64,000 nucleotides of DNA. Source: Desulfobacula sp. (GTDB taxonomy: Bacteria; Desulfobacterota; Desulfobacteria; Desulfobacterales; Desulfobacteraceae). Where the stretch lies: the NCBI RefSeq assembly GCF_030145145.1, contig NZ_JAQYWD010000022.1, forward strand, positions 1-64,000, written 5' to 3'. A model generated the notes under the pieces. That model did not search any database. It saw only the letters and a list, made by a program, of their open reading frames with translations, and was not told where the DNA came from. Each line of letters starts with the position of its first letter. Within the stretch, counting starts at the first letter, position 1. Of this stretch, positions 1-64,000 are shown one piece after another. The position numbers and the translations under genes were made by a program.

Positions 1-475
1 GGCCCGTTCGGACCCAAAGGCGATCAGCCCATTTGCCCTGCCGGGCGTTAAGAAGCGCAGGCTGTTTGAGGACACACCTGCCCGCAGTTCCTGCGCTTTA
101 GACCGGTAGGGCAAATGGGCCGCTGACGGTCCGGGGCCGATCCGATCCCCCGTCCGGGGCGGCATAATTCCATTTTCGTTATTCGTTGTGTCGGCAGGCC
201 AGCATGTGGGTTTATATGGAAAATCATGCAAATAATCTCTTGACCCATCAGCAAGCAGTTTGTATAGTTTTGAAAACTAAGGCATACCCTGATTTGATAT
301 TGCAATCGCTTTAAATTCTAAATTCCGATCCATTCTGTCCTTTTTACTTGTCAAATTATGTTAAGGGACTCGAAAATAAATAATGACTCAATCTTGCCTG
401 TCTTTCAGTTCGTCTTCTGAGTTGCATCAAAGAGCCCATATGTCAAACCCTCAATCTGAGCAGTGAGATGATTAA
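1..475. other. Non-coding left edge with hairpin
   Basis: No convincing gene is visible here. The only structure is the imperfect hairpin at 27-120, described separately. The rest is AT-rich upstream sequence of the cyclase gene. A reading frame on the minus strand through the hairpin has no recognisable domain and includes the palindrome, so it is not called. Confidence 0.5.
27..120. repeat. Large imperfect inverted repeat / hairpin
   Basis: Bases 27-44 pair with 103-120 (18 bp with one G-U type mismatch), and 53-61 pair with 90-98 (9 bp), enclosing a loop of about 28 bases. The flanks are more GC-rich than the following sequence. The structure could be the end of an insertion element, a palindromic dispersed repeat, or a structured RNA. 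No run of T follows directly, so it is not a typical intrinsic terminator. Its identity is unknown. Confidence 0.5.
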
Positions 476-1315
476 ATGACCACAGAACAAAACGTTACAA
501 GAAAGCTCGCAGCTATCCTCAGTGCTGATGTCAAGGGATACAGCCTTCTTATGAGAGATGACGAACTTGCAACCGTTCAGACACTCAAAATCTACCGTGA
601 GTTGATGGCTACCCTGATCCACCAGCACCATGGCCGAGTAGTGGATTCTCCTGGTGATAATGTTCTTGCGGAATTTGCCAGTGTGGTTGATGCAGTGCAG
701 GGAGCGGTTTCCATCCAGAAAGAGCTAAAGGTCAAAAACGATACGTTACGGGATAAACGAAAAATGGAATTCCGGATTGGAATCAATCTTGGTGATGTGA
801 TTGTAGAAAATGATCATATCTATGGAGATGGTGTCAACATCGCAGCTAGACTTGAGGGAATGGCTGATCCAGGTGGCATTTGTATATCTCGAACCGCTTT
901 TGATCAAATAGAAGATAAATTGCCGTTTGGGTACGAATACCTGGGAGAAAAATTTGCTAAAAACATTACCAAACCAGTTCGGGCATATAAGGTCAATATC
1001 TGGCCGGAAACCCATACTTCAAAAGTATTAAAAACGGGTATGACCAAAGCCAGCCGAAAAATTAAAAAGGTCTCCAGTCTTTTTAAAATGCAGGAACAAG
1101 ATCCCCAGGCAAAAAAACAGATGAAACGCCTCAAATCGAAACAGCGCTTTATGTTTCATTTAAAAGCTTACCTGGGTGTGATAGGATTTTTATTCATTAT
1201 TAATATTCTCACCTACCATGGCAGTATCTGGTTTTACTGGCCAGCCCTGGGCTGGGGCCTCTTTTTATATCTGCACTGGCTTAGGAAATCTTATACAAAC
1301 CGATCAGGCAGATAA
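476..1315 (+). CDS. Class III adenylate/guanylate cyclase with C-terminal 2TM domain
   Basis: The product is 279 aa. Residues ~8-175 form a class III nucleotidyl cyclase catalytic domain: RKLAAILSADVKGYSLLM at the start, FRIGINLGDVIVE in the middle and GDGVNIAARLE near the end, typical of the COG2114 group. The metal-binding Asp of 'SADVKGYS' and the GDGVN motif are kept, so activity making cAMP (or cGMP) from a nucleoside triphosphate is plausible. Residues ~225-275 hold two hydrophobic segments like the small bacterial 2TM domain, which would anchor the enzyme in the inner membrane. The ATG at 476 has only a weak GAG-type ribosome site. A hairpin follows at 1325. Proteins with cyclic-nucleotide-binding domains are encoded at 6007 and 14226, so the product may feed a local signalling pathway (inference). 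Confidence 0.9.
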   Translation: MTTEQNVTRKLAAILSADVKGYSLLMRDDELATVQTLKIYRELMATLIHQHHGRVVDSPGDNVLAEFASVVDAVQGAVSIQKELKVKNDTLRDKRKMEFRIGINLGDVIVENDHIYGDGVNIAARLEGMADPGGICISRTAFDQIEDKLPFGYEYLGEKFAKNITKPVRAYKVNIWPETHTSKVLKTGMTKASRKIKKVSSLFKMQEQDPQAKKQMKRLKSKQRFMFHLKAYLGVIGFLFIINILTYHGSIWFYWPALGWGLFLYLHWLRKSYTNRSGR

Positions 1316-1324
1316 TAAATCCTG

Positions 1325-1356
1325 ATACAGGATTTAAAATGATCCTGTATTGTTTT
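1325..1356 (+). terminator. Probable intrinsic terminator after the cyclase gene
   Basis: Nine-base arms at 1325-1333 and 1342-1350 form a perfect stem with an 8-base loop, followed by TGTTTT. The stem is AT-rich, so termination may be weak. Confidence 0.4.
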
Positions 1357-1528
1357 AACCGGTCCTGGAAAGGATATAGCAAGGTACGGAAAAAGCAACC
1401 AACAAATAAATTGATTTTAGTTCGCCCAGCGTGTACAAAATTTCAAACAGGAGATGTGGCGCAAAAAAAATTACCCCTGTTCACTCCCGGCAAACAGGTC
1501 CGGTAAAACCGATGGTGAAGGAGAATCA

Positions 1529-1582
1529 ATGGAAAAAACGACCCGGCTGAAACATTTTGCTTTTAAAAGGACATCCCCGTGA
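1529..1582 (+). CDS. Possible 17-aa leader ORF coupled to the PrpF-like gene
   Basis: An ATG at 1529 sits 5 bases after a strong AAGGAG (1518-1523) and opens a 17-codon frame (starts MEKTTRLK, rich in Lys, Arg and Thr). Its TGA overlaps the GTG start of the next gene (GTGA at 1579-1582). The better ribosome site belongs to this short frame, which suggests translational coupling or a leader peptide. There is no homology evidence. Confidence 0.35.
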   Translation: MEKTTRLKHFAFKRTSP

Positions 1583-2691
1583 CGAGATTACGATGTGTTA
1601 TCATGCGGGGTGGTACAAGCAAGGGGGTTTTTTTTCATGAAAACGACCTGCCCAGGGATATTGAGCAAAGAACCCGGACAATCCTCCGGGTGATGGGAAG
1701 TCCGGACAAGCGCCAGGTTGACGGACTGGGCGGAGCGGATATCTTGAGCTCAAAATCGGTCATTGTCGGCCTGCCAAGCCGCCCTGATGCAGACATAGAC
1801 TATACCTTCGGCCAGGTGGGAATCACCAAGCCTACGGTGGATTTTAATACCCTGTGCGGTAATTTGACGGCTGCTGTTGCGTCGTTTGCCGTTGATGAAG
1901 GGCTTGTAGAGTGTGTTGAACCCTTCACTCATGTGAGAATGTGGTGCCCCTCTGTCCAGCGATACCTGGGTGCCACCGTTGCGGTAGAAAATGGCAGGGC
2001 AGTTTACCATGGGGATTATCAGATGGATGGTGTACCCGGTACGGGTTCAAAAATCTCCATTGATTTTTCAGATACAGCAGGCTTGATCACGGGCCGCCTT
2101 CTGCCAACGGGCCATCCCATGGATTTAATATCCGTGGATGGAGTGGGGAAGATCGAGGTGTCTGTTGTGGATGTCTCAACGGTTGTGGCATTTGTACGGG
2201 CACGGGACCTGGGCCTTGACGGCAGTGAGTCCCCGGAAAAACATGACGGTGATAAAGACCTGATCAACAGGATGGAGGCCATACGGCTCAGGGTCGCCCA
2301 GTTGGCCGGTCTGGCTGGAAGAAGCCCGCTTCTGCCCATGTTGGCCCTGGTATGCCCGCCCATGGATTATAATACGTATGTGTCTGGCGAGCTTGTTTCG
2401 GCTCAGACCTTTGATATCATGGCCAAGGTGTATGCAGCAGGCATGATGCACAAGGCCTACCCTGTTACAGGGGCCATTGCAACGGGGGCTGCAGCCGGAA
2501 TTCCCGGAACCATTGCCCATGAATGCGTCTGCAATGACAAGGGGTCAGGGCATGACGTCGTCATCGGTCACTTCTCGGGCCTGCTGCCCATGAGGGTGGG
2601 CGGACGGCTTAAGGACAAAGAATTTGAACTGGAAACCGCCGAAGTTTTCCTTACGGCACGCCGTATCATGGACGGCAGTGTTTACCTGTAA
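1579..2691 (+). CDS. PrpF / methylitaconate isomerase-family protein
   Basis: The product is 370 aa, the usual length for the PrpF family (AcnD-accessory PrpF, 4-oxalomesaconate tautomerase, 3-methylitaconate isomerase). These diaminopimelate-epimerase-fold enzymes move a double bond or proton on unsaturated di- or tricarboxylates. The family N-terminus CVIMRGGTSKGVFF is clear, as are DGLGGADILSSKS and, after the midpoint, the Cys-containing stretch FNTLCGNLTAAVASFAV. It starts with GTG at 1579, with AAAAGG at 1565-1570, and overlaps the stop of a 17-codon ORF. No prpB, prpC or acnD is nearby, so the substrate cannot be assigned. The convergent neighbour is a fumarate-reductase-like flavoprotein, which suggests (inference only) a role with C4-C6 dicarboxylates. 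Confidence 0.85.
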   Translation: MTRLRCVIMRGGTSKGVFFHENDLPRDIEQRTRTILRVMGSPDKRQVDGLGGADILSSKSVIVGLPSRPDADIDYTFGQVGITKPTVDFNTLCGNLTAAVASFAVDEGLVECVEPFTHVRMWCPSVQRYLGATVAVENGRAVYHGDYQMDGVPGTGSKISIDFSDTAGLITGRLLPTGHPMDLISVDGVGKIEVSVVDVSTVVAFVRARDLGLDGSESPEKHDGDKDLINRMEAIRLRVAQLAGLAGRSPLLPMLALVCPPMDYNTYVSGELVSAQTFDIMAKVYAAGMMHKAYPVTGAIATGAAAGIPGTIAHECVCNDKGSGHDVVIGHFSGLLPMRVGGRLKDKEFELETAEVFLTARRIMDGSVYL

Positions 2692-2732
2692 AAAGGTGGG
2701 AAAATGGCCGTTGCAAATAAAAACTGCAAGGT

Positions 2733-4400
2733 TCAGGTATCGCTCATGGGTAAACCCTGTGCCACGGGCACCAAAGCCGGACCAATGTTGTTGATCTGAA
2801 ACACGAGATGTTTTTCCCAGGCCTTGTCTGTTCCTGGAAAATCCTGGCGCTGGTGTGTACCCCGGGATTCGGTTCGAATCCGTGCCGCCCGTGCCATAAG
2901 CCGCGCCAGGGTCAGCAGGTGTTCCACTTCCAGCAGCCTTGACATGCTGTTAAGCGACCGGTCCCGGGTCAGGCACAGGTCATGGATCTGTCCGGTTTCT
3001 ATTTTTTCAAGAACTGCTTCAGCCTTGCCAAGTCCGCCTTCGTTTCGAATAACCCCCACATGCTGGCTCATGATCTCATTGATCGTTACCCGGACCGCCT
3101 CGTGATCAGAGCCGCTGTCCTTTTTCAATAGGGTGGAAATCCGTTGTTTAGCCCTGTCCGCTGTCTGGGAACCGGGAGATGATTTTTTGACGACACGCGA
3201 TCGGTCGGCAGCGGTTTTACCGGCAATGGCCCCAAACACCTGGGTTTCAGTCAAGGCATTTCCCCCCATCCGGTTGGCACCCTGAATACCGGCCACCACC
3301 TCACCTGCCGCAAAAAGCCCTGGCACACTGGTTTCGCAGGATTCACTGATCACAACCCCCCCCATGCAATAATGGGATGCCGGCGCCCATTCATAGCTTT
3401 GGAAAGCAGGATCAAAATTGGCCTTACGGCAGGCAGTCATGAATTTTTTTGTCGACATCAGGGTGTCCGGGGGAACATCGGAAAGATCACCATAGACGCC
3501 GCCGTGGGGGCCGTGTTTTCCGGCCATGATTTCAAGCTGGGCGCATGTTGCCATTTCCGCCCGGGTCACGGCTTCCGACCTGTCCGGATGATAGCGCTTC
3601 ATGTAGCGCTCATGGATTCCGTTATAAAATCTTCCCCCCGTTGCCACGAAACCGTCAAATGGCGGCAGCATCCCCTTGAGGCCCTCCGGATGGATGATGC
3701 ATTGGCGCATCTGCACAAATTCCAGATGGGACAGCGCCGCCCCGGCTCGATAGGCCATTCCCAGGCCATCTCCTGTGATACCCGGATCATTTGAAGTGAA
3801 CGCGTATATGCTTCCTGCCCCGCCAGTGGCCAGAACAATGCTTTTGGATAAAACAGTGACAAATGTGTCTGTCTCTTTTTCAAAACCGACAGCGCCGGCA
3901 AGGGATTTGTGGTCCTTTATCAAATCCATGACAACAAATTGATCTAAAACCGGTATGTTGAGCCGGGCCACTTCATCCACCAGGCATTTAAACCAGTCCC
4001 CGGAATAAGGCTGGCCTCCCGGAAGAGCACGGGGGACCGTGCCGTCGGGGGTGGGCCAGACCCGGATTTTTCCTTTATCCCTGGCATAGTCGATGCCGTA
4101 TTGCTCGAGATCCAGAGCCCTTTGTGCGGCATTGTCCGTTAATATCTTCACCAGCCCGGGATAATTCATTCCGCCGCCGGCAGTCATGGTGTCCTTAAAA
4201 TATTTTTCCGGTGAGTCCTCACTGTTCAATGGGGCCAGCATGACACCGCCGGCAGCATGGGTGTTGCACCCCTCGGGGAAAAGGCCCTTTGAAACCACGA
4301 GAACGTCCACATTTTTGTTCCTGGCGGCTATGGCAGCGCGTAAACCAGCACCACCGGCACCGATAACCAATACATCCGTGGTTAAGGTTTTTTCATTCAT
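2733..4400 (-). CDS. FAD-binding fumarate reductase/succinate dehydrogenase flavoprotein-family oxidoreductase
   Basis: The product is 555 aa. The N-terminal dinucleotide fold VIGAGGAGLRAAIAA and the mid-domain ATGGAGSIYAFTSND are the FAD-binding signatures of the SdhA/FrdA/NadB family. THAAGG near residue 47 lies where family members contact the flavin. The C-terminal part contains ASHYCMGGV and a helical domain with conserved Arg residues. No iron-sulfur subunit or membrane anchor gene lies next to it, so it probably acts alone or with distant partners, and the electron donor is unknown. It is convergent with the PrpF-like gene, only 41 bp away. It could be an aspartate-oxidase-like or unsaturated-acid reductase; the exact substrate cannot be read from sequence. 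Confidence 0.8.
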   Translation of the reverse strand: MNEKTLTTDVLVIGAGGAGLRAAIAARNKNVDVLVVSKGLFPEGCNTHAAGGVMLAPLNSEDSPEKYFKDTMTAGGGMNYPGLVKILTDNAAQRALDLEQYGIDYARDKGKIRVWPTPDGTVPRALPGGQPYSGDWFKCLVDEVARLNIPVLDQFVVMDLIKDHKSLAGAVGFEKETDTFVTVLSKSIVLATGGAGSIYAFTSNDPGITGDGLGMAYRAGAALSHLEFVQMRQCIIHPEGLKGMLPPFDGFVATGGRFYNGIHERYMKRYHPDRSEAVTRAEMATCAQLEIMAGKHGPHGGVYGDLSDVPPDTLMSTKKFMTACRKANFDPAFQSYEWAPASHYCMGGVVISESCETSVPGLFAAGEVVAGIQGANRMGGNALTETQVFGAIAGKTAADRSRVVKKSSPGSQTADRAKQRISTLLKKDSGSDHEAVRVTINEIMSQHVGVIRNEGGLGKAEAVLEKIETGQIHDLCLTRDRSLNSMSRLLEVEHLLTLARLMARAARIRTESRGTHQRQDFPGTDKAWEKHLVFQINNIGPALVPVAQGLPMSDT

Positions 4401-4601
4401 ATTAATGGTGTTCTTTCAGCAAATTTTCATTAGGCCAAACCCTGACAATTCCAATTCTGTCAATATCCCGTAATTTTTGATCTAATAACAGGTCAAATAA
4501 TAGCACCTTTTAGTAGCGTCTTCAACGAGTCTATGGTCTATAAAAATTTTATTCAGCAGATGATTTTTAATGCTTTAGGTCTGGCTTTCTGTATATTCTG
4601 C

Positions 4602-4631
4602 TTGACAAAAACCAAATTCCGATCCTAATAA
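4602..4631 (+). promoter_or_regulatory. Candidate sigma-70 promoter for the FAD/NAD(P) oxidoreductase gene
   Basis: TTGACA at 4602-4607 and TAATAA at 4626-4631, separated by 18 bp, lie 38 bp upstream of the ATG at 4669, in the 260-bp divergent intergenic region. Confidence 0.45.
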
Positions 4632-4668
4632 TCATACCCAATGAATTTTATTTAAGGAGTTGTATATC

Positions 4669-5772
4669 ATGCCTGCAAAACTTGATATGGTCATTGTCGG
4701 ATCGGGCCCGGGAGGTCTTTCTGCTGCTTTATTAGCAAAACAACAGAAAAAATCATTTGTTATCCTGGAAAAGGGAAGCCAGACTATGCAGGGCATCATC
4801 GACACCTATCCCAAAGGGAAAAAAGTCTACCCGACGATACCGAAAAGTTATCCAGACCCTTTCCCAGTGCTTGAAATCAAACCACCGGAAGAAAAAATTC
4901 CGGTTGAAAAATATATTGAGCAGGCCCAGGCCGTTGTGTCTGAAAATGACCTTCAGATTCATTTTAATGAGGAATTCAAATCCATTGATGGCACTTTTCC
5001 GGATTATATTGTTAAAACCGATAAAGGATCTTATCTGACCCGAAATGTTATCCTTGCCTTTGGCAGTAACATCCCCAATGACCTGGGGATTTACGGCGAA
5101 GCCAAAACCGTTGCCAGGAATATTGAAAATGGTGAAGATTATATCGGCATAAATGTTCTGGTCATTGGCGGCGGCAATGCAGCTGCAGATGTGGTGTCCT
5201 CTCTTTCTAAAATCAAACGAGAGGCAAAGGATGATGCAACCTCAGTTTTCTGGGCGCATATTAAAGAGACCTTTGAAATCAACAAAGATACAGCACGGGA
5301 TTTGGGAGAAGAAGTCCTTTTGGGCGGGCATATTAAAATTCTTCAAAAAGCCATACCCAAAATCGGTGAGGTTGGTGCAGATGGGATTGACAGACTCTAT
5401 ATCCACCAGACCACCTCCTCAAGCATGGGCAATGATTTGTACATGTACCAGGGCATGAGCTTTCCCATGAAAAACGTCATTGCCTGCATCGGTACCCACG
5501 GGCCTTCTGCCATATTTGATGCCCTGAATCTCCAGCAGATCACCTGCACCGGTGCCATATGTAAAATTGCCAAGGAAGGGGAACGGCTGCTCATGCTCTC
5601 CCGCCACCTTGAAACAAATATGAACGGCATTTATGCCATTGGTGGCGCCATCAGCCCGTCCTACATGGAAATTGGTTCTGACAGAATGATCAAGGAAAAA
5701 AAACACTCAAACTTGATTTACACCGCCGTTCTGGATGCAAAAAAAGTGATGAATAAAATACAACAGGACTGA
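4669..5772 (+). CDS. NAD(P)-binding FAD-dependent oxidoreductase (thioredoxin-reductase/YpdA-like fold)
   Basis: The product is 367 aa from the ATG at 4669, nine bases after AAGGAG at 4654-4659. An upstream in-frame TTG at 4660 abuts the ribosome site and is less likely. VIVGSGPGGLSAALLA near the N-terminus is the FAD-binding GxGxxG fold and NVLVIGGGNAAADVV at ~165 is the NAD(P)-binding fold. There is no redox CxxC pair as in thioredoxin reductase, so it resembles the flavin disulfide-oxidoreductase-fold group represented by YpdA. The substrate is unknown. It is a soluble protein. The downstream gene encodes a cyclic-nucleotide-binding protein in the same orientation, 234 bp away, so co-transcription is possible but not shown. 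Confidence 0.75.
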   Translation: MPAKLDMVIVGSGPGGLSAALLAKQQKKSFVILEKGSQTMQGIIDTYPKGKKVYPTIPKSYPDPFPVLEIKPPEEKIPVEKYIEQAQAVVSENDLQIHFNEEFKSIDGTFPDYIVKTDKGSYLTRNVILAFGSNIPNDLGIYGEAKTVARNIENGEDYIGINVLVIGGGNAAADVVSSLSKIKREAKDDATSVFWAHIKETFEINKDTARDLGEEVLLGGHIKILQKAIPKIGEVGADGIDRLYIHQTTSSSMGNDLYMYQGMSFPMKNVIACIGTHGPSAIFDALNLQQITCTGAICKIAKEGERLLMLSRHLETNMNGIYAIGGAISPSYMEIGSDRMIKEKKHSNLIYTAVLDAKKVMNKIQQD

Positions 5773-6006
5773 AAACTTATCACTTTGTAAAAAAATCATA
5801 CATGAGGGATACCCTTTTTATTTTCAGCCAATACTAAAAAATTTGACTATTCTTTTTGAACCTATCGTAACGATTTGTTTTTTAGGCACTTAATCTATTC
5901 TCAATTGTAAAAATTGATTGTTCTGCAGCACAAAGAGATCCTGGCGCATTTCTTGCTATTTAACAATAACAGAGAAGCAGGGATTACGATAAGAAAGGAG
6001 ATAGCG

Positions 6007-6492
6007 ATGGTAACGGTAAATGACTTGGTAAAATATAAGGTGTTCAGAGGGCTTTCCGATGAAAAAAAGATGTTGATTACTGAAATATCGGAAATGAGGT
6101 CCTATAAAAAAAACGATTATATTTATGAAAGCGGTGATGAAGCAACCCATCTTTTCATCGTGGACCAGGGATTGGTGGGTATGAGAAAATTTGAATCCGG
6201 AGACAATGTGGGCATCTCCTTTGAGGTCCGTTCAAGTGGTGACCTGTTTGGGGCTGCATCTTTCATGGTACCACAAAAATACACGCTGACAGCGGTTTGT
6301 CTTGAAGACTGCAGGATCCTGGTAATGGATGCGCAAAAACTCAAGGTGTTATGCGAAGAAGATCCTGAAATGGGATTTTGGTTGATGAAAAAATTTACCA
6401 GAATTTATTTCAACCGGTACAGGGATGCTTCAAGAAACCTTTACGGGGTGGTTCAGACCCTGAAAGCAATGACATCCTTTCCCAGGCAATAA
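6007..6492 (+). CDS. Stand-alone cyclic-nucleotide-binding domain protein
   Basis: The product is 161 aa from the ATG at 6007, preceded by AAAGGAG at 5994-6000. A longer frame from 5914 lacks a ribosome site. Residues ~10-125 match the cNMP-binding beta-barrel of the CRP/FNR superfamily (YESGDEATHLFIVDQGLVG and SGDLFGAASFMV). The phosphate-binding segment lacks the usual Arg-Thr/Ser pair, so ligand binding is uncertain. The helix-turn-helix that would follow in a CRP-type regulator is absent: the protein stops after one helix. It is therefore likely a signalling or partner protein rather than a DNA-binding regulator. Repeat copy R1 begins 17 bp after the stop codon. Confidence 0.8.
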   Translation: MVTVNDLVKYKVFRGLSDEKKMLITEISEMRSYKKNDYIYESGDEATHLFIVDQGLVGMRKFESGDNVGISFEVRSSGDLFGAASFMVPQKYTLTAVCLEDCRILVMDAQKLKVLCEEDPEMGFWLMKKFTRIYFNRYRDASRNLYGVVQTLKAMTSFPRQ

Positions 6493-6508
6493 AAGGGTTG
6501 TATTCATC

Positions 6509-6644
6509 ACTCAACTGGTTGGCCATTTATGCCTTGGGTCAGGCTTTTTTCATGGCACGGTTTACCCGTCTGGTCATGGTAAAAAGCACCATAAAAAAGC
6601 CTGACCCCGTCCATTAACGCTGAAGACCGAAAAATCAGTTGAGT
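6509..6644. repeat. Dispersed palindromic repeat, copy R1
   Basis: About 136 bp whose ends are inverted (ACTCAACT ... AGTTGAGT). The interior forms a long hairpin between a GGTCAGGCTTTTTTCATGGC-type arm and the matching GCCATAAAAAAGCCTGACCCC-type arm. The core is shared with copies at 12191 (R2) and 41654 (R3). No ORF is inside. It looks like a MITE or REP-type element, and lies 46 bp left of the insertion sequence. Confidence 0.8.
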
Positions 6645-6689
6645 TCAACATTTATACCCCGTGGTTTTAGCACTTCAAATCCCCCTCCC

Positions 6690-6699
6690 CCCCATTATT
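6690..6699. repeat. Left target-site duplication of the ISAs1 element
   Basis: The 10-mer CCCCATTATT directly abuts the left end of the element. The identical 10-mer occurs at 7994-8003, directly after the right end. This shows a fairly recent, simple insertion. Confidence 0.9.
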
Positions 6700-7993
6700 C
6701 AGGGCAATCGCATGTAAAAAAAACATAAGTAATTGATATTATTAAAGATATTTTTGTCTAGACTTTTCGTTATTTTTATTGTAAGTATTAGCAGCAAAAA
6801 CAAGGAGTTGCCAATGCAAGACAAATCGATAACATCGTTTTTTGAAAAAATAGAGGACCAGCGACGTCATAATAAGCTTCATAAACTAATCGATATCATT
6901 ATCATCGCAATTTGTGGAGTGGTAGCCGGGGCAGATACGTATGAACAAATAGAAAATTTTGGTAAAAAGCGTAAGAACTGGCTTTCAACATTTTTGGAAC
7001 TACCGCATGGGATACCATCTCATGATACATTTGGTAGGATTTTTGAACGAATGAACCCCAATGAATTTCAAAACAGTTTTAAACGTTGGATTGAATCTGT
7101 AACAGAACGGACAAAAGGCCAAGTAGTTGCGATTGATGGTAAAACCCTGAGGCGCTCTCATGATCGCTCAAATGACAAAAAGGCCATTCATATGATCAGT
7201 GCCTGGGCTTCATCCAATCAAGTGGTACTGGGTCAATTGAAGACCAGGGAGAAATCAAATGAAATTACCGCCATTCCCAATCTGTTAAAGCTTCTTGATA
7301 TATCAGGATGTATCATCACAATAGATGCCATGGGCACACAAAAAAAGATTGCCAAGACAATCATAAATAAGGATGCGGACTATATCCTCGCCCTGAAAGA
7401 AAATCATAAAACTCTTTATGGTGATACAGTATTATTTTTTAACGAAATGGAAAAAATGAAATTGGAAGGATTTCATTTTGATGAGTATGAAACGGTTGAT
7501 GGGGATCATGGCCGGATTGAGACACGCAAATATGTAATAACCCCTGATATTGGGTGGTTACAGGATAAAGCTAATTGGCCCGGACTGCAATGCCTTGGTA
7601 TGGTGGAAAGCACCCGTAATGTTCAGGGTGAAGTCAGCCACGATAAGCGGTATTATATATCGAGCCTTAAATGTGATGCTAAAAAATTTGGCAATGCGGT
7701 TAGAGCCCATTGGGGGATTGAGAACTCAGTACACTGGGTTTTGGATATTGCATTCAGGGAAGATGAAAGCCGGGTAAGGAAAGGATCAGCGCCGGAAAAT
7801 TTTGCTGCTATACGACACATTGCCTTAAATTTATTACGGAATAATAAAACGTTTAAAGGGAGTGTTAAAACAAAAAGGTTGAATGCTGCTATGGATACGA
7901 AATATTTGTCTGATGTCGTGTTTGAACCGTGAGTGATAAAAATTTATAGCTGAAACGATCGGCACTTCAGAATGTTTACATGCGTTAGCCCTG
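6700..7993 (+). mobile_element. Complete ISAs1-family insertion sequence
   Basis: The element is 1294 bp. Its terminal inverted repeats are CAGGGC-AAT-CGCATGTAAA at 6700-6718 and the inverse of CAGGGC-TAA-CGCATGTAAA at 7975-7993, 19 bp that differ only in the three central bases. Perfect 10-bp target duplications flank it (6690-6699, 7994-8003). It carries one transposase gene (6814-7932) with all catalytic residues, so it is probably still mobile. The right end lies 67 bp upstream of the earliest proposed start of the GlpX-fold protein, so it may have separated that gene from its native promoter. Confidence 0.95.
6814..7932 (+). CDS. ISAs1-family transposase
   Basis: The product is 372 aa from the ATG at 6814, seven bases after AAGGAG. 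An upstream frame extension from 6733 has no ribosome site. The N-terminal DDE_Tnp_1-associated region (FFEKIEDQRRHNK...IIIIAICGVVAGADTYEQI) and the catalytic domain are typical of ISAs1. The DDE triad can be placed at AIDGKTLRRS (first Asp), ITIDAMGTQKKIA (second Asp) and HWGIENSVHWVLD (Glu). The length is normal and there is no frameshift, so the enzyme should be functional. It is enclosed by matching inverted repeats. Confidence 0.95.
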   Translation: MQDKSITSFFEKIEDQRRHNKLHKLIDIIIIAICGVVAGADTYEQIENFGKKRKNWLSTFLELPHGIPSHDTFGRIFERMNPNEFQNSFKRWIESVTERTKGQVVAIDGKTLRRSHDRSNDKKAIHMISAWASSNQVVLGQLKTREKSNEITAIPNLLKLLDISGCIITIDAMGTQKKIAKTIINKDADYILALKENHKTLYGDTVLFFNEMEKMKLEGFHFDEYETVDGDHGRIETRKYVITPDIGWLQDKANWPGLQCLGMVESTRNVQGEVSHDKRYYISSLKCDAKKFGNAVRAHWGIENSVHWVLDIAFREDESRVRKGSAPENFAAIRHIALNLLRNNKTFKGSVKTKRLNAAMDTKYLSDVVFEP

Positions 7994-8003
7994 CCCCATT
8001 ATT
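7994..8003. repeat. Right target-site duplication of the ISAs1 element
   Basis: CCCCATTATT is identical to the 10-mer at 6690-6699. Together they mark the insertion point. Confidence 0.9.
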
Positions 8004-8060
8004 TCAAGCATCTTGGCAAGCGTATAGATCCGTGTTAAAGTTAGCTGGTTCACCCGTGAA

Positions 8061-10709
8061 TTGCTCGGGCACGCCTGGCAATATTGGAAACAATTGGAAA
8101 AAGATATGCCTGAGAAGGCCAATGGAGATCGGTATTTGGACTGGGAACAAAAACAATTTGATAACATCCGCAAAAATTTTTCTAAAAAAATCACACCATT
8201 TTTTGGCGATATAACCGGTTTGCGGGTTGCCAATCGGCTGTCCCATCCCCGCAATGTTCCCGGAGAAATTGAATCAGAGATTCTCCCCCGTTTATTTCAT
8301 TATGTCATTCAAACCGTTGTTGCAACGCATAAGTTTGTTTCGACCAACAGAAATCCTGTTCTGGTCAATATGTCCACAAAGATGGCCAAAGGGGTGTTTT
8401 TAAATCTTGCAATGGATAAGGTGCTCTCTGAGCGAACAAGATCAAGCATCACCTGGGCAAGGAAACAATATGGCGGCATTGCCGGGGTGTTGCCCGAAGG
8501 AACCGTTTTAGGGAAAGGGCAAAAAGAAATAAATATCGCCATAAATGCACTTGCCGGAGTAGACCATATCAATGCAGACAGTGCCTCTGTGATGTCAGCA
8601 ATCTGTGCCACTGAAAAAGACGGTTTGAGAAAGATACCGGACGAAGTTTTATTTAATGGATGTATCATCAGAGAATCCTTTGACCCGTTGCCGGTTTATG
8701 ATGATTTAAAACTGGATAGATATTTTATCCGGTCATTTGCCCGGGAATTAAACAAACAACCGGACGAAATAAAGGTGATTATCCCATCAAGAGAATGCCA
8801 TATCAGCCATAAGGATGATCCCCGGAAAAGGCTTCTGGATATTTTAAAAGAGCAAGGCATCATTGTGAAAACCAGGGATCACAAAAGAATTTTTAAAGAA
8901 GTCAATGAAAACGGATATTTTGAAAATGGAAATGTCTTGATTGTCAGTGATATGTTTATGGCAATTTTTAAATTGATGGAAGGCGGTGCCCATCTTCTTG
9001 TGGGGGCAGACAGGTCCATCAGTTACGCCCAGATATCCTTTGTGATCAAAGCGTTTGGCAAAGGGGAGGCAAAATTTCGATTTGTATCACGGGAAAGACT
9101 ACGGGACCGCCGAAATAACCGACAGAAATGGCCGGATCTATATGGGGAAAACTCCCCCACGATGATAGACAGGGGAGAAATGCGTCGATATGGAATTGTC
9201 GCGGATGATGTGGATGTTTCCGGCGAAAGTGAGTTCATGAAATGGAGTGAACAATTTACAGATAAAGTATTGGTGCCGGGTTGTGACGGGGGGATGTGGG
9301 TTGTGGCGGTCAAAAATTGTAATTTCTGGTTAAAAGGCATGGATGCCCCTGAGTTTAAGGATGATTATTCCAGTGTTACCTTGTCTGTCCTCCATATCGG
9401 TTTGTCCGGTGATATTAAGGTGTTAAAAGTCACCTGCAGTACAACACTTTCTTTTTCAAGTCATGAAGTTTCCAAAAGGATGCCCGGGTATATTCAGGAA
9501 AAACAATTTTTTTTTGCCAAGGCGTTGATCGAATTTGGTGCATTTAATGACGCCCAAAAGCAGTTGCAGGATGCCGGCAGGAATCTTGAGTTAAAAGATC
9601 ACCCCCCTTCCCAACTTGTGAAGACAAAGAAATTGTTCCATATTTATGAAATATACAGAAACCTTCTGAGAATGCTCACCAAAGAAGATTATAATTTACA
9701 GGCGTTGGGCCGTAAAACATCTGATGTGAATCAACAAAATTTTCTGCTGAGTGTTTACATGGAAACACAATTAGGCCTTGTGGGAAACCTGGATGACCGG
9801 ATGTTCAACTATATTGTAAAAAGCGTGCCGGAACTGGCACTGATTATGCGGACCCTATATCAGTATCTTGGCAACAGTTGCAGGTGGGAAGGGCAGGAGG
9901 AATTCAAATCAGGTAATGATGATTTTGATATCAGTATGGTTGCCGCCCTTGAAAATTACAAAAAATCATTAAAGTGCTATCCAGCCGAAGAATTGAGGAA
10001 TCCACGAGAACGGGATTATTACAATTTATATGAAAACTATATTCAATTATGCGGGCATTTTCTGAAATATTCTGATCTGCCCGATCATTACAGTGATAGA
10101 CAATTATATTTTAAAGAATTGTATCAAATTTATATTGAATGCGCCAAAGCACACCTGGCGTTGAATTTTAAAGGCGGTGAAATCTATTTTTCCAAACGTG
10201 CTTTTGAAGTGATTACCGGATCAACGGAAAACTATATCATCGGTGTGTATCCTCTGGTGGCCCGACTTGAAATGCTGAAGTCCTATGAGAGAGAGGGATG
10301 GTTTGAAGAAGCACGGTCAGAGTATAGAAAATATGCCAATATTGATTTATTATGCGCCATTATTGCCGGAGGGGATACATCCCAGATGCAAAATCTGAAA
10401 TTTATCGCTGAGTCCTATTGGCCGCAATTTATCATTGGCTATTTGACCATGAATTATTTTGCCGGCATCGCAATAAATCCGTCTTTGATCTTGAAACAGA
10501 AACATATGAAATACCTTGAAGCAGTAAAAGATTGGATTAAAGAGAATTTTGAGAATATAAGGATTAAAAGGGGGATCATATACGGCACCAATGTCCGCAT
10601 ATCCAGGATAGAAACCCTGGGATATTTGAACTCGGATCAGGATGAGATGATCGGCCGTAGAATGGAAACATCAAAAAAATCCAGGACAAGATCCCTTATA
10701 CCCCGATAA
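8061..10709 (+). CDS. Large protein with degenerate class II fructose-bisphosphatase (GlpX) fold and helical C-terminus
   Basis: The product is about 882 aa from a TTG at 8061. The same frame is open from 8028 and codes plausible residues (SWFTRELLGHAWQYWK) before the first ATG at 8106, so the start is uncertain and may have been altered by the IS inserted just upstream. By eye, residues ~100-465 align almost without gaps to class II fructose-1,6-bisphosphatase (GlpX): residues 156-196 (INIAINALAG...EKDGLRKIPDE) correspond to GlpX DIAVDPIEGT...KG...PD, followed by the LTVTIL-like 237-IKVIIP, the GIGGAPEG-like region near 313-LVGADRS, and a C-terminal TLSVLHIG strand. The catalytic and metal residues are not kept: GEGE is GKGQ (151-154), and DPIEGT is NALAGV. 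A phosphatase role is therefore unlikely. Residues ~480-880 are helical, TPR-like and rich in Tyr/Leu. Its 3' end overlaps the convergent gene by 14 bp. Function unknown. Confidence 0.6.
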   Translation: MLGHAWQYWKQLEKDMPEKANGDRYLDWEQKQFDNIRKNFSKKITPFFGDITGLRVANRLSHPRNVPGEIESEILPRLFHYVIQTVVATHKFVSTNRNPVLVNMSTKMAKGVFLNLAMDKVLSERTRSSITWARKQYGGIAGVLPEGTVLGKGQKEINIAINALAGVDHINADSASVMSAICATEKDGLRKIPDEVLFNGCIIRESFDPLPVYDDLKLDRYFIRSFARELNKQPDEIKVIIPSRECHISHKDDPRKRLLDILKEQGIIVKTRDHKRIFKEVNENGYFENGNVLIVSDMFMAIFKLMEGGAHLLVGADRSISYAQISFVIKAFGKGEAKFRFVSRERLRDRRNNRQKWPDLYGENSPTMIDRGEMRRYGIVADDVDVSGESEFMKWSEQFTDKVLVPGCDGGMWVVAVKNCNFWLKGMDAPEFKDDYSSVTLSVLHIGLSGDIKVLKVTCSTTLSFSSHEVSKRMPGYIQEKQFFFAKALIEFGAFNDAQKQLQDAGRNLELKDHPPSQLVKTKKLFHIYEIYRNLLRMLTKEDYNLQALGRKTSDVNQQNFLLSVYMETQLGLVGNLDDRMFNYIVKSVPELALIMRTLYQYLGNSCRWEGQEEFKSGNDDFDISMVAALENYKKSLKCYPAEELRNPRERDYYNLYENYIQLCGHFLKYSDLPDHYSDRQLYFKELYQIYIECAKAHLALNFKGGEIYFSKRAFEVITGSTENYIIGVYPLVARLEMLKSYEREGWFEEARSEYRKYANIDLLCAIIAGGDTSQMQNLKFIAESYWPQFIIGYLTMNYFAGIAINPSLILKQKHMKYLEAVKDWIKENFENIRIKRGIIYGTNVRISRIETLGYLNSDQDEMIGRRMETSKKSRTRSLIPR

Positions 10710-12165
10710 TTTGCTTCATCGGTATTCCGTCACGGGCATTTCCGCGGATCAACCCGAAAGATTTCACTCTTGGTGCCTTATTAATATAACCGGGCTGTAA
10801 AAAGGTGTTTTTCATCTGAATCTCCATAAAAACCTCTTCGGACATATCGTATCCATGACGCGCGCTTAACTTTTTAGCCAGATAATAAACGTCTTCAAGT
10901 TGATCAATCTTAATCATATGATCCACATGGAGAAAAATTTCAGGATAGACATTGAGCTTCTCCCTGACCCACGGCGTATTGGAAAATTTTTCAGCATAAA
11001 TATCATTGATGTTCATATTATCTGCCAGGCCGGTTATACAGTCCATGGTTTTTGAAAAAATTTCATCCCTGTATCTGTCCAGGTAATTGTTTTCTGTCCC
11101 TTCTAATTGGCCTCGGAAGGCCACCGTCGTTTCAATGGCATCCACCGCCAGAATAATATAATCCGAGCGACCGGGAGTGATACTCTGAAATTCAAGACAT
11201 CCTGACGCTGAAACAAAAAGGGGTAACAGGTGAACTTTCATTACAAATTCATTATTAAAATATACCTTTAATATTTGATAATTCCGGTCCAGTATCCATG
11301 AAAAAACTGTCCAGAATATATTCTCAATATTGATATCCGACTGGAAACCCCGTTTATCTGCCGTACAATCGCTGGTTATTTTTCCCAATTTCAAAAAAGA
11401 TTCATCCCTTGTGGCATATTCAAATTCAATCCCGCTTCCTTTTCTTGCCTTTAATCCCTTGATTTGTTTTAAAGGGTTAAATGTGTTGAGTTCAAGCAGA
11501 TAAGAACAGATTTCATCGGTAAATCCCTGGATCATCTCTTCACTCAATGATAATAATTGCTCTCCTGTAAGTTGTTTAATCGCCATCATAGTGGCATGGC
11601 AGTTGATATCATTCAGGACTTTTTGTATCTGCTGAGTGCCTTTACCAACGGATGATTTAATCTTTCTTTGTAAAATCAGGGCGGTTTTTTTCAAGAAAAC
11701 ATCAGGGTGAATGGAATTTAAGATATCTTTTCTGATCAAACCGCTATCTGATAGGTGTTGTCGAATATCAGCGTTAGAAAACTGGTCAATAATGGCTTTA
11801 TTTTTCCGTATCAGCCCTTTTAACAAACGGGTATCATGGATGTTGAAAAAAGGCGCCGTGCAGATTCCAAACTCGTTTTCCAGATCCCTGTGCCAGGTGT
11901 TGAAAAACTGATGAACTTCTCCTTTCAGGTTTATTTTTTTTCTTTCAAGAAGATCCTTTATAAAATATCCGATTTTAAGATTCAGGACTTTGTTTTCCTG
12001 CCGTTTTTGATTTTGTTCGCTTTTTTTTTCAGAAACAATTCCGTAAATGCTCGGGAACTGGCCAAATCGATCTTTTGCCTCATTTAAGGAAATATCCATT
12101 GGTCCCTGGGCATCACTGAATCCATTAATCAACGGATTATATTCTCGGAGCCGGGTGTCAGGCAT
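10696..12165 (-). CDS. Unrecognised protein, convergent with the GlpX-fold gene
   Basis: The product is 489 aa from the ATG at 12165, or 498 aa from a GTG at 12192. The GTG lies at the edge of repeat R2 and has no ribosome site; the ATG has AAGGA 13 bases upstream, also not ideal. I do not recognise a family. There is no signal peptide or membrane segment; it looks like a soluble protein with helical N-terminal half (residues ~60-240) and a mixed alpha/beta C-terminal half. Conspicuous segments are LKLGKITSDCTADKRGF at ~285-301, then WILDRNYQILKVYF and KVHLLPLFV, reminiscent of an acyltransferase-like sheet, but this is weak. The C-terminus ends GIPMKQIIGV. Its 3' end overlaps the convergent 882-aa gene by 14 bp. 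A functional link to that neighbour is possible only by position. Confidence 0.7.
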   Translation of the reverse strand: MPDTRLREYNPLINGFSDAQGPMDISLNEAKDRFGQFPSIYGIVSEKKSEQNQKRQENKVLNLKIGYFIKDLLERKKINLKGEVHQFFNTWHRDLENEFGICTAPFFNIHDTRLLKGLIRKNKAIIDQFSNADIRQHLSDSGLIRKDILNSIHPDVFLKKTALILQRKIKSSVGKGTQQIQKVLNDINCHATMMAIKQLTGEQLLSLSEEMIQGFTDEICSYLLELNTFNPLKQIKGLKARKGSGIEFEYATRDESFLKLGKITSDCTADKRGFQSDINIENIFWTVFSWILDRNYQILKVYFNNEFVMKVHLLPLFVSASGCLEFQSITPGRSDYIILAVDAIETTVAFRGQLEGTENNYLDRYRDEIFSKTMDCITGLADNMNINDIYAEKFSNTPWVREKLNVYPEIFLHVDHMIKIDQLEDVYYLAKKLSARHGYDMSEEVFMEIQMKNTFLQPGYINKAPRVKSFGLIRGNARDGIPMKQIIGV

Positions 12166-12190
12166 CTTTATTTTGATATCCTTTATAATC

Positions 12191-12315
12191 ACTCAACTTT
12201 CGGTGTTGGCCATTTTTTCATGGGGTCAGGCATTCTTTAGGGCACTTTTTATTCATTTGGTCATGAAATAGTGATAAAACGCACCATAAAAAAGCCTGAC
12301 CCCGTCCATTAAGGC
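12191..12315. repeat. Dispersed palindromic repeat, copy R2
   Basis: It starts ACTCAACTTTCGGTGTTGGCC and contains GGGGTCAGGCATTC and the closing arm CATAAAAAAGCCTGACCCC, then GTCCATTAAGG, as in R1. The right terminal inverted repeat is eroded. It lies immediately upstream of the 489-aa orphan gene and downstream of the PEBP gene. R1 and R2 have the same orientation and together bracket the IS and both unusual genes. Confidence 0.75.
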
Positions 12316-12367
12316 TTATGAATTGAAACACTCGGATGTTTCTGCTCAACTGATTTCCTCTGCGGTC

Positions 12368-12847
12368 CTAATCTCTCTTATACCGACCGACCAGTCGATT
12401 CATTCCAATGAGCTGGGGTTCGATTTTTTTTAAAAGCTGCCATAGTGTCAGTCCCGCTTCAAGTTCAACCGGCTCTTTGAGTGCCAGGACCCAGAAATAA
12501 TAATTGTGAACCCCATGTCCATTGGGGGGCATGGGACCATTATATCCCATTTGTCCAGCGTCGTTCCTGCCGCTGGTATACTGTTTGGTATCTTCGTCCA
12601 GGCGGGTGATATTCCCAGGGATATTGTATAACACCCAGTGTACAAATCCATAGGTGCCGTCACTGGTTACAAGAGGCGCATCCGGATCATGACAGATGAC
12701 CGCAAAAGCCTTTGCATCCTGGGGTGGATCGGTCCATGATAATGAAGGTGATATGTCCGCGCCTTCACCTGTGAATTTGGACGGAATTAAACCGTCTTGC
12801 TCAAATACATCGCTTTTTAACTGCATTGCAGATGGTGCAAAGCCCAT
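12368..12847 (-). CDS. YbhB/YbcL-family PEBP (Raf kinase inhibitor-like) protein
   Basis: The product is 159 aa, normal for bacterial phosphatidylethanolamine-binding-protein homologues. Signatures are ICHDPDAPLVTSDG (ligand-pocket Asp-Pro-Asp), FVHWVLYNIP and YNGPMPPNGHGVHNYYFWVLAL. There is no signal peptide, so it is cytoplasmic. Bacterial members have no firmly known role. The ATG at 12847 is preceded by AAGGAGAC. It stands alone between repeat R2 and a divergent Fe-S protein gene. A perfect palindrome lies 34 bp upstream. Confidence 0.93.
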   Translation of the reverse strand: MGFAPSAMQLKSDVFEQDGLIPSKFTGEGADISPSLSWTDPPQDAKAFAVICHDPDAPLVTSDGTYGFVHWVLYNIPGNITRLDEDTKQYTSGRNDAGQMGYNGPMPPNGHGVHNYYFWVLALKEPVELEAGLTLWQLLKKIEPQLIGMNRLVGRYKRD

Positions 12848-12880
12848 AATTTGTCTCCTTTTTTATTTTTTTAATGATGG

Positions 12881-12905
12881 TGTCGTTTTTTTCAAAAAAA
12901 CGACA
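12881..12905. promoter_or_regulatory. Perfect 25-bp palindrome in divergent intergenic region
   Basis: Arms TGTCGTTTTTTT and AAAAAAACGACA flank a single C. The site is between the divergently transcribed PEBP gene (start 12847) and the Fe-S protein gene (start 13025). It could be an operator or a bidirectional hairpin. No known regulator site is recognised. Confidence 0.4.
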
Positions 12906-13024
12906 TTTCCAGAGTTATTTTTATCTCCAGTTATGTTTTTACTTTTCCTTCTTTTGATTTCTACCATATAATGGATTCCTGGATTTAGAAAGGAAAATAA
13001 TATCGCAAAACAAAGAGGTGACCA

Positions 13025-14113
13025 ATGAAAGATCAATTTGACAAATGTACTGAATGTGGGGCCTGTGATGAAGTTTGTCCTGTTTTTAAAATCACCGGGG
13101 AACCGTTATTCTCTGCAATGAATCGGCTTAAAACTGCTGAAATGATTTTTTACAACAAAGAAATAGATGACACCAGAAAAGAAAGTATTTACAATTGTCC
13201 TAAATGCATGCAGTGCGAATCCGTTTGCCCTGAAGAAATAAAAATTACCAGACTTGTTCATGAAGCAAGAGCCACTTTTGCAAAAAAGGGTATCGGTCCT
13301 CTGGAAAAACATGAAAAGATAATTAAAGGCATCCAAAAAAAGGATAATTCGGTTGGCGGTGATCCGGGGAAGAGACTTGATTGGCTTGATGAAGAATTTG
13401 TCCAGAAAAAATCTGATACGCTTTTATATCTTGGCTGTATTCCCGCATATCTTGTAAAGGATGCGGCACATGCAACCTATCATGTATTAAAAAAGCTTGA
13501 TTTTGATTTTATGATATTAGAAGAAGAAGGGTGTTGTTATACCTATCTTTATGAATCTGGAAGAACAGATCTTGCAAAAAAATATTTTGAAAAAAATGTA
13601 GAAAAATTTTCCAACCTTGGAATAAAGCATATTGTTGTGCCATGTAATGGCTGTCTAAAATGCTTTAAATATTTTTATCCTGATCTGCTTGGTAGGATGG
13701 ACTTTAAAGTTTCCCATGTCGTTGAAATTATTTATGCGCTTTTGAAACAACGGCCTGAGCTTTTAAATCGAGTCGAACAGGCAATCACTTATCAGGACCC
13801 ATGCCGTCTTGCACGGGGTGAAAAAATAACAGAAGAACCCAGAGCGCTTTTAAAGATGTGCGGTTCAACATTACAAGAGGCAGAAAAAAACAGAGAAAAT
13901 GCCATCTGCTGTGGTGCAGGAGCAGGTATACGGTCTGTATTCCCTGAACTCTCCATTGACATTGCGGAATCACTTTTAAACTCAATCAGCACAAAAACGA
14001 TTGCAACCTCATGTCCGTTTTGTACGTTTAATTTGAGTTATGCGTCGAAAAAAAGAAATCTTGAAAAAGAGATTATATATTTCACACGTATCGTTCTTGA
14101 TGCTTTGACGTAA
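13025..14113 (+). CDS. HdrD/GlpC-like iron-sulfur oxidoreductase with two CCG domains
   Basis: The product is 362 aa. Residues 8-75 carry two [4Fe-4S] ferredoxin motifs (CTECGACDEVCP and CPKCMQCESVCP). The rest has two CCG cysteine-rich domains, with CC pairs at EEGCCYTYL and AICCGAGAG and CxxC pairs at PCNGCLKCF and TSCPFC; the first motif Cys (LGCIP, DPCR) is also present. This is the architecture of heterodisulfide reductase subunit D and the C-subunit of anaerobic glycerol-3-phosphate dehydrogenase. Such proteins pass electrons between quinol or ferredoxin and thiol/disulfide or flavin partners in anaerobes. No hdrE-, hdrA- or glp-like partner lies adjacent, so it appears to be a single-gene unit. 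AAAGAGGTG precedes the ATG. Confidence 0.9.
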   Translation: MKDQFDKCTECGACDEVCPVFKITGEPLFSAMNRLKTAEMIFYNKEIDDTRKESIYNCPKCMQCESVCPEEIKITRLVHEARATFAKKGIGPLEKHEKIIKGIQKKDNSVGGDPGKRLDWLDEEFVQKKSDTLLYLGCIPAYLVKDAAHATYHVLKKLDFDFMILEEEGCCYTYLYESGRTDLAKKYFEKNVEKFSNLGIKHIVVPCNGCLKCFKYFYPDLLGRMDFKVSHVVEIIYALLKQRPELLNRVEQAITYQDPCRLARGEKITEEPRALLKMCGSTLQEAEKNRENAICCGAGAGIRSVFPELSIDIAESLLNSISTKTIATSCPFCTFNLSYASKKRNLEKEIIYFTRIVLDALT

Positions 14114-14132
14114 TGAAGAAACTCGGATTGGA

Positions 14133-14151
14133 GGAGGTCCAAGTGACCTCC
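14133..14151 (+). terminator. Hairpin after the Fe-S protein gene
   Basis: GGAGGTC (14133-14139) pairs with GACCTCC (14145-14151) around a 5-base loop, 20 bp after the stop. There is only a TT and no T run, so it may be a weak or Rho-assisted terminator. Confidence 0.3.
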
Positions 14152-14225
14152 TTGCGTCTGCAGAATCGTGGGTGCGGGTCCTCAAACGGCTTCTCAGGTG
14201 ACGTGTAAACCACAAAACCGGACGA

Positions 14226-17200
14226 CTATACCGGATTATTTTTTACGATATTCGGGTTCATCCATTCCATTTTTTTCCTGCGTTTTTCATATATCTCTAG
14301 CAATTTCCAATGGACAATTGGTATCTCCAGTAATCCGGGATCATTCACCGCATAGAGCTGGCTGGGTTCAGATGTCACAAAGTGTAAGCCGGTTTTCTCC
14401 GGCTCAAAAAAATGATTCTCCCCAAAAAAAGCGCCTGACTTCAGGGTTTCCAAAAGGAAATCCTCATGGTCTCTAACCTGAATTTCTCCACTTTTTATTA
14501 AATAGAGACCTGAAAATTGCTGCTCAAAAACAAGACAGTTTTCATCCAGTTCCATGGCCTTCATGGTCTGGGCAATTTTATATTGAACGGCGTAGGAACT
14601 TTCTTCTCCAAAAAGCCAGGTTGACTTTAAAAAATCAATCCTTTCAAACATTTTTTTGGTCAATTCGGAAATATGATTTTTTTCCAGAAAGCTACGGAAA
14701 AAATCAAAGGAAAAACAAAGCGTGGCAACATGGGAAAGGGTCCTGTATACGCCTGGAGACGGTCTCGCTTGAAACAAATTGAATTCACCGATAAAAGAAC
14801 CGTTGGAAAGATTGTTTTTAATGCCCGAACCAGAATCAATGTATTCAACAGTGCCAGTCAAAACAAGGTATAGATGCGCGGGGAAATTCCCTTTTTTCAG
14901 AATCATGGAGCCCGGGTTAAAATCAATAACCGGTGTGTTCAAAAGCATGTTAAAATCTGTTGTATCAAGAAAGGGGAAAAACGATTCAAAGTATTGGGCA
15001 GCATAGCTTTTCAAATAGTCCCTGCTACCAGGGATCAGGACATCGCACTGGCCGAAACTCGATTCTGATCCGATTTCCTTTTGTTCATCTGTTAATTCTT
15101 TTTCCGTGTGTGCCAATATTATTTTTTCTGACGTATCGTGTTTGAAATCCATGGCCTGCCCATGGATCATACCCCCACCGATATCAATCTTTTTCAAGGT
15201 TGACGGTATGAGATATGCCTCTTTGATATGATTGTAGGTATCCAGGCTGATACTGTTCGGATCATCTCCAACCATTTCATACAACAGATCAAGGGAAATA
15301 ATATCGGCATAATGCGCATAGGTCTTATAGCCGGCATTCCCAAGCGCCCTGAAAATAAAGATATTGGTCTCCACCGGGTGGGGGGAAAAAATCGGTTTGA
15401 CTTCCAGCCCGTCACAATTATTCCACTGATTAAAATCAAGGTCATGGAAATCAAAAAATCTGGACAAGGTCGCTTCATCCAGCGACAGGAGGGCTGAAAA
15501 TTTTTTACTGACAGATGCCCTGACCAGCGGGGTTGCAAAATATTTAATCCGGTGATCTGATTGTAAAAGAAACGGCAGACTGGCAAAGTGGTCGTCATGG
15601 GCGTGGGTATGGAAGATACCAATAATTTCACTGATATCAATTCCCAGAGACCTCAGTATGTAAATAATGTTTGGGGGGGCATCAATCAGATAAATACCCC
15701 CTTGAAAGGTCAGAATACTTCCCATACTGGGCTTGGATGTGTTCCACCCATCCCCCTCACCCGAGTGAATTACTGCAAAGTCTTCCCGTTTAATCTTATG
15801 ATATCCCAGTGAATAGGGAGAGGTATAGGGATCGTTTGAATCAAGATTCAAATTGATCTGGGTGGTTCTGCCTTTGTATGAAAATTCATAGATATTGAGC
15901 CCATTCCGGCGGACAAACACCTTGTTTTTTATTTCTACAGGTTCTTTTTCCACAATGACGGAATCAATAAGATCCTCAATGGAAGGTTCTATTCCAAACC
16001 TGAATTTATTTTTCCATCGCATCATTTCATCGGCTAACGCCTGGCTAATACCTGTTTCAAGGATCTCCTGCTTTGTTGCCAGACCAAAATTACCCCGAAA
16101 AATATATTGCTTCTGGGAGTTCACCTGTTCTCTGGATCCGATTAAAATAGGTTTCTCTCCGGTGTTATTGGGGTGGTTGGGGATGATGAACCCCTGCCTG
16201 TAAAGCATTTGTAACACCGGGAATTCAGAAAGATTGGAAAACCCGCCATTCTGGATCAATACATCAGACAAAAGGATGGCATTGGGGCCGGTTTCAAAAA
16301 ACGTATCCCCCTGGCACACCGTTGCTATATATCCTTTAATCATCAAATGCTTTACGACTTCCCCGGGGCATCCACACAAAATATTCAGTCCTGCTTCCGG
16401 TATCTGGATCCAGTAGACCCCGTTGGTTACCTGGGCGGTCTGGAGATTTTTCATGGCTTTTTGGAGTGCTTTTTTACTGGCCTCAAGTTCTTTTAACCAG
16501 CGGACTGAGGCTCTTCTCGCAAAGGAAAATCGGACAAAAGAAAAAAAAGAGAAAAGACAGATGGCAATTAAGCCAGGCAGACCGGGAGAGATAAATATTA
16601 ACAACTTCATATAGGAGACGATACTTAAAATAAAGAGGATACAAATCCAGGCAATTGTACCCAAAAAAAGGGATGTCGGACCGGATGAATGAAAGAACAG
16701 GAATGCCATAAAAATGCCTGTGACCATGCAACCGCCGAAAATGAATATCTTTTCCCAGATGGGTTGTATAATCTGCTGGCTTTTAAGGATATTGTCGATG
16801 ATCACTGCTTGGATTTCAACACCTGGAAACTGCGGATCATAAATTGTATGGTGAATATCATTTAACCCAACCGCAGAAGAGCCGATGAGAATAATTTTAT
16901 CCTGGATATCCGATGGTGAATAATTGTTATTAAAAATATCCAAAGCAGATATAAAATTATGAGCCCTGCTCGGACCATTGAATCGTATTCGAACAAACCC
17001 ATCTTTTGTAATAGGGATGTTATACTTGCCTGCCTTAATGTATAAGCCATAATAATTGTTTAAAATCTGAGCTTGATTTATTCGATGTGCTTTCAGGAAA
17101 GTTGAAAAAGAGAGGCTCGTATAGATGTCCCCCTTAAATTCAAGCAATAAAAGCGCCTTACGTAAGATACCATCTTCATCATACTGGTTGTTCGTAAATC

Positions 17201-17828
17201 CGATGAATTCAAGTGAATTTTCGATTTGAAAGGTATTGCACAACACGCCGGTTGCTTTGTTCAAAGAAAGTAACCCGGAACGATCTAGGATGTTAAACGG
17301 CTTGAATTTGCAGTCTTCTTTTTTGTTGAAATGATCAAAATAAAAATATCTTGCACCGACAACCTCGCTTTTTTTTAAAATATGGCCCAGATAGCCATCG
17401 TTGTCGTTTAAAGATGAGGGTACGCCTGTGAATCCTATATTTAAATCAAAATCGGTTTGAAACAGTTTTTTAATATTTTTTAATGACGTACGGTCCGGTT
17501 CAGGTAAAAAAATATCAAGCCCCATTGCCCGGGGTTGCATTTCATGAATTGTTTTAACAAGATTGGCCAGTCTGTAGCGTGGCCACGGCCACTGCCCGAT
17601 TGCTGAAAGGCTTGTTTCATCAATATCTATTATTGTAATGTTATCTGATATCTCTTTGGCGGCGAAGGTTTTCATGAACTGGTCATAAAAAAAATGGTCT
17701 AACTTTCTAAAGAAGGAATGATTGGAATATGATCCAGAGCCAACAGCCAGGGTGATGAGCAGTACCGTTATTAGAATAAGCAAATTGGCTATTTTTGATT
17801 GACGATCAATTTTGAAATGTGTTTTCAA
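14226..17828 (-). CDS. CHASE2 sensor fused to metallo-beta-lactamase-fold domain and two cNMP-binding domains
   Basis: The product is 1200 aa. It has an N-terminal transmembrane helix (~12-31) and an extracytoplasmic CHASE2 sensor domain (~38-340, with ITIIDIDETSLSAIGQWPWPR and the FPGVEIQA end signature). Three further transmembrane helices follow (~358-440), then a short coiled segment, and an unusual ~480-aa metallo-beta-lactamase-fold region whose zinc motif HTHAHDDH begins at residue 740. Two cNMP-binding barrels come last (~960-1065 and ~1090-1180; FIGEFNLFQ and AFFGENHFFE). CHASE2 usually precedes an adenylate cyclase, kinase or GGDEF domain; here a predicted hydrolase regulated by cyclic nucleotide takes that place (inference). 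The start is a TTG at 17828, 13 bp after the OmpA-like stop, with weak ribosome site; no ATG is available before the first membrane helix. It is the last gene of the FecR-OmpA-CHASE2 operon. Confidence 0.88.
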   Translation of the reverse strand: MKTHFKIDRQSKIANLLILITVLLITLAVGSGSYSNHSFFRKLDHFFYDQFMKTFAAKEISDNITIIDIDETSLSAIGQWPWPRYRLANLVKTIHEMQPRAMGLDIFLPEPDRTSLKNIKKLFQTDFDLNIGFTGVPSSLNDNDGYLGHILKKSEVVGARYFYFDHFNKKEDCKFKPFNILDRSGLLSLNKATGVLCNTFQIENSLEFIGFTNNQYDEDGILRKALLLLEFKGDIYTSLSFSTFLKAHRINQAQILNNYYGLYIKAGKYNIPITKDGFVRIRFNGPSRAHNFISALDIFNNNYSPSDIQDKIILIGSSAVGLNDIHHTIYDPQFPGVEIQAVIIDNILKSQQIIQPIWEKIFIFGGCMVTGIFMAFLFFHSSGPTSLFLGTIAWICILFILSIVSYMKLLIFISPGLPGLIAICLFSFFSFVRFSFARRASVRWLKELEASKKALQKAMKNLQTAQVTNGVYWIQIPEAGLNILCGCPGEVVKHLMIKGYIATVCQGDTFFETGPNAILLSDVLIQNGGFSNLSEFPVLQMLYRQGFIIPNHPNNTGEKPILIGSREQVNSQKQYIFRGNFGLATKQEILETGISQALADEMMRWKNKFRFGIEPSIEDLIDSVIVEKEPVEIKNKVFVRRNGLNIYEFSYKGRTTQINLNLDSNDPYTSPYSLGYHKIKREDFAVIHSGEGDGWNTSKPSMGSILTFQGGIYLIDAPPNIIYILRSLGIDISEIIGIFHTHAHDDHFASLPFLLQSDHRIKYFATPLVRASVSKKFSALLSLDEATLSRFFDFHDLDFNQWNNCDGLEVKPIFSPHPVETNIFIFRALGNAGYKTYAHYADIISLDLLYEMVGDDPNSISLDTYNHIKEAYLIPSTLKKIDIGGGMIHGQAMDFKHDTSEKIILAHTEKELTDEQKEIGSESSFGQCDVLIPGSRDYLKSYAAQYFESFFPFLDTTDFNMLLNTPVIDFNPGSMILKKGNFPAHLYLVLTGTVEYIDSGSGIKNNLSNGSFIGEFNLFQARPSPGVYRTLSHVATLCFSFDFFRSFLEKNHISELTKKMFERIDFLKSTWLFGEESSYAVQYKIAQTMKAMELDENCLVFEQQFSGLYLIKSGEIQVRDHEDFLLETLKSGAFFGENHFFEPEKTGLHFVTSEPSQLYAVNDPGLLEIPIVHWKLLEIYEKRRKKMEWMNPNIVKNNPV

Positions 17829-17841
17829 AGATATCTCAATA

Positions 17842-18432
17842 TTATCTTATCATTATTTCAACTCTTCTGTTTTTCTTTTCAGACACATCATCTTTCGTTA
17901 CAATCAGAGGATCATTTTCACCATGGGATTCGACATAAAGCGTTTTAAGCGCTGTATCTGATTCTCTTAAAATTTTTGCCACTATTTTTGCGCGTTGTAC
18001 TGATAATTTATAATTATACGCTGAAGATCCCATAGAATCAGTGTGGCCAATGATACTTATTTCTGAAGGTTCTCGATCTTTTGCGGTTCGTAAAATTTGG
18101 GGGATAAGCGCCAGTGATTCTTGTGTCAGTTGGATAGAATCATGCTCAAAAAAGAGTATAAAATAAACGGGTTTTGCAGGCTCAGCATCTAAGAGCAACC
18201 GGTATTTGTCTTCTACTTTATTTGGGTGAATGAGTTTAACGGAAATAATTGATTTGTCATCACTGATGTTTGTAAGTGTATAGGGTTCATTGAGCGTTGT
18301 TGAAGAAGATTGGTTTTTTACAACCAGGCTGCCTGTTTTGCCAGCTTCATCCGGTAAAAGAATCACCCTTGTTTTTGAACCACATGAACAAAGAACGATC
18401 AAACATAATGAAATGCAGATATATCGAATCAT
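17842..18432 (-). CDS. OmpA-family peptidoglycan-binding lipoprotein
   Basis: The product is 196 aa. The signal peptide ends in a lipobox (LIVLCSC), so this is a predicted lipoprotein. Residues ~85-195 form an OmpA-C domain: IIGHTDSMGSSAYNYKLSVQRAKIV and the closing NRRVEIMIR are characteristic, and would bind peptidoglycan diaminopimelate. The ribosome site GGGAGG precedes the ATG at 18432. The gap to the upstream FecR gene is 12 bp and to the downstream CHASE2 gene 13 bp, so the three are co-transcribed. OmpA plus FecR-domain genes commonly accompany CHASE2 sensors, suggesting an envelope-sensing complex. Confidence 0.93.
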   Translation of the reverse strand: MIRYICISLCLIVLCSCGSKTRVILLPDEAGKTGSLVVKNQSSSTTLNEPYTLTNISDDKSIISVKLIHPNKVEDKYRLLLDAEPAKPVYFILFFEHDSIQLTQESLALIPQILRTAKDREPSEISIIGHTDSMGSSAYNYKLSVQRAKIVAKILRESDTALKTLYVESHGENDPLIVTKDDVSEKKNRRVEIMIR

Positions 18433-18444
18433 TGCACCCTCCCG

Positions 18445-18882
18445 TTATTCAACATCTATGATAAATCGTGTTCCTCTGATTCCCACGGATGCCCTTGGTG
18501 TGGAAAAATTAACAGACTCTGGAGAAAGCTTTCCTATTTTTCCTGAATTATAGATGGCAGACCCTTTTTTCAGATACATTGAAAAAGCATATTCTCCAAC
18601 ACCGGGCTCAAACTGATAGCTGTTAATATTGAATTGGGTATCCGGCCCAATTGCGATAGTAGTTCCGTCGATGAAGATAATACCGGTATATCCTTTGGCC
18701 TTTGAGATGATAATATCACTGCTCATGAGTTGCATACCTTGATGCGCCTTTATAAGAGTGTCACCTCTTTGGATTGTGACGTCACCGGATACACTTTTTA
18801 ATAGACCTGCGTGCTGCTGGGCCCACACATCAGCAGAAAACATCAACAAGGCTACAATTAAAAATTGAATAATCGTTTTCAT
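18445..18882 (-). CDS. FecR-domain periplasmic protein
   Basis: The product is 145 aa from the ATG at 18882, with AAGGAG nine bases upstream; a longer frame to 18948 lacks one. There is a classic signal peptide (IIQFLIVALLMFSADVWAQ). The remainder is a FecR-like beta domain: VSGDVTIQRGD, SDIIISKAKGYTGIIFIDGT and, at the end, FSTPRASVGIRGTRF, the signature seen in FecR proteins next to CHASE2 and OmpA genes. It is probably the periplasmic ligand or partner of the CHASE2 sensor. It is the first gene of the three-gene operon, and ends 12 bp before the OmpA-like start. Confidence 0.9.
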   Translation of the reverse strand: MKTIIQFLIVALLMFSADVWAQQHAGLLKSVSGDVTIQRGDTLIKAHQGMQLMSSDIIISKAKGYTGIIFIDGTTIAIGPDTQFNINSYQFEPGVGEYAFSMYLKKGSAIYNSGKIGKLSPESVNFSTPRASVGIRGTRFIIDVE

Positions 18883-19025
18883 TGACGACTCCTTGATTTT
18901 TTTAAAACCAGTATTAAAACACTTATTCTGCCATTTTATTTGTGTCAAGAAGATTTTTCTGATGATGATTTTCCAATTGCGCCATGTGCCAATGCCTTTT
19001 ACGGGGGGACATATAAAAAAGGGGA

Positions 19026-19694
19026 TCAGGATTTCCTGGATAATTTAATCACATACCGATGAGATTTTTCAAAGGGCAGCTGGTAATGAACCGTCTCTAT
19101 GTGGTACCGTTTTAATATGCCCGGGGTAATCTCCTGGTCGGCATGGTTTCCCTTCATGGCATAAATCTTACCTGTTTTACTTAAAAAAGGGTCTGCCAGG
19201 TCAACAAAACCTGAAAGCTCAGTAAAGGCCCGGGATACGACTGCATCAAATTTATTTGTATAGGGTTCATTTTTTTGAAGATCCTCAACCCTGGAATGGA
19301 TGGCCTCAATATTTTTCAGGTGTAACAACCGTATCACATGCTTGAGAAAATTCACTTTTTTCCGGGAGGAATCCACCAGAACAACAGTTAATGAAGGGTT
19401 CATAATTTTTATGGGGATTCCAGGGAACCCGCCACCAGAACCTATGTCCATGAGGAACTGCTCATTTTCAAGAAAAGATGCCGCTGCAATGGAATCAATA
19501 AAATGTTTTTCTGCCACCGGCAATGGTGCTTTAATGGCCGTAAGGTTTATTTTTTTGTTCCAGGCCATCAGCTCTTTTGCATGCAGCATCATTTGTTCGG
19601 CCTGATCTTCTGACACCTTCATGTTCAGGGCGTTTGAGCCGTTATTTAGGTGATGGTTAAATTCTTGAATGAATTTTTCTAATAAAATATGCAA
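19026..19694 (-). CDS. rsmG: 16S rRNA (guanine527-N7)-methyltransferase RsmG
   Basis: The product is 222 aa, typical for RsmG (GidB). The SAM-binding motif MDIGSGGGFPGIPIKI is diagnostic, followed by LVDSSRKKVNFLKHV and VVSRAFTELSGFVDL. NKKINLTAI near residue 45 is the family N-terminal signature. It methylates N7 of G527 in the 530 loop of 16S rRNA, and loss gives low-level streptomycin resistance in other bacteria. It has no gidA/mnmG or parAB neighbour here, unlike many genomes. It is divergent from the EF-G gene, and a strong promoter for EF-G lies just upstream. Confidence 0.96.
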   Translation of the reverse strand: MHILLEKFIQEFNHHLNNGSNALNMKVSEDQAEQMMLHAKELMAWNKKINLTAIKAPLPVAEKHFIDSIAAASFLENEQFLMDIGSGGGFPGIPIKIMNPSLTVVLVDSSRKKVNFLKHVIRLLHLKNIEAIHSRVEDLQKNEPYTNKFDAVVSRAFTELSGFVDLADPFLSKTGKIYAMKGNHADQEITPGILKRYHIETVHYQLPFEKSHRYVIKLSRKS

Positions 19695-19710
19695 AATTTA
19701 TAATTTTAAC

Positions 19711-19739
19711 TTGACAATTTAGTAGTTTAAATATATTAT
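19711..19739 (+). promoter_or_regulatory. Strong sigma-70 promoter for the EF-G gene
   Basis: TTGACA at 19711-19716 and TATTAT at 19734-19739 with the ideal 17-bp spacer. The transcript would begin near 19746, giving a leader of about 145 bases before the ATG at 19890. Confidence 0.7.
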
Positions 19740-19889
19740 AACCGCTTTCATGAGCTAAGTTTAAGTTCGGACTCACACTAACAAAATCGTAATAATTTAG
19801 CAATATAAAAATACGGGAAGGCCCTTGGTAACAATTGCATTCTTAAATTGTACAACGGCAAAGTTTATATTCATAAGGATGATTTTAAA

Positions 19890-21968
19890 ATGATCAGAGA
19901 TCTAGAAAAAGTAAGAAATATTGGAATCAGTGCCCATATTGATTCCGGTAAAACCACACTGACGGAAAGAATTCTTTTTTACACAGACAGAATTCATAAG
20001 ATCAATGAAGTCAGGGGTAAAGATGGCGTCGGTGCTATCATGGACTCCATGGAACTTGAGAGAGAACGGGGCATTACCATTGCTTCGGCTGCCACCTATT
20101 GCGAATGGGACAAACATAACATCAATATTATCGATACCCCGGGCCACGTTGACTTTACGGTTGAAGTTGAGCGGTCTTTGCGGGTTCTAGATGGGGTTGT
20201 TCTGGTTCTATGCTCCGTATCCGGGGTACAGTCCCAATCCATTACGGTTGATCAGCAGATGAAACGGTATAAGGTTCCCTGCATTGCCTTTGTAAACAAA
20301 TGTGACCGATCCGGTGCAAACCCCGTTAAAGTGAGTTCACAACTGAAAGATAAGCTGGGCCATAATTCCGTTATGCTGCAGCTTCCCATTGGACTTGAAG
20401 ATAACCATGAAGGCATCATTGACCTTGTTACCATGAAAGCCAATTATTTTGAAGGGGAACATGGGGAACGAATGGTGATCAAAGATATTCCCGAGCAGAT
20501 GATGGCGGATGCCCAAACCGCCCGGGAAGAAATGATTGATGCGGTCTCTCTTTTTTCAGAAGACCTCACCGATGCCATTCTGGAAGAAAAAGAGATCACT
20601 GAAGAATTGATCATGACGGCCGTCCGAACCGGAACCATTACACGACAGATGACCCCCGTGTTTCTAGGGTCTGCGTATAAAAACAAGGCGGTTCAACCCC
20701 TTTTGAATGCTGTAATCAACTATCTTCCCTCGCCCCTTGATATTGAAAATGAAGCCCTTGATATGGATAATAATGAAGAAAGCGTTATCCTGGAAAGTCG
20801 TTTTGACAAACCCACTGTCGCACTTGCGTTTAAATTGGAAGACGGGCAATATGGTCAGCTGACCTATATCCGGGTTTATCAAGGCTGTATTAATAAAGGG
20901 GATACACTGATAAATTCAAGGGACGGCAAAAAATTCAAGGCCGGTCGTCTGATCCGGATGCATTCGTCTCAGATGGAAGAAGTCGAGGCCATACCTGCCG
21001 GCCATATCGGTGCCATGTTTGGCATTGATTGTGCGTCCGGTGATACTTTTGTCTCGCCAACAATCAATTATACCCTGATTGCCATGCACATTATGGAACC
21101 GGTAATCTCTCTTTCCATTGTGCCCAAGGACAATAAGGCCCAGATCAACATGTCAAAGGCATTAAACCGGTTCACCAAGGAAGACCCGACATTCAAAACC
21201 TATGTGGATCATGAAACCGGTGATACCATTATCCAGGGCATGGGTGAACTACACCTTGAAGTCTATGTTGAAAGAATGAAAAGAGAATACGATGCAGAAG
21301 TGTCAACGGGTCAGCCAAGGGTTGCCTATCGCGAAACCATCACCCGGAAAGGCCTATTTAACTATATCCACAAAAAACAGACCGGTGGTTCAGGACAATA
21401 CGGTCGCGTGGCCGGGTTCCTGGAACCGTGTGAAGAAGAATTTGAATTTGTAAACAAGGTTACCGGTGGTCGAATCCCCACACAATATATTTCAGCATGT
21501 GAACAGGGATTTAAAGCGTGCATGGATAAAGGCCCCAAACTTGAGTTCCCTGTCACCGGTATTAAAGTCACCCTGGAAGATGGTGCCTACCATGCGGTGG
21601 ATTCTTCTGATATGGCGTTCAAATCCGCGGCAAGGGGAGGATTTCTTGAAGCCTATGCCAAAGCAAAGCCGGTTATCAAAGAACCCATCATGAAGGTTGT
21701 CATTGAAACTCCCAATGAGTTCCAGGGCTCCTGTATGGGTCTGATCAACCAGAGGCGCGGCATTATCCAGGGGTCCCAGGAAGAAGGTGTCATGTCTGTT
21801 GTTGAATCCCAGGTTCCCTTATCCGACATGTTCGGCTTTTCGACTGTGCTCAGATCTGCAACCCAGGGAAAGGCGCAGTTTACGATGGAATTTTCCACCT
21901 ACAAACAGGTCCCGCAATCTGTTGCCGAAGAAATTGCCAGAAAAAAACAAGAAGAAAAAGCAAAATAA
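19890..21968 (+). CDS. fusA: Elongation factor G, mitochondrial-EFG1 / spdEFG1 type
   Basis: The product is 692 aa from the ATG at 19890, ten bases after AAGGA; an upstream in-frame ATG at 19848 lacks a ribosome site. GTPase motifs are AHIDSGKTT (G1), DTPGHVDFT (G3) and NKCDRSG (G4); EF-G domains II-V follow. The Ser in HIDSGKT and the [20 protein letters not shown] block match mitochondrial EFG1 and its bacterial spdEFG1 relatives rather than canonical bacterial FusA (HIDAGKT). In organisms with spdEFG1/spdEFG2 the first is translocation-specific and the second recycles ribosomes. It is not in the str operon (no rpsL, rpsG or tuf nearby), which fits a second or specialised EF-G. It has its own promoter. 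The next gene starts 29 bp later. Confidence 0.93.
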
Positions 21969-21997
21969 TAAGACCTTTATATAAAGAGAGAGGAAAC

Positions 21998-22690
21998 ATG
22001 TTAAAAACAGATCTCATTCATAAAAGCCCGGTTTCAAAAACCATTGGGATTGAAAATGTAAAGGATGGCAGGTTCGGAGCCGTCCTTTCACGAGCCGGTG
22101 TCGGAAAGACCAGTTTTCTCGTGCAAATTGCACTCACACAACTTTTAAGTGATGAAAAAATACTTCACATCAGTCTTGATGACTCCATAGAAAAAATAAA
22201 TTTAAGATATAGTGACGGCTACACCAACCTTGTGGACAGTATCGGGTATGTCGATCCCCAGAAAGCGGTCAGGTTATGGGAAGATATCAACCTCAATAAA
22301 GTGGGCATCAGCTATACGGAAGCCACCTTTGATACCGAGAAGATCAAGGATTATCTTAAAAGCTTTAAAAAAGCAAATCTTGCCCTGCCCTCCCTCATGA
22401 TTATCGATGGATTGAATTTTGATAACAATCTTTCAACGGTTCTTGATGAACTTGAACAACTGAACCAGGAATTTTCCATTTTCACCTGGTTCTCCATGAG
22501 GAGTCACCGGGAAGAAGACCTTTGTGAAGATGGATTCCCAATCCAGCTGGAAACCTATAAAGACCGGTTTGAAAAAGCGGTATTTCTCCAGCCGGTGGAA
22601 GATAAAATAGAGGCCGTTATCTTAAAAGACAGCAATCGAACCCATCAAAGGAACCGACTGGATCCCGCCACTATGACCATAGTTAAATAA
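21998..22690 (+). CDS. P-loop (RecA/KaiC-like) ATPase-family protein of unknown role
   Basis: The product is 230 aa. A Walker A-like motif SRAGVGKTSFLVQIA is at ~residues 31-45 and a Walker B-like LPSLMIIDGLNFD at ~130. The layout (early P-loop, hydrophobic strand then Asp, no long insertion) resembles RecA/Rad55-type ATPases. There is no DNA-binding or membrane domain. It is preceded by GAGAGAGGAAAC. It follows the EF-G gene by 29 bp and precedes a clear terminator, so it is very likely co-transcribed with EF-G, hinting at a role near translation or stress (inference). Confidence 0.7.
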   Translation: MLKTDLIHKSPVSKTIGIENVKDGRFGAVLSRAGVGKTSFLVQIALTQLLSDEKILHISLDDSIEKINLRYSDGYTNLVDSIGYVDPQKAVRLWEDINLNKVGISYTEATFDTEKIKDYLKSFKKANLALPSLMIIDGLNFDNNLSTVLDELEQLNQEFSIFTWFSMRSHREEDLCEDGFPIQLETYKDRFEKAVFLQPVEDKIEAVILKDSNRTHQRNRLDPATMTIVK

Positions 22691-22706
22691 ACGTCCCTAA
22701 AAATAA

Positions 22707-22745
22707 AAAGGCTGTCATATCCTGTTTTTATGGCAGCCTTTTTTT
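22707..22745 (+). terminator. Intrinsic terminator after the EF-G operon
   Basis: AAAGGCTGTCAT (22707-22718) pairs with ATGGCAGCCTTT around CCTG-rich loop, followed by seven Ts. This is a textbook Rho-independent terminator. It also faces the convergent acyltransferase-hydrolase gene, and the A-run upstream may serve the other strand. Confidence 0.88.
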
Positions 22746-22771
22746 ATATGCCCTCTGGGCAAGACCAATCA

Positions 22772-24934
22772 TCAAACCCATTGTTCGATAAATTGCTCAA
22801 TGGCCTTATAAACTCTTATGACCCCCTCCCCTATTAAAATCCCGTGACGGTCATAATCAAAAATAAAATACTCTTTAATATCCGGTCCTAATCCTTCAAA
22901 TAATTTAAGGGTCCCTTTGGGATTTACCACTGGATCTTTTCTGGATTGAACCACCAGGGTCGGCTTATGGATGGTTTTCAATTTCGGTTCAAGATATTCC
23001 ATGAGTTTTTCCAGCTGATGGATGCCGGCAACCGGGTTCCGGGTATAATTGATATGGGGGTTTTCAGGATGATTCTCAACAAATTCTTTTGCAATGGTAT
23101 CCAGATGAATTTTTTTTATCATGGCATTCCATGTATCAATGGCAGGGACGAAATAAGCGCCCAGGTCCTTGAGTCTCATGGGAGGGGCAACAGCAAAAAC
23201 AGCTGCGATATCATCCATGCGGGTGGACAGTTCCAAAGCAAGGCCTGCACCGGTAGAAAATCCCCCCACAATGACTTTTTTACACGAGTGCCGGAGGACC
23301 ACAAACGCCTCTTCCACTGATTCTATCCATTGTTCAAACCTTGTTTGGGCAAGATCTTCAGGCGATGTCCCATGCCCTTTGAGCCGGGGGACATACACCG
23401 TGAACGATTTGTCATGCAGGTAGTGTGCAAAGGCTTTCATCTCTTCCGGAGCCGCCATATATCCATGGATGAGTAAGATGCCGGCTATGTCATTGTCCTG
23501 CTCGAGTAACAAGGGCCTTCCGATTCTTTTTTCCTTTGATTCCCCTTCAATATAGTGGTCGGTATAATCCTGCACAAACGCCTTGTCCATTTTTTCAACA
23601 ATCAGGTCCTTTACACGGCTGATGATGTCTTCCCGGGATGTTTGGGCCACTTGTTTTAAAAAATCCTCGACCCCGCTAACCGGTTCAACTTCATTGGCCA
23701 TGACAAGAATGGGATTTTCCATCCGGATGGTATGGAAATCAGATGGGGTAACAAACTTGGTCTGGTCTTTGATGAGTTTGTTCTCTTTTATTTCAATGAC
23801 CCCTGTGTCTTGCGCAAGGGTAAAAAAGTCTGCAAATCGATGGTACCGATCATCGGTTAACAGATGGATCTGGTTTTCATGAAAGTTATCTGATACAAAA
23901 CAGGTTTTATTGGACACCAGCCATGAAATGGCAATATAGACCTTACATTTAAATTCATAGATATCAATTCCTTCCCGCCTGTAAGGAAAATGCTTGAGAA
24001 TACATGCCAGAACATGATCATAATTTAAACTTGTCATGGCATATACAGCAGACATATACTTTTCCATGATGGTAATGGAAAGCGCTTTTGTAATTTGTTT
24101 GGAACTGATATCCGTATCAAAGTTAATTCTCCGCTTTACCGACAGCATGCTTTCAAGATACGCATCCTTCAGATATCCCTTTATGTTAATGGGATCACCA
24201 AATCGAATATTAATATTTACATTGGAAAACAGCATGCTGCCTTCCGTCATTAACTCATCCATGACCCTTTTTGACGGTTCTTTCATGACGATCTGGGCCA
24301 TTTTGCTTAACACATTTTCCTTTGGACTCGCCGGATAATAGGTAATGTTCACCGGAACAATACTGGTTTCCCGGGCAAGGGCCTGGTCAATATGTTTGAT
24401 TTCAAGATGTTGAACCAGCCGTTCAAACTCAGGCACCCCCATCTCTTTCAGGCGCCGGAGTCGTTCCCGGTAAAATTCACACCGCAATGCCACGATGGCG
24501 GCACCGGTGTGGGGCCGTCTGACGACCTGATCATCCATCAGGACAAACTGATCTTTTTTTACAAGTTTTTTATTTTTCACCATCATGCCTTCGGGAAAAA
24601 TGATCCACTGAACATCTCCTGACAATAAGGTTTTTAAAATGAGGTCATCCCTGTTTGGATCTCTTGTTGACACGCCTCCCAGGTTCTTTAAGACGTCTTG
24701 TAAAACCGGCACATTGAACAATTCTTCGGCAGCAAGGGACCAGATCTCTTTTTTGGTGATGTTATGAATGTGATAGGGAAGGAAAATCGTTTCTATTCGT
24801 GTGAAATGGTTGGCGGTAAAGATAACAGACCCCTCCGGGATATTCTTTTTTCCTGATATTTTAATATGGGCTTTTGAAAAACCGGAAAAAGTTTTAAGCG
24901 TATAACTGGATAATGCAAAAGCAAATCTGTTCAT
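22772..24934 (-). CDS. Fusion of PlsC-like acyltransferase and alpha/beta hydrolase
   Basis: The product is 720 aa from the ATG at 24934, preceded by TTTAAAGGTTTGG; the frame extends to 25033 without a ribosome site. Residues ~15-330 are a lysophosphatidic-acid-acyltransferase-like domain: NHFTRIET (the NHxxxxD box, with Glu for Asp) and FPEGMM. Residues ~480-715 are an alpha/beta hydrolase of the carboxylesterase/monoacylglycerol-lipase type: ILLIHGYMA (oxyanion), GGFSTGAGLA (nucleophile Ser in GFSTG), SRKDPVV (acid) and DRHGIL (His). Both halves look intact, so one protein may transfer and cleave acyl chains on glycerolipids (inference). No partner gene adjoins it. The fusion is described for some Deltaproteobacteria-like genomes only from memory, so treat novelty cautiously. 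Confidence 0.88.
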   Translation of the reverse strand: MNRFAFALSSYTLKTFSGFSKAHIKISGKKNIPEGSVIFTANHFTRIETIFLPYHIHNITKKEIWSLAAEELFNVPVLQDVLKNLGGVSTRDPNRDDLILKTLLSGDVQWIIFPEGMMVKNKKLVKKDQFVLMDDQVVRRPHTGAAIVALRCEFYRERLRRLKEMGVPEFERLVQHLEIKHIDQALARETSIVPVNITYYPASPKENVLSKMAQIVMKEPSKRVMDELMTEGSMLFSNVNINIRFGDPINIKGYLKDAYLESMLSVKRRINFDTDISSKQITKALSITIMEKYMSAVYAMTSLNYDHVLACILKHFPYRREGIDIYEFKCKVYIAISWLVSNKTCFVSDNFHENQIHLLTDDRYHRFADFFTLAQDTGVIEIKENKLIKDQTKFVTPSDFHTIRMENPILVMANEVEPVSGVEDFLKQVAQTSREDIISRVKDLIVEKMDKAFVQDYTDHYIEGESKEKRIGRPLLLEQDNDIAGILLIHGYMAAPEEMKAFAHYLHDKSFTVYVPRLKGHGTSPEDLAQTRFEQWIESVEEAFVVLRHSCKKVIVGGFSTGAGLALELSTRMDDIAAVFAVAPPMRLKDLGAYFVPAIDTWNAMIKKIHLDTIAKEFVENHPENPHINYTRNPVAGIHQLEKLMEYLEPKLKTIHKPTLVVQSRKDPVVNPKGTLKLFEGLGPDIKEYFIFDYDRHGILIGEGVIRVYKAIEQFIEQWV

Positions 24935-25086
24935 GACCAAACCTTTAAAACAACATTGTTTATCTATCGTAATTATTATATAATCAACAGACGTGTATAT
25001 ACCCATTGACCTGGTAGAAATAATACTTAACAAGAAGGCTTTGTCAAAGAAAATTATGGCTATCAGTTAAAAATCGGAGGCTTAAA

Positions 25087-25521
25087 TTGTATTCTAAAAT
25101 AATTATACTGAATTTCCCTGCAGAAGTTGCCCAAAAAGCACTGGTCTGTCAATTAACAAAAAAATATGATCTTTTGTTTAATATCCTGAGTGCCAAAATA
25201 TCCAATAAAAAAGAAGGCTATATGGTTATGGAAATTTCATCAGATTCCAAAACCGCATTCAAAAAAGGGGTGGGTTTCCTGAAAGACCAGGGTGTTTCAG
25301 TTTCCAGTCCGGAACATCAAATCTATAAAGATGAGGAAATCTGCACCCATTGTGGTGCCTGCACAGCGGTTTGTCCGACGGACGCGCTGTATATCAAACG
25401 ACCTGAAATGGAAGTGATCTTTGATAAAGACAAGTGCAGTGTGTGCGAGTTGTGTGTGGTGACCTGCCCCACAAGGGCCATGGGATTGTTCTCAGACATC
25501 ACCCAAGAAGTTGTCGGATGA
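25087..25521 (+). CDS. NIL domain-containing 2x[4Fe-4S] ferredoxin-type protein
   Basis: The product is 144 aa from a TTG at 25087, after GGAGG at 25077-25081. Residues ~1-78 form a NIL domain (the domain at the C-terminus of MetN ABC ATPases). Residues 84-138 have two ferredoxin motifs, CTHCGACTAVCP and CSVCELCVVTCP, each with four cysteines for one [4Fe-4S] cluster. NIL-ferredoxin proteins occur in methanogens and sulfate reducers and are linked to sulfide-dependent homocysteine synthesis. Here the stop codon overlaps the mnmA start (ATGA at 25518-25521), so translation is coupled and a sulfur- or electron-donor role in tRNA thiolation is an attractive inference. Confidence 0.9.
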   Translation: MYSKIIILNFPAEVAQKALVCQLTKKYDLLFNILSAKISNKKEGYMVMEISSDSKTAFKKGVGFLKDQGVSVSSPEHQIYKDEEICTHCGACTAVCPTDALYIKRPEMEVIFDKDKCSVCELCVVTCPTRAMGLFSDITQEVVG

Positions 25522-26561
25522 AATGCCCGGTTATTGCGGTTGCATTAAGTGGTGGTGTTGATTCCCTTGTTTCGGGCTTTCGCCTGAAACAGAAATATAG
25601 TCATATTTTTGGCCTGCATTTCACAACCGGATATGAACGAGAGCCGGTAGATCTTGACCTGCTCGAGAAACAGTTGGGGTTTCCGGTTACCGGTATTGAT
25701 CTTTCCGACGCGTTTGAACGAAAGGTGGTGGCGTATTTTATCCAGACCTATCTTGAAGGAAAAACCCCAAACCCCTGTATTGTCTGCAACAAAGAAATAA
25801 AATTCGGTGAACTGCTCAGGCAGGCCCGGAAAATGGGGGCGGATTTTCTGGCCACAGGGCACTATGCCACCGTCATCAACTCCATTTCTTGTCCAGACAA
25901 AAAAATATCCCATTGCTATCTTGAAAAAGGGACGGACCCGTTAAAAGACCAGAGCTACTTTCTTTCCCTGTTGTCCTCTGACCAACTGAAACACATCATT
26001 TTGCCCCTGGCAGGCATGACAAAAGAGGCGGTAAGGCAATTTGCCGATGCACACCATCTTACCCCCTGTCACCCCAGTGAAAGCCAGGATATCTGTTTTA
26101 TACATGACAACAATTTTCCGGGTTTTATTCTTCAAAAAAAACGCCTTTCTCCGATACCCGGTAATATTATCGACCCGAATGGAAAAATAGTGGGTCGCCA
26201 CAAGGGGCTTCATAAATTTACCATTGGACAAAGACGCGGCATCGACTGTCCTGCAAGTGAACCCTATTATGTTCAACAGATTGATGTTAAAAACAATCTG
26301 TTGAAAGTCTGCTTTAAACGAGATCTGTCCGGCAAAGCATTCACCATCCGTCACATCAATTGGAATTTTTCAGATCAAAAAATCATCCCTGATATTATGA
26401 CGAAAATTAGATACAGTCACAAGGGTGCCTTATCCACCCTTTATTTGAACGGATCTTCAGGAAAAGTGGTATTTGATGAACCTCAAAATGCCATTACACC
26501 CGGTCAGACGGCTGTATTTTATAAAGATACCCGGGTGTTGGGAGCGGGCATGATACAATGA
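25518..26561 (+). CDS. mnmA: tRNA-specific 2-thiouridylase MnmA
   Basis: The product is 347 aa from the ATG at 25518, which overlaps the TGA of the NIL-ferredoxin gene. The PP-loop ATP-binding motif ALSGGVDSLVSGF is at residues ~9-21. NPCIVCNKEIKFG (residues ~85-97) gives a CxxC in place of the single catalytic Cys region of E. coli (NPDILC), and the second catalytic Cys is in SESQDICFI. This three-cysteine arrangement fits the group proposed to bind a [4Fe-4S] cluster. The enzyme activates U34 of tRNA-Lys/Glu/Gln and inserts sulfur to make s2U. Its stop overlaps the next start (ATGA at 26558). No iscS or tusA gene is adjacent. Confidence 0.95.
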   Translation: MKCPVIAVALSGGVDSLVSGFRLKQKYSHIFGLHFTTGYEREPVDLDLLEKQLGFPVTGIDLSDAFERKVVAYFIQTYLEGKTPNPCIVCNKEIKFGELLRQARKMGADFLATGHYATVINSISCPDKKISHCYLEKGTDPLKDQSYFLSLLSSDQLKHIILPLAGMTKEAVRQFADAHHLTPCHPSESQDICFIHDNNFPGFILQKKRLSPIPGNIIDPNGKIVGRHKGLHKFTIGQRRGIDCPASEPYYVQQIDVKNNLLKVCFKRDLSGKAFTIRHINWNFSDQKIIPDIMTKIRYSHKGALSTLYLNGSSGKVVFDEPQNAITPGQTAVFYKDTRVLGAGMIQ

Positions 26562-27886
26562 AAACATTTTATATCACAACCTTAGGGTGCAAAGTCAATC
26601 AATATGAAAGTGATGGCATTGCATTGAGCCTTGAACGACAGGGCTGGGTAAAAGGCAAAAAAAAAGAACTGTCAGATGTTTGCATTATCAACACCTGCGC
26701 GGTCACATCCAAGGCGGGTATGCAGTCAAGGCAGGCCATTCGTAAAGCGATCAGGGAAAATCCAGATGCCACCATTATTGCCACGGGATGCCATGCCCAG
26801 ACCGACCCTGACCAAATACGAAAAATTGTCCAGATGGCCCAGCAGGGCCAGATCATCTGCCATAAAGACAAAACTCAAATTCCAAGCCATATTACTGCTC
26901 TTTGTGAAAACACATCCCCCCTGAGGTTTCAAAAAACCGATCACAGCAACACAAATACCTTTCACAGCTTTGATACGGCGGTAAAAGGCGATATGACACG
27001 GGCATATCTTAAGATACAGGATGGGTGTAATGCATTTTGCACCTATTGTATTGTGCCCTATGCCAGGGGATCTTCAGTGAGCATGCCGGAAAAACAGGTG
27101 TTTCATCATTTAAACGAGCTGAATGATGCCGGATTCAAAGAGGTGATTCTTACCGGAATCCATGCGGGTATGTATGGCCTTGACCTTGAAAAAAAATCAT
27201 CCCTGCTGCAATTGCTGGAAAAAATAAATGACCAGAAACCGGTACACCGGATCAGACTCAGTTCCATTGAACCCGGTGAGATCAATGAGGGGATTATAAA
27301 TCTTGCCAGACCTGGAAATATTTTATGTGATCATTTCCATATTCCCCTGCAATCCGGGGATGATGATATCTTAAAAAAAATGAAACGGCCCTATGATGTC
27401 GCGTATTTTAAAGACATGATTCACAAACTTTATGACACCATACCCACTGTTGGCATTGGGGTGGATACATTAATCGGGTTCCCTTCAGAAACCGACAAAC
27501 AGTTTGAAAATACCTATAAACTCATTGAAAGCCTTCCCATCTCCTATCTTCATGTTTTCCCCTTTTCTGCCAGGAAAGGAACTGCTGCCTATCATTTTGA
27601 TCACAAGGTGGATGCCACGGTCATCAAGGACCGGTGTGCAAGAATGCGACGGCTTGACAAAACCAAGCGAAAGGCCTTTCTTGAAAGCAACCTGAACCGG
27701 ACCCTCCAGGGCCTTGTCCAGCATACGGCTGACCCGGAAACCGGCCTGCTCAAGGCAGTGACATCCAACTATTTAACCGTCTTCCTGAACAATAGCCATG
27801 ACCTTAAAGGAAAAATTGTTGATCTTATCCCTGAACAGTGTGATAGTCAGATGAACCCTATGGGAAAAATCATAGCAGAATCATAA
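26558..27886 (+). CDS. mtaB: tRNA N6-threonylcarbamoyladenosine methylthiotransferase MtaB
   Basis: The product is 442 aa. An N-terminal UPF0004 domain has TLGCKVNQYESDG, CAVTSK and ATGCHAQ, whose cysteines bind the auxiliary cluster. The radical SAM motif CNAFCTYCIVPYARG follows at ~155. A C-terminal TRAM-like domain ends the protein. MtaB adds a methylthio group to t6A37 in tRNAs reading ANN codons. The adjacent ATGA overlap with mnmA makes a tRNA-sulfuration operon: mnmA thiolates position 34, MtaB position 37 of the anticodon loop. The next gene begins about 20 bp downstream. Confidence 0.95.
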   Translation: MKTFYITTLGCKVNQYESDGIALSLERQGWVKGKKKELSDVCIINTCAVTSKAGMQSRQAIRKAIRENPDATIIATGCHAQTDPDQIRKIVQMAQQGQIICHKDKTQIPSHITALCENTSPLRFQKTDHSNTNTFHSFDTAVKGDMTRAYLKIQDGCNAFCTYCIVPYARGSSVSMPEKQVFHHLNELNDAGFKEVILTGIHAGMYGLDLEKKSSLLQLLEKINDQKPVHRIRLSSIEPGEINEGIINLARPGNILCDHFHIPLQSGDDDILKKMKRPYDVAYFKDMIHKLYDTIPTVGIGVDTLIGFPSETDKQFENTYKLIESLPISYLHVFPFSARKGTAAYHFDHKVDATVIKDRCARMRRLDKTKRKAFLESNLNRTLQGLVQHTADPETGLLKAVTSNYLTVFLNNSHDLKGKIVDLIPEQCDSQMNPMGKIIAES

Positions 27887-27905
27887 AATAGTGGAGATGT
27901 ACACA

Positions 27906-28970
27906 ATGGAAGATATTTACAAACAACTGGCCATCCACCTTGATAACACGCCCAGTGGTTTTCCGGCAACTGAATCAGGGGTTGAACTGAGGATTTTAAA
28001 ACAGCTGTTCACAAAGGAAGAGGCAACCCTTGCCCTGTCCCTTGTCTTGATGCTTGAAACGGCTGAAGCCATCGGCCAAAGAGCCCAAAAAGACCCCAAA
28101 GAGATTGAGCCCCTGCTCATTGAAATGGGTAAAAAAGGATTGATTATCCATGTGCACAGAAATGGGGTGAACACCTTCATGCTTCTCCATTTTGTCGTCG
28201 GGATATGGGAATACCAGGTCAACCGACTTACCCGGGAACTGATCAAGGATTTTAATGAATATGTTCCCCACCTGATCAAAAGCCAGTATCAAAACAAAAC
28301 CCAGCAGTTGCGGGTCGTACCGGTTGCCAAGGCCGTCAACACAGAGCTGAATATCATGGATTATGAACAAGTTGAAAACATTATCAAATCTCAATCCAAA
28401 ATTCTTGTGGCTCCCTGCATCTGCAGGCGAGAACACGCCATGGTAGGCAAGGGCTGCGGGAAACTCAGTGAATCCTGTTTGATTTTTGGTGGGGGGGCCT
28501 ATATTTATGAAAGCCGGGGGATTGGCCGAACCATTTCCCAGGAAGAGGCATTGAATATTGTCAAAGAAGGGGTTAAACAAGGCCTTGTTCCCCAGCCATC
28601 CAATGCAAAAAAACCGTTAAATATCTGTCTTTGCTGCAGTTGCTGCTGCCAGATCCTGAAAAACATAAAAGAATTTGAGGCACCGGCCAAAATCGTCAGT
28701 TCCAATTTCCAGGCCAGGGTCGATGAAGAGGAATGTACAGGATGCCAGGCCTGTGAAGAGATCTGTCCCATGGATGCCATAGAAATGGATGAAAAGAAAA
28801 TAGTTGCCAGGGTCGACTTAAACCGGTGTATTGGATGCGGGCTGTGTGTCACTGCCTGTGAGTTTGATGCAGTGTCTCTCAAAGACAAGTCGGAAACGGA
28901 ACGGATAGAACCCCCGGCAAACCTGGTAGAAACCTACATGAACATTGCCATGGAAAAAGGCCTTTTTTAA
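27906..28970 (+). CDS. 4Fe-4S ferredoxin-domain protein with helical N-terminus
   Basis: The product is 354 aa from the ATG at 27906, eight bases after GGAGA; an in-frame GTG at 27891 is less likely. Residues ~1-160 are helical and lack motifs. Cysteine-rich segments follow: APCICRREHAMVGKGCGK near 175 and CLCCSCCCQI near 250. Two [4Fe-4S] motifs come last, CTGCQACEEICP (~285) and CIGCGLCVTACE (~315). It is soluble and likely an electron carrier or an Fe-S-dependent oxidoreductase subunit. It is downstream of mnmA-mtaB in the same direction, so may supply electrons to those enzymes (inference only). Similar proteins are common in sulfate reducers but their role is unknown. Confidence 0.85.
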   Translation: MEDIYKQLAIHLDNTPSGFPATESGVELRILKQLFTKEEATLALSLVLMLETAEAIGQRAQKDPKEIEPLLIEMGKKGLIIHVHRNGVNTFMLLHFVVGIWEYQVNRLTRELIKDFNEYVPHLIKSQYQNKTQQLRVVPVAKAVNTELNIMDYEQVENIIKSQSKILVAPCICRREHAMVGKGCGKLSESCLIFGGGAYIYESRGIGRTISQEEALNIVKEGVKQGLVPQPSNAKKPLNICLCCSCCCQILKNIKEFEAPAKIVSSNFQARVDEEECTGCQACEEICPMDAIEMDEKKIVARVDLNRCIGCGLCVTACEFDAVSLKDKSETERIEPPANLVETYMNIAMEKGLF

Positions 28971-28983
28971 CCGCCCGGGTCCC

Positions 28984-29748
28984 TTAGATTCCCCGTTCTT
29001 TTTTTATACTGTCATAGGCTTCCTGGATTTCTTTAAATTTATCATTGGCAAATTTGATAAACTCTTCAGGAAGCCCTTTGGCTTCAATTTTGTCCGGATG
29101 GTATTCGGTAACAAGCTTTCGATACTGTTTTTTTATCTCTTCGTTGGATGAGGTCTCATCACATTTCAACACACTATAATATTTATTGGTCTCTCTAACA
29201 TACTTTGATTTAAGCCGTGCAAAGCTTGACGGGGAATAATTAAAAATCCGTGTGGCGGATAAGAGCATGAATTCTTCTTTACTTGAAATACCGCCGTCTG
29301 CAGCAGACACCCTTAAAAGGATATCCATCATCAGCTCAATGATCTGGGGTTGGGTCTTAAATACCGAATAAAACTGGATGGCGAATGCATCAAAACTTTC
29401 CGTAGAATTGATTGCCTGTCTGAAAATATTAATTGCCATCTGTTGACTGTTGACATCCAGTTGAAGATCCCGTTTCATAAACGTATCAATGGCAGAAATT
29501 TCATCTTCAGATATGGTACCGTCTGCCTTGGAAATTTTGGCCAGCATGGAAAACGCGGCCGTGAAAAAAACAAGCTGGGCCTCCTCATTTGAAGAGAGTG
29601 ACACCTGTGCTCCAGGTCTTGAAGAAAGATAGACCTGCTCTTGTTTATCCACAAATGCATGGCCGAATGCCGCACCTGCAACAGCACCCAAAGGACCACC
29701 CAAGGCGAAACCGATGGTTCCCCCGATCATTTTGCCCAGCCAGCTCAT
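28984..29748 (-). CDS. djlA: DjlA-like co-chaperone (TerB-like domain plus J domain)
   Basis: The product is 254 aa. The N-terminus has a glycine-rich membrane-insertion segment (IGGTIGFALGGPLGAVAG) typical of DjlA. The middle (~65-165) is a TerB-like helical domain: KADGTISEDEISAID and SAADGGISSKEE are acidic motifs in the metal-binding style. The C-terminus (~190-254) is a DnaJ domain with the HPDK motif (EYHPDK) that stimulates the DnaK ATPase. It is convergent with the ferredoxin gene, 14 bp away, and divergent from the small membrane-protein gene. Confidence 0.92.
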   Translation of the reverse strand: MSWLGKMIGGTIGFALGGPLGAVAGAAFGHAFVDKQEQVYLSSRPGAQVSLSSNEEAQLVFFTAAFSMLAKISKADGTISEDEISAIDTFMKRDLQLDVNSQQMAINIFRQAINSTESFDAFAIQFYSVFKTQPQIIELMMDILLRVSAADGGISSKEEFMLLSATRIFNYSPSSFARLKSKYVRETNKYYSVLKCDETSSNEEIKKQYRKLVTEYHPDKIEAKGLPEEFIKFANDKFKEIQEAYDSIKKERGI

Positions 29749-29856
29749 TTAGTTTCCTTTCAAAAAAAAATCAAATTCCTTGTTTCATTTTCAAAGATTA
29801 TATATATACACGAATGCGTTGTGCGTCAAACGATTAACCCAACAAAATTGAGTGTT

Positions 29857-30114
29857 ATGCTGCTTAAAAAAATTATTGGACTGACTATCATTCTTCTTAA
29901 TATAGCAGGTTTTGGATTTTTACTCTATAGCGCAGGCAGGATACTAAAGGATAAATATCTATCCAAAAAACACATCATCAAAAGTCGACAACCCCCTGGC
30001 AAAAAAAAAGAACCTAAAATTGTAAATGATGATATAATACCGGACGAAGATGATTTGTTAAAGGATATGGATTTATCAGATCTGGACAATATAAAATTTG
30101 ATGACTTTGAATAA
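29857..30114 (+). CDS. Small membrane-anchored acidic-tail protein
   Basis: The product is 85 aa from the ATG at 29857; the frame continues upstream through djlA leader sequence without a ribosome site. One N-terminal transmembrane helix (~residues 6-26, IIGLTIILLNIAGFGFLLY) is followed by a basic stretch and an acidic C-terminal tail (DIIPDEDDLLKDMDLSDLD). No family is recognised. The ribosome site is weak. It lies 13 bp before the BON lipoprotein gene and is probably co-transcribed with it. Confidence 0.6.
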   Translation: MLLKKIIGLTIILLNIAGFGFLLYSAGRILKDKYLSKKHIIKSRQPPGKKKEPKIVNDDIIPDEDDLLKDMDLSDLDNIKFDDFE

Positions 30115-30127
30115 AGGAAGATAAAAA

Positions 30128-30706
30128 ATGAATACCCGATATTTGCTTTTCCCTTTTGCAGTGGCAACCCTTTTGATGCTTACCGGATGTGGTGCTGCAG
30201 TGGTTGGTGGTGCGGCCTATGGGGGGTATAAAGGAGCGACAGACAAACGATCCATTGGTACCATGGTGGATGATTCGGTTATCTCCACAACCGTTAAATC
30301 CAAAATGATCGCTGATGAATTTATCAAAGCCCGACATATTGATGTAGATGTACTGAATGGTGTGGTCTACCTGATCGGCGTGGTTGACTCTTCATTTCAA
30401 CGAAGAATGGCAGCAGATATCGCCCGGGGAGTTGAGGGGGTAAGGCGCGTTGAAAACCAGCTCGTTATCGGTGAAACCAGTGCTGGAAAGCTTTTCGATG
30501 ATACGTTTTTGACCAGTAAAATCAAAACAGAACTGTTAAAAACCCCGGATATCAGATCAACCAATATTGACGTCGATACCAACAATAATGTGGTCACATT
30601 GACGGGTATTGTTAAATCTCAAATGGAAAAAGACAAGATCCTGAATATTGTGCGACGCGTGTCTGGAGACCGGAAGATTGTTGACAATTTGACCCTGGGC
30701 AACTAA
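30128..30706 (+). CDS. BON-domain outer-membrane lipoprotein (DolP/OsmY-like)
   Basis: The product is 192 aa. The signal peptide ends in a lipobox (LLMLTGC), then a Gly/Ala-rich linker (AAVVGGAAYGGYKGATDKRS) and two BON domains (~55-115, ~125-190), each starting with a VDDSV/DDTFLTSKIKTEL-type helix. This is the architecture of DolP (YraP), which binds phospholipids at the outer membrane and supports envelope integrity. AAAGGAAG precedes the ATG. It is convergent with dnaE, with only 3 bp between the stops. Confidence 0.92.
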   Translation: MNTRYLLFPFAVATLLMLTGCGAAVVGGAAYGGYKGATDKRSIGTMVDDSVISTTVKSKMIADEFIKARHIDVDVLNGVVYLIGVVDSSFQRRMAADIARGVEGVRRVENQLVIGETSAGKLFDDTFLTSKIKTELLKTPDIRSTNIDVDTNNNVVTLTGIVKSQMEKDKILNIVRRVSGDRKIVDNLTLGN

Positions 30707-30709
30707 AGT

Positions 30710-33700
30710 TTAATTTTTCAGCCAGGGTTTCTTTTTCTTTTGTTTTTCTTTAACCGGGGCGCATCGGGTTTCACTGGCACCCTTGCCCAACAGGTCGTCC
30801 ACCCGGGCAAAAAAGGAAGGATCAGAAGAGGTATTATAGTCATCCGAAAGTTTGATCAGTACCGGTGGTTTATCCTCTAATTCAATTTTTAAACACGCAG
30901 TACACTCCCCTGGGAATGCTTCAATAATGGACTTGAGTTTCTCCAGGATATCCGGCGGCGCATCCTGGGCGGGCAATTTGATCAATACGCCATTGGTCCA
31001 CTCGGCAGAGGCCCGTTCAATGGGGACAATTTTTTCGGCCACAAGCTTTACACTGTTTTCTTTCTTTTGAACCTCTGCTTCAAGAATAACAATCTCCTCA
31101 TTTTCCAGCAGGATGTGGGTTTTTGCATAAAGATTTGGGAATACCACAACTTCAATGCTGCCGGACTGGTCCTCAATGGCGGAGAATGCCATCATGTCCC
31201 CTTTTTTGGTTTTGTGAACCTTAAGGATTTTTAGAAATCCACCCATGCGGATCATTCGACCATCCGCTATATCCTGGATAGTGATGGAATTCACAGTGGT
31301 ATACGTTTGAAGGGTCTGTTGGTATTTATCAAGGGGATGCCCGGTAACATAAAATCCCAGGGACTCTTTTTCCAGGGACAACAGCATGTTGTCATCCCAT
31401 TCTTCAATATCCGGCAGCCTGGGCGTGCTCACGGGAAGTGCCGTTCCCATATTTGAATCTGCAAACAAATCCAGCTGAGCATCTGCTCGTTCCTTTTGCA
31501 TTCGTGATCCATGCTCCAGCGCATCTTCTAAAACCGCCATCATCTGGCTGCGCCGGGTATGGGTTGAATCAAATGCACCACACTTGATCAGGGCTTCAAG
31601 GACTTTTTTATTTACCTTGCTGACATTCACCCGTTCACAAAAATCATACATACTTTCGTATTCAGGCGCTTCAGTTCTGGATTCAACAATGGAATCAATG
31701 GCGGCTTCACCGACATTCTTCACGGCTGCCAGACCGAACCGGATACACCCGTCAGACACGATAAAATGAGCATCACTCTTGTTCACATCCGGCGGCAGCA
31801 CCTTTATGCCATGGCTCCGGCATTCATCCATATACTTAATCACTGCATCAGAATTATTTCTTTCACTGGTCATTAAGGCGGCAATAAACTCAAGGGCAAA
31901 ATTGGCTTTTAAATAAGCGGTTTGATAGGCAATAAGGGCATATGCCGCACTATGGGATTTATTAAAACCGTACCCGCCAAACTTTTCCATTAAATCGAAT
32001 AGTTCAGCTGCCTTTTTAAGATCATGATTGTTCTCTTTGGCCCCTTTGAGGAAAAGTTCACGATGGGCTTCCATCATGGCCACAATCTTTTTTCCCATGG
32101 CCTTTCGAAGCCCGTCTGCATCTGCCATTGAATAATTGGCCAGTACGCTGGCAATTTTCATGACCTGTTCCTGGTACAGAATCACCCCATAGGTTTCTTT
32201 TAATACCGGTTCCAGTTCCTCAAACAGGTACACCACTTCTTCCCGCCCATGTCTTCGTTCCACATAGGTGTCGGCCATGCCGCTGTCAAGGGGCCCGGGC
32301 CGATACAGGGCCACCAGGGCAACAATATCGGAAAAGCTTGCCGGTTTAAGTCTTAAAATCAAATCCTTCATGCCGGAACTTTCAAGCTGAAAAACGCCGG
32401 TAGTGTCTGCGTTCTGCAACAGCTCAAAGGTTTTGGCATCTGTGTAATCAAGGTTTAAAAGGTCTGGGGGTGTTTTCCCCTGCTTTTCGATCAACTCGAT
32501 ACAATTTTTGATAACCGTAAGGTTCCTCAACCCCAGGAAATCAAACTTGACCAGCCCCAGTTTTTCAACATAATTCATATCGAACTGGGTCACGGTCTCC
32601 CCCTCTTTACCTTTATACAAGGGGAGATATTCATTCAAGGGTTTATCTGAGACCACCACACCGGCTGCATGGGTGGATGCATGCCTTGGCAGTCCTTCTA
32701 ACAGAAGGGCAACTTCAAGCATCTGGGTCTTTTCTTCGGATTCAGCACATTTTTCCCGGATCTTCGGGACGTCTTCAATGGCATGGGTGAGGTTTTTGGC
32801 ATTATCCGGGATCATTTTTGCAATTTCATCCACCTCGGATAAAAGAACGCCAATGGCCCTTCCCACATCCCTGATGACCGCCTTGGCCTTCAGCCGCCCA
32901 AAGGTAATAATCTGGCAGACATACTCAGGACCGCCATACCGGTCTATGGTATATTTGTACACCTGATCCCGGCCCTCGATGCAAAAATCCACATCAATAT
33001 CCGGCATGCTGATACGGGATGGATTCAAGAATCGTTCAAATATCAATCCATGTTCAATGGGGTCCAGTGCTGTAATTCCCATGGCATAGGCCACCATGGA
33101 TCCGGCAGCAGAGCCCCTTCCAGGACCCACCGGTACATTTATTTTTTTTGAGTATTCGATAAAATCAGCAACAATCAAAAAATATCCGGGAAATCCCATG
33201 TCAAGAATGACACCGATTTCATAGGCAATTCGATCCCTGTAAGCCTGTTCGTCAATGTCCGGGTTTGATGCCTTGATGACTTTCAGCCGTTCTTCAAACC
33301 CTTCCATGGCCTTCTGCTGAAAAAGATCATCCTCAGACACGTCTTCAGACTGAGCGTATCGCGGGAAATGATAGGTTTTGTCATCAAATTCAACATTGCA
33401 TCTATCGACCACTTTTCTTGTATTCTCAATGGCACCGGGATACTCGCCAAACGAGTGGATCATCTCCTGGGGAGACTTAAAATAGAGCTGGTCAGAGTCA
33501 AATTTAAACCGATTCTGATTGTTAACCGTATCCCCTGTCTGGATGCACAGCAGTATCTCATGGGCCTTGTCATCGCCCTTGGAAAGATAGTGACAGTCAT
33601 TGGTGGCCACAATGGGAATGGACAGTCGCTGACTGATGTCAAGGATACCGGCGTTCACCTTGTGCTGAATATCCATTCCATTTTCCTGGACTTCCAGAAA

Positions 33701-34225
33701 GAAATTATCTTCACCAAAGGTGTTCTGGTAAAACCTGACAGCATCCTCTGCTGCATCCATTTTGTTCTGGAGAATATTCTTGGGGATATCCCCTTTAAGG
33801 CAGGCAGAAAGCCCGATCAACCCTTTTGAATGGTTGACCAGAAGGTCTTTATCAATCCTGGGTTTATAGTAAAAGCCCTTGAGTTGCGCAATGGAAACCA
33901 GTTTGCAAAGGTTGGCATATCCTTCACGATCCCTGGCCAGAAGAACCAAATGGCTCAATCCCTTGGCATCCATCTGGGTGCGGTCATTCAATGTCCGTGG
34001 TGCAACATAGACCTCGCATCCAATGACGGGTTTGATGGATTCTTTCCGGGCTTTTTCATAAAACTCAGCCACACCGAACATGGTACCGTGATCGGTCATG
34101 GATACGGCATCCATACCATATTCATGGCATTTCTTGAACAGGGAGTCCAGCCTTATGGCACCATCAAGAAGCGAATACTCGGTATGAAGATGAAGATGAT
34201 AAAATGGTGACGTGATGTTGGTCAT
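30710..34225 (-). CDS. dnaE: DNA polymerase III alpha subunit DnaE
   Basis: The product is 1171 aa, the full length of DnaE1. An N-terminal PHP domain (HLHTEYSLLDGAIRL, MTDHGTMFG), the catalytic acidic motif MPDIDVDFC (two of three active Asp), and LYQEQVMKIA in the fingers are visible. A C-terminal OB-fold (IRMGGFLKILKVHKTKKGDMMAF) and an internal helix-hairpin-helix follow. It polymerises DNA in the replisome. guaB is upstream with a 5-bp gap, suggesting co-transcription guaB-dnaE. The ATG is preceded by AGGA. Confidence 0.97.
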   Translation of the reverse strand: MTNITSPFYHLHLHTEYSLLDGAIRLDSLFKKCHEYGMDAVSMTDHGTMFGVAEFYEKARKESIKPVIGCEVYVAPRTLNDRTQMDAKGLSHLVLLARDREGYANLCKLVSIAQLKGFYYKPRIDKDLLVNHSKGLIGLSACLKGDIPKNILQNKMDAAEDAVRFYQNTFGEDNFFLEVQENGMDIQHKVNAGILDISQRLSIPIVATNDCHYLSKGDDKAHEILLCIQTGDTVNNQNRFKFDSDQLYFKSPQEMIHSFGEYPGAIENTRKVVDRCNVEFDDKTYHFPRYAQSEDVSEDDLFQQKAMEGFEERLKVIKASNPDIDEQAYRDRIAYEIGVILDMGFPGYFLIVADFIEYSKKINVPVGPGRGSAAGSMVAYAMGITALDPIEHGLIFERFLNPSRISMPDIDVDFCIEGRDQVYKYTIDRYGGPEYVCQIITFGRLKAKAVIRDVGRAIGVLLSEVDEIAKMIPDNAKNLTHAIEDVPKIREKCAESEEKTQMLEVALLLEGLPRHASTHAAGVVVSDKPLNEYLPLYKGKEGETVTQFDMNYVEKLGLVKFDFLGLRNLTVIKNCIELIEKQGKTPPDLLNLDYTDAKTFELLQNADTTGVFQLESSGMKDLILRLKPASFSDIVALVALYRPGPLDSGMADTYVERRHGREEVVYLFEELEPVLKETYGVILYQEQVMKIASVLANYSMADADGLRKAMGKKIVAMMEAHRELFLKGAKENNHDLKKAAELFDLMEKFGGYGFNKSHSAAYALIAYQTAYLKANFALEFIAALMTSERNNSDAVIKYMDECRSHGIKVLPPDVNKSDAHFIVSDGCIRFGLAAVKNVGEAAIDSIVESRTEAPEYESMYDFCERVNVSKVNKKVLEALIKCGAFDSTHTRRSQMMAVLEDALEHGSRMQKERADAQLDLFADSNMGTALPVSTPRLPDIEEWDDNMLLSLEKESLGFYVTGHPLDKYQQTLQTYTTVNSITIQDIADGRMIRMGGFLKILKVHKTKKGDMMAFSAIEDQSGSIEVVVFPNLYAKTHILLENEEIVILEAEVQKKENSVKLVAEKIVPIERASAEWTNGVLIKLPAQDAPPDILEKLKSIIEAFPGECTACLKIELEDKPPVLIKLSDDYNTSSDPSFFARVDDLLGKGASETRCAPVKEKQKKKKPWLKN

Positions 34226-34230
34226 TCCTG

Positions 34231-35700
34231 TTAGCGACTCTCAACCCTGTAGTTTGGTGCTTCTTTGGTAATAATCACATCATGCACATGGCTTTCCTTC
34301 AGCCCTGCCGAACTGATTCGAATAAATTTTGCCTTTTTCTGCAGTTCATCAATGGTCGCGGCTCCCAGGTATCCCATACCGGCTTTAAGACCGCCGATCA
34401 TCTGGGTAATGTTCTCTTTAATGGTTCCTCTGTAGGGGATTCTGCCAACAATCCCTTCGGGAACCAATTCGTCATCTTCGCCGGTATCTTTCTGATAATA
34501 GCGGTCTGAACTGCCTTTTTTCATGGCCTCAACAGACCCCATTCCCCTGTATGCCTTGTAGGACCGCCCCTGGTAGAGAACAATTTCACCCGGGCTTTCC
34601 TGGGTACCGGCCAGAAGTGTTCCCAGCATGACAGAATCCGCCCCTGCACCCAGGGCTTTTGCAATATCACCGGAAAATTTGATTCCCCCGTCAGCAATAA
34701 TCGGAACACCGGTGGCCTTTGCAATTTCGTTACAATTCCGTATGGCTGTCAACTGAGGCACACCGACCCCGGCAACAATCCGGGTGGTGCAAATGGATCC
34801 CGGCCCGATACCGATTTTAACAGCATCCACGCCCGCATCTATTAAGGCTTTTGCCCCAGCCTCCATGGCCACATTTCCCGCAACAAGCTGGCAATCCGGA
34901 AAGGCCTGTTTAATTTTCTGGATGGCGTCAATGACATTTTGTGAATGGCCATGGGACGTATCAATGACCAGCGCATCTGCTCCTGCCCGCAACAATGCCT
35001 CTACCCGTTGCATCATATCAGACCCCACACCAATAGCGGCACCAGCCCTTAACCGGCCCAGAGAATCTTTGCAGGCATTGGGATATTTTTTAATTTTTTC
35101 AATATCTTTGATGGTGATCAACCCTTTGAGCTTGCCTTCTTTATCCACGACAAGGAGCTTCTCAATTCTATGCCGGTGCAACATGATCTTGGATTCTTCA
35201 AGGGTACATTTTTCCGGAACCGTCACAAGATTTTCAGTGGTCATCACTGCTCTGGCAGGTTTTTCCAACTGAGTCTCAAACCGTAGATCCCTATTGGTCA
35301 CAATGCCGACAAGTTTATCCCCCTCGGTCACGGGAATACCTGAAATCCTGTATTTGGCCATAATATTTAATACTTCTGAAATAGACACATCCGGATGGAT
35401 CGTAATAGGATCAACAATCATTCCGCTTTCTGATTTTTTAACCCGATCAACTTCAATGGCCTGCTCTTCAATACTCAGATTTCGGTGGATAAACCCCAAC
35501 CCCCCTGCCCTGGCCATACTGATGGCGGTCAAGGCTTCGGTAACTGTATCCATGGCAGCACTGACAATGGGGATATTTAATTCAAGTCCTTTGGTCAAAC
35601 GCGTGCGGGTCTGGACTGCATCCGGCAGGATGGCTGAATAATCGGGTAATAGAAGGACATCATCAAATGACAATCCTTCATCGGATAATATTTTAGACAT
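34231..35700 (-). CDS. guaB: Inosine-5'-monophosphate dehydrogenase GuaB
   Basis: The product is 489 aa. The N-terminal catalytic barrel begins [12 protein letters not shown]; a CBS pair occupies ~95-210; the catalytic Cys loop is [20 protein letters not shown]; phosphate binding is [18 protein letters not shown]. It oxidises IMP to XMP with NAD, the committed step to GMP. A strong ribosome site (GGAGG) precedes the ATG at 35700. dnaE follows after 5 bp. No guaA is present in the window. Confidence 0.97.
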
Positions 35701-35853
35701 AAGTTAACCTCCAGAAAGGGAAATGTTTATTGATACTATCAGACTGACAATTGAATGGGGTATTAAACCGCCAGCCCTATTTGAAAGCAAATGAGTATAT
35801 AAACACGTACTCTTACCAAAAATCAGATTTTTTGGCAAGGTCAAATTCAGATC

Positions 35854-38076
35854 TTACTCCCATGATATTTCCGCATGGGCGGCAATGTCACGGGCTATGC
35901 TTTGAATCAGCTGTTTCAGGAATAATACTCGCTCTTTTTGATCTTTTTTTTCAGCGTGGGTTAAAGAAAAAAGGTGCTCAATCTCTTGCTTGAAAGAATG
36001 ATACCGGCTGAACCGCTCATTTATTTTTTCTTTAAAATCCCTTGTGGCAGCCTCAATCAACGGCAAAAAATAGGTTGACCGCAAGCTTGTGTGGTAGTGT
36101 TCAAATTGATTTTTAAGCAATTTCTGGTTTTCTTTTTTTATTTTTACAGCAGCCCTTTTCAATCCTGGAGAAAATGAAAACCCACTCTTTTTATGAACAA
36201 AAGAAGACACGATCTGTGACACGGTGTGCAGCCCGAAATCGGTAAACACATTTGCCCTGATTCTGGGGGTGTATTTTGCCTCAAAAATGGCTGTGGGCAA
36301 TTGAAGACCCAGTATTTTTTTTATCGTGTCAATATCAACAGCGTCAACAAGCGGAATGTTTTTCAATGTCAATTTTGACACGGATTCAAATTCGGAATAA
36401 TGATCCGCTTTTAATAAATCAATCTGGTAGGAATCAAACAAAGACTGAAAATACGCGCTGATTCTTTCTTCCTGCTCCAAAACAATTTTTTTTAATTTCG
36501 GGGTAACCGCTTCAATCACATAGACGTCTAACTTGCGTTTAAACTCCTGAAACATCAAGTATAAAATCTGGTTAAATCCTGACTCTTTTGTATCCTTTCT
36601 GTAGGCTTCAATATCAATGGAAACCGTCTGGATATAGTTCCGGACATCTTTTAAAATACTTGCCTGATCCTGGACAAACGCTTTTTTAATATTTGCCGTT
36701 ATCTCATCTTTCAGACCCCTGACAGCACCATCGGTGGAATTTGCCACAATGGATTCCAGGCGGGCGGCAGTTTGATGCAGATTCTCCAGCGTCTCCAGGG
36801 CCTTTTTTTCCTTTAATGTATCCGAGGACAACAAATCAAGAAAAATATTGGCTTGCCGATCCACCCGGGCAATGATAATGCCCAGGCGTTTCAAGTGATT
36901 TGAAATCAACAAATCATATCGATACTTATCCATCCCCTGTTTGAAGAAAGCGTTGAATTCCATTGTTTTCGCATCGCAGTATGCGACTATTTCCGTTTCT
37001 TTCTGCCAGAGTCTTAACTGACCTGTTTCCTTTTGGGATAATTTTGATTCACGCTTTAGGAACAGGTTGTACAGCGAAGAAAAGGAGAAAACCCTGGGGT
37101 GTATGTTTAAAAACCCAAGGTGATCATAAATACTGGTTTCAATTTTAAGCAGATCATCCAGGTCTTCATGTTCAGTTAAATCACAATTATTGATAAAAAG
37201 GATATTCTCCAGAAGCCCTAAATTTTTAATCCGGTTTAAAAACGTTATATCCGACTGCCTTAAACCGGTTCTAGAACTGATACAATAGACAATCAAATTG
37301 GCGGATTCCAAGTAGGTTAAAATCTTCGCCAACTGGTCAGGATCTGTTGAATCCGCTCCCTGGCAGTCGGCAATTTCAATGTTGGGATCCATTGCTTTGC
37401 CGAATACATCAAGACAGACATCCTTGATGTAAAAGGCATTATTCGGATCAGACGTATAGGTCTTGTGCTTGTCAAATTCTTTTGATTCGAAGCACAGGGT
37501 GGTTTCATCTGCCTGGACCAGGTGCTTACAGACGTCAAATCCTTGAAGCGCATATCGCATCAAAAGGGTTTCCGGCCTTATTTTATCATTTGTGACGGGA
37601 AAATCAGTAATCAGGGTTTGATATACTTTATTCAGATATTCCCGATCCTTTTTTCGTCTGATGTCGAAGGTATCAATGATGCCGGTCCCTGATCCGTCTT
37701 CGGGAAATGACAGCAGGGCTTTTTGGATTTGTGAATTAATGGTATCCCATGATTTAAAATAAAGATGGGCCTGGTTTTTTTTTCCTTTTCGAATTCGAGT
37801 GGTAATGGAGGTGATAACACCGGCACCTCTCTTCACCAGTTCCTTTCCAATCAATGCGTTGACAAACGTACTCTTCCCGGATTTAATGACACCGACAACG
37901 GCTATATTCAATCGTCCCGTCCGAATCTGCCCCGGTATTCTCCGGCAGATGGTTTTATACGCTCCAAATGAGGGATCACTCATTTGCGGCACTTCTTCAA
38001 CCCGTTGAAGAAGGGTTAGCGTATCATCGACTATCTTTTCAAGGGAATCTAATGGGAGCGTCTTATTTGTCATCAT
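35854..38076 (-). CDS. Dynamin-like GTPase
   Basis: The product is 740 aa. The G1 P-loop is VVGVIKSGKSTFVNALIGKE (~60-79), the switch region GAGVITSITTRI, G3 DCQGADSTDPDQ (~240) and G4 NNCDLTE (~300). The remaining ~430 residues are helical with heptad-like stretches, as in bacterial dynamin-like proteins, which remodel membranes. No transmembrane helix is evident. The start is ambiguous between two adjacent ATGs (38076, 38073) and has no purine-rich ribosome site; the 14-bp repeat tract lies just upstream. The upstream gene (yqgE) ends 60 bp before. Only one dynamin gene is here, whereas many bacteria carry tandem pairs. Confidence 0.85.
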   Translation of the reverse strand: MMTNKTLPLDSLEKIVDDTLTLLQRVEEVPQMSDPSFGAYKTICRRIPGQIRTGRLNIAVVGVIKSGKSTFVNALIGKELVKRGAGVITSITTRIRKGKKNQAHLYFKSWDTINSQIQKALLSFPEDGSGTGIIDTFDIRRKKDREYLNKVYQTLITDFPVTNDKIRPETLLMRYALQGFDVCKHLVQADETTLCFESKEFDKHKTYTSDPNNAFYIKDVCLDVFGKAMDPNIEIADCQGADSTDPDQLAKILTYLESANLIVYCISSRTGLRQSDITFLNRIKNLGLLENILFINNCDLTEHEDLDDLLKIETSIYDHLGFLNIHPRVFSFSSLYNLFLKRESKLSQKETGQLRLWQKETEIVAYCDAKTMEFNAFFKQGMDKYRYDLLISNHLKRLGIIIARVDRQANIFLDLLSSDTLKEKKALETLENLHQTAARLESIVANSTDGAVRGLKDEITANIKKAFVQDQASILKDVRNYIQTVSIDIEAYRKDTKESGFNQILYLMFQEFKRKLDVYVIEAVTPKLKKIVLEQEERISAYFQSLFDSYQIDLLKADHYSEFESVSKLTLKNIPLVDAVDIDTIKKILGLQLPTAIFEAKYTPRIRANVFTDFGLHTVSQIVSSFVHKKSGFSFSPGLKRAAVKIKKENQKLLKNQFEHYHTSLRSTYFLPLIEAATRDFKEKINERFSRYHSFKQEIEHLFSLTHAEKKDQKERVLFLKQLIQSIARDIAAHAEISWE

Positions 38077-38096
38077 CTGGGAGGGAAAGCATCATT

Positions 38097-38152
38097 ATAT
38101 CATCATCATTATATCATCATCATTATATCATCATCATTATATCATCATCATT
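38097..38152. repeat. Tandem 14-bp repeat, four perfect copies
   Basis: The unit ATATCATCATCATT is repeated exactly four times, with a partial fifth unit at the left edge. On the minus strand each unit reads AATGATGATGATAT. The tract overlaps the last codons of yqgE (stop at 38137) and lies 21-76 bp upstream of the dynamin start. Copy-number changes would not alter the yqgE stop, but would change spacing and the number of ATG/TAA triplets before the dynamin gene. Confidence 0.9.
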
Positions 38153-38664
38153 GCTTTATCATATTTTAATTCAGTACTGGTGGAAAAAAGGATGTCTTCT
38201 GAGATGGGACAGGTCAGCCAGGCTGAATCATTCAATTCATTATCCAGTTGCATGGGGCCCCATCCTGCGCATCCCAGTATAATCATAAAAGATTCGGGCC
38301 CTTTTTGAAGGGCGATAGCCTCAAGGATATCCCTTGAATTGCTCAAGGCCAGCCAGTCTGAAATCTTCAAACTTTCATTCCAGTTAAAGGGAGATCCATG
38401 AAGGACAAATACCCCACTGGGCTGGACCGGCCCGCCCAAATAGATTTCTAATGTATCAACACTCTTGTCACATTTAATATTCAAATCTTCAAACAATTCT
38501 CTTCCGGTGAGAAGTGGATGCACTTTATTCACAATGAATCCCAGGGCGCCGGATTCATTATGCTCACACATGCAAGTCACTGTCTGGGAAAAATTGGGAT
38601 CGGGAAGCCCGGGTATGGCCAGTAAAAAATGTCCTTTCATACTTTGCGAGATGTCATCCGTCAT
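38137..38664 (-). CDS. yqgE: YqgE/AlgH-family protein
   Basis: The product is 175 aa, usual for the UPF0301 (YqgE/AlgH) family. Signatures are GHFLLAIPGLPDPNFSQTV at the N-terminus, GALGFIVNKVHP, LGGPVQPSGVFVLH and LGCAGWGPMQLDNELNDSAWL. The family's role is unclear; AlgH is linked to alginate regulation in Pseudomonas. The tail MMMI and stop are formed by the first unit of a 14-bp tandem repeat, so the native C-terminus may have been replaced. The ATG is preceded by GGAGC. manC lies upstream by 98 bp in the same direction. Confidence 0.95.
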   Translation of the reverse strand: MTDDISQSMKGHFLLAIPGLPDPNFSQTVTCMCEHNESGALGFIVNKVHPLLTGRELFEDLNIKCDKSVDTLEIYLGGPVQPSGVFVLHGSPFNWNESLKISDWLALSNSRDILEAIALQKGPESFMIILGCAGWGPMQLDNELNDSAWLTCPISEDILFSTSTELKYDKAMMMI

Positions 38665-38762
38665 GAACCAGCTCCGTCATTTATATTGGTATTACAATTA
38701 TAGTTTAGATCATTTTATTAAATGAGTAGTTTGAAATATTTTTGTTTGATTTGCAATAGTTT

Positions 38763-40187
38763 TTATTCCGTCTCTTTTCTTCCATACACATCATCAAACC
38801 GGACAATGTCATCCTCCCCCAGGTATGAACCGGATTGAACCTCAATGAGCTCCAGAGGAATTTTACCCGGATTCTCTAACCTGTGCAGTGTTCCCAGGGG
38901 GATATAGGTTGATTCATCTTCTTTCAGCAGCAGGGATTCTTCTCCTTTGGTGACCATTGCCGCACCCGATACCACGGTCCAGTGCTCTGCGCGATGATAA
39001 TGCTTTTGCAGCGACAGTTTTGCCCCGGGTTTAACCGTAATGCGTTTTACCTGGAATCTGGGTTCAATATCAACGGTTTCATAACTGCCCCAGGGTCTGT
39101 AAACTTTCCGGTGAGTAACCGATTCCTCCCGTTTCAGATCCTTTAACTGCTTGACAATTTTTTTAACATCCTGGACCCGGTCTCTTGGGGAAACCAAAAT
39201 AGCATCCTTTGTTTCCACGATAACAAATTTTTCAATTCCAACAGCCGCAATCAAGCTGCTTTCAGAATTAATATAAGAGTCTTTGACATCATGGAACAAC
39301 ACATCCCCTTTTATAACATTTTGGTTTTCATCCTTTTTACCCGTCTGCCACAGGGCATCAAATGAGCCCAGGTCATTCCATCCTGCCGCAAAGGGAATCA
39401 CGATGCCGTTTGCGGTTTTTTCCATGACAGCATAATCAATGGAGTCAGAAGGAATGCGCTTAAACCCTTCAAGGCCCAACCGGAAAAAATCCAGATCCTG
39501 AACACCTTCGGCGATCACTTCTTTGCACATCATCATCATCTCCGGTGCATGGGTCTCAAGCTCCTTGATAATCGCAGATGCCCTGAACATAAACATTCCT
39601 GAGTTCCAGCAATACGAACCGGATTCCACATATTTCCGGGCAGTAAGAAGATCCGGTTTTTCAACAAATGTCGCTATTCTACAGGCGCCGGTATCCTTCT
39701 TGAGCACGTCTCCCTTTTTTATATACCCATATCCGGTTTCAGGAGACTCCGGGATAATGCCAAAGGTGATCAAATTGCCTTTTTCCGCATATTCCTGTCC
39801 CGTCTGTATGGCGATGTGAAAATCCGTCACCCGTTCAATGACATGATCTGCCGGTAATACCAGCAGCAGGGGATCTGTTTTGTTTTCCATTGCCTTTAAT
39901 GCGGCAACCGCGATGGCAGGGGCCGTGTTTCTGCCCACAGGTTCCAGGATAATGGCATGGGGATCAATGTCTATTTGCCTTAATTGTTCCGCCGTCATAA
40001 ACCGATGTTCTTCATTGCAGACAACAATGGGAGACCCCAACGCTTTAATTCCGTTGAGTCTTAATACCGTATTTTGCAACATGGTCTTGTCATTATACAG
40101 GTCAATCAGCTGTTTGGGATAAAGCTCTCTGGATAACGGCCAAAGTCTGGTTCCTGATCCGCCTGCAAGAATTACCGGAATAATCAT
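38763..40187 (-). CDS. manC: Bifunctional mannose-1-phosphate guanylyltransferase / mannose-6-phosphate isomerase
   Basis: The product is 474 aa from the ATG at 40187, five bases after AGGAG. The N-terminal nucleotidyltransferase has the pyrophosphorylase signature GGSGTRLWPLSRELYPKQ. The C-terminal cupin (~355-470) carries RPWGSYETVD and the metal-binding KHYHRAEHW. It makes GDP-mannose from mannose-6-phosphate for cell-surface polysaccharides. The start overlaps the stop of the upstream ArsR-methyltransferase gene by one base (TGATG), so the two are translationally coupled. No other polysaccharide genes are adjacent. Confidence 0.95.
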   Translation of the reverse strand: MIIPVILAGGSGTRLWPLSRELYPKQLIDLYNDKTMLQNTVLRLNGIKALGSPIVVCNEEHRFMTAEQLRQIDIDPHAIILEPVGRNTAPAIAVAALKAMENKTDPLLLVLPADHVIERVTDFHIAIQTGQEYAEKGNLITFGIIPESPETGYGYIKKGDVLKKDTGACRIATFVEKPDLLTARKYVESGSYCWNSGMFMFRASAIIKELETHAPEMMMMCKEVIAEGVQDLDFFRLGLEGFKRIPSDSIDYAVMEKTANGIVIPFAAGWNDLGSFDALWQTGKKDENQNVIKGDVLFHDVKDSYINSESSLIAAVGIEKFVIVETKDAILVSPRDRVQDVKKIVKQLKDLKREESVTHRKVYRPWGSYETVDIEPRFQVKRITVKPGAKLSLQKHYHRAEHWTVVSGAAMVTKGEESLLLKEDESTYIPLGTLHRLENPGKIPLELIEVQSGSYLGEDDIVRFDDVYGRKETE

Positions 40188-41116
40188 CACTTCTCCTTGA
40201 ATGGTTGTTTTTTTGCGGTAAACACATTAATGGTCAATCCATAATTTACAGGATAAGATTCAATTTCCTTAAGATGAAACCCTGTATCAATCAACCAGGT
40301 TTTTATTTTCTCTTTTTCAAATCCCAGCCATGACCCGCCCATGATTTTTTTTATTTTTTCCTGGTCATGTTTTTCAAAATCAGACAGAATAAAAATGCCT
40401 CCCGGTTTGAGAACCCTGTAGACCTCGGCAATGGGTAATTCTGGCTGGGAGATATGGTGTAACACCATATTCATTATGGCGGTGTCAATTTCTTTATTTT
40501 TCATGGGAAGATGTTCAAGTTCGCCCAGCCTTAACTCTGCATTGTCTTTCCCCGAAAGCCTTAACCGTGCCTGCTCCAGCATTTCAGGCGAACTGTCGAT
40601 GCCAATAAGGGCATGGGATGCGTTTTTGGATAGTCTTTCCATGAGTTCGCCGGTTCCACAACCCAGATCTGAAATATTTCCATGAGCAGATACTTTTTCC
40701 AGCATCATGACATTCAGGTCAAAATTGCCCAGCACCTCTTTTTTCAACCGGTCCCACTGGGGTGCAACCGCTCTAAAGAACCGTTTTGTTCTGTTTTGAC
40801 GAATCTTGATCATTTCCCGGGCTTTTTTCAAATCCTGCCCAGCAAGTTCTTTTCGTTCAATACCCTGATCCACCAAAGAAATAAACGTTCTTACCACATC
40901 ATTTTTTGCAGCAGAATAGTAGATAAAACTACCGTCTTTCCGTGAGGTCAAAAGTCCTGATTCCATAAGAATTTTCAAATGTCTTGAAACACCCGACTGT
41001 ATCATATCCACAACCAGAACAATTTCATTCACATTGAGTTCATACTGGTGCAATACATATAACAACCGAAGACGGGTTCTATCGGACAGCGCCTTAAAAC
41101 ATTTAATCAATTCCAT
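40187..41116 (-). CDS. ArsR-family regulator fused to SAM-dependent methyltransferase
   Basis: The product is 309 aa. Residues ~1-95 are an ArsR winged helix-turn-helix (LKILMESGLLTSRKDGSFIYYSA is the recognition helix and wing). Residues ~140-300 are a class I methyltransferase (ISDLGCGTGELMERL for SAM, MVLHHI and KPGGIFILSDFEKHD). Such fusions control and modify small molecules, often near methionine or arsenic genes, but none is present here. It is overlapped with manC. The upstream gap to the universal stress gene is 88 bp. There is no clear metal-binding cysteine pair in the DNA-binding part, so the signal is unknown. Confidence 0.92.
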   Translation of the reverse strand: MELIKCFKALSDRTRLRLLYVLHQYELNVNEIVLVVDMIQSGVSRHLKILMESGLLTSRKDGSFIYYSAAKNDVVRTFISLVDQGIERKELAGQDLKKAREMIKIRQNRTKRFFRAVAPQWDRLKKEVLGNFDLNVMMLEKVSAHGNISDLGCGTGELMERLSKNASHALIGIDSSPEMLEQARLRLSGKDNAELRLGELEHLPMKNKEIDTAIMNMVLHHISQPELPIAEVYRVLKPGGIFILSDFEKHDQEKIKKIMGGSWLGFEKEKIKTWLIDTGFHLKEIESYPVNYGLTINVFTAKKQPFKEK

Positions 41117-41204
41117 TTAACAACGGCTTTTCATTGTTCATAATAGTGTTATTGCCTGCTTGAGGGTATGCGATCCCATCGCTTTGGGCCTTTTTTTCAA
41201 CCGA

Positions 41205-41597
41205 TTATTTTACGGTCAAGACGGGACAGTGAGCTTCAAGGATAACCATCTGGGCGGTAGATCCAAAAATCAACTTTCCAACCTTTGACCGACTGCGAAC
41301 ACCAATAATAATTTCATCAACCCGCTTTTCTTCGGCAAACTTAACGATATCCTCACCCGCCTCAAGCCCCCGGATCAGCAGGTGTGTCTCACTCTTAACA
41401 CCGAGATCGTCAAAATAGGTTTTGGCCTGTTCAAGATTTTCTTCAACCTCAATAATTTTGAGCTTTTCGGTTTTATCGCCACCGACCATAGACGTTACTA
41501 TCAGAATTTCACCATCAAAGGCTTTGGCATGTTTTACTGCGATATCCATCAAATCCCTACCCACATTGGTTCCCTTATATCCCACAAGAATTCTCAT
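41205..41597 (-). CDS. Universal stress protein, UspA family
   Basis: The product is 130 aa from the ATG at 41597, with GAGGTG nine bases upstream. An N-terminal Asp is missing: the protein starts MRILVGYKGTN (often VxxxxxS/D). A C-terminal ATP-binding motif G-xx-G-(9)-GS is visible as GVRSRSKVGKLIFGSTAQMVI. It probably binds ATP and acts in stress or energy limitation. Repeat copy R3 begins 57 bp upstream, inside the likely promoter region. Confidence 0.92.
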   Translation of the reverse strand: MRILVGYKGTNVGRDLMDIAVKHAKAFDGEILIVTSMVGGDKTEKLKIIEVEENLEQAKTYFDDLGVKSETHLLIRGLEAGEDIVKFAEEKRVDEIIIGVRSRSKVGKLIFGSTAQMVILEAHCPVLTVK

Positions 41598-41653
41598 AGT
41601 TAACACCTCTTTTTTCGTAATTTGTAACACCACCCCTCAGCCATTGGTTGATA

Positions 41654-41798
41654 ACTCAACTTTCGGGGTTGACCATTTGTGCTTGGGGTCAGACTTTCTT
41701 TATGGCACTTTTTACCTTCGGGTCATGAAACAGTGATAAAAAGCACAACAAAACAAGCCTGACCCCGTCCATGAAGCCGGAAGACCGAAAGTTGAATT
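41654..41798. repeat. Dispersed palindromic repeat, copy R3
   Basis: This is the clearest copy, about 145 bp. Terminal inverted repeats ACTCAACTTTCGG and CCGAAAGTTGAATT enclose the hairpin core (GGGGTCAG...ATGGCACTTTTTA pairing with TAAAAAGCAC...GCCTGACCCC). It shares its core with R1 and R2. The left end is directly upstream of the universal stress gene. The rest of the 400-bp gap (to 42005) is AT-rich with no gene seen. Confidence 0.8.
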
Positions 41799-42005
41799 GA
41801 TAATATGATGAGTTTGCCCTTTTTTTCAATACATTTATGAAAAATCGAAAAAAAACCATAAAAAAGTATCGCATTCCCACAGCAATTAAAGACAATTATC
41901 CATCAGCAGAGGAAAGCTTTGGATGTTTAACGTAATGTTTCATTGGTACTGAAAACAGTGGTCTTACCGGCGCACTTTAAAACCTGAACATGGGCAAAAG
42001 ATATG

Positions 42006-42869
42006 TCATGATCCAGGCGGATTAAAGACACTGCCCCGGTAAAAAGCCAATTTCTGGGCCATGGGCAGAAATGGTTCCAGGATCTTTTTTCGCTCGACAT
42101 CGGTCAGGCGGTGATCATTCCTTCCGGCAACGGCCAGCTCGATGACTTCATCCGGCGTGCTGCAGCCGACAATGGCAAGGGTTATATCATAAGACAGGGC
42201 AAATCTGATTAATAGACCGGCCGTGATTCCCAAATCTTTTGCAATATAGTGTTTGGCACCCAGCACCTTCATGCCGATCACGGCAATCCCTTTTTTATGG
42301 GCAGCTGAAAGCGTACGCGTCAAAAAGCCTCCGATGATCTCTTCCACTGGATTAACCGGCATGAGTACCGCATCCACTGGCCATTGCTCAATCGCTTTGG
42401 CCAAGATCTCAGGATCATGGTGTCCGGTCACACCGATGTGTTTTACCAGGCCCATGTCTCTGGCTTCCAGAAATGCTTCCAGGGCCCCGCCTTTTTGTGA
42501 AATAAGCGCCAGATCTTTTTCAGTCCTCACATCGTGGATCTGCCACAGATCAAGATATGGCGTGTTCAATCGTTCCAGGGTCTGAGTCAAATCGGCCAGT
42601 GCACCAGCCCTTGTCCTGTCTGCAGACTTACTGGTATGAAAAATGGCCTCTCTTTTCTCCGGGTGATTTTTCCAGTATGCACCATAATAGACCTCACTGT
42701 CCATGTAGACTCTGGCTGAATCAAAATAGGTGATCCCCTGGTTTATAGCCGTTTTAATCACTTGCTGGGCCGCTTGTGCCTTCCCGGTTGTCCGAAGTAC
42801 CCCTTCTCCGCCCAGACCCACCCGCGTAAGTGGTTTGGTGGCGTTTGGGAATACGATTTCATTCGCCAT
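42006..42869 (-). CDS. Aldo/keto reductase
   Basis: The product is 287 aa from the ATG at 42869, after AGGAGG; a longer frame to 42944 has no such site. The catalytic set is visible: Asp/Tyr in YFDSARVYMDSE, Lys in FHTSKSAD, His in LWQIHDVRTEKD. VGLGGEGVLRTTGKA is the family N-terminus. It reduces carbonyls with NAD(P)H on a TIM barrel; substrate unknown. No neighbouring gene suggests a pathway. Confidence 0.93.
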   Translation of the reverse strand: MANEIVFPNATKPLTRVGLGGEGVLRTTGKAQAAQQVIKTAINQGITYFDSARVYMDSEVYYGAYWKNHPEKREAIFHTSKSADRTRAGALADLTQTLERLNTPYLDLWQIHDVRTEKDLALISQKGGALEAFLEARDMGLVKHIGVTGHHDPEILAKAIEQWPVDAVLMPVNPVEEIIGGFLTRTLSAAHKKGIAVIGMKVLGAKHYIAKDLGITAGLLIRFALSYDITLAIVGCSTPDEVIELAVAGRNDHRLTDVERKKILEPFLPMAQKLAFYRGSVFNPPGS

Positions 42870-43062
42870 AAGATTCCTCCTGAATGGAATTATTTTTCTT
42901 AAAACACCTGAACCACAATTATACCCTGTTTTGTTGAAATTCACCCGGAAATAATCATTTTTTTTGGGGAACCGTCATCTTCTCAAGACCAAAATAATGC
43001 TTATGTTTGAATAGGTTTGAACAGGTTTAATAGGACGAATCCCTAAGATAGGAGAAGCTTTC

Positions 43063-43248
43063 ATGAAGCAAAACATACATCATATTGAAAGGGTTATCCG
43101 TGTTGTCCTCGGACTTATTATTTTTTCCCTCGTTTTTGTGGGGCCCAAATCCTTATGGGGTCTGATAGGCATTTTGCCAATTCTGACGGGACTGAGCGGG
43201 TGGTGCCCGCCTTACCAGGTATTGGGGATCTCCACATGCAAGAAATAA
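43063..43248 (+). CDS. DUF2892 / YgaP-like inner-membrane protein
   Basis: The product is 61 aa with two transmembrane segments (ERVIRVVLGLIIFSLVF, WGLIGILPILTGLSG) and the C-terminal CPPYQVLGISTCKK, matching DUF2892 membrane proteins found alone or fused to rhodaneses (YgaP). The role is unknown. It is preceded by AGGAG and followed by a hairpin at 43266. Confidence 0.9.
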   Translation: MKQNIHHIERVIRVVLGLIIFSLVFVGPKSLWGLIGILPILTGLSGWCPPYQVLGISTCKK

Positions 43249-43265
43249 ATAAACACACAAACAAA

Positions 43266-43300
43266 AAAGCGGCGCCATTTTGACACCGCTTTAAATAAAA
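43266..43300. terminator. Bidirectional hairpin terminator between convergent genes
   Basis: AAAGCGG at 43266-43272 pairs with CCGCTTT at 43286-43292. A-rich sequence lies on the left and a T/A-rich tail on the right, serving DUF2892 on the plus strand and possibly the exported-protein gene on the minus strand. Confidence 0.5.
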
Positions 43301-43320
43301 TTACAATTTGTTCGTTCGCC

Positions 43321-43725
43321 TTATTCCTTTCCTTCAGGAATGTTGTCTCTCACCATGACATCTTGGGTTCCTATAAATGCATCTCCATCTGTATCGTATC
43401 CAGTTAATGTCAGTGTATTATAGTCACCGATGATCAGCCCGTCCAATGTTTTTATTTCATCTGACACGAACTTGGCAACAAAGTTACCCCGATCATCAGA
43501 TTTCCACCAATCGATGGCAACACCGTTGAGAAACACACTCGCCCCAACCACCAAGCTATAGGCAATGTCGGTATGAACGGTGACGATGGTGCTTTGACTC
43601 TGAATATTGAGGACATTCGGTGAAACATCAATCTCGATATCAAAGGCATGACTATGTGTAATGAAAAGCGTGCAGATAAGTGAAAACACAGCAAGGGTGA
43701 ATAACGTCAGTCTTAGTTTTTTCAT
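43321..43725 (-). CDS. Small exported protein of unknown function
   Basis: The product is 134 aa from the ATG at 43725, after GGAGG. A signal peptide (KLRLTLFTLAVFSLICTLFI) ends near SHA. The mature part is a beta-rich domain (DIEIDVSPNVLNIQSQS, VHTDIAYSLV, TLTLTGYDTDGDAF) reminiscent of a calcium-binding or Ig-like periplasmic domain, but not assigned. It is monocistronic and convergent with DUF2892. Not recognised. Confidence 0.75.
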   Translation of the reverse strand: MKKLRLTLFTLAVFSLICTLFITHSHAFDIEIDVSPNVLNIQSQSTIVTVHTDIAYSLVVGASVFLNGVAIDWWKSDDRGNFVAKFVSDEIKTLDGLIIGDYNTLTLTGYDTDGDAFIGTQDVMVRDNIPEGKE

Positions 43726-43844
43726 AATTTCCTCCATTTGAATGAATATTATTTTTAATCGTACTGCGTCCTATGTTATTTTCATAACGTTTGTCGAACA
43801 AAAAGGTTACGAAAAAAATTTCATTAAATTGTATTTTATCTTTT

Positions 43845-44028
43845 GACTTCCAGCTCTTTGCAGGTTACGCCGGTTCTCTCCACTTGTCATGCCACGGTCC
43901 ATGGCCCAGATAACGGTACCCAGCTTCCGGTCGTTCAAATCCTTTTGGACCTGGTCAACGCACTTGGCATCGTTCTGGTTCCCGAGTAAGACCCAGCATC
44001 GGACAGGGATGCCTTCTCTTGTGACAGC
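43845..44028 (-). pseudogene. IS1634-type (IS4-superfamily DDE) transposase remnant
   Basis: Reading the minus strand from 44028, an open frame encodes AVTREGIPVRCWVLLGN, QNDAKCVDQVQKDL and VIWAMDRGMTSGENRRNLQRAG. This matches the middle of IS1634-family transposases (REGIPVR.W...GN and DRG..S.EN...L.RAG blocks). It has neither start nor C-terminal Glu region, and becomes nonsense after 43845. It directly abuts the stop codon of the DUF4405 gene (44029), marking an old insertion or deletion junction. Confidence 0.75.
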
Positions 44029-45111
44029 TTAATTTGAGGCGACTTTTTTTATGGCCTCATAAATCTGTAAGGGGGTCTGACCATTTTGTTCAGCAATCGA
44101 CTTAATACTTTTATTTGCTGTAACTTTCAGGCCGCTACTTTCTAATTGATTCATTATTTTTTCGGTATTCAATCCGTATTTTTCACACAATTGTTCAATG
44201 CTTACGCTGCCAGTGCCCGGTTCAGGAAAATCAGGCAAAGGAACATTTGCAGATGCTCTTTGTGTTAGAGAAGGCCCGGTTGTTTTGACAATCTCTTTAA
44301 TAAAATCATACAGCTCGATGCTGGTGAGTTCGTTTCCATTGGCAAGCGCCTTCAGGCTGATTTCAGAATCCACTTTCATGCCTTTTTGAACAAGTCCTTT
44401 GGTTATAGTATCGCAATCCAGTGTAAATCCCTGGCACAATTGGGATAATGACCGAGTCCCGGTGCCTGGGGGTGGCACCTCAGGCAGTTCGCTGGTATCC
44501 CCAGGCGATGGTTTTATCTTGATGATGTTATACACCTGCTGCGGTGTCATGTTATATTTTTGGGCAATGTCTAAAAATATCTGGTTGGGTGCATCCAGTT
44601 CTATTCTTTTTTCTTTAAGCTTTGCCACACTCTGCTTGAAATCCAAACCTGTTTTTTTAACCAGGGAATCAAATGGCGCTTCCTCTGCATGACCAAAAGG
44701 GGGCTCTCCATATTTTATGGCAGCAGCATCTTTGATGTTCTGACTGATATTCAGAATTAAAGAAAATGGAGGAATCATAAAATTTGTTCCCAGTATGCAG
44801 ACCACCGTCAGTACCAATGCGACATTGAAATCCCCGGTGAATACCTTCACTTTTTTGGTTCTGTCTTTAAGGTACTTAAAAATAAGGTTCCAATTGTAAT
44901 ATATATGCAGGATCAGGGCCAGAACGAATAATATGCCCGTGTTGATATGGATATTCCCCCACTGTTCTTTGCTAAGCCCCCAAAGGTGCCAGTCTGACCA
45001 GTAGGCAATCCTTCCCTGGGGAACAATGTAGAAAATAACGCTGGTTAACACCGTTACCAAAAAAGTGAGTCCTGCTGTCAAAGATGTTATTTTTCTAAGT
45101 TTCATTTTCAT
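44029..45111 (-). CDS. DUF4405-type membrane protein with repeated helical C-terminal domains
   Basis: The product is about 360 aa from the ATG at 45111 (the frame is open to 45150). Residues ~5-130 contain four transmembrane segments with His residues (WGNIHINTGILFVLALILHIYYNW), as in DUF4405 proteins that may bind heme. The C-terminal part has three related modules of ~65 aa, each with an LxQLC or KY-type start and an end like QTPLQIYEAIK or MTPQQVYNIIK. Pro-rich linkers (LPEVPPPGTGT, LPDFPEPGTGS) separate them. The role is unknown. The start overlaps a degraded frame on its left side (45095-45298). Confidence 0.75.
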   Translation of the reverse strand: MKMKLRKITSLTAGLTFLVTVLTSVIFYIVPQGRIAYWSDWHLWGLSKEQWGNIHINTGILFVLALILHIYYNWNLIFKYLKDRTKKVKVFTGDFNVALVLTVVCILGTNFMIPPFSLILNISQNIKDAAAIKYGEPPFGHAEEAPFDSLVKKTGLDFKQSVAKLKEKRIELDAPNQIFLDIAQKYNMTPQQVYNIIKIKPSPGDTSELPEVPPPGTGTRSLSQLCQGFTLDCDTITKGLVQKGMKVDSEISLKALANGNELTSIELYDFIKEIVKTTGPSLTQRASANVPLPDFPEPGTGSVSIEQLCEKYGLNTEKIMNQLESSGLKVTANKSIKSIAEQNGQTPLQIYEAIKKVASN

Positions 45112-45298
45112 AAGGGGCGCTTCGATCCAGCGCCGTGGCTTGCGGTCCACCCAGACGGGAGGATAAAAATGCCCCTGCTACCATGGCCAAAACAAAAATA
45201 AAGCTGTAGTTAATTGGATTGGCGATATTTTTTGCATATTTCCCGCCCCCCTTGTTCAGATATGCATTAGAGCTGCTGTAACCGAATTTGCTCTCTGG
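45095..45298 (-). pseudogene. Probable remnant of YeeE/YedE-type membrane transporter
   Basis: On the minus strand a frame open from 45298 to a TAG at 45095 encodes NKGGGKYAKNIANPINYSF, then FVLAMVAGAFLSSRLGG: a soluble start then a transmembrane helix. This resembles the N-terminal portion of YeeE/YedE sulfur transporters, which are often next to ArsR genes. It has no start codon before the helix and is cut off at the right. The assignment to YeeE is tentative. Confidence 0.4.
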
Positions 45299-45536
45299 TT
45301 ACATTCTCCTTATCATTTGTGTTGCAATAGATTTTGTATAAAACCGCTAATATTTCCAGCACAGCCTGACTCTTTAAACGATAGTAGATCACCTGACTTT
45401 CTCGCCGGGTGTCCAAAAGATCTGCCTGGCGTAGATTTGCCAGATGCTGAGACAGTGCCGATTGACTTAACGGAACAGCTTGATTGAGCTCACTGACCGG
45501 GCATTCGTCCTTCATCAGAAAGAAAGAATATTCGAC
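45267..45536 (-). pseudogene. N-terminally truncated ArsR-family regulator
   Basis: The frame encodes CPVSELNQAV, SQSALSQHLANLRQADLLDTRRESQVIYYRL: the recognition helix and wing of an ArsR/SmtB regulator. The first ~25 residues are missing: the frame begins at a TGA at 45537, with the first usable ATG at 45515 inside the second helix. It precedes the transporter remnant in the usual ArsR-YeeE order. It lies immediately before the E1 beta gene (45569), so the pair probably displaced the original 5' end. Confidence 0.7.
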
Positions 45537-45568
45537 TCATAACTAAATGCTGCGTATCATTGAGCCAT

Positions 45569-46552
45569 TTACTTTTTCATGGTCTCCCGAACCGCCAAAA
45601 CCACGTCTTCGGGACCCGGCTTGAAAATTTTTTCATGGGTGGGTGCCGTGGGTACCGGGATTTGAGGCGCACCAACTCGCTTAACCGGACCCTTTAGAGC
45701 TTCAAATGCCTCTTCGGCAACCATAGCGGCCAATTCCGCACCGAATCCACAGAAGCGATTGGCTTCGTGCACAACTACCAGTCGACCGGTCTTGCGAACC
45801 GAGTCGAGGATGCAGGCCTTGTCCAGGGGTACCAGGGATCGCAGATCAATTACCTCGCAGGAGATTCCCTGTTCACTCAAGGGTTTAAACGCCTTCATTA
45901 CCGTGTATAGAGCTACGCCATAGGCCACTATTGTGCAGTCGGTCCCCGATGTAACCATGCGGGCTTTACCAAGTGGCGTACGAATGTCGCCTGCCGGTAC
46001 TTCACCGGACATCCGATAGAGCATCATGTCCTCAACCACGATGACTGGGTCCGGGTCAAAAATGGCAGTGAGCAGTAAGCCCTTGGCATCTTCCGGTGTG
46101 GCTGGCCAGACAATTTTCAGACCCGGGCTGTGTGCTATCCATGATTCAAGGTTGTGGGAGTGCTGACTGCCAGCACCGAAACCGACTCCGGCCTTGACCC
46201 TTACTGTCAGGGGGAAGCTGGATTTACCACCACTCATATAGCCTAGCTTTCCAGCATGGTTGACCAACATGTCGCTTGCCAGGGTAATGAATGGAAAAAA
46301 CATGATTTCCACTACAGGCCGCAGACCCATGCAGGAGGCACCTACGGCAAGCCCGGCAATGGCCGCTTCGCTGACCGGCGTATCCTTCACCCGCTTTCGG
46401 CCAAATTTTTTCAAAAGACCATGGGTGGCCATGTTGGGGTCCTGGTGGATGGAAACCCCCACGCCTTCACCAGCGATAAATACATTCTCATCGATTTCCA
46501 TGGCAATCGTAAGGGCATCATTTAAGGCTTGTCCGAATGTTTTTTGACTCAT
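45569..46552 (-). CDS. 2-oxoacid (pyruvate/acetoin) dehydrogenase E1 component, beta subunit
   Basis: The product is 327 aa from the ATG at 46552, after AAGGAG; the frame continues to 46594. Signatures are ENVFIAGEGVGV, TPVSEAAIAGLAVGA, GLRPVVEIMF, the thiamine-binding Glu region, and EVIDLRSLVPLDKACILDSVRKTGRLVVVHE near the C-terminus. It pairs with the alpha subunit just upstream (gap 13 bp) to decarboxylate a 2-oxo acid with thiamine diphosphate. There is no E2 (lipoyl transacylase) or E3 nearby. Composition is more GC-rich than neighbours, suggesting horizontal origin. Confidence 0.93.
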   Translation of the reverse strand: MSQKTFGQALNDALTIAMEIDENVFIAGEGVGVSIHQDPNMATHGLLKKFGRKRVKDTPVSEAAIAGLAVGASCMGLRPVVEIMFFPFITLASDMLVNHAGKLGYMSGGKSSFPLTVRVKAGVGFGAGSQHSHNLESWIAHSPGLKIVWPATPEDAKGLLLTAIFDPDPVIVVEDMMLYRMSGEVPAGDIRTPLGKARMVTSGTDCTIVAYGVALYTVMKAFKPLSEQGISCEVIDLRSLVPLDKACILDSVRKTGRLVVVHEANRFCGFGAELAAMVAEEAFEALKGPVKRVGAPQIPVPTAPTHEKIFKPGPEDVVLAVRETMKK

Positions 46553-46565
46553 GGTACAACTCCTT

Positions 46566-47552
46566 TCAGGCACTGGGTGGTTGGACAAATACATCGGTCA
46601 GGGCGGTCTCGGGTCCTGGATACGAACTATCATCACCAAAAGCCACAGCAGCGGACACACGCGTCTCGGCATCTTGGTCAATGGTCTGGATCTGAGCTTG
46701 GTTGAGCACGCCATCATTAAGGAGCTTTTGGCGGTAGAGACGGATGGGACACTTGGCCTCCCAAATCGCAAGCTCCCCGGGGTCCACATAATGCTGCTGG
46801 TCCTGTTCACCATGGCCGCGCATACGATAGGTCAAAGCTTCCATCAACGCAGGTCCCTTGCCCGAACGGCAATACTCAACCAGCTCGAGGGCGAGATTGT
46901 AAACCGCCTCCACATCATTGCCATCCACGCTCTGGCCGGGCATATCGTATCCTTTGGCCCGCTGAAAAATGTGCTGGGCAGCACAATGCTCTTCAGACCG
47001 CTGCGCTCCAGCCCAGCAATTGTTTTCACAGACGAATAAAAGAGGCAGCTTCCATACGCCTGCCAGATTCATGGCTTCGTGCACGCTCCCCTCGGCCGCT
47101 GCACCATCGCCGAAAAAAACCACGGTTATTCCTTTGGCACGCTTGTACTGTTGGGCAAAAGCTGCACCCATGGCCAGAGGTGGTCCTGCACCTACTACTG
47201 TGGATGTCATCAGTACGTTGAGATCTGGTACGGATAGATGCAAGGTTCCAGCCTTGCCACCGTTAACACCTTTGTCTTTGACCATGATCTCTGCCATCAG
47301 AGAATTTAAGTCCGCGCCTCTGGCCAGCAGATGACCGTGGCTGCGGTGGTTACTAATGATGACGTCCTCAAGTTCAAGCGCCGAAACTATGCCCGTGGCA
47401 ACTGCCTCTTGGCCATTGGCCAGAATCTGCATACCCGGCATTCGATAGGGCTCCTGACTGAGGGCCACGATCTTTTCCTCGAACTTGCGTGTCAGGATCA
47501 TACTTGTATAGAGACGTATCTGAAGATCTGGAACAATTTGGTTTTCTTTCAT
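46566..47552 (-). CDS. 2-oxoacid (pyruvate/acetoin) dehydrogenase E1 component, alpha subunit
   Basis: The product is 328 aa. The thiamine diphosphate motif is FFGDGAAAEGSVHEAMNLAGVWKLPLLFVCENN (GDG to N), with SNHRSHGHLLARGAD and STVVGAGPPLAMGAA. YRMRGHGEQDQQ resembles the phosphorylation-loop region. It begins with ATG at 47552 after GGGAGG. It is most like acetoin dehydrogenase (AcoA) and related small E1 alpha proteins, but substrate cannot be certain. No E2/E3 follows; the beta subunit is downstream. The pair stands in a GC-rich island between remnants. Confidence 0.93.
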   Translation of the reverse strand: MKENQIVPDLQIRLYTSMILTRKFEEKIVALSQEPYRMPGMQILANGQEAVATGIVSALELEDVIISNHRSHGHLLARGADLNSLMAEIMVKDKGVNGGKAGTLHLSVPDLNVLMTSTVVGAGPPLAMGAAFAQQYKRAKGITVVFFGDGAAAEGSVHEAMNLAGVWKLPLLFVCENNCWAGAQRSEEHCAAQHIFQRAKGYDMPGQSVDGNDVEAVYNLALELVEYCRSGKGPALMEALTYRMRGHGEQDQQHYVDPGELAIWEAKCPIRLYRQKLLNDGVLNQAQIQTIDQDAETRVSAAVAFGDDSSYPGPETALTDVFVQPPSA

Positions 47553-48152
47553 CGGGGGCCTCCCTTTTATCGCAAAGAGAACTGAATTGATAGAAACATT
47601 AAATCACTAAGACCTTTTTACCATAAAATACAAAAAAGTCATTATAATTTTGGGGTCTGTTCCGCTGTCTTGTCCCTGGGTACCCAAAGGTGTTGATTTC
47701 TTATGGCAATAGTGCCTGTAATCAAAATGTGGCCGGGCACAACTTGTGCAAATAAGGCTCAGTCCTTACAAGTTTTGCGCAACCCCATGTATGGTATATG
47801 GATTTTTTTTAGCATTGAGAAAAAATTCAATCATATGTGCCAGGAACACATACTGAAATTGATCTTCGATATTCAACGATATATACATCACATTTTGGCA
47901 GATTCTTGAAAAGTTTTTTCTGGGGCCTGGGCCAAAATCCGGTTACTCCAATAAAACGTAATGGAAGATTTGGAAATTTGATTTTGATCTTTCCCATATA
48001 ACGTAATTTCACTTCTGTGATATCATTTGTCTTCCACAACAATCTGTTGTATCCTCGTTCGTGCAGATAGAGTCAGTTCAAAATGATCTTAGCTCTCCGT
48101 TCAATCTCTCCCTCTTTTGCATAATGGAACCTTCATAATTAAAGGTGCTTCC
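47553..48152. other. Gene-poor region with short repeats
   Basis: No convincing gene. A near-palindrome TTGTGCAAA...TTTGCGCAA lies at 47741-47782, and a 29-bp segment at 47773-47801 recurs with changes at 50687-50716. Frames of up to ~70 codons on both strands have no ribosome site or recognisable domain. AT-rich, likely eroded mobile DNA. Confidence 0.5.
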
Positions 48153-48200
48153 ATGCCCAAGAACAAATATAAAAGGAAACTAACCGCCATCCTCAAGTAG
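48153..48200 (+). pseudogene. Remnant of a cyclase N-terminus (tentative)
   Basis: A 15-codon frame ends RKLTAILK then TAG. It matches the first residues of COG2114 cyclases (RKLAAILSADVKGYS in the gene at 476). Immediately after the stop the sequence diverges; AGTTTAATG could be a trace of the SLM that follows in intact genes. It may be the 5' piece of the same eroded gene whose 3' piece is at 49869. Short match, so weak evidence. Confidence 0.35.
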
Positions 48201-48388
48201 AGTTTAATGAAAAACTTGCTCATTTCTTTATAAAAAACACATCAGCCGCTTATTGCACCCCCCAGGGAGAATAGTCCAGGGCAAGACCCTGGGTAAGACG
48301 GTTATATGCAAAGTCTGGAACGTTTATGGGTTAAGAGGGCCACCCTAATCAAAAGGGAAACATGGACATCTCTTCCGAAAGGTTTTTC

Positions 48389-49453
48389 CTAACCCTGAAA
48401 ATCAAATTTTGTTTCCAGCAGCAGCTTTGTTTTTTCATTCACCGGGATTGTGGCAAGGGCCTGCCGGGATACCCACCGGGTATCCAAGGCATCATCTCCG
48501 GCCATGGGCTCGCCACTGACGTAATCTCCCACCACATCAACAATATGGTAGTGATACCGGACATTGTGAAAGCCATCCCTTTCAATGGAATCAAATGCGA
48601 ATACCATCTCCCGGGGGGTAATGATCACACCGGTCTCTTCCAGGACTTCCCGTTGGGCAGCCTCCTGAATGCTTTCACCCAGTCGTACCCGACCGCCAGG
48701 TATAGCCCAGACCCCTTGTGATGGGGGATTCTTACGCTTTACCAACAGCACATGATCTGCCTTGAAAACAACAGCTCCCACGGCCAGCACGGGGTGGGCC
48801 GGATACAGCCGGGTGCTGACGGGCAGACGGCAATGTTTAAGCAGGTACCGTAACCATTTGACTGGAAAAAGCATGGACACCATGGAAGCATATTGATCAT
48901 AGGTGCCTTTCATGGTTTTTTTGAGTTTTCTGTCCTCCAGCATGGCCCCCACCACAAAGTAAAGGCTTAAAATGGCATTGACCATGACATCTGCCATGGT
49001 CATCCGCGCCTGGTAAGTCCAGATCAGAAAAATGCCGCCCAGGTACCAGGGATGGCGGGTAACTGTGAGAATGCCTCTGGTTTTAAAGGGGATGGTATCG
49101 CCAGATAATGAAAAAGGCTTTTGCCGGATTTGGCGTAGTCCGGTGAAATGTTTCAAATCGTACACCCTGGCACCCATCACGAACAGCAGCAGTGAGGTGA
49201 GCAATAAAGCGATTCTGACTGTCTGCAAGGGGCCTTGCACAATAAGGCACAGGGGACTGTCGATCCCCTGGCCGTATAGATAAACCGGTAAAAGGGTGAC
49301 CACTGCCACGGCATTGAAAAACAGTCGATAAAACCGATAGCCCTGTCCCAGGCGGTGTTCCAGATAACAGGTGACGGAGAGGGAGATCATAGCGCTGTGT
49401 AATGTACACCAGCTGATCCACAGGACAGCCAGTAAAAGATGTGTGATAATCAT
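48389..49453 (-). CDS. Fusion of isoprenylcysteine methyltransferase-like membrane domain and NUDIX hydrolase
   Basis: The product is 354 aa. Residues ~1-205 are a multi-spanning domain with the ICMT/NnrU-type signature TRHPWYLGGIFLIW and VGAMLEDRKLKKT, i.e. a phospholipid/prenylcysteine methyltransferase-like membrane enzyme. Residues ~220-350 are a NUDIX hydrolase: the Nudix box begins GGRVRLGESIQEAAQREVLEETGV (GX5EX7REUXEEXGU). ADHVLLVKRKNPPSQGVWAIPGG leads into it. The ATG at 49453 has no strong ribosome site. The two halves would link methylation at the membrane with cleavage of a nucleotide-linked substrate. No gene neighbour helps assign it. Confidence 0.88.
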   Translation of the reverse strand: MIITHLLLAVLWISWCTLHSAMISLSVTCYLEHRLGQGYRFYRLFFNAVAVVTLLPVYLYGQGIDSPLCLIVQGPLQTVRIALLLTSLLLFVMGARVYDLKHFTGLRQIRQKPFSLSGDTIPFKTRGILTVTRHPWYLGGIFLIWTYQARMTMADVMVNAILSLYFVVGAMLEDRKLKKTMKGTYDQYASMVSMLFPVKWLRYLLKHCRLPVSTRLYPAHPVLAVGAVVFKADHVLLVKRKNPPSQGVWAIPGGRVRLGESIQEAAQREVLEETGVIITPREMVFAFDSIERDGFHNVRYHYHIVDVVGDYVSGEPMAGDDALDTRWVSRQALATIPVNEKTKLLLETKFDFQG

Positions 49454-49868
49454 GAATGGGAAAATATCAGTCCCGACAGGGGGTGTAAAGGAAATTGCGG
49501 TGTCTTCTTTGGGAATGTCCTGTTTTTATATGGAAAGGCGCCGCCCACGCATAAAAGAACAACCCAACAAAAAGATAAAGAAGAGACGGCCAGGCATCGG
49601 GGTAGATCACCCCGCAATATTTCTTCCAGTAATGCCTGTTCTGGATTCACGGTCAGAAAGCCTCAATAGACATAAGTATCGCCTCTATTCTTAATAAAAT
49701 TTTATGAAACAGGAAATATCTAACTGATCCTTCTGCTAAACAAAATAGTCAACTATAAATTTGAATTTAACTTTTTATTCTGCTAAAATAATTTAAGCTT
49801 CCTTTTCTCTTTGCTACGTTTTTTCTGGGTTTAGATTGTTGTTCCATATTTCGGTTTTTTCATTTTAA
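49454..49868. other. Intergenic region without a recognisable gene
   Basis: 415 bp. Frames on both strands have no ribosome site, are basic and low-complexity, and do not match any family known to me. It connects the NUDIX fusion gene and the cyclase/TPR remnant. Confidence 0.5.
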
Positions 49869-50543
49869 AAAAAAGGTAATTGGAAAACCGCTAAAAAAAT
49901 TTCTGAAATTGAAATATCCACTACGATCCACGGTCTTATTTCCGGCCTCATTGATCTTTTCACTACCCATATGGATTTGGCCAAATCCCTGGAGAACAGG
50001 GCAAAATATGGCATGTTTAACGCCTGGCTTGGCTTTGCCTACTGGTTGGGCGGCACTTGTGACAAAGCGTATTCTTCTCTTCGCGAAGCCTTGAATTTAG
50101 GCGAAGATACAGGAAATCAGGAACTTGTTGGATATGCCTGCACATGGTTGACATGGAACTCAGCTGAGTTGGGAAAGTTTGAAGAAGTTTTCAGAGTTGG
50201 TGAGAGAACTTATGAGATTTCCAAGCTTATTAAGTCAGATCACTACCTGGTTACTAAACCACTGACGGGGATGGCAAAAAATATTGGTTTTATTATTAAG
50301 AATGTTCCGGTTGCAGCAAAGAAGGCGGAAGCTCATTTTAAAAGGGCAATTGAACTTGCAGAAGAAATCGGGGCGAACGGTATCGCGGGTGAAGCCTATC
50401 TCAATTTAGGACAATTGTACAAACCAAGAAACAAAATTAATCCAGCCCGGAAGTGTTTATCCAAGGCAATTGAAATATTTAAGTAAAATGAAGCCGAAAT
50501 GTTCCTGAAACAAACAAAAGAGGTGCTTGAATCTTCGAGCTAA
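49869..50543 (+). pseudogene. C-terminal remnant of a cyclase/AAA/TPR signalling protein
   Basis: The frame encodes TPR-like helical repeats: DKAYSSLREALNLGED, SAELGKFEEVFRVGER, HFKRAIELAEEIGANGIAGEAYLNLGQLYK and PARKCLSKAIEIFK. This is the typical C-terminus of large COG2114-COG3899 cyclases (AEAYLxLGxLYKxxxxxxxARxCxxxAIxIFEExEAExFLKQxKEAL). After IEIFK comes a TAA at 50484 and then the same frame continues NEAEMFLKQTKEVLESSS to a TAA at 50541, so a single sense-to-nonsense change (GAA or similar to TAA) is likely. The N-terminal catalytic and ATPase parts are absent. Confidence 0.7.
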
Positions 50544-50809
50544 ATTTTATGAAGTGTCGATTTGAATATTTTTAGATTCCTACCAATTTGAAATTCTCTG
50601 GAGGCTTTCAATCAAAGTATCAGTCTCTGGTTTGACCGAGCACCAGAAAACGACGACTTGTAATTATAGTCTGGATGTTTTAACGTTTTTTGCACAACCC
50701 TATATCTGGTGTATGACTGCCCCCTTGTTTGCGAAGCTAAACTATAGCTCTGAATTCAGTCCTTTTTTCCATTGTGGGCAAACCATTGTTTTATAAAACC
50801 GTGCTGTTC

Positions 50810-52006
50810 TTAGATTTTTTTTGGGAAATCCTTATTATAACAACGGATGGGGAAACCGTTGGGAACGGCCGCCAAACAACGGTTGCACGATATGCAGGAG
50901 ACCTTATCCTTTTTATTCTCTTTGAAATTTTTAATGATAAACGGCTCTCGGATAAACGGACGGCACATAGATATCAAATCTGCATCCTGATTTGTGATGA
51001 CCTGCGACATTTTATCCAAAGTTCGCATCCCGCCCACTATGCCCAATGGGATATTTCCTATCACAGGCTTGATTGCTCTTGCTGCTTTTATGTTATATCC
51101 TTCGTCAAGATCGTATTTGCCTTTCAGACTTTGGATCATTAGCCAAGCAACCGGTTTCTTCCAAAGAGGCATGCTCTGGACCATCTCTTTGACCGGCACA
51201 TCCCCCCGGCACATGTTCATGTATGAAAATATTGATGAGCCGCAACTGACCTCGATCATATCAATACCCAATTTTTTCAGCATTCCAGCGTATTCAACAG
51301 CAAGTTCAGGGGTGATTCCCTGCTTGGGTGTGAAGTCGTTCGTGTTTAGCTTGACCGTTATACAGAAATCATTTGGCACTTTTGCCTGTATGGCTTGAAT
51401 CACTTGTTTAAGAAATCTAAATCGATTTTCTGAAGAGCCACCCCATTTGTCCTGCCTACGGTTAAAAAAAGGCGACAAAAACTGATTGATCAGATATCCG
51501 TGGGCACAATGTACCTGAACGCCATCGGCACCAGCTTTTACTGCTCTTTCTGCAGCGTGTACGTAGGCATCAGCAGCTTCTTTAATTTCATTTTCATTCA
51601 TTTGCTTTGGTTTAAAAAAATTAATCGGATCTCTGACCGAACTGCTAGGTCCCAAAGGTGTCTGACCAATATCTGCCGAACTGGTCTGTTGTCCGGCATG
51701 GTTAAGCTGGAAAAAAATTTTGGAATCAAATTCATGGACTGCTTTGACCAAATTTTTCAGCCCTTCAATCATCTCGTTGGAGTGAATGCCAATGGGGGCT
51801 TTATATGCTCGACCTAGAGGATGGATATACATAAACCCGGGGATGATCAAACCGACATCCCCCTGTGCCAGGAGGCGATAACGTTTTATTAGATCTTCCG
51901 TAACTTTGCCATCAGGATCTGCCATACCTTCATAGGTAGCAGAATGAACAAACCGGTTTTTGAGTTCTACGTTTCCAATCATCTGTTGTGTAAACAATAC
52001 GTTCAT
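50810..52006 (-). CDS. Old-yellow-enzyme-type NADH:flavin oxidoreductase
   Basis: The product is 398 aa. The FMN TIM barrel begins GNVELKNRFVHSATYEGMADPDG, with YVHAAERAVKAGADGVQVHCAHGYLINQFLSPFFNRRQDKWGGSSENRFRF being the diagnostic family core. The C-terminus has SCISCNRCLA...IRCYN: cysteines for a [4Fe-4S] cluster, as in 2,4-dienoyl-CoA and enoate reductases, but the second FAD/NAD domain of those large enzymes is absent. It reduces activated alkenes or similar substrates; identity unknown. ATG after AAAGGTG. Alone, between remnants and the tRNA pair. Confidence 0.92.
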   Translation of the reverse strand: MNVLFTQQMIGNVELKNRFVHSATYEGMADPDGKVTEDLIKRYRLLAQGDVGLIIPGFMYIHPLGRAYKAPIGIHSNEMIEGLKNLVKAVHEFDSKIFFQLNHAGQQTSSADIGQTPLGPSSSVRDPINFFKPKQMNENEIKEAADAYVHAAERAVKAGADGVQVHCAHGYLINQFLSPFFNRRQDKWGGSSENRFRFLKQVIQAIQAKVPNDFCITVKLNTNDFTPKQGITPELAVEYAGMLKKLGIDMIEVSCGSSIFSYMNMCRGDVPVKEMVQSMPLWKKPVAWLMIQSLKGKYDLDEGYNIKAARAIKPVIGNIPLGIVGGMRTLDKMSQVITNQDADLISMCRPFIREPFIIKNFKENKKDKVSCISCNRCLAAVPNGFPIRCYNKDFPKKI

Positions 52007-52520
52007 AAGTCACCTTTATATGTAATTCCTGTTCAGTAATTTTCTCCTATAGCACATGCTTATAGTGATAAAATGGATTATCCATCTTTTCATACATACG
52101 TATTTGTTAATTAATGTGCTCAAAAGTTAACCAGCGAATGAGAATCGGAATTCAAGGGTTGTAGAGTAGATTCTTAATAATCAAATCAACTCAAAGATAT
52201 AAATGAATCAGATTTGAAAACAATATTTGTTTAGTATGTTTTTTGCTTATTTGTCAAGGAGACAACTTAATTTTTCTTAGCCCATCTTTTTGAACCAAAA
52301 TTCATATGACCCATAATTATAGTAATTTATATTTTTATAGGCTTTGTTATGGCACTACGTTTGTTTATTGTACTCTTAATCGTCTTGCCGGGATGAGAGT
52401 ATATCCCCTTTATTCCAGGGTTTAAAGGTTGGAATTTTGCGGATAGGAGCTCAAATAATCAATATTTTCCAAAAATGTAACTTTTTGTGGGGAATAGTGT
52501 GGGGAATAAAAATTTTAGCC
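52007..52520. other. AT-rich intergenic region
   Basis: No gene seen. GTGGGGAATA occurs twice in tandem at 52486-52506 (TGTGGGGAATAGTGTGGGGAATA). It lies directly downstream of the tRNA pair (minus strand), the usual site for integrative elements, but no integrase is in it. Confidence 0.45.
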
Positions 52521-52560
52521 ATAAAAAAAAGGACTTAGGATTTGATCCTAAGTCCTTGAA
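52521..52560 (-). terminator. Intrinsic terminator of the tRNA pair
   Basis: A perfect 12-bp stem AAGGACTTAGGA / TCCTAAGTCCTT (52529-52540, 52546-52557) with a 5-base loop. On the minus strand it is followed by a T run. It sits 8 bp beyond the tRNA-Cys 3' end. Confidence 0.9.
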
Positions 52561-52567
52561 TTTTTTA

Positions 52568-52642
52568 TGGAGGCGGCTTCCAGATTTGAACTGGAGAATA
52601 ACGGCTTTGCAGGCCGTCGCCTTACCACTTGGCCAAGCCGCC
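52568..52642 (-). tRNA. tRNA-Cys (GCA)
   Basis: A 75-nt cloverleaf: GGCGGCT acceptor stem pairs with AGCCGCC, the anticodon loop is CTGCAAA (anticodon GCA), T-arm GTTCAAATC, discriminator U and CCA encoded (52570-52568). It is 8 bp downstream of tRNA-Gly on the same strand and precedes a strong terminator. Confidence 0.97.
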
Positions 52643-52650
52643 TTGTGTTT

Positions 52651-52727
52651 TGGAGCGGGAAACGGGAGTTGAACCCGCGACTTCGACCTTGGCAAGGTCG
52701 CACTCTACCACTGAGTTATTCCCGCTC
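52651..52727 (-). tRNA. tRNA-Gly (GCC)
   Basis: A 77-nt cloverleaf: acceptor GAGCGGG/CCCGCTC, D-arm AACTCAGTGGTAGAGT, anticodon loop TTGCCAA (anticodon GCC), T-arm GGGTTCAACTCCC, and encoded CCA at the 3' end. It is first in the two-tRNA transcript. Confidence 0.97.
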
Positions 52728-52742
52728 AGCAAACAAAAATGA

Positions 52743-52771
52743 GTTATATACTCGAACATTGATTTTGTCAA
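52743..52771 (-). promoter_or_regulatory. Sigma-70 promoter of the tRNA-Gly/tRNA-Cys operon
   Basis: On the minus strand TTGACA (52771-52766) and TATAAC (52748-52743) are 17 bp apart. The transcript would begin about 9 bases before the tRNA-Gly 5' end. It partly overlaps the inverted repeat of the neighbouring terminator. Confidence 0.75.
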
Positions 52772-52792
52772 TATAAAAATCAAAATCAATGT
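52756..52792 (-). terminator. AT-rich hairpin after the transaldolase gene
   Basis: ACATTGATTTT (52756-52766) pairs perfectly with AAAATCAATGT (52782-52792). It is the only candidate terminator of the long operon ending with the transaldolase; its left arm is shared with the -35 region of the tRNA promoter. Confidence 0.4.
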
Positions 52793-52814
52793 AATTTTCC
52801 GGCGTTAATACCCG

Positions 52815-53459
52815 TTATCCATTTTTTTTATTCCAGTCTGCCAGAAAGGCATCAATCCCTTTGTCGGTCATATGATGGGATGCCAGTTTCTTTAACACTC
52901 CGTACGGAATGGTGGCGATATCAGCCCCTAGAAGGGCTGAGTCCAGCACATGAAGGGGGTTTCTGACACTGGCCACAATAATCTGGGTATCAAAATCATA
53001 ATTGGCGTAAATTTGAACAATTTCTTCAACCAGTCCGATCCCTTCCTGGGCAAGATCATCCAGGCGGCCGATAAACGGGCTGACAAATGTTGCACCGGCT
53101 TTGGCTGCCATTAATGCCTGAAGTGCTGAAAAAACCAATGTTACGTTTGTTTTTATACCTTCTGCAGAAAGGGTCTTGACCGCTTTTAACCCTTCCACCG
53201 TCATGGGGACTTTAACGGCAATATTCTCCGCTATTTTTGCAAGCTCCCTTGCTTCTGTTACCATGCCCTCGTATTCCAGGCTGATCACTTCCGCACTGAC
53301 AGGACCTTTCACAATTTTACAAATATCTGCGATGATCTGTTTGAACTCTCCGTCTTCCTTTGCAATTAAGGAAGGGTTGGTGGTTACACCATCAACCATA
53401 CCCATATCATTGGCATCTTTAATCTGCTCAATATTTGCCGTATCAATAAAAAATTTCAC
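52815..53459 (-). CDS. Small transaldolase / fructose-6-phosphate aldolase-family protein
   Basis: The product is 214 aa, the size of the MipB/TalC and FsaA subfamily. Signatures are [28 protein letters not shown], and the Schiff-base Lys in [14 protein letters not shown]. Start GTG at 53459, with GAGGAGG nine bases upstream inside the folK end. It exchanges dihydroxyacetone units between sugar phosphates. folK ends 1 bp before its start, so it is translationally coupled in the operon. Confidence 0.95.
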
Positions 53460-53460
53460 T

Positions 53461-53970
53461 TTACGCCTCCTCGTCCAGAAGGATTACCTTCTGGGGTTCT
53501 TGTTTTTTTAATTTTTCTAACAATTCATGTGATCGTAGGTTTAAAACAGGATGGTTTACTTGAGCACCTATATCACAAATAGGGACCAATACAAAACATC
53601 TTTCGTGCATTCTTGGATGGGGGATTTCAAGGTGGTCGGTTTTGAGAATCAGATCATCATAAAAAATAATATCCAGATCAATAATTCTGGGACCGAACCG
53701 GAAGGGTTTACCATCCCTGTCCAAATCTTTTTCCAGGGCCTTAAGGGCACCGAGCAAACCATCAGGTGTCAATGGGGTCCCTATTTTCAAGGCCGCGTTC
53801 ACAAACCAGTCCTGATCTGTATAGTTTTGGGGTTCTGTTTTATAAAACGAAGACACCCCAAGCACCGCCATCTGATCATGATGGCGTAACAGTTGTATTA
53901 CATGCTTCAGGTTTTTTTTCTTGTCTCCGATATTCGAACCAACGCTTAAATAAACAATATGCTGATCCAT
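53461..53970 (-). CDS. folK: 2-amino-4-hydroxy-6-hydroxymethyldihydropteridine pyrophosphokinase FolK
   Basis: The product is 169 aa from the ATG at 53970; the frame reaches 54009 without a ribosome site. Signatures are [38 protein letters not shown] (catalytic Asp pair DLD) and [16 protein letters not shown]. It pyrophosphorylates a pterin in folate synthesis. It starts one base after the stop of the lipoprotein gene (53972) and ends next to the transaldolase. Confidence 0.96.
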
Positions 53971-53971
53971 T

Positions 53972-54403
53972 TTATGGAGACTCAAATTGGACTGTTTTTG
54001 AAAATTCACTTTTCATCTGGCCATCCCCTGTTGCCTGAACCCTGAAATAATATTTAAACCCCTTTTCTATTGGATTCACAAATGCCATGGACGGCATAAC
54101 AACATGTCCAATCTTCTCAAACTCAAACGGACATCCCTCACAGTCGTCAAATGTTTTTTTGTTCATAAAAATGTCAAAGCCTTCAGGTGTTACAGCGGCA
54201 GTCTCTTGGTTAATTTTATGGTCCCATGACAGTACAATTTCTGTATCATAAGATCTGTATTTTAAATTAAAAGGGGCGGCAATCCTGTTTCCATTAATCT
54301 CAGGCGGCAATGGGGATTCTTTTTTCCCACATCCCGTGAAAGCCAGGAGAACGGCACTGCACAGCACCATCAAAATCTTAATGCCGATTCTTTTATGTGT
54401 CAT
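53972..54403 (-). CDS. LptM/YifL-like lipoprotein with fibronectin-like domain
   Basis: The product is 143 aa. A signal peptide ends in a lipobox (LAFTGC) followed by GKKESPLPPE, the CGKKxPLxPP motif of LptM (YifL)-type lipoproteins. The rest (~40-135) is a fibronectin-III-like beta domain (EIVLSWDHKINQETAAVTPEGFDIFM, YYFRVQATGDG). It begins with the ATG overlapping the argH stop (ATGA). Small lipoproteins with this motif commonly sit after argH or lysA in proteobacteria. Confidence 0.85.
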   Translation of the reverse strand: MTHKRIGIKILMVLCSAVLLAFTGCGKKESPLPPEINGNRIAAPFNLKYRSYDTEIVLSWDHKINQETAAVTPEGFDIFMNKKTFDDCEGCPFEFEKIGHVVMPSMAFVNPIEKGFKYYFRVQATGDGQMKSEFSKTVQFESP

Positions 54404-55827
54404 TGTAACCCCAGTTCTCCGGCAGCTTTTTTCACCGCCTGTCGAACATTATCAAAACTGGTTCCCCCGTATGAGATTCGTCTTGAAATCATTTTATCCA
54501 GGGTAATAAATGAATAAACATCCGGCCCTATCAGTTCACTTAACTCTTTAAATTCTTCCAGGGTCAGATCATGGAGTTCTTTTTTTTGATTCACGGCATA
54601 GGCAACGGCTCTCCCGGAAACCGCATGGGCCTTTCGGAACGGCAGTCCTTTTGAGACCAGGTAATCGGCAAGGTCAGTTGCATTTAAAAATCCCTGGGTG
54701 CAGGCATCAAGCATTCTGTCTTTATGGACCTCAATATTTTTAAACATCCGGGTATACACATCCGCACATATCTTGAGCGTATCCACGGTATCAAACAAGG
54801 GTTCCTTGTCTTCCTGCATATCCTTATTATAGGCCATGGGCAATGATTTCATCAGGGTGAGAATACTGACAAGGTTGCCCACCACCCTGCCGGTTTTTCC
54901 CCTTACCAGTTCTGCCACATCAGGATTCTTTTTCTGGGGCATGATGCTTGACCCGGTGGTGAACGCATCTGAAATGGTAATAAATGAGAACTCAGAAGAA
55001 GACCAGAGAATCAATTCTTCGGAAAGTCTGGAAAAATGAATCATGGCAATGGCAGCATGGGAGATAAACTCCATGACAAAGTCCCTGTCTGACACGGAAT
55101 CAATGCTGTTATCAGAGACCGCTGAAAACGCGAGCACCTCCCGGGTAAATTCACGATCCAGAGGATAGGTGGTACCGGCAAGGGCTGCTGCTCCCAGGGG
55201 CATTACATCAATTCTCTTGAGGCAATCTTCAAATCGCTGGATATCCCGCTTGACCATTTCATAATAGGCCATCAGATGATGGGCAAACAGCACGGGCTGG
55301 GCCCGTTGAAGATGGGTGTATCCCGGCATGATCACATCCGGGTGGCTTTGCGCCATTCTGACAAGGGATCGTTGAAACCCCGCCAACAAGTCAATAATGA
55401 TACGGGTTTCTTTTTTTAAATAAATCCTGACATCCAGGGCAATCTGATCATTCCTGCTTCGTCCGGTATGAAGTTTTTGCGCCACATCCCCACAGACCTT
55501 TCCCAGTTCATTTTCAATGTGCATATGAATATCTTCAAGGCTGGCTAAAAATTGCATCTCATTGTTTTCAATTCTCGCTTTTACCTGTCCCAACCCTTTA
55601 ATCAAGATATCTGCCTCATCCCGGGTAATGATGGACACCTCGGCCATCATTTTCAAATGGGCGATACTGCCTTCAATGTCACTGTCATAGAGCCGTTTGT
55701 CCACATCAATGGAGGCATTTAATTTTTCAACCAGTTCATCTGTGCTTTGGGAGAATCTTCCCCCCCACAGTTTTTCATTTTCGCCACTCTGATTTCCAGC
55801 ACTTTTATTCCCACCGCTCTGACTCAT
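54400..55827 (-). CDS. argH: Argininosuccinate lyase ArgH
   Basis: The product is 475 aa. The fumarase/aspartase-family signature GSSIMPQKKNPDVAEL and the LWGGRFSQSTDELVEKLNAS start are clear. The first ~18 residues (SQSGGNKSAGNQSGE) are a low-complexity extension not usual in the family. The ATG at 55827 is 23 bp after the argF stop. It cleaves argininosuccinate to arginine and fumarate. The downstream lipoprotein start overlaps its stop. Confidence 0.97.
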   Translation of the reverse strand: MSQSGGNKSAGNQSGENEKLWGGRFSQSTDELVEKLNASIDVDKRLYDSDIEGSIAHLKMMAEVSIITRDEADILIKGLGQVKARIENNEMQFLASLEDIHMHIENELGKVCGDVAQKLHTGRSRNDQIALDVRIYLKKETRIIIDLLAGFQRSLVRMAQSHPDVIMPGYTHLQRAQPVLFAHHLMAYYEMVKRDIQRFEDCLKRIDVMPLGAAALAGTTYPLDREFTREVLAFSAVSDNSIDSVSDRDFVMEFISHAAIAMIHFSRLSEELILWSSSEFSFITISDAFTTGSSIMPQKKNPDVAELVRGKTGRVVGNLVSILTLMKSLPMAYNKDMQEDKEPLFDTVDTLKICADVYTRMFKNIEVHKDRMLDACTQGFLNATDLADYLVSKGLPFRKAHAVSGRAVAYAVNQKKELHDLTLEEFKELSELIGPDVYSFITLDKMISRRISYGGTSFDNVRQAVKKAAGELGLQ

Positions 55828-55849
55828 GACCTCTTGAATTTCCTTTTTT

Positions 55850-56767
55850 TTAATTGCCCAATATCAAACTTTCCAGAATGGCTTTGTGCATATGTCTTTT
55901 ATTTTCTGCCTGATCCCAGAACACGCTGTTTTTATCTTCAAGAACCGCTTCAGAAATTTCTTCCCCCCGGTGAGCCGGCAGGCAATGCATCACCATCACA
56001 TCATCCTTTGCCCCGGACAAAAGCGCCTTGTTCACCTGAAACCCCTCAAAGGCAATGATCCGTTTGGACAATTCATCTTCTTCCCCCATGCTGGCCCAGA
56101 CATCCGTGTAGACCACATCTGCATTTTTTACCGCATCTTTGGGGTCATTTGTAAATACAATATTGGATTTGGCTTCCAGGGATGCCATGTCAATAATCCG
56201 GGGGTTCACCTGGTAATTCTCCGGGCAGGCCACCACCAGGTCAAATCCCAGGACACTTGCTGCATTGATCCATGAATTGACCACATTATTCCCATCTCCT
56301 ACCCAGGCAACTTTTACGTCCTTATATCCGCCCTTATATTCGATAATGGTCATGATATCACTCAATATCTGGCACGGGTGAAAAGAATCCGTGAGGGCAT
56401 TAATAACCGGTATGGTGGCGCTTTGGGCAAATTCTTCCACCAGGGCGTGATCAAAGGTCCTCATGGCCAGGCAGTCAATATATCTTGACAGAACCCTGGC
56501 CGTATCCTTGGCCGGTTCATTCCTGGATATCTGGGTATCCTGGGCGCTCATATAGATGGCATGACCCCCCAGTTGTATCATTGCCGTTTCAAAAGCCACC
56601 CTTGTGCGGGTGGATTTCTTGTCAAAAATCAATCCCAACGTTTTTCCGGTCAACAACGTATCAAGGATACCCCTGGCATATCTTTCTTTTAACTGGATCG
56701 CTCGTTTAAAAAGAGTTTCAAAGTCATCTTTTTCAAGATCCAAGAGTGATAATAAATCTTTTTTCAA
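55850..56767 (-). CDS. argF: Ornithine carbamoyltransferase ArgF
   Basis: The product is 305 aa. Carbamoyl-phosphate motif KKSTRTRVAFETA, the HPCQ motif (DSFHPCQILSDI) and ornithine-binding HCLPAHRGEE are all visible. It makes citrulline. AGGAGATTG precedes the ATG at 56767. The argD stop is 15 bp upstream and argH 23 bp downstream. Confidence 0.97.
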   Translation of the reverse strand: MKKDLLSLLDLEKDDFETLFKRAIQLKERYARGILDTLLTGKTLGLIFDKKSTRTRVAFETAMIQLGGHAIYMSAQDTQISRNEPAKDTARVLSRYIDCLAMRTFDHALVEEFAQSATIPVINALTDSFHPCQILSDIMTIIEYKGGYKDVKVAWVGDGNNVVNSWINAASVLGFDLVVACPENYQVNPRIIDMASLEAKSNIVFTNDPKDAVKNADVVYTDVWASMGEEDELSKRIIAFEGFQVNKALLSGAKDDVMVMHCLPAHRGEEISEAVLEDKNSVFWDQAENKRHMHKAILESLILGN

Positions 56768-56781
56768 AACAATCTCCTAAC

Positions 56782-57954
56782 TTATAACAGGCTGTCCAAT
56801 GCGGATACCAGCCTGTCAATCTCTTTTGTTTCAATGATTAAGGGTGGCGCAAACCTCAGGACTTTATCCTGAATTCCATTTATTATAAAGCCTTTTTTCA
56901 TCAATTCCCCAACAAAAAAACCGGCATCCTTATCGACTTCCAATCCAAGCAAAAGCCCTTCTCCCCTGACATCCACAACCCTGGAATGGGTGGTCTTGAG
57001 GGCTTCAAGCCTGCTTTTAAAATAAAGGCCTTTTTCCCGGACAGCGGCTAAAAATGATGTGTCACTGATAATGTTGAGGACTTCCAGGGCAGCTGCCGTG
57101 GCAAGGGGGGTACCGCCAAAGGTCGTGGCATGACTGCCGAAATCAAACCCAGTTGCCGCAGCTTCGGTTGCCAGCATGGCACCAATGGGAAGCCCGTTGC
57201 CAAGCGCCTTTGCAAGGGTCATGATATCCGGTGTGACATTGTAAAGCTGGTGGGCAAACAGGGTACCGCATCTGCCCATGCCACATTGAATTTCATCAAA
57301 AATCAACAAGGTTTCCCGTTGATTGCAAAGCTCTCTGACGGCCTTTAAATAGTGCTTATCAGCCGGAATGATACCGCCTTCCCCCTGAACCGGCTCAAGC
57401 ATCACCGCACACACGGTTTCATCCATTCTCTTTTCCAGCGCATCAATATCATTGAAGGGGACGTGTAAAAACCCATCCAGCAGCGGATAAAATCCGTCTT
57501 TTATCTTGTCCTGGCCTGTTGCGGATAACGTGGCCATGGTCCGCCCATGGAAGGATTGTTGCATGGTAATGATATGATACCGCTGTTTTTCTCCTTTTTT
57601 CTGAAAATACCGCCTGGCAAGTTTAATGGCGGCTTCATTGGCCTCGGCTCCGGAATTTGCAAAAAACACCCTGTCGGCAAAGCTTTTCTCACACAGCCGT
57701 GATGCCAGATCTGCCTGGGGAAGGGTATAAAAGAGATTGGACACATGAACAAGTTTCGCTGCCTGTCTGCTGATGGCCTCCGTTATTTTCGGATGACAAT
57801 GTCCCAGGCTGCACACCGCAATACCGGCTAAAAAATCCGTATATTCTTTTCCATCCTCATCCCAGAGCCGGGTCCCCTCCCCTCTAACAAAGGCTTTACC
57901 TTGTCTCAGATAGGTTTGAAATACAAAATCATCTGTTCGCTTAATCGAATCCAT
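56782..57954 (-). CDS. argD: Acetylornithine aminotransferase ArgD
   Basis: The product is 390 aa. PLP lysine in TLAKALGNGLPIGAML, cofactor Asp in IFDEIQCGMGRCG, and ANSGAEANEAAIKLAR are all class III aminotransferase signatures. It transaminates N-acetylornithine; may also act on succinyldiaminopimelate. The intergenic gap to argB (57955-57999) contains a 23-bp fragment resembling the dispersed repeat R1-R3. Confidence 0.97.
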   Translation of the reverse strand: MDSIKRTDDFVFQTYLRQGKAFVRGEGTRLWDEDGKEYTDFLAGIAVCSLGHCHPKITEAISRQAAKLVHVSNLFYTLPQADLASRLCEKSFADRVFFANSGAEANEAAIKLARRYFQKKGEKQRYHIITMQQSFHGRTMATLSATGQDKIKDGFYPLLDGFLHVPFNDIDALEKRMDETVCAVMLEPVQGEGGIIPADKHYLKAVRELCNQRETLLIFDEIQCGMGRCGTLFAHQLYNVTPDIMTLAKALGNGLPIGAMLATEAAATGFDFGSHATTFGGTPLATAAALEVLNIISDTSFLAAVREKGLYFKSRLEALKTTHSRVVDVRGEGLLLGLEVDKDAGFFVGELMKKGFIINGIQDKVLRFAPPLIIETKEIDRLVSALDSLL

Positions 57955-57977
57955 GTTTATCCCTCTTTTATTTAACG

Positions 57978-58000
57978 ACTCAACGTTCGGAGTTAACCAT
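57978..58000. repeat. Fragment R4 resembling the left end of the dispersed repeat
   Basis: ACTCAACGTTCGGAGTTAACCAT matches the R3 left end (ACTCAACTTTCGGGGTTGACCAT) with about 4 changes in 23 bp. It lies directly next to the argB stop codon. Only the terminal segment is present; it may be a worn copy or chance similarity. Confidence 0.45.
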
Positions 58001-58878
58001 TATTCCACAAATACCTGGGTACCGATACCGGAATCGGTAAACAGCTCAAGCAATACGGCATGGGGCAGTTTCCCATTGATAATATGCACCTTTTCCACCC
58101 CATTTTTTAGTGCATCCAGGGCACATTCGACCTTGGGAATCATCCCCCCTTTAATACCACCAGCATTGATCATCTGTTTAATGGTTGACGCATCCACAGA
58201 AGAGATGAGTTTTTTATCCCCATCCAGGACACCATCCACATCGGTTACCAGCATCAGACGTTCTGCATTCAGGGCTGATGCAATCTTAGAGGCAACAATG
58301 TCCGCATTGATATTATAGGTTTCCCCGTTTTTACCGACCCCCACCGGGGCAATAATGGGAATAAATCCTTTGGCAGTAAGGGTATGAATAATATCAGGAT
58401 CAATATGGGAGACATCCCCCACCATACCCGGATCAATAATTTCCGGCGGTTTGTTGTCCTCTGCCTGAGAATAGATGGTCATCTTCTCTGCCGTGATGAG
58501 CATACCGTCTTTTCCGGTCAAGCCCACGGCTTTCCCCCCCTGCCGGTTAATCCTTGAGACAATATCTTTGTTCACCTTGCCGCCCAACACCATTTCAACC
58601 ACATCCATGGTTTCATCATCTGTATATCGCATGCCCCGGATGAATGTTGAGGTGATCCCCATGGCTTCCAGCACCTTATTGATCTGGGGTCCTCCCCCGT
58701 GGACCACAACCGGATTCACTCCGATATATTTCAGCAGGGTGATGTCATTGGCAAAATCTTTTTTCAGGTTTTCATCCACCATGGCATGCCCCCCGTATTT
58801 CACCACAATGGTTTTACCGGAAAATCGTTTTATATAGGGGAGTGCCTCAATGAGGATGTCAGCAACACTGTTCTTCAT
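58000..58878 (-). CDS. argB: Acetylglutamate kinase ArgB
   Basis: The product is 292 aa. The substrate and ATP motifs [12 protein letters not shown] and [14 protein letters not shown] are clear. Start ATG at 58878, overlapping the hslU TGA (ATGA). It phosphorylates N-acetylglutamate, second step of arginine synthesis; the typical arginine-sensitive N-terminal helix is short. The other steps argJ/argC/argG are not in the window. Confidence 0.97.
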
Positions 58879-60248
58879 AAGATGTACCTTGATAAGTCTT
58901 CATTTTCAACGATGCCCATCAATTGTTTTTCCACAAAAGCAGCATCAATGACAATCTTTTTTTCTTCAATATCCGGTGCCGCAAACAAGATCTCCTCCAA
59001 CAACTTTTCCATAACGGTATGAAGCCTTCTGGCACCGATATTTTCTGTTGTGGAATTGACTGTCACGGCAATATCGGCAATTTTTTCAATGGCACCTTTG
59101 GTAAATTCAATTTCAATGCCTTCTGTTCTTAAAAGGGCAATGTATTGAAGGATCAGTGCGTTTTTAGGTTCTGTTAAAATCCGTATAAATTCATGGGCGC
59201 CCAGGGAGGTCAGCTCCACTCTTATGGGAAACCTTCCTTGAAGTTCCGGGATCAAATCAGATGGTTTGGATACATGGAATGCCCCGGAAGCAATAAACAG
59301 GATATGATCTGTTTTTACGATGCCATATTTTGTGGGGACTGAGCTGCCTTCAACAATGGGCAGCAGGTCTCTTTGAACGCCTTCCTTTGACACTTCCGGT
59401 CCATAACTTTTTTCTTTGCCGGCAATTTTATCGATTTCATCAATAAAAATAATCCCGGATTGCTCGACCATGGTAACGGCATCCGCCTTTACCTGTTCCA
59501 TGTCCACCAGGTGAGCCGCTTCTTCCTGGGTCAGCAGTTTGATGGCATCTTTGATTTTTACCTTGCGGCGTTTGGTATTTTTGGGCATCAGATTTCCCAG
59601 CATATCCTTGACATTGATCCCCATCTCCTCAATGCCGCTATTGGAAAAAATTTCAACCATGGGCGAAGATTTATCCGCCACCTCAAGATCAACCTTTCGT
59701 GAATCAAGCTTACCGGACCGGAGCATTTTTCTCAGCTTTTCCCGGGTTGACCCCGCTGGCTGACCCTCCTGGTCACCCTGCCCGGTTGGAATAATATCCA
59801 GATCATTTGATATACCGGCACTGGTTTGTGAAGACGGCGGCAGCAAAATATCCAGGAGTCTTTCTTCAGCCATCCGGGCGGCCTTTTCCTGAACAGCATC
59901 CTGTTGTCTGGATTTCAGATTATTGACGGTCAGCTCAACGATATCCCGGATCATGGATTCTACATCACGGCCCACATATCCCACCTCTGTAAATTTTGAG
60001 GCTTCCACCTTATAAAATGGAGAATCCGTCAAATTGGCCAGCCTGCGGGCAATCTCGGTTTTTCCCACGCCGGTGGGGCCGATTAAAATGATATTTTTAG
60101 GGGCGATCTCTTCTTGAAGGTCTTTGTCCAGTTGTCGTCTTCTCCATCTGTTTCTAAGGGCAATGGCAACTGATTTTTTGGCATCCTTCTGGCCGATGAT
60201 ATATTTATCCAGCTCTGTAACGATCTGTCCTGGTTTTAAATCTTCCAT
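58875..60248 (-). CDS. hslU: ATP-dependent protease ATPase subunit HslU
   Basis: The product is 457 aa. Walker [16 protein letters not shown], Walker [13 protein letters not shown], and the C-terminal SRYIL tail that docks into HslV. It also has the family start [17 protein letters not shown]. It unfolds proteins for HslV. Gap to hslV 41 bp; it overlaps argB, tying proteolysis genes to the arginine operon. Confidence 0.98.
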
Positions 60249-60289
60249 TTTTATATGTTCTCTTGTTTATTCAATCTGTTCATTCAATG

Positions 60290-60838
60290 CTATTTTATTT
60301 CTTCCACCGTGATATGATGATTGGTATAAATACACAAATCAGCTGCAATTTTCATGGCTTTTTCTACAATGACCCGGGTCGCAAGATCGGTATTTTCAAT
60401 CAAGGCAACTGCTGCAGACTGGGCCGCTGTGCTGCCGGAACCAATACTGATCACCCCGTCATCGGGTTCAATCACATCCCCGTTGCCGGACAAAAGATAA
60501 GTATTCTCCTTATCTGCGGCAATCATCATGGCTTCCAGCCGCCTTAAATACTTGTCCGTTCTCCAGTCCCGGGCAAGCTCCACACAGGCCCGTGTCAAGC
60601 TTCCGTTATACCGTTCCAGTTTTTTTTCAAGTTTTTCAGACAGGGTCAATGCATCTGCGGTGGCCCCGGCAAAACCGGTAACAATCTTATCATTATAGAT
60701 TCTTCTGACCTTTCTGGCCTTGTGCTTTGTAACAATACTGCCCAACGTCACCTGACCGTCGCCTGCAACAACGACGACATCTTTATGCCGTACTGCCAGA
60801 ATCGTGGTCCCGTGAAATGTTTCTGTATTCATTTTCAT
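60290..60838 (-). CDS. hslV: ATP-dependent protease peptidase subunit HslV
   Basis: The product is 182 aa from the ATG at 60838, or 180 aa from the ATG at 60832, which is better spaced from AAGG. The catalytic Thr is in [11 protein letters not shown] (residue ~11-12 after a short propeptide), with [12 protein letters not shown] following. N-terminal nucleophile hydrolase forming the peptidase rings of HslUV. First Thr would be exposed after cleavage of MNTETFHG. Confidence 0.97.
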
Positions 60839-60850
60839 TGCCTTATGTTT

Positions 60851-61747
60851 TCAGCTTCTTGGATGTGACTTATCATACACCTGCATTAACCTGTCCATAC
60901 TTACATGGGTATACACCTGGGTTGTTGAAAGACTGACATGCCCTAAAATTTCCTGAATCCCCCTTAAATCCGCACCAGAGTCCAGCATGTGCGTTGCAAA
61001 AGAATGACGCAGTGTGTGGGGAGAAACCGGGATATTCAGTTGGCACTCCCGGACTGTTTTATCAAGAATCCGCCGGATGGACCGTGAACTTAATCGTGAA
61101 AACACTTTATTCACAAAAACCGGAATAAAATTTTCTTTTAATGATCTTCTGTATTCTTCAATCGCAGTCAAAGCTCTTTTGCCAACCGGCACAACCCTTT
61201 CTTTGGACCCTTTTCCAAAGACTCTAATCATTTGGCGTTTAAAGTCAATATGTTCTATATTCAGGCCTTCCATTTCCGATACCCGCATGCCTGTGGAGTA
61301 AAACGTTTCAAACATGGCCAAATTTCGTTTATCAAACCAGGTGTCTGATTTAATCGAATCCAGAAGATAAAAAATATCATCAACGCTTAAAAATCGGGGT
61401 ATGGTTTTTTCCAGTTTTGGAAACGGCACCGTGTCTGCCGGATTAACCCGGATCTGACCGGATTGGAGCAGATAATCAAAAAAAGCCTTTAGGGACGATA
61501 ATTTTCTTGCCATGGTCCGTTTGGTTTTGCCGGATTTTACAAGGCAGGCAAGATAATTTCTAATGGCAGTGGTATCCAGGGTGTTCACAAGGGGTAAAAA
61601 CGATTTCTGGCAAAGGGCGGCATCAGAACTTTCATCGTTTAGAACAAAACGGATAAAACCTAAAATATCAGATCGATAGGCACGACTGGTATGGACAGAG
61701 TATCCTTTTTGGGCCAGGAGCGTGTCAATAAACCGATCAAGAACCAT
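60851..61747 (-). CDS. xerC: Tyrosine recombinase XerC
   Basis: The product is 298 aa. SAM-like N-terminal domain, then the catalytic residues Arg (STGMRVSEM), Lys (GKGSKERVVP), His-x-x-Arg (HTLRHSFATH), His (ILGHVSLSTTQ) and Tyr (VYTHVSMDR). This is the Xer recombinase for chromosome dimer resolution with XerD. It lies directly upstream of hslV (12 bp), a common arrangement. Its start overlaps the end of the UDG-like gene by 11 bp. Confidence 0.95.
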   Translation of the reverse strand: MVLDRFIDTLLAQKGYSVHTSRAYRSDILGFIRFVLNDESSDAALCQKSFLPLVNTLDTTAIRNYLACLVKSGKTKRTMARKLSSLKAFFDYLLQSGQIRVNPADTVPFPKLEKTIPRFLSVDDIFYLLDSIKSDTWFDKRNLAMFETFYSTGMRVSEMEGLNIEHIDFKRQMIRVFGKGSKERVVPVGKRALTAIEEYRRSLKENFIPVFVNKVFSRLSSRSIRRILDKTVRECQLNIPVSPHTLRHSFATHMLDSGADLRGIQEILGHVSLSTTQVYTHVSMDRLMQVYDKSHPRS

Positions 61748-62324
61748 CTTTCAGTCCTGCATATGCCATCACACGCTTCATATCCTCCCACACCTGACGT
61801 TTATATTCAGGGTGTTTTAGCAGCAGGGACGGATGAAAGGTCGGCATCACTTTAATACCATGATAATCATGGAATCTTCCCCGAAATTGTTCCAGGGGCT
61901 GACGGTTCTTCAACAAAAACTGCCCGGCCTGTGTGCCAAGGGTAATGATCACTTTGGGAGAAATAATGTCTATCTTTTGATGTACGGCTATTGCATCACC
62001 GGCATTGCAGATGAATACGGCATCAGAAGACAGGGTCATGGCAGCAAGGATTTTAATGAGCAGCTCACCCCCCGGACCTTTAAAAAAACGGGTGCCGCTG
62101 TCTAAGATAAAAATGGATGCATTTTCAGGGCCTTCAAAAAAAAAAGGCGTTTGGGGTTGGCTTTTCATGCCCCAGTTGTTGATCAGGGCTTCAGATGGTT
62201 TAGAAATACCCAGAGACGTGTTGCCCATCTTTCGTTGAGCAGACAGGTAAAGGGAGAAATCATTTATCACGCTTATAAGGTCGGTCTTGATTGAATCCCG
62301 ATCATTTGACATACCTGAACTCAT
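61737..62324 (-). CDS. Divergent uracil-DNA glycosylase-superfamily protein
   Basis: The product is 195 aa from ATG 62324 (or 191 aa from 62312). The C-terminal MPTFHPSLLLKHPEYKRQVWEDMKRVM is the HPS motif and helix of family 4/5 uracil-DNA glycosylases, and VIITLGTQAGQFLL precedes it as in that fold. The N-terminal motif GEGPGxxED is replaced by ILDSGTRFFKGPGGELL and the [4Fe-4S] cysteines are missing: only one Cys is in the sequence. The usual NxxKCxPPxNR segment reads CNAGDAIAVHQK. It may be inactive or changed in specificity. Located in the coaBC-xerC operon. Confidence 0.75.
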   Translation of the reverse strand: MSSGMSNDRDSIKTDLISVINDFSLYLSAQRKMGNTSLGISKPSEALINNWGMKSQPQTPFFFEGPENASIFILDSGTRFFKGPGGELLIKILAAMTLSSDAVFICNAGDAIAVHQKIDIISPKVIITLGTQAGQFLLKNRQPLEQFRGRFHDYHGIKVMPTFHPSLLLKHPEYKRQVWEDMKRVMAYAGLKDGS

Positions 62325-62329
62325 CCGGG

Positions 62330-63529
62330 TTATCCCATTTTTTCAATCACATGATCAATGAGGATATCCGCCACCTTATCTTTTTCGATTAAAGGGATGT
62401 CAAATGAGGACCCATCCCTGAAAAAAAGTTTAACCTTGTTGGTATCGGCCTTGAATCCGGAATCAGATGATCCCACCAGATTGGCAGCAATCATATCCAG
62501 ATTCTTTTTTTCCATTTTTAACAGGGCATTTTTTTCAAGGTCATCGGTTTCTGCTGCAAATCCCACCAGGAACTGATCACTTGTCTTGTTTTGACCAATG
62601 CGCTTTAAAATATCAGGGTTTTCCGTCATGGCAATGGAAAGGTCTTTGGTGTTGTCTTGTTTCTTTATTTTGCTGGTTTTCGGATCAAGGGGTTTATAAT
62701 CCGCCACTGCGGCAACCTTGATGATAATATCGGCGGATTCCAGGTTGGCCAGCATTTGATCCGCCATTTGTTCACAGGTTTCCACATCAATCCGTTCAAC
62801 ATTGACTGGCGGGGCGAGGGCAACAGGACCTGAGACCAGGGTCACCTGCCCGCCTCTTTTTTCTGCTGCCCGGGCAATGGCATATCCCATTTTTCCGGAC
62901 GAATGGTTGCTGATAAACCTGACGGGATCAATGGCTTCAACCGTGGGACCTGCGGAAACAAGCACTTTTTTACCCGTTAAATCTTTTGGGGTCAGCATGG
63001 CCTCAACCCTGTCAAAAATAAACCAGGGTTCGGGCAGCCGTCCGGCACCCACTGTTTTACAGGCCAGTACCCCGGCATCCGGATCAAGAATATGCCATCC
63101 GTCTGTTTCAAGAATATCCAGATTCCGTTGTACCCGGATGTTTTGATACATATCCGTATTCATGGAGGGACAAATCATCACCGGTGCCGTGACTGCCAGC
63201 AATGTAGTGGACAGGGCATCATCGGCAATACCATGGGCAAGCTTTGCAATGGTATTTGCCGTTGCAGGGGCAATAATAGCCGCATCTGCACGGGTGGCAA
63301 GATCAATGTGCTTTACAGAAGATTCCGTATCAAAGTACAGATCAGACAGCACCTGATTTTCAGACAACACTTCAAAGGTTGTTTTACCCACAAATTTTTG
63401 GGCATTGTCTGTCATGATGACCGTCACGTCGGCGCCGGCTTTCTTTAACAGCCGCAACAGCTCAACTGCCTTATAGGCAGCGATGCCACCGGTAACTCCC
63501 AGAAGGATATGTTTATCTTTAACCCTCAT
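62330..63529 (-). CDS. coaBC: Bifunctional phosphopantothenoylcysteine decarboxylase/synthetase CoaBC
   Basis: The product is 399 aa. The N-terminal flavoprotein CoaC has ILLGVTGGIAAYKA, the active PxMN motif CPSMNTDMYQN and the Cys in LACKTVGAGR. The C-terminal CoaB domain starts KVLVSAGPTVEAIDPVRFISNHSSGKMGYAIA. It makes phosphopantetheine for coenzyme A. Its ATG at 63529 overlaps the stop of the upstream lipoprotein gene by one base (TAATG). Confidence 0.97.
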   Translation of the reverse strand: MRVKDKHILLGVTGGIAAYKAVELLRLLKKAGADVTVIMTDNAQKFVGKTTFEVLSENQVLSDLYFDTESSVKHIDLATRADAAIIAPATANTIAKLAHGIADDALSTTLLAVTAPVMICPSMNTDMYQNIRVQRNLDILETDGWHILDPDAGVLACKTVGAGRLPEPWFIFDRVEAMLTPKDLTGKKVLVSAGPTVEAIDPVRFISNHSSGKMGYAIARAAEKRGGQVTLVSGPVALAPPVNVERIDVETCEQMADQMLANLESADIIIKVAAVADYKPLDPKTSKIKKQDNTKDLSIAMTENPDILKRIGQNKTSDQFLVGFAAETDDLEKNALLKMEKKNLDMIAANLVGSSDSGFKADTNKVKLFFRDGSSFDIPLIEKDKVADILIDHVIEKMG

Positions 63530-64000
63530 TATTCAACCAGATTTGTCTCGGAAAGTCCGGTTCCTCCCAAAACAGTTGGGGCCACCCCCACCTCAACATA
63601 GGTATACATCTGCTCCTCCCGAATGGTAATCACCGAAGTTCTTGAGGGTTTTTGAAAAACCATGATCGTGGCACCGGGAGACTTGATCTGGCTGACAATC
63701 GTCCAATTGTCTTTTTGCATATTATTATTGAAAAAATGAAACAGGGATTGTCGCTTTACCCGACCCTTGAGTGTAAGGATGCCCGAGGTAAATCCGGGGG
63801 TGGACACCACAACCGTCCTGTTTTTTACAATTGAAAGCTCCATGGGAACCAGCACATCCTCAAAATCATAATAACTTGCAGTGGTTTTTTGGGACGTGGC
63901 CTGTTCGCCTGAAATCCGACCGTCTTCAGGTTTTTTTGAACCTGTATTCCCCATACATCCGGAAATAAAAAAAGCCAGCAACACAAGTGCCAGGATATTA
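63529..64000 (-). CDS. Lipoprotein of unknown function (5' end outside window)
   Basis: The frame is open to the window edge. The visible part begins NILALVLLAFFISGCMGN: a lipobox (FISGC) after a hydrophobic signal segment, so the start lies beyond 64000. The mature ~145-aa part is a beta-rich domain (SIVKNRTVVVSTPGFTSGILTLKGRVKRQSLFHFFNNNM, WTIVSQIKSPGATIMVFQKPS). Lipoproteins like this commonly precede coaBC in Desulfobacterota-type genomes, possibly from memory only. Ends one base inside coaBC. Not recognised further. Confidence 0.8.
   Translation of the reverse strand, partial: NILALVLLAFFISGCMGNTGSKKPEDGRISGEQATSQKTTASYYDFEDVLVPMELSIVKNRTVVVSTPGFTSGILTLKGRVKRQSLFHFFNNNMQKDNWTIVSQIKSPGATIMVFQKPSRTSVITIREEQMYTYVEVGVAPTVLGGTGLSETNLVE

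Follow-up and report, generated by a model that had tools for sequence, protein, structure and literature searches.

A predicted pseudoenzyme of the class II fructose-1,6-bisphosphatase (GlpX) family with a long, probably TPR-like C-terminal extension in Desulfobacula

An open reading frame of 882 codons on a Desulfobacula sp. contig (NZ_JAQYWD010000022.1, of which the first 64,000 nucleotides form the window analysed here) raises the question of whether a sugar phosphatase fold has been retained in a protein that no longer carries out the chemistry. An initial annotation, made from the letters of the sequence, had described the product as a class II fructose-1,6-bisphosphatase (FBPase; GlpX) fold without its catalytic residues, followed by a large helical extension, and had suggested a sensor or scaffold. 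The frame itself was found as described: it is open without interruption from 8061 to 10709 on the forward strand, beginning with TTG, and extends upstream to a stop at 8025-8027, giving 893 open codons in all. The ATG at 8106, which sits behind GGAAAAA and would yield a protein of 867 residues, is considered the more likely start. In the one homologue that was found, an 878-residue Desulfosarcina protein, the ATG sits behind GGGAAAAA.

By itself, the window protein passes no GlpX cut-off. Its sole match in Pfam-A (E <= 10) is to FBPase_glpX, at residues 141-247, with an E value of 0.012 and 15 bits, below the curated PF03320 cut-off of 27 bits; NCBIfam gave no match, and no GlpX was found by phmmer against the PDB (E <= 10). 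Matches to a type III needle protein and an AP2 factor in that last search were set aside as chance. The connection to GlpX runs instead through the homologue, which is encoded in a Desulfosarcina sp. MAG (L009, JABZFO010000015.1, a 24-kb contig) and aligns with residues 149-505 of the window protein at 23% identity (BLAST pairwise, E 5e-12). With 34.4 bits (E 1.4e-8), the homologue scores above the curated threshold of PF03320; it reaches the E. coli GlpX structures at 3e-5 (phmmer against the PDB), and the similarity between the GlpX parts of the two proteins was reached by none of 300 shuffles. A GlpX relative of this kind thus misses curated annotation cut-offs and is visible only via an intermediate.

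A profile of the two proteins was set by hhalign against one built from 11 canonical GlpX sequences, giving a probability of 94% over 192 columns (residues 116-343) and an E value of 1.4e-7, which holds for that single comparison. Against the PDB, the best 6 of 16 matches of the pair profile were GlpX (E 0.026-0.11). The conserved blocks are collinear with those of GlpX in the multiple alignment A4, and IKVIIPSRE and LLVGADRS align where they had been placed by eye. The resemblance claimed in the initial annotation is therefore borne out by the homologue and by profile-profile comparison, even though the protein's own Pfam score is weak. On the sequence comparisons, residues ~80-465 (8298-9455, forward strand) are assigned to a very diverged class II FBPase domain, with hhalign covering 116-343 and the multiple alignment and a structure model covering the remainder. 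This assignment is firm because it draws on the homologue links, on the profile-profile comparison and, less independently, on fold comparison. The N-terminal stretch, residues 1-79 (8061-8297, forward strand), has no detectable relation to the N-terminus of the homologue; the score of the first ~80 residues was reached by 109 of 300 shuffles in local and 68 of 300 in global alignment.

It is exceedingly improbable that the protein is unrelated to GlpX and that a chance likeness was read into it by eye. The weak scores of its own sequence, in Pfam and in phmmer against the PDB, are what such a coincidence would give; the homology links that run by way of the Desulfosarcina protein, the hhalign probability and the collinear blocks are not, and BLAST to the homologue, Pfam and hhalign together refute the idea in practice.

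Structure prediction was consistent with the GlpX assignment. The full-length model is poor (mean pLDDT 38.9) and gave nothing at E <= 0.001 in Foldseek; its first six rows were class II FBPases, the best at 0.0019, to which little weight is given. A model of residues 61-467 is intermediate in quality (mean pLDDT 52.3, pTM 0.54); between residues 221 and 320, its ten-residue blocks reach pLDDT 66-90. All 24 of its PDB matches at E <= 0.001 were class II FBPases (best 1.4e-11), the following row standing at E 0.34, and VIA Z scores were 18.4-20.5 for 17 class II FBPase entries against 10.8 for the next entry. Residues 61-467 are thus modelled with the class II FBPase fold, but because GlpX sequences made up 10 of the 12 rows of the folding alignment, the model speaks for consistency and is not an independent proof. 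Neither outcome that the initial annotation had named as refuting, a profile-profile search without GlpX or a model with another N-terminal fold, was obtained. A further alignment, A6 (27 rows), was kept out of folding, its DGD block being out of register.

Ten active-site residues of E. coli GlpX are named in PMC5892879: D33, E57, D85, E88, T90, Y119, K164, R166, D188 and E213. In alignment A4, their equivalents in the window protein are, in the same order, M108, R134, N162, A165, V167, L197, R244, C246, N291 and S321, and those in the homologue are D99, E128, D176, E179, S181, Y215, R263, R265, N307 and E337. When Arg at the K164 position is counted as kept (Arg is found there in 7 of the 11 canonical sequences), the window protein keeps one of the ten residues and the homologue eight, and these counts are the same in all four alignments. 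Individual equivalences are less stable: that of D33 shifts among the four alignments (M108, M108, N103 or K110), and those of D186/D188 are N289/N291 in three alignments and E280/N282 in A6.

The replaced residues include those of the metal site and the nucleophile. The M1 metal of class II FBPases is associated with the DPLE stretch and Glu57, and the nucleophile is the Thr of DPLEGT, according to PMC10289334; as judged against that description, metal site and nucleophile are both absent from the window protein, which has R134, NALA and V167 at these positions. NALAGV (residues 162-167; 8544-8561, forward strand) occupies the place of DPxEGT, with D85, E88 and T90 becoming N, A and V, and this equivalence, proposed in the initial annotation, was upheld by the multiple alignment and by hhalign. 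The accompanying proposal that GEGE has become GKGQ was a misalignment: all four alignments and hhalign put GEGE on ARKQ (133-136; 8457-8468, forward strand), the first Glu (E57) falling on R134, and GKGQ (151-154) lies in the turn ahead of the DPxEGT strand. The triad that binds the 6-phosphate (Y119, K/R164 and R166 in PMC5892879) reads L197, R244 and C246, one of the three being kept; RECH (244-247; 8790-8801, forward strand) is the equivalent of RPRH, with R244 and H247 kept and C246 at the R166 position. In three of the four alignments DGD corresponds to NGN (289-291; 8925-8933, forward strand), as it also does in the homologue, and GADRSIS (315-321; 9003-9023, forward strand) takes the place of GxGGAPE, with S321 at the E213 position. 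The claimed loss of catalytic residues therefore stands, and its extent, nine of the ten published positions, is wider than had been noted.

Invariant columns give the same picture. The 11 canonical sequences, some of them close to one another, share 67 such columns, and the window protein keeps 12 of these and the homologue 28. The 23 charged or polar columns among them account for 1 and 11 of these, and the remaining 44 for 11 and 17. From these counts, the window protein retains part of the skeleton of the family and almost none of its chemistry. The homologue, too, departs from the family at other conserved sites (E59 to Q, D61 to Y and D186 to N), so that its own activity is not assured.

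On its sequence, the window protein is thus a predicted pseudoenzyme, in the sense of an enzyme fold from which the essential catalytic residues have been lost, and we infer strongly that it is not a sugar bisphosphatase. Alternatively, catalysis might persist in a remodelled active site that acts on another substrate. The homologue keeps eight of ten residues, yet in three of four alignments both proteins read NGN where DGD would stand, which could mean that a change of substrate came first. All five metal-site carboxylates are gone from the window protein, however, and neither Thr nor Ser stands at the nucleophile position, which makes a surviving enzyme very unlikely.

The domain is followed by a C-terminal extension of ~417 residues (466-882; 9456-10706, forward strand), which had been described as TPR-like. 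The homologue supports this description, its C-terminus passing the Pfam cut-offs for TPR_1 (31 bits) and TPR_19 (30 bits). The window protein itself has a single, sub-threshold TPR match, to TPR_14 (E 1, 10.7 bits, residues ~734-758), in a stretch that aligns close to the second TPR stretch of the homologue (731-754). When the two C-terminal parts were compared, their score was reached by 1 of 300 shuffles in global and 16 of 300 in local alignment; for three sub-stretches the numbers were 41, 4 and 26 of 300. The extension is probably a TPR-like helical arm, a moderately supported label that is taken over from the homologue.

Proteins of this kind are rare. All searches together (match threshold E <= 0.001, in genome samples that overlap) found two members. 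NCBI places the genus of the homologue in the Desulfobacterales, and the genome that carries it is assigned to the same order as the window. With the window protein as query, only the protein itself was found in 58 related genomes, there being no close relative in the 57 others; in the class, 2 of 389 genomes matched, with itself and the homologue (E 8.9e-6), and in the phylum 1 of 395, with itself. The homologue as query found itself and an ordinary 324-aa GlpX among its own relatives (2 of 60 genomes) and the window protein in the family of the latter (1 of 86). A profile of the pair matched 2 of 389 genomes in the order and 1 of 30 in the family of the homologue and added no new member. In a collection of genome contigs the window protein found none and the homologue only itself; viral contigs gave no match for either protein, and phages none for the window protein. 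Plasmids gave no match for the window protein; the homologue matched two GlpX there, of which one is annotated as glpX and the other is a 329-aa GlpX frame. The rest of the Desulfobacula genome contains no second PF03320 match, even at E <= 1.

When 395 genomes of the phylum were scanned with PF03320, 79 came out over the cut-off; 77 matches exceeded 300 bits and five lay at 46-60 bits. The latter come from a second divergent GlpX-like family (L029-L033), present in 5 of the 395 genomes in frames of 490-577 aa. These proteins of ~560 aa resemble the window protein in carrying a GlpX-like domain within a longer protein and differ from it in having kept D-V-I-(D/E)-G-T. A clear GEGE block is missing from them, phmmer queries with the window protein and with the homologue matched none of them at E <= 10, and the two that were scanned had no TPR match. 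A canonical GlpX query found nothing on viral contigs, where two DNA patterns did find GlpX. Of the 36 viral GlpX frames found (L020-L028, L034-L062), 25 distinct ones were aligned; 15 have GEGK and 2 GEGI for GEGE, and 19 have DCD for DGD. They are possibly a virus-borne group with an altered site, as far as these motifs indicate. On one viral contig of 2663 bp (L025, 439-2661, forward strand), a single open frame of 741 aa carries a putative RNA-phage replicase fused to a GlpX domain and is possibly a chimeric assembly.

Upstream of the gene lies an insertion sequence of 1294 bp (6700-7993, forward strand), with a transposase-like ORF (6733-7932) that is presumably ISAs1-like. Its ends are 19-bp inverted copies (89%), and on either side, at 6690-6699 and 7994-8003, stands the 10-bp target duplication CCCCATTATT, without a mismatch. 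The element stops 57 bp short of the TTG at 8061. The stop at 8025-8027 falls between the element and the gene and ends the frame upstream, so a longer frame has not been truncated by the element. Its insertion (6690-8003) may have changed the promoter of the 882-aa gene.

The other neighbours of the gene are as follows. Further upstream, a 192-aa cNMP-binding protein (5914-6492, forward strand; PF00027, E 5.4e-17) has no further domain match, its top NCBIfam match being a family 2B encapsulin shell protein far under the cut-off, and a perfect 15-bp inverted repeat, GGGTCAGGCTTTTTT, with a 42-nt spacer (6536-6607) lies between its gene and the insertion sequence. Downstream, a convergent ORF of 498 aa (10696-12192, reverse strand) overlaps the 3' end of the 882-aa gene by 14 bases and is without a Pfam, NCBIfam or PADLOC match; the genome carries one broken relative of it (33 aa aligned, 67% identity). 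By eye, the neighbourhoods of the window protein and its Desulfosarcina homologue have nothing in common; the homologue adjoins genes that resemble, again by eye, a polyhydroxyalkanoate set (thiolase, synthase, reductase and phasin-like; L003, 11798-17182). Neither the window protein nor the homologue nor the convergent ORF matched a PADLOC model (E <= 1), and a role of the window protein in anti-phage defence was set aside on that ground.

The insertion sequence also bears on whether the gene is simply in decay, its function lost, its residue losses reflecting drift and its expression perhaps cut by the element upstream. Losses that the homologue does not share, the 57 bp between element and TTG, and a single copy without a close relative in 57 related genomes would all fit a decaying gene. 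Against decay, 882 codons are open without a stop, the element sits clear of the reading frame, on the far side of the stop at 8025-8027, and structural glycines have been retained (G147, G151, G166, G266, G290, G315, G335 and G426). The codon score, with 13 other genes of the window as reference, also favours the frame itself (0.737) over the other two (0.643 and 0.695), although the control for this is weak, the in-frame score being highest in 16 of 19 genes scored and failing for the cNMP-binding, transposase-like and convergent orphan genes. We regard decay as improbable.

What, then, might such a protein do? The reading to which we give moderate preference is that of a pseudoenzyme in which the GlpX domain acts as the core, structural or for docking, that supports the helical arm. 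A GlpX domain without metal-binding, nucleophilic and most substrate-binding residues would be followed by an arm of ~417 residues. Less certainly, the domain could act as an assembly core or docking surface, canonical class II FBPases being 222 tetramers (PMC5892879), and the arm would grip partner proteins, making the whole a non-catalytic scaffold. A partial analogy is offered by SuhB, a protein of the inositol monophosphatase fold, in which a sugar-phosphatase fold serves in a complex: it is a structural part of the rrn antitermination complex, and its phenotype is not tied to phosphatase activity, according to PMC4807359. Its structure (6tqn_S) scores VIA Z 8.4 against the 61-467 model. 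SuhB belongs to a different family from the window protein, is active as a phosphatase and presumably has no helical arm.

The initial annotation had left the choice between sensor and scaffold open. As a sensor, the dead GlpX domain would still bind a phosphorylated metabolite and signal via the helical arm; R244 at the K164 position, H247 and the overall fold are retained, and certain class II FBPases possess an allosteric pocket (for AMP in the Synechocystis enzyme, according to PMC5892879). Of the 6-phosphate triad, however, Y119 and R166 have become L197 and C246, the ring-contacting D186/D188 are N289/N291 in three of four alignments, and none of the metal-site carboxylates D33, E57, D85, E88 and E213 is left. 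Because most of the 6-phosphate and ring contacts have been lost, a fructose-bisphosphate sensor is less likely than a scaffold, and we consider a ligand sensor rather unlikely.

The scaffold reading can be set against the two closest comparisons. To canonical GlpX (PF03320; TIGR00330; PDB 3d1r, 2r8t, 6ayu, 7txb and 3rpl) the window protein is alike in fold and block order over ~80-465, in several structural glycines and in the R-x-x-H block; it differs in nine of the ten active-site residues, in longer loops and in the C-terminal extension. With the Desulfosarcina protein it shares the two-part layout, the length and NGN at the DGD position, whereas that protein has kept eight of the ten residues, passes the GlpX and TPR cut-offs of Pfam and stands in a different neighbourhood (by eye). 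The residue loss, whose conservation the initial annotation had proposed to check, is thus not conserved: it is seen in one protein, the sole other member found having kept most of the site. It appears to belong to the lineage of the window protein, the layout being common to both. From these two members, the two-part layout would have come first, with DGD already changed to NGN, and the full loss of the site later in the window lineage.

Full-text searches of open-licence literature found, among the matches listed, no pseudoenzyme from the class II FBPase family, and they found no description of a GlpX-tetratricopeptide fusion protein and no pseudophosphatase tied to fructose bisphosphatase. 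Pseudoenzymes are a known kind of protein; one derived from a class II FBPase and equipped with a probable helical arm appears, on these searches, to be new. The pair forms a natural before-and-after, with one layout in which the phosphatase site is mostly present in one protein and almost gone in the other. If this is true, one can ask by direct experiment whether an enzyme becomes coupled to an interaction module before it loses catalysis, and the two proteins may capture an enzyme in transition to a new role.
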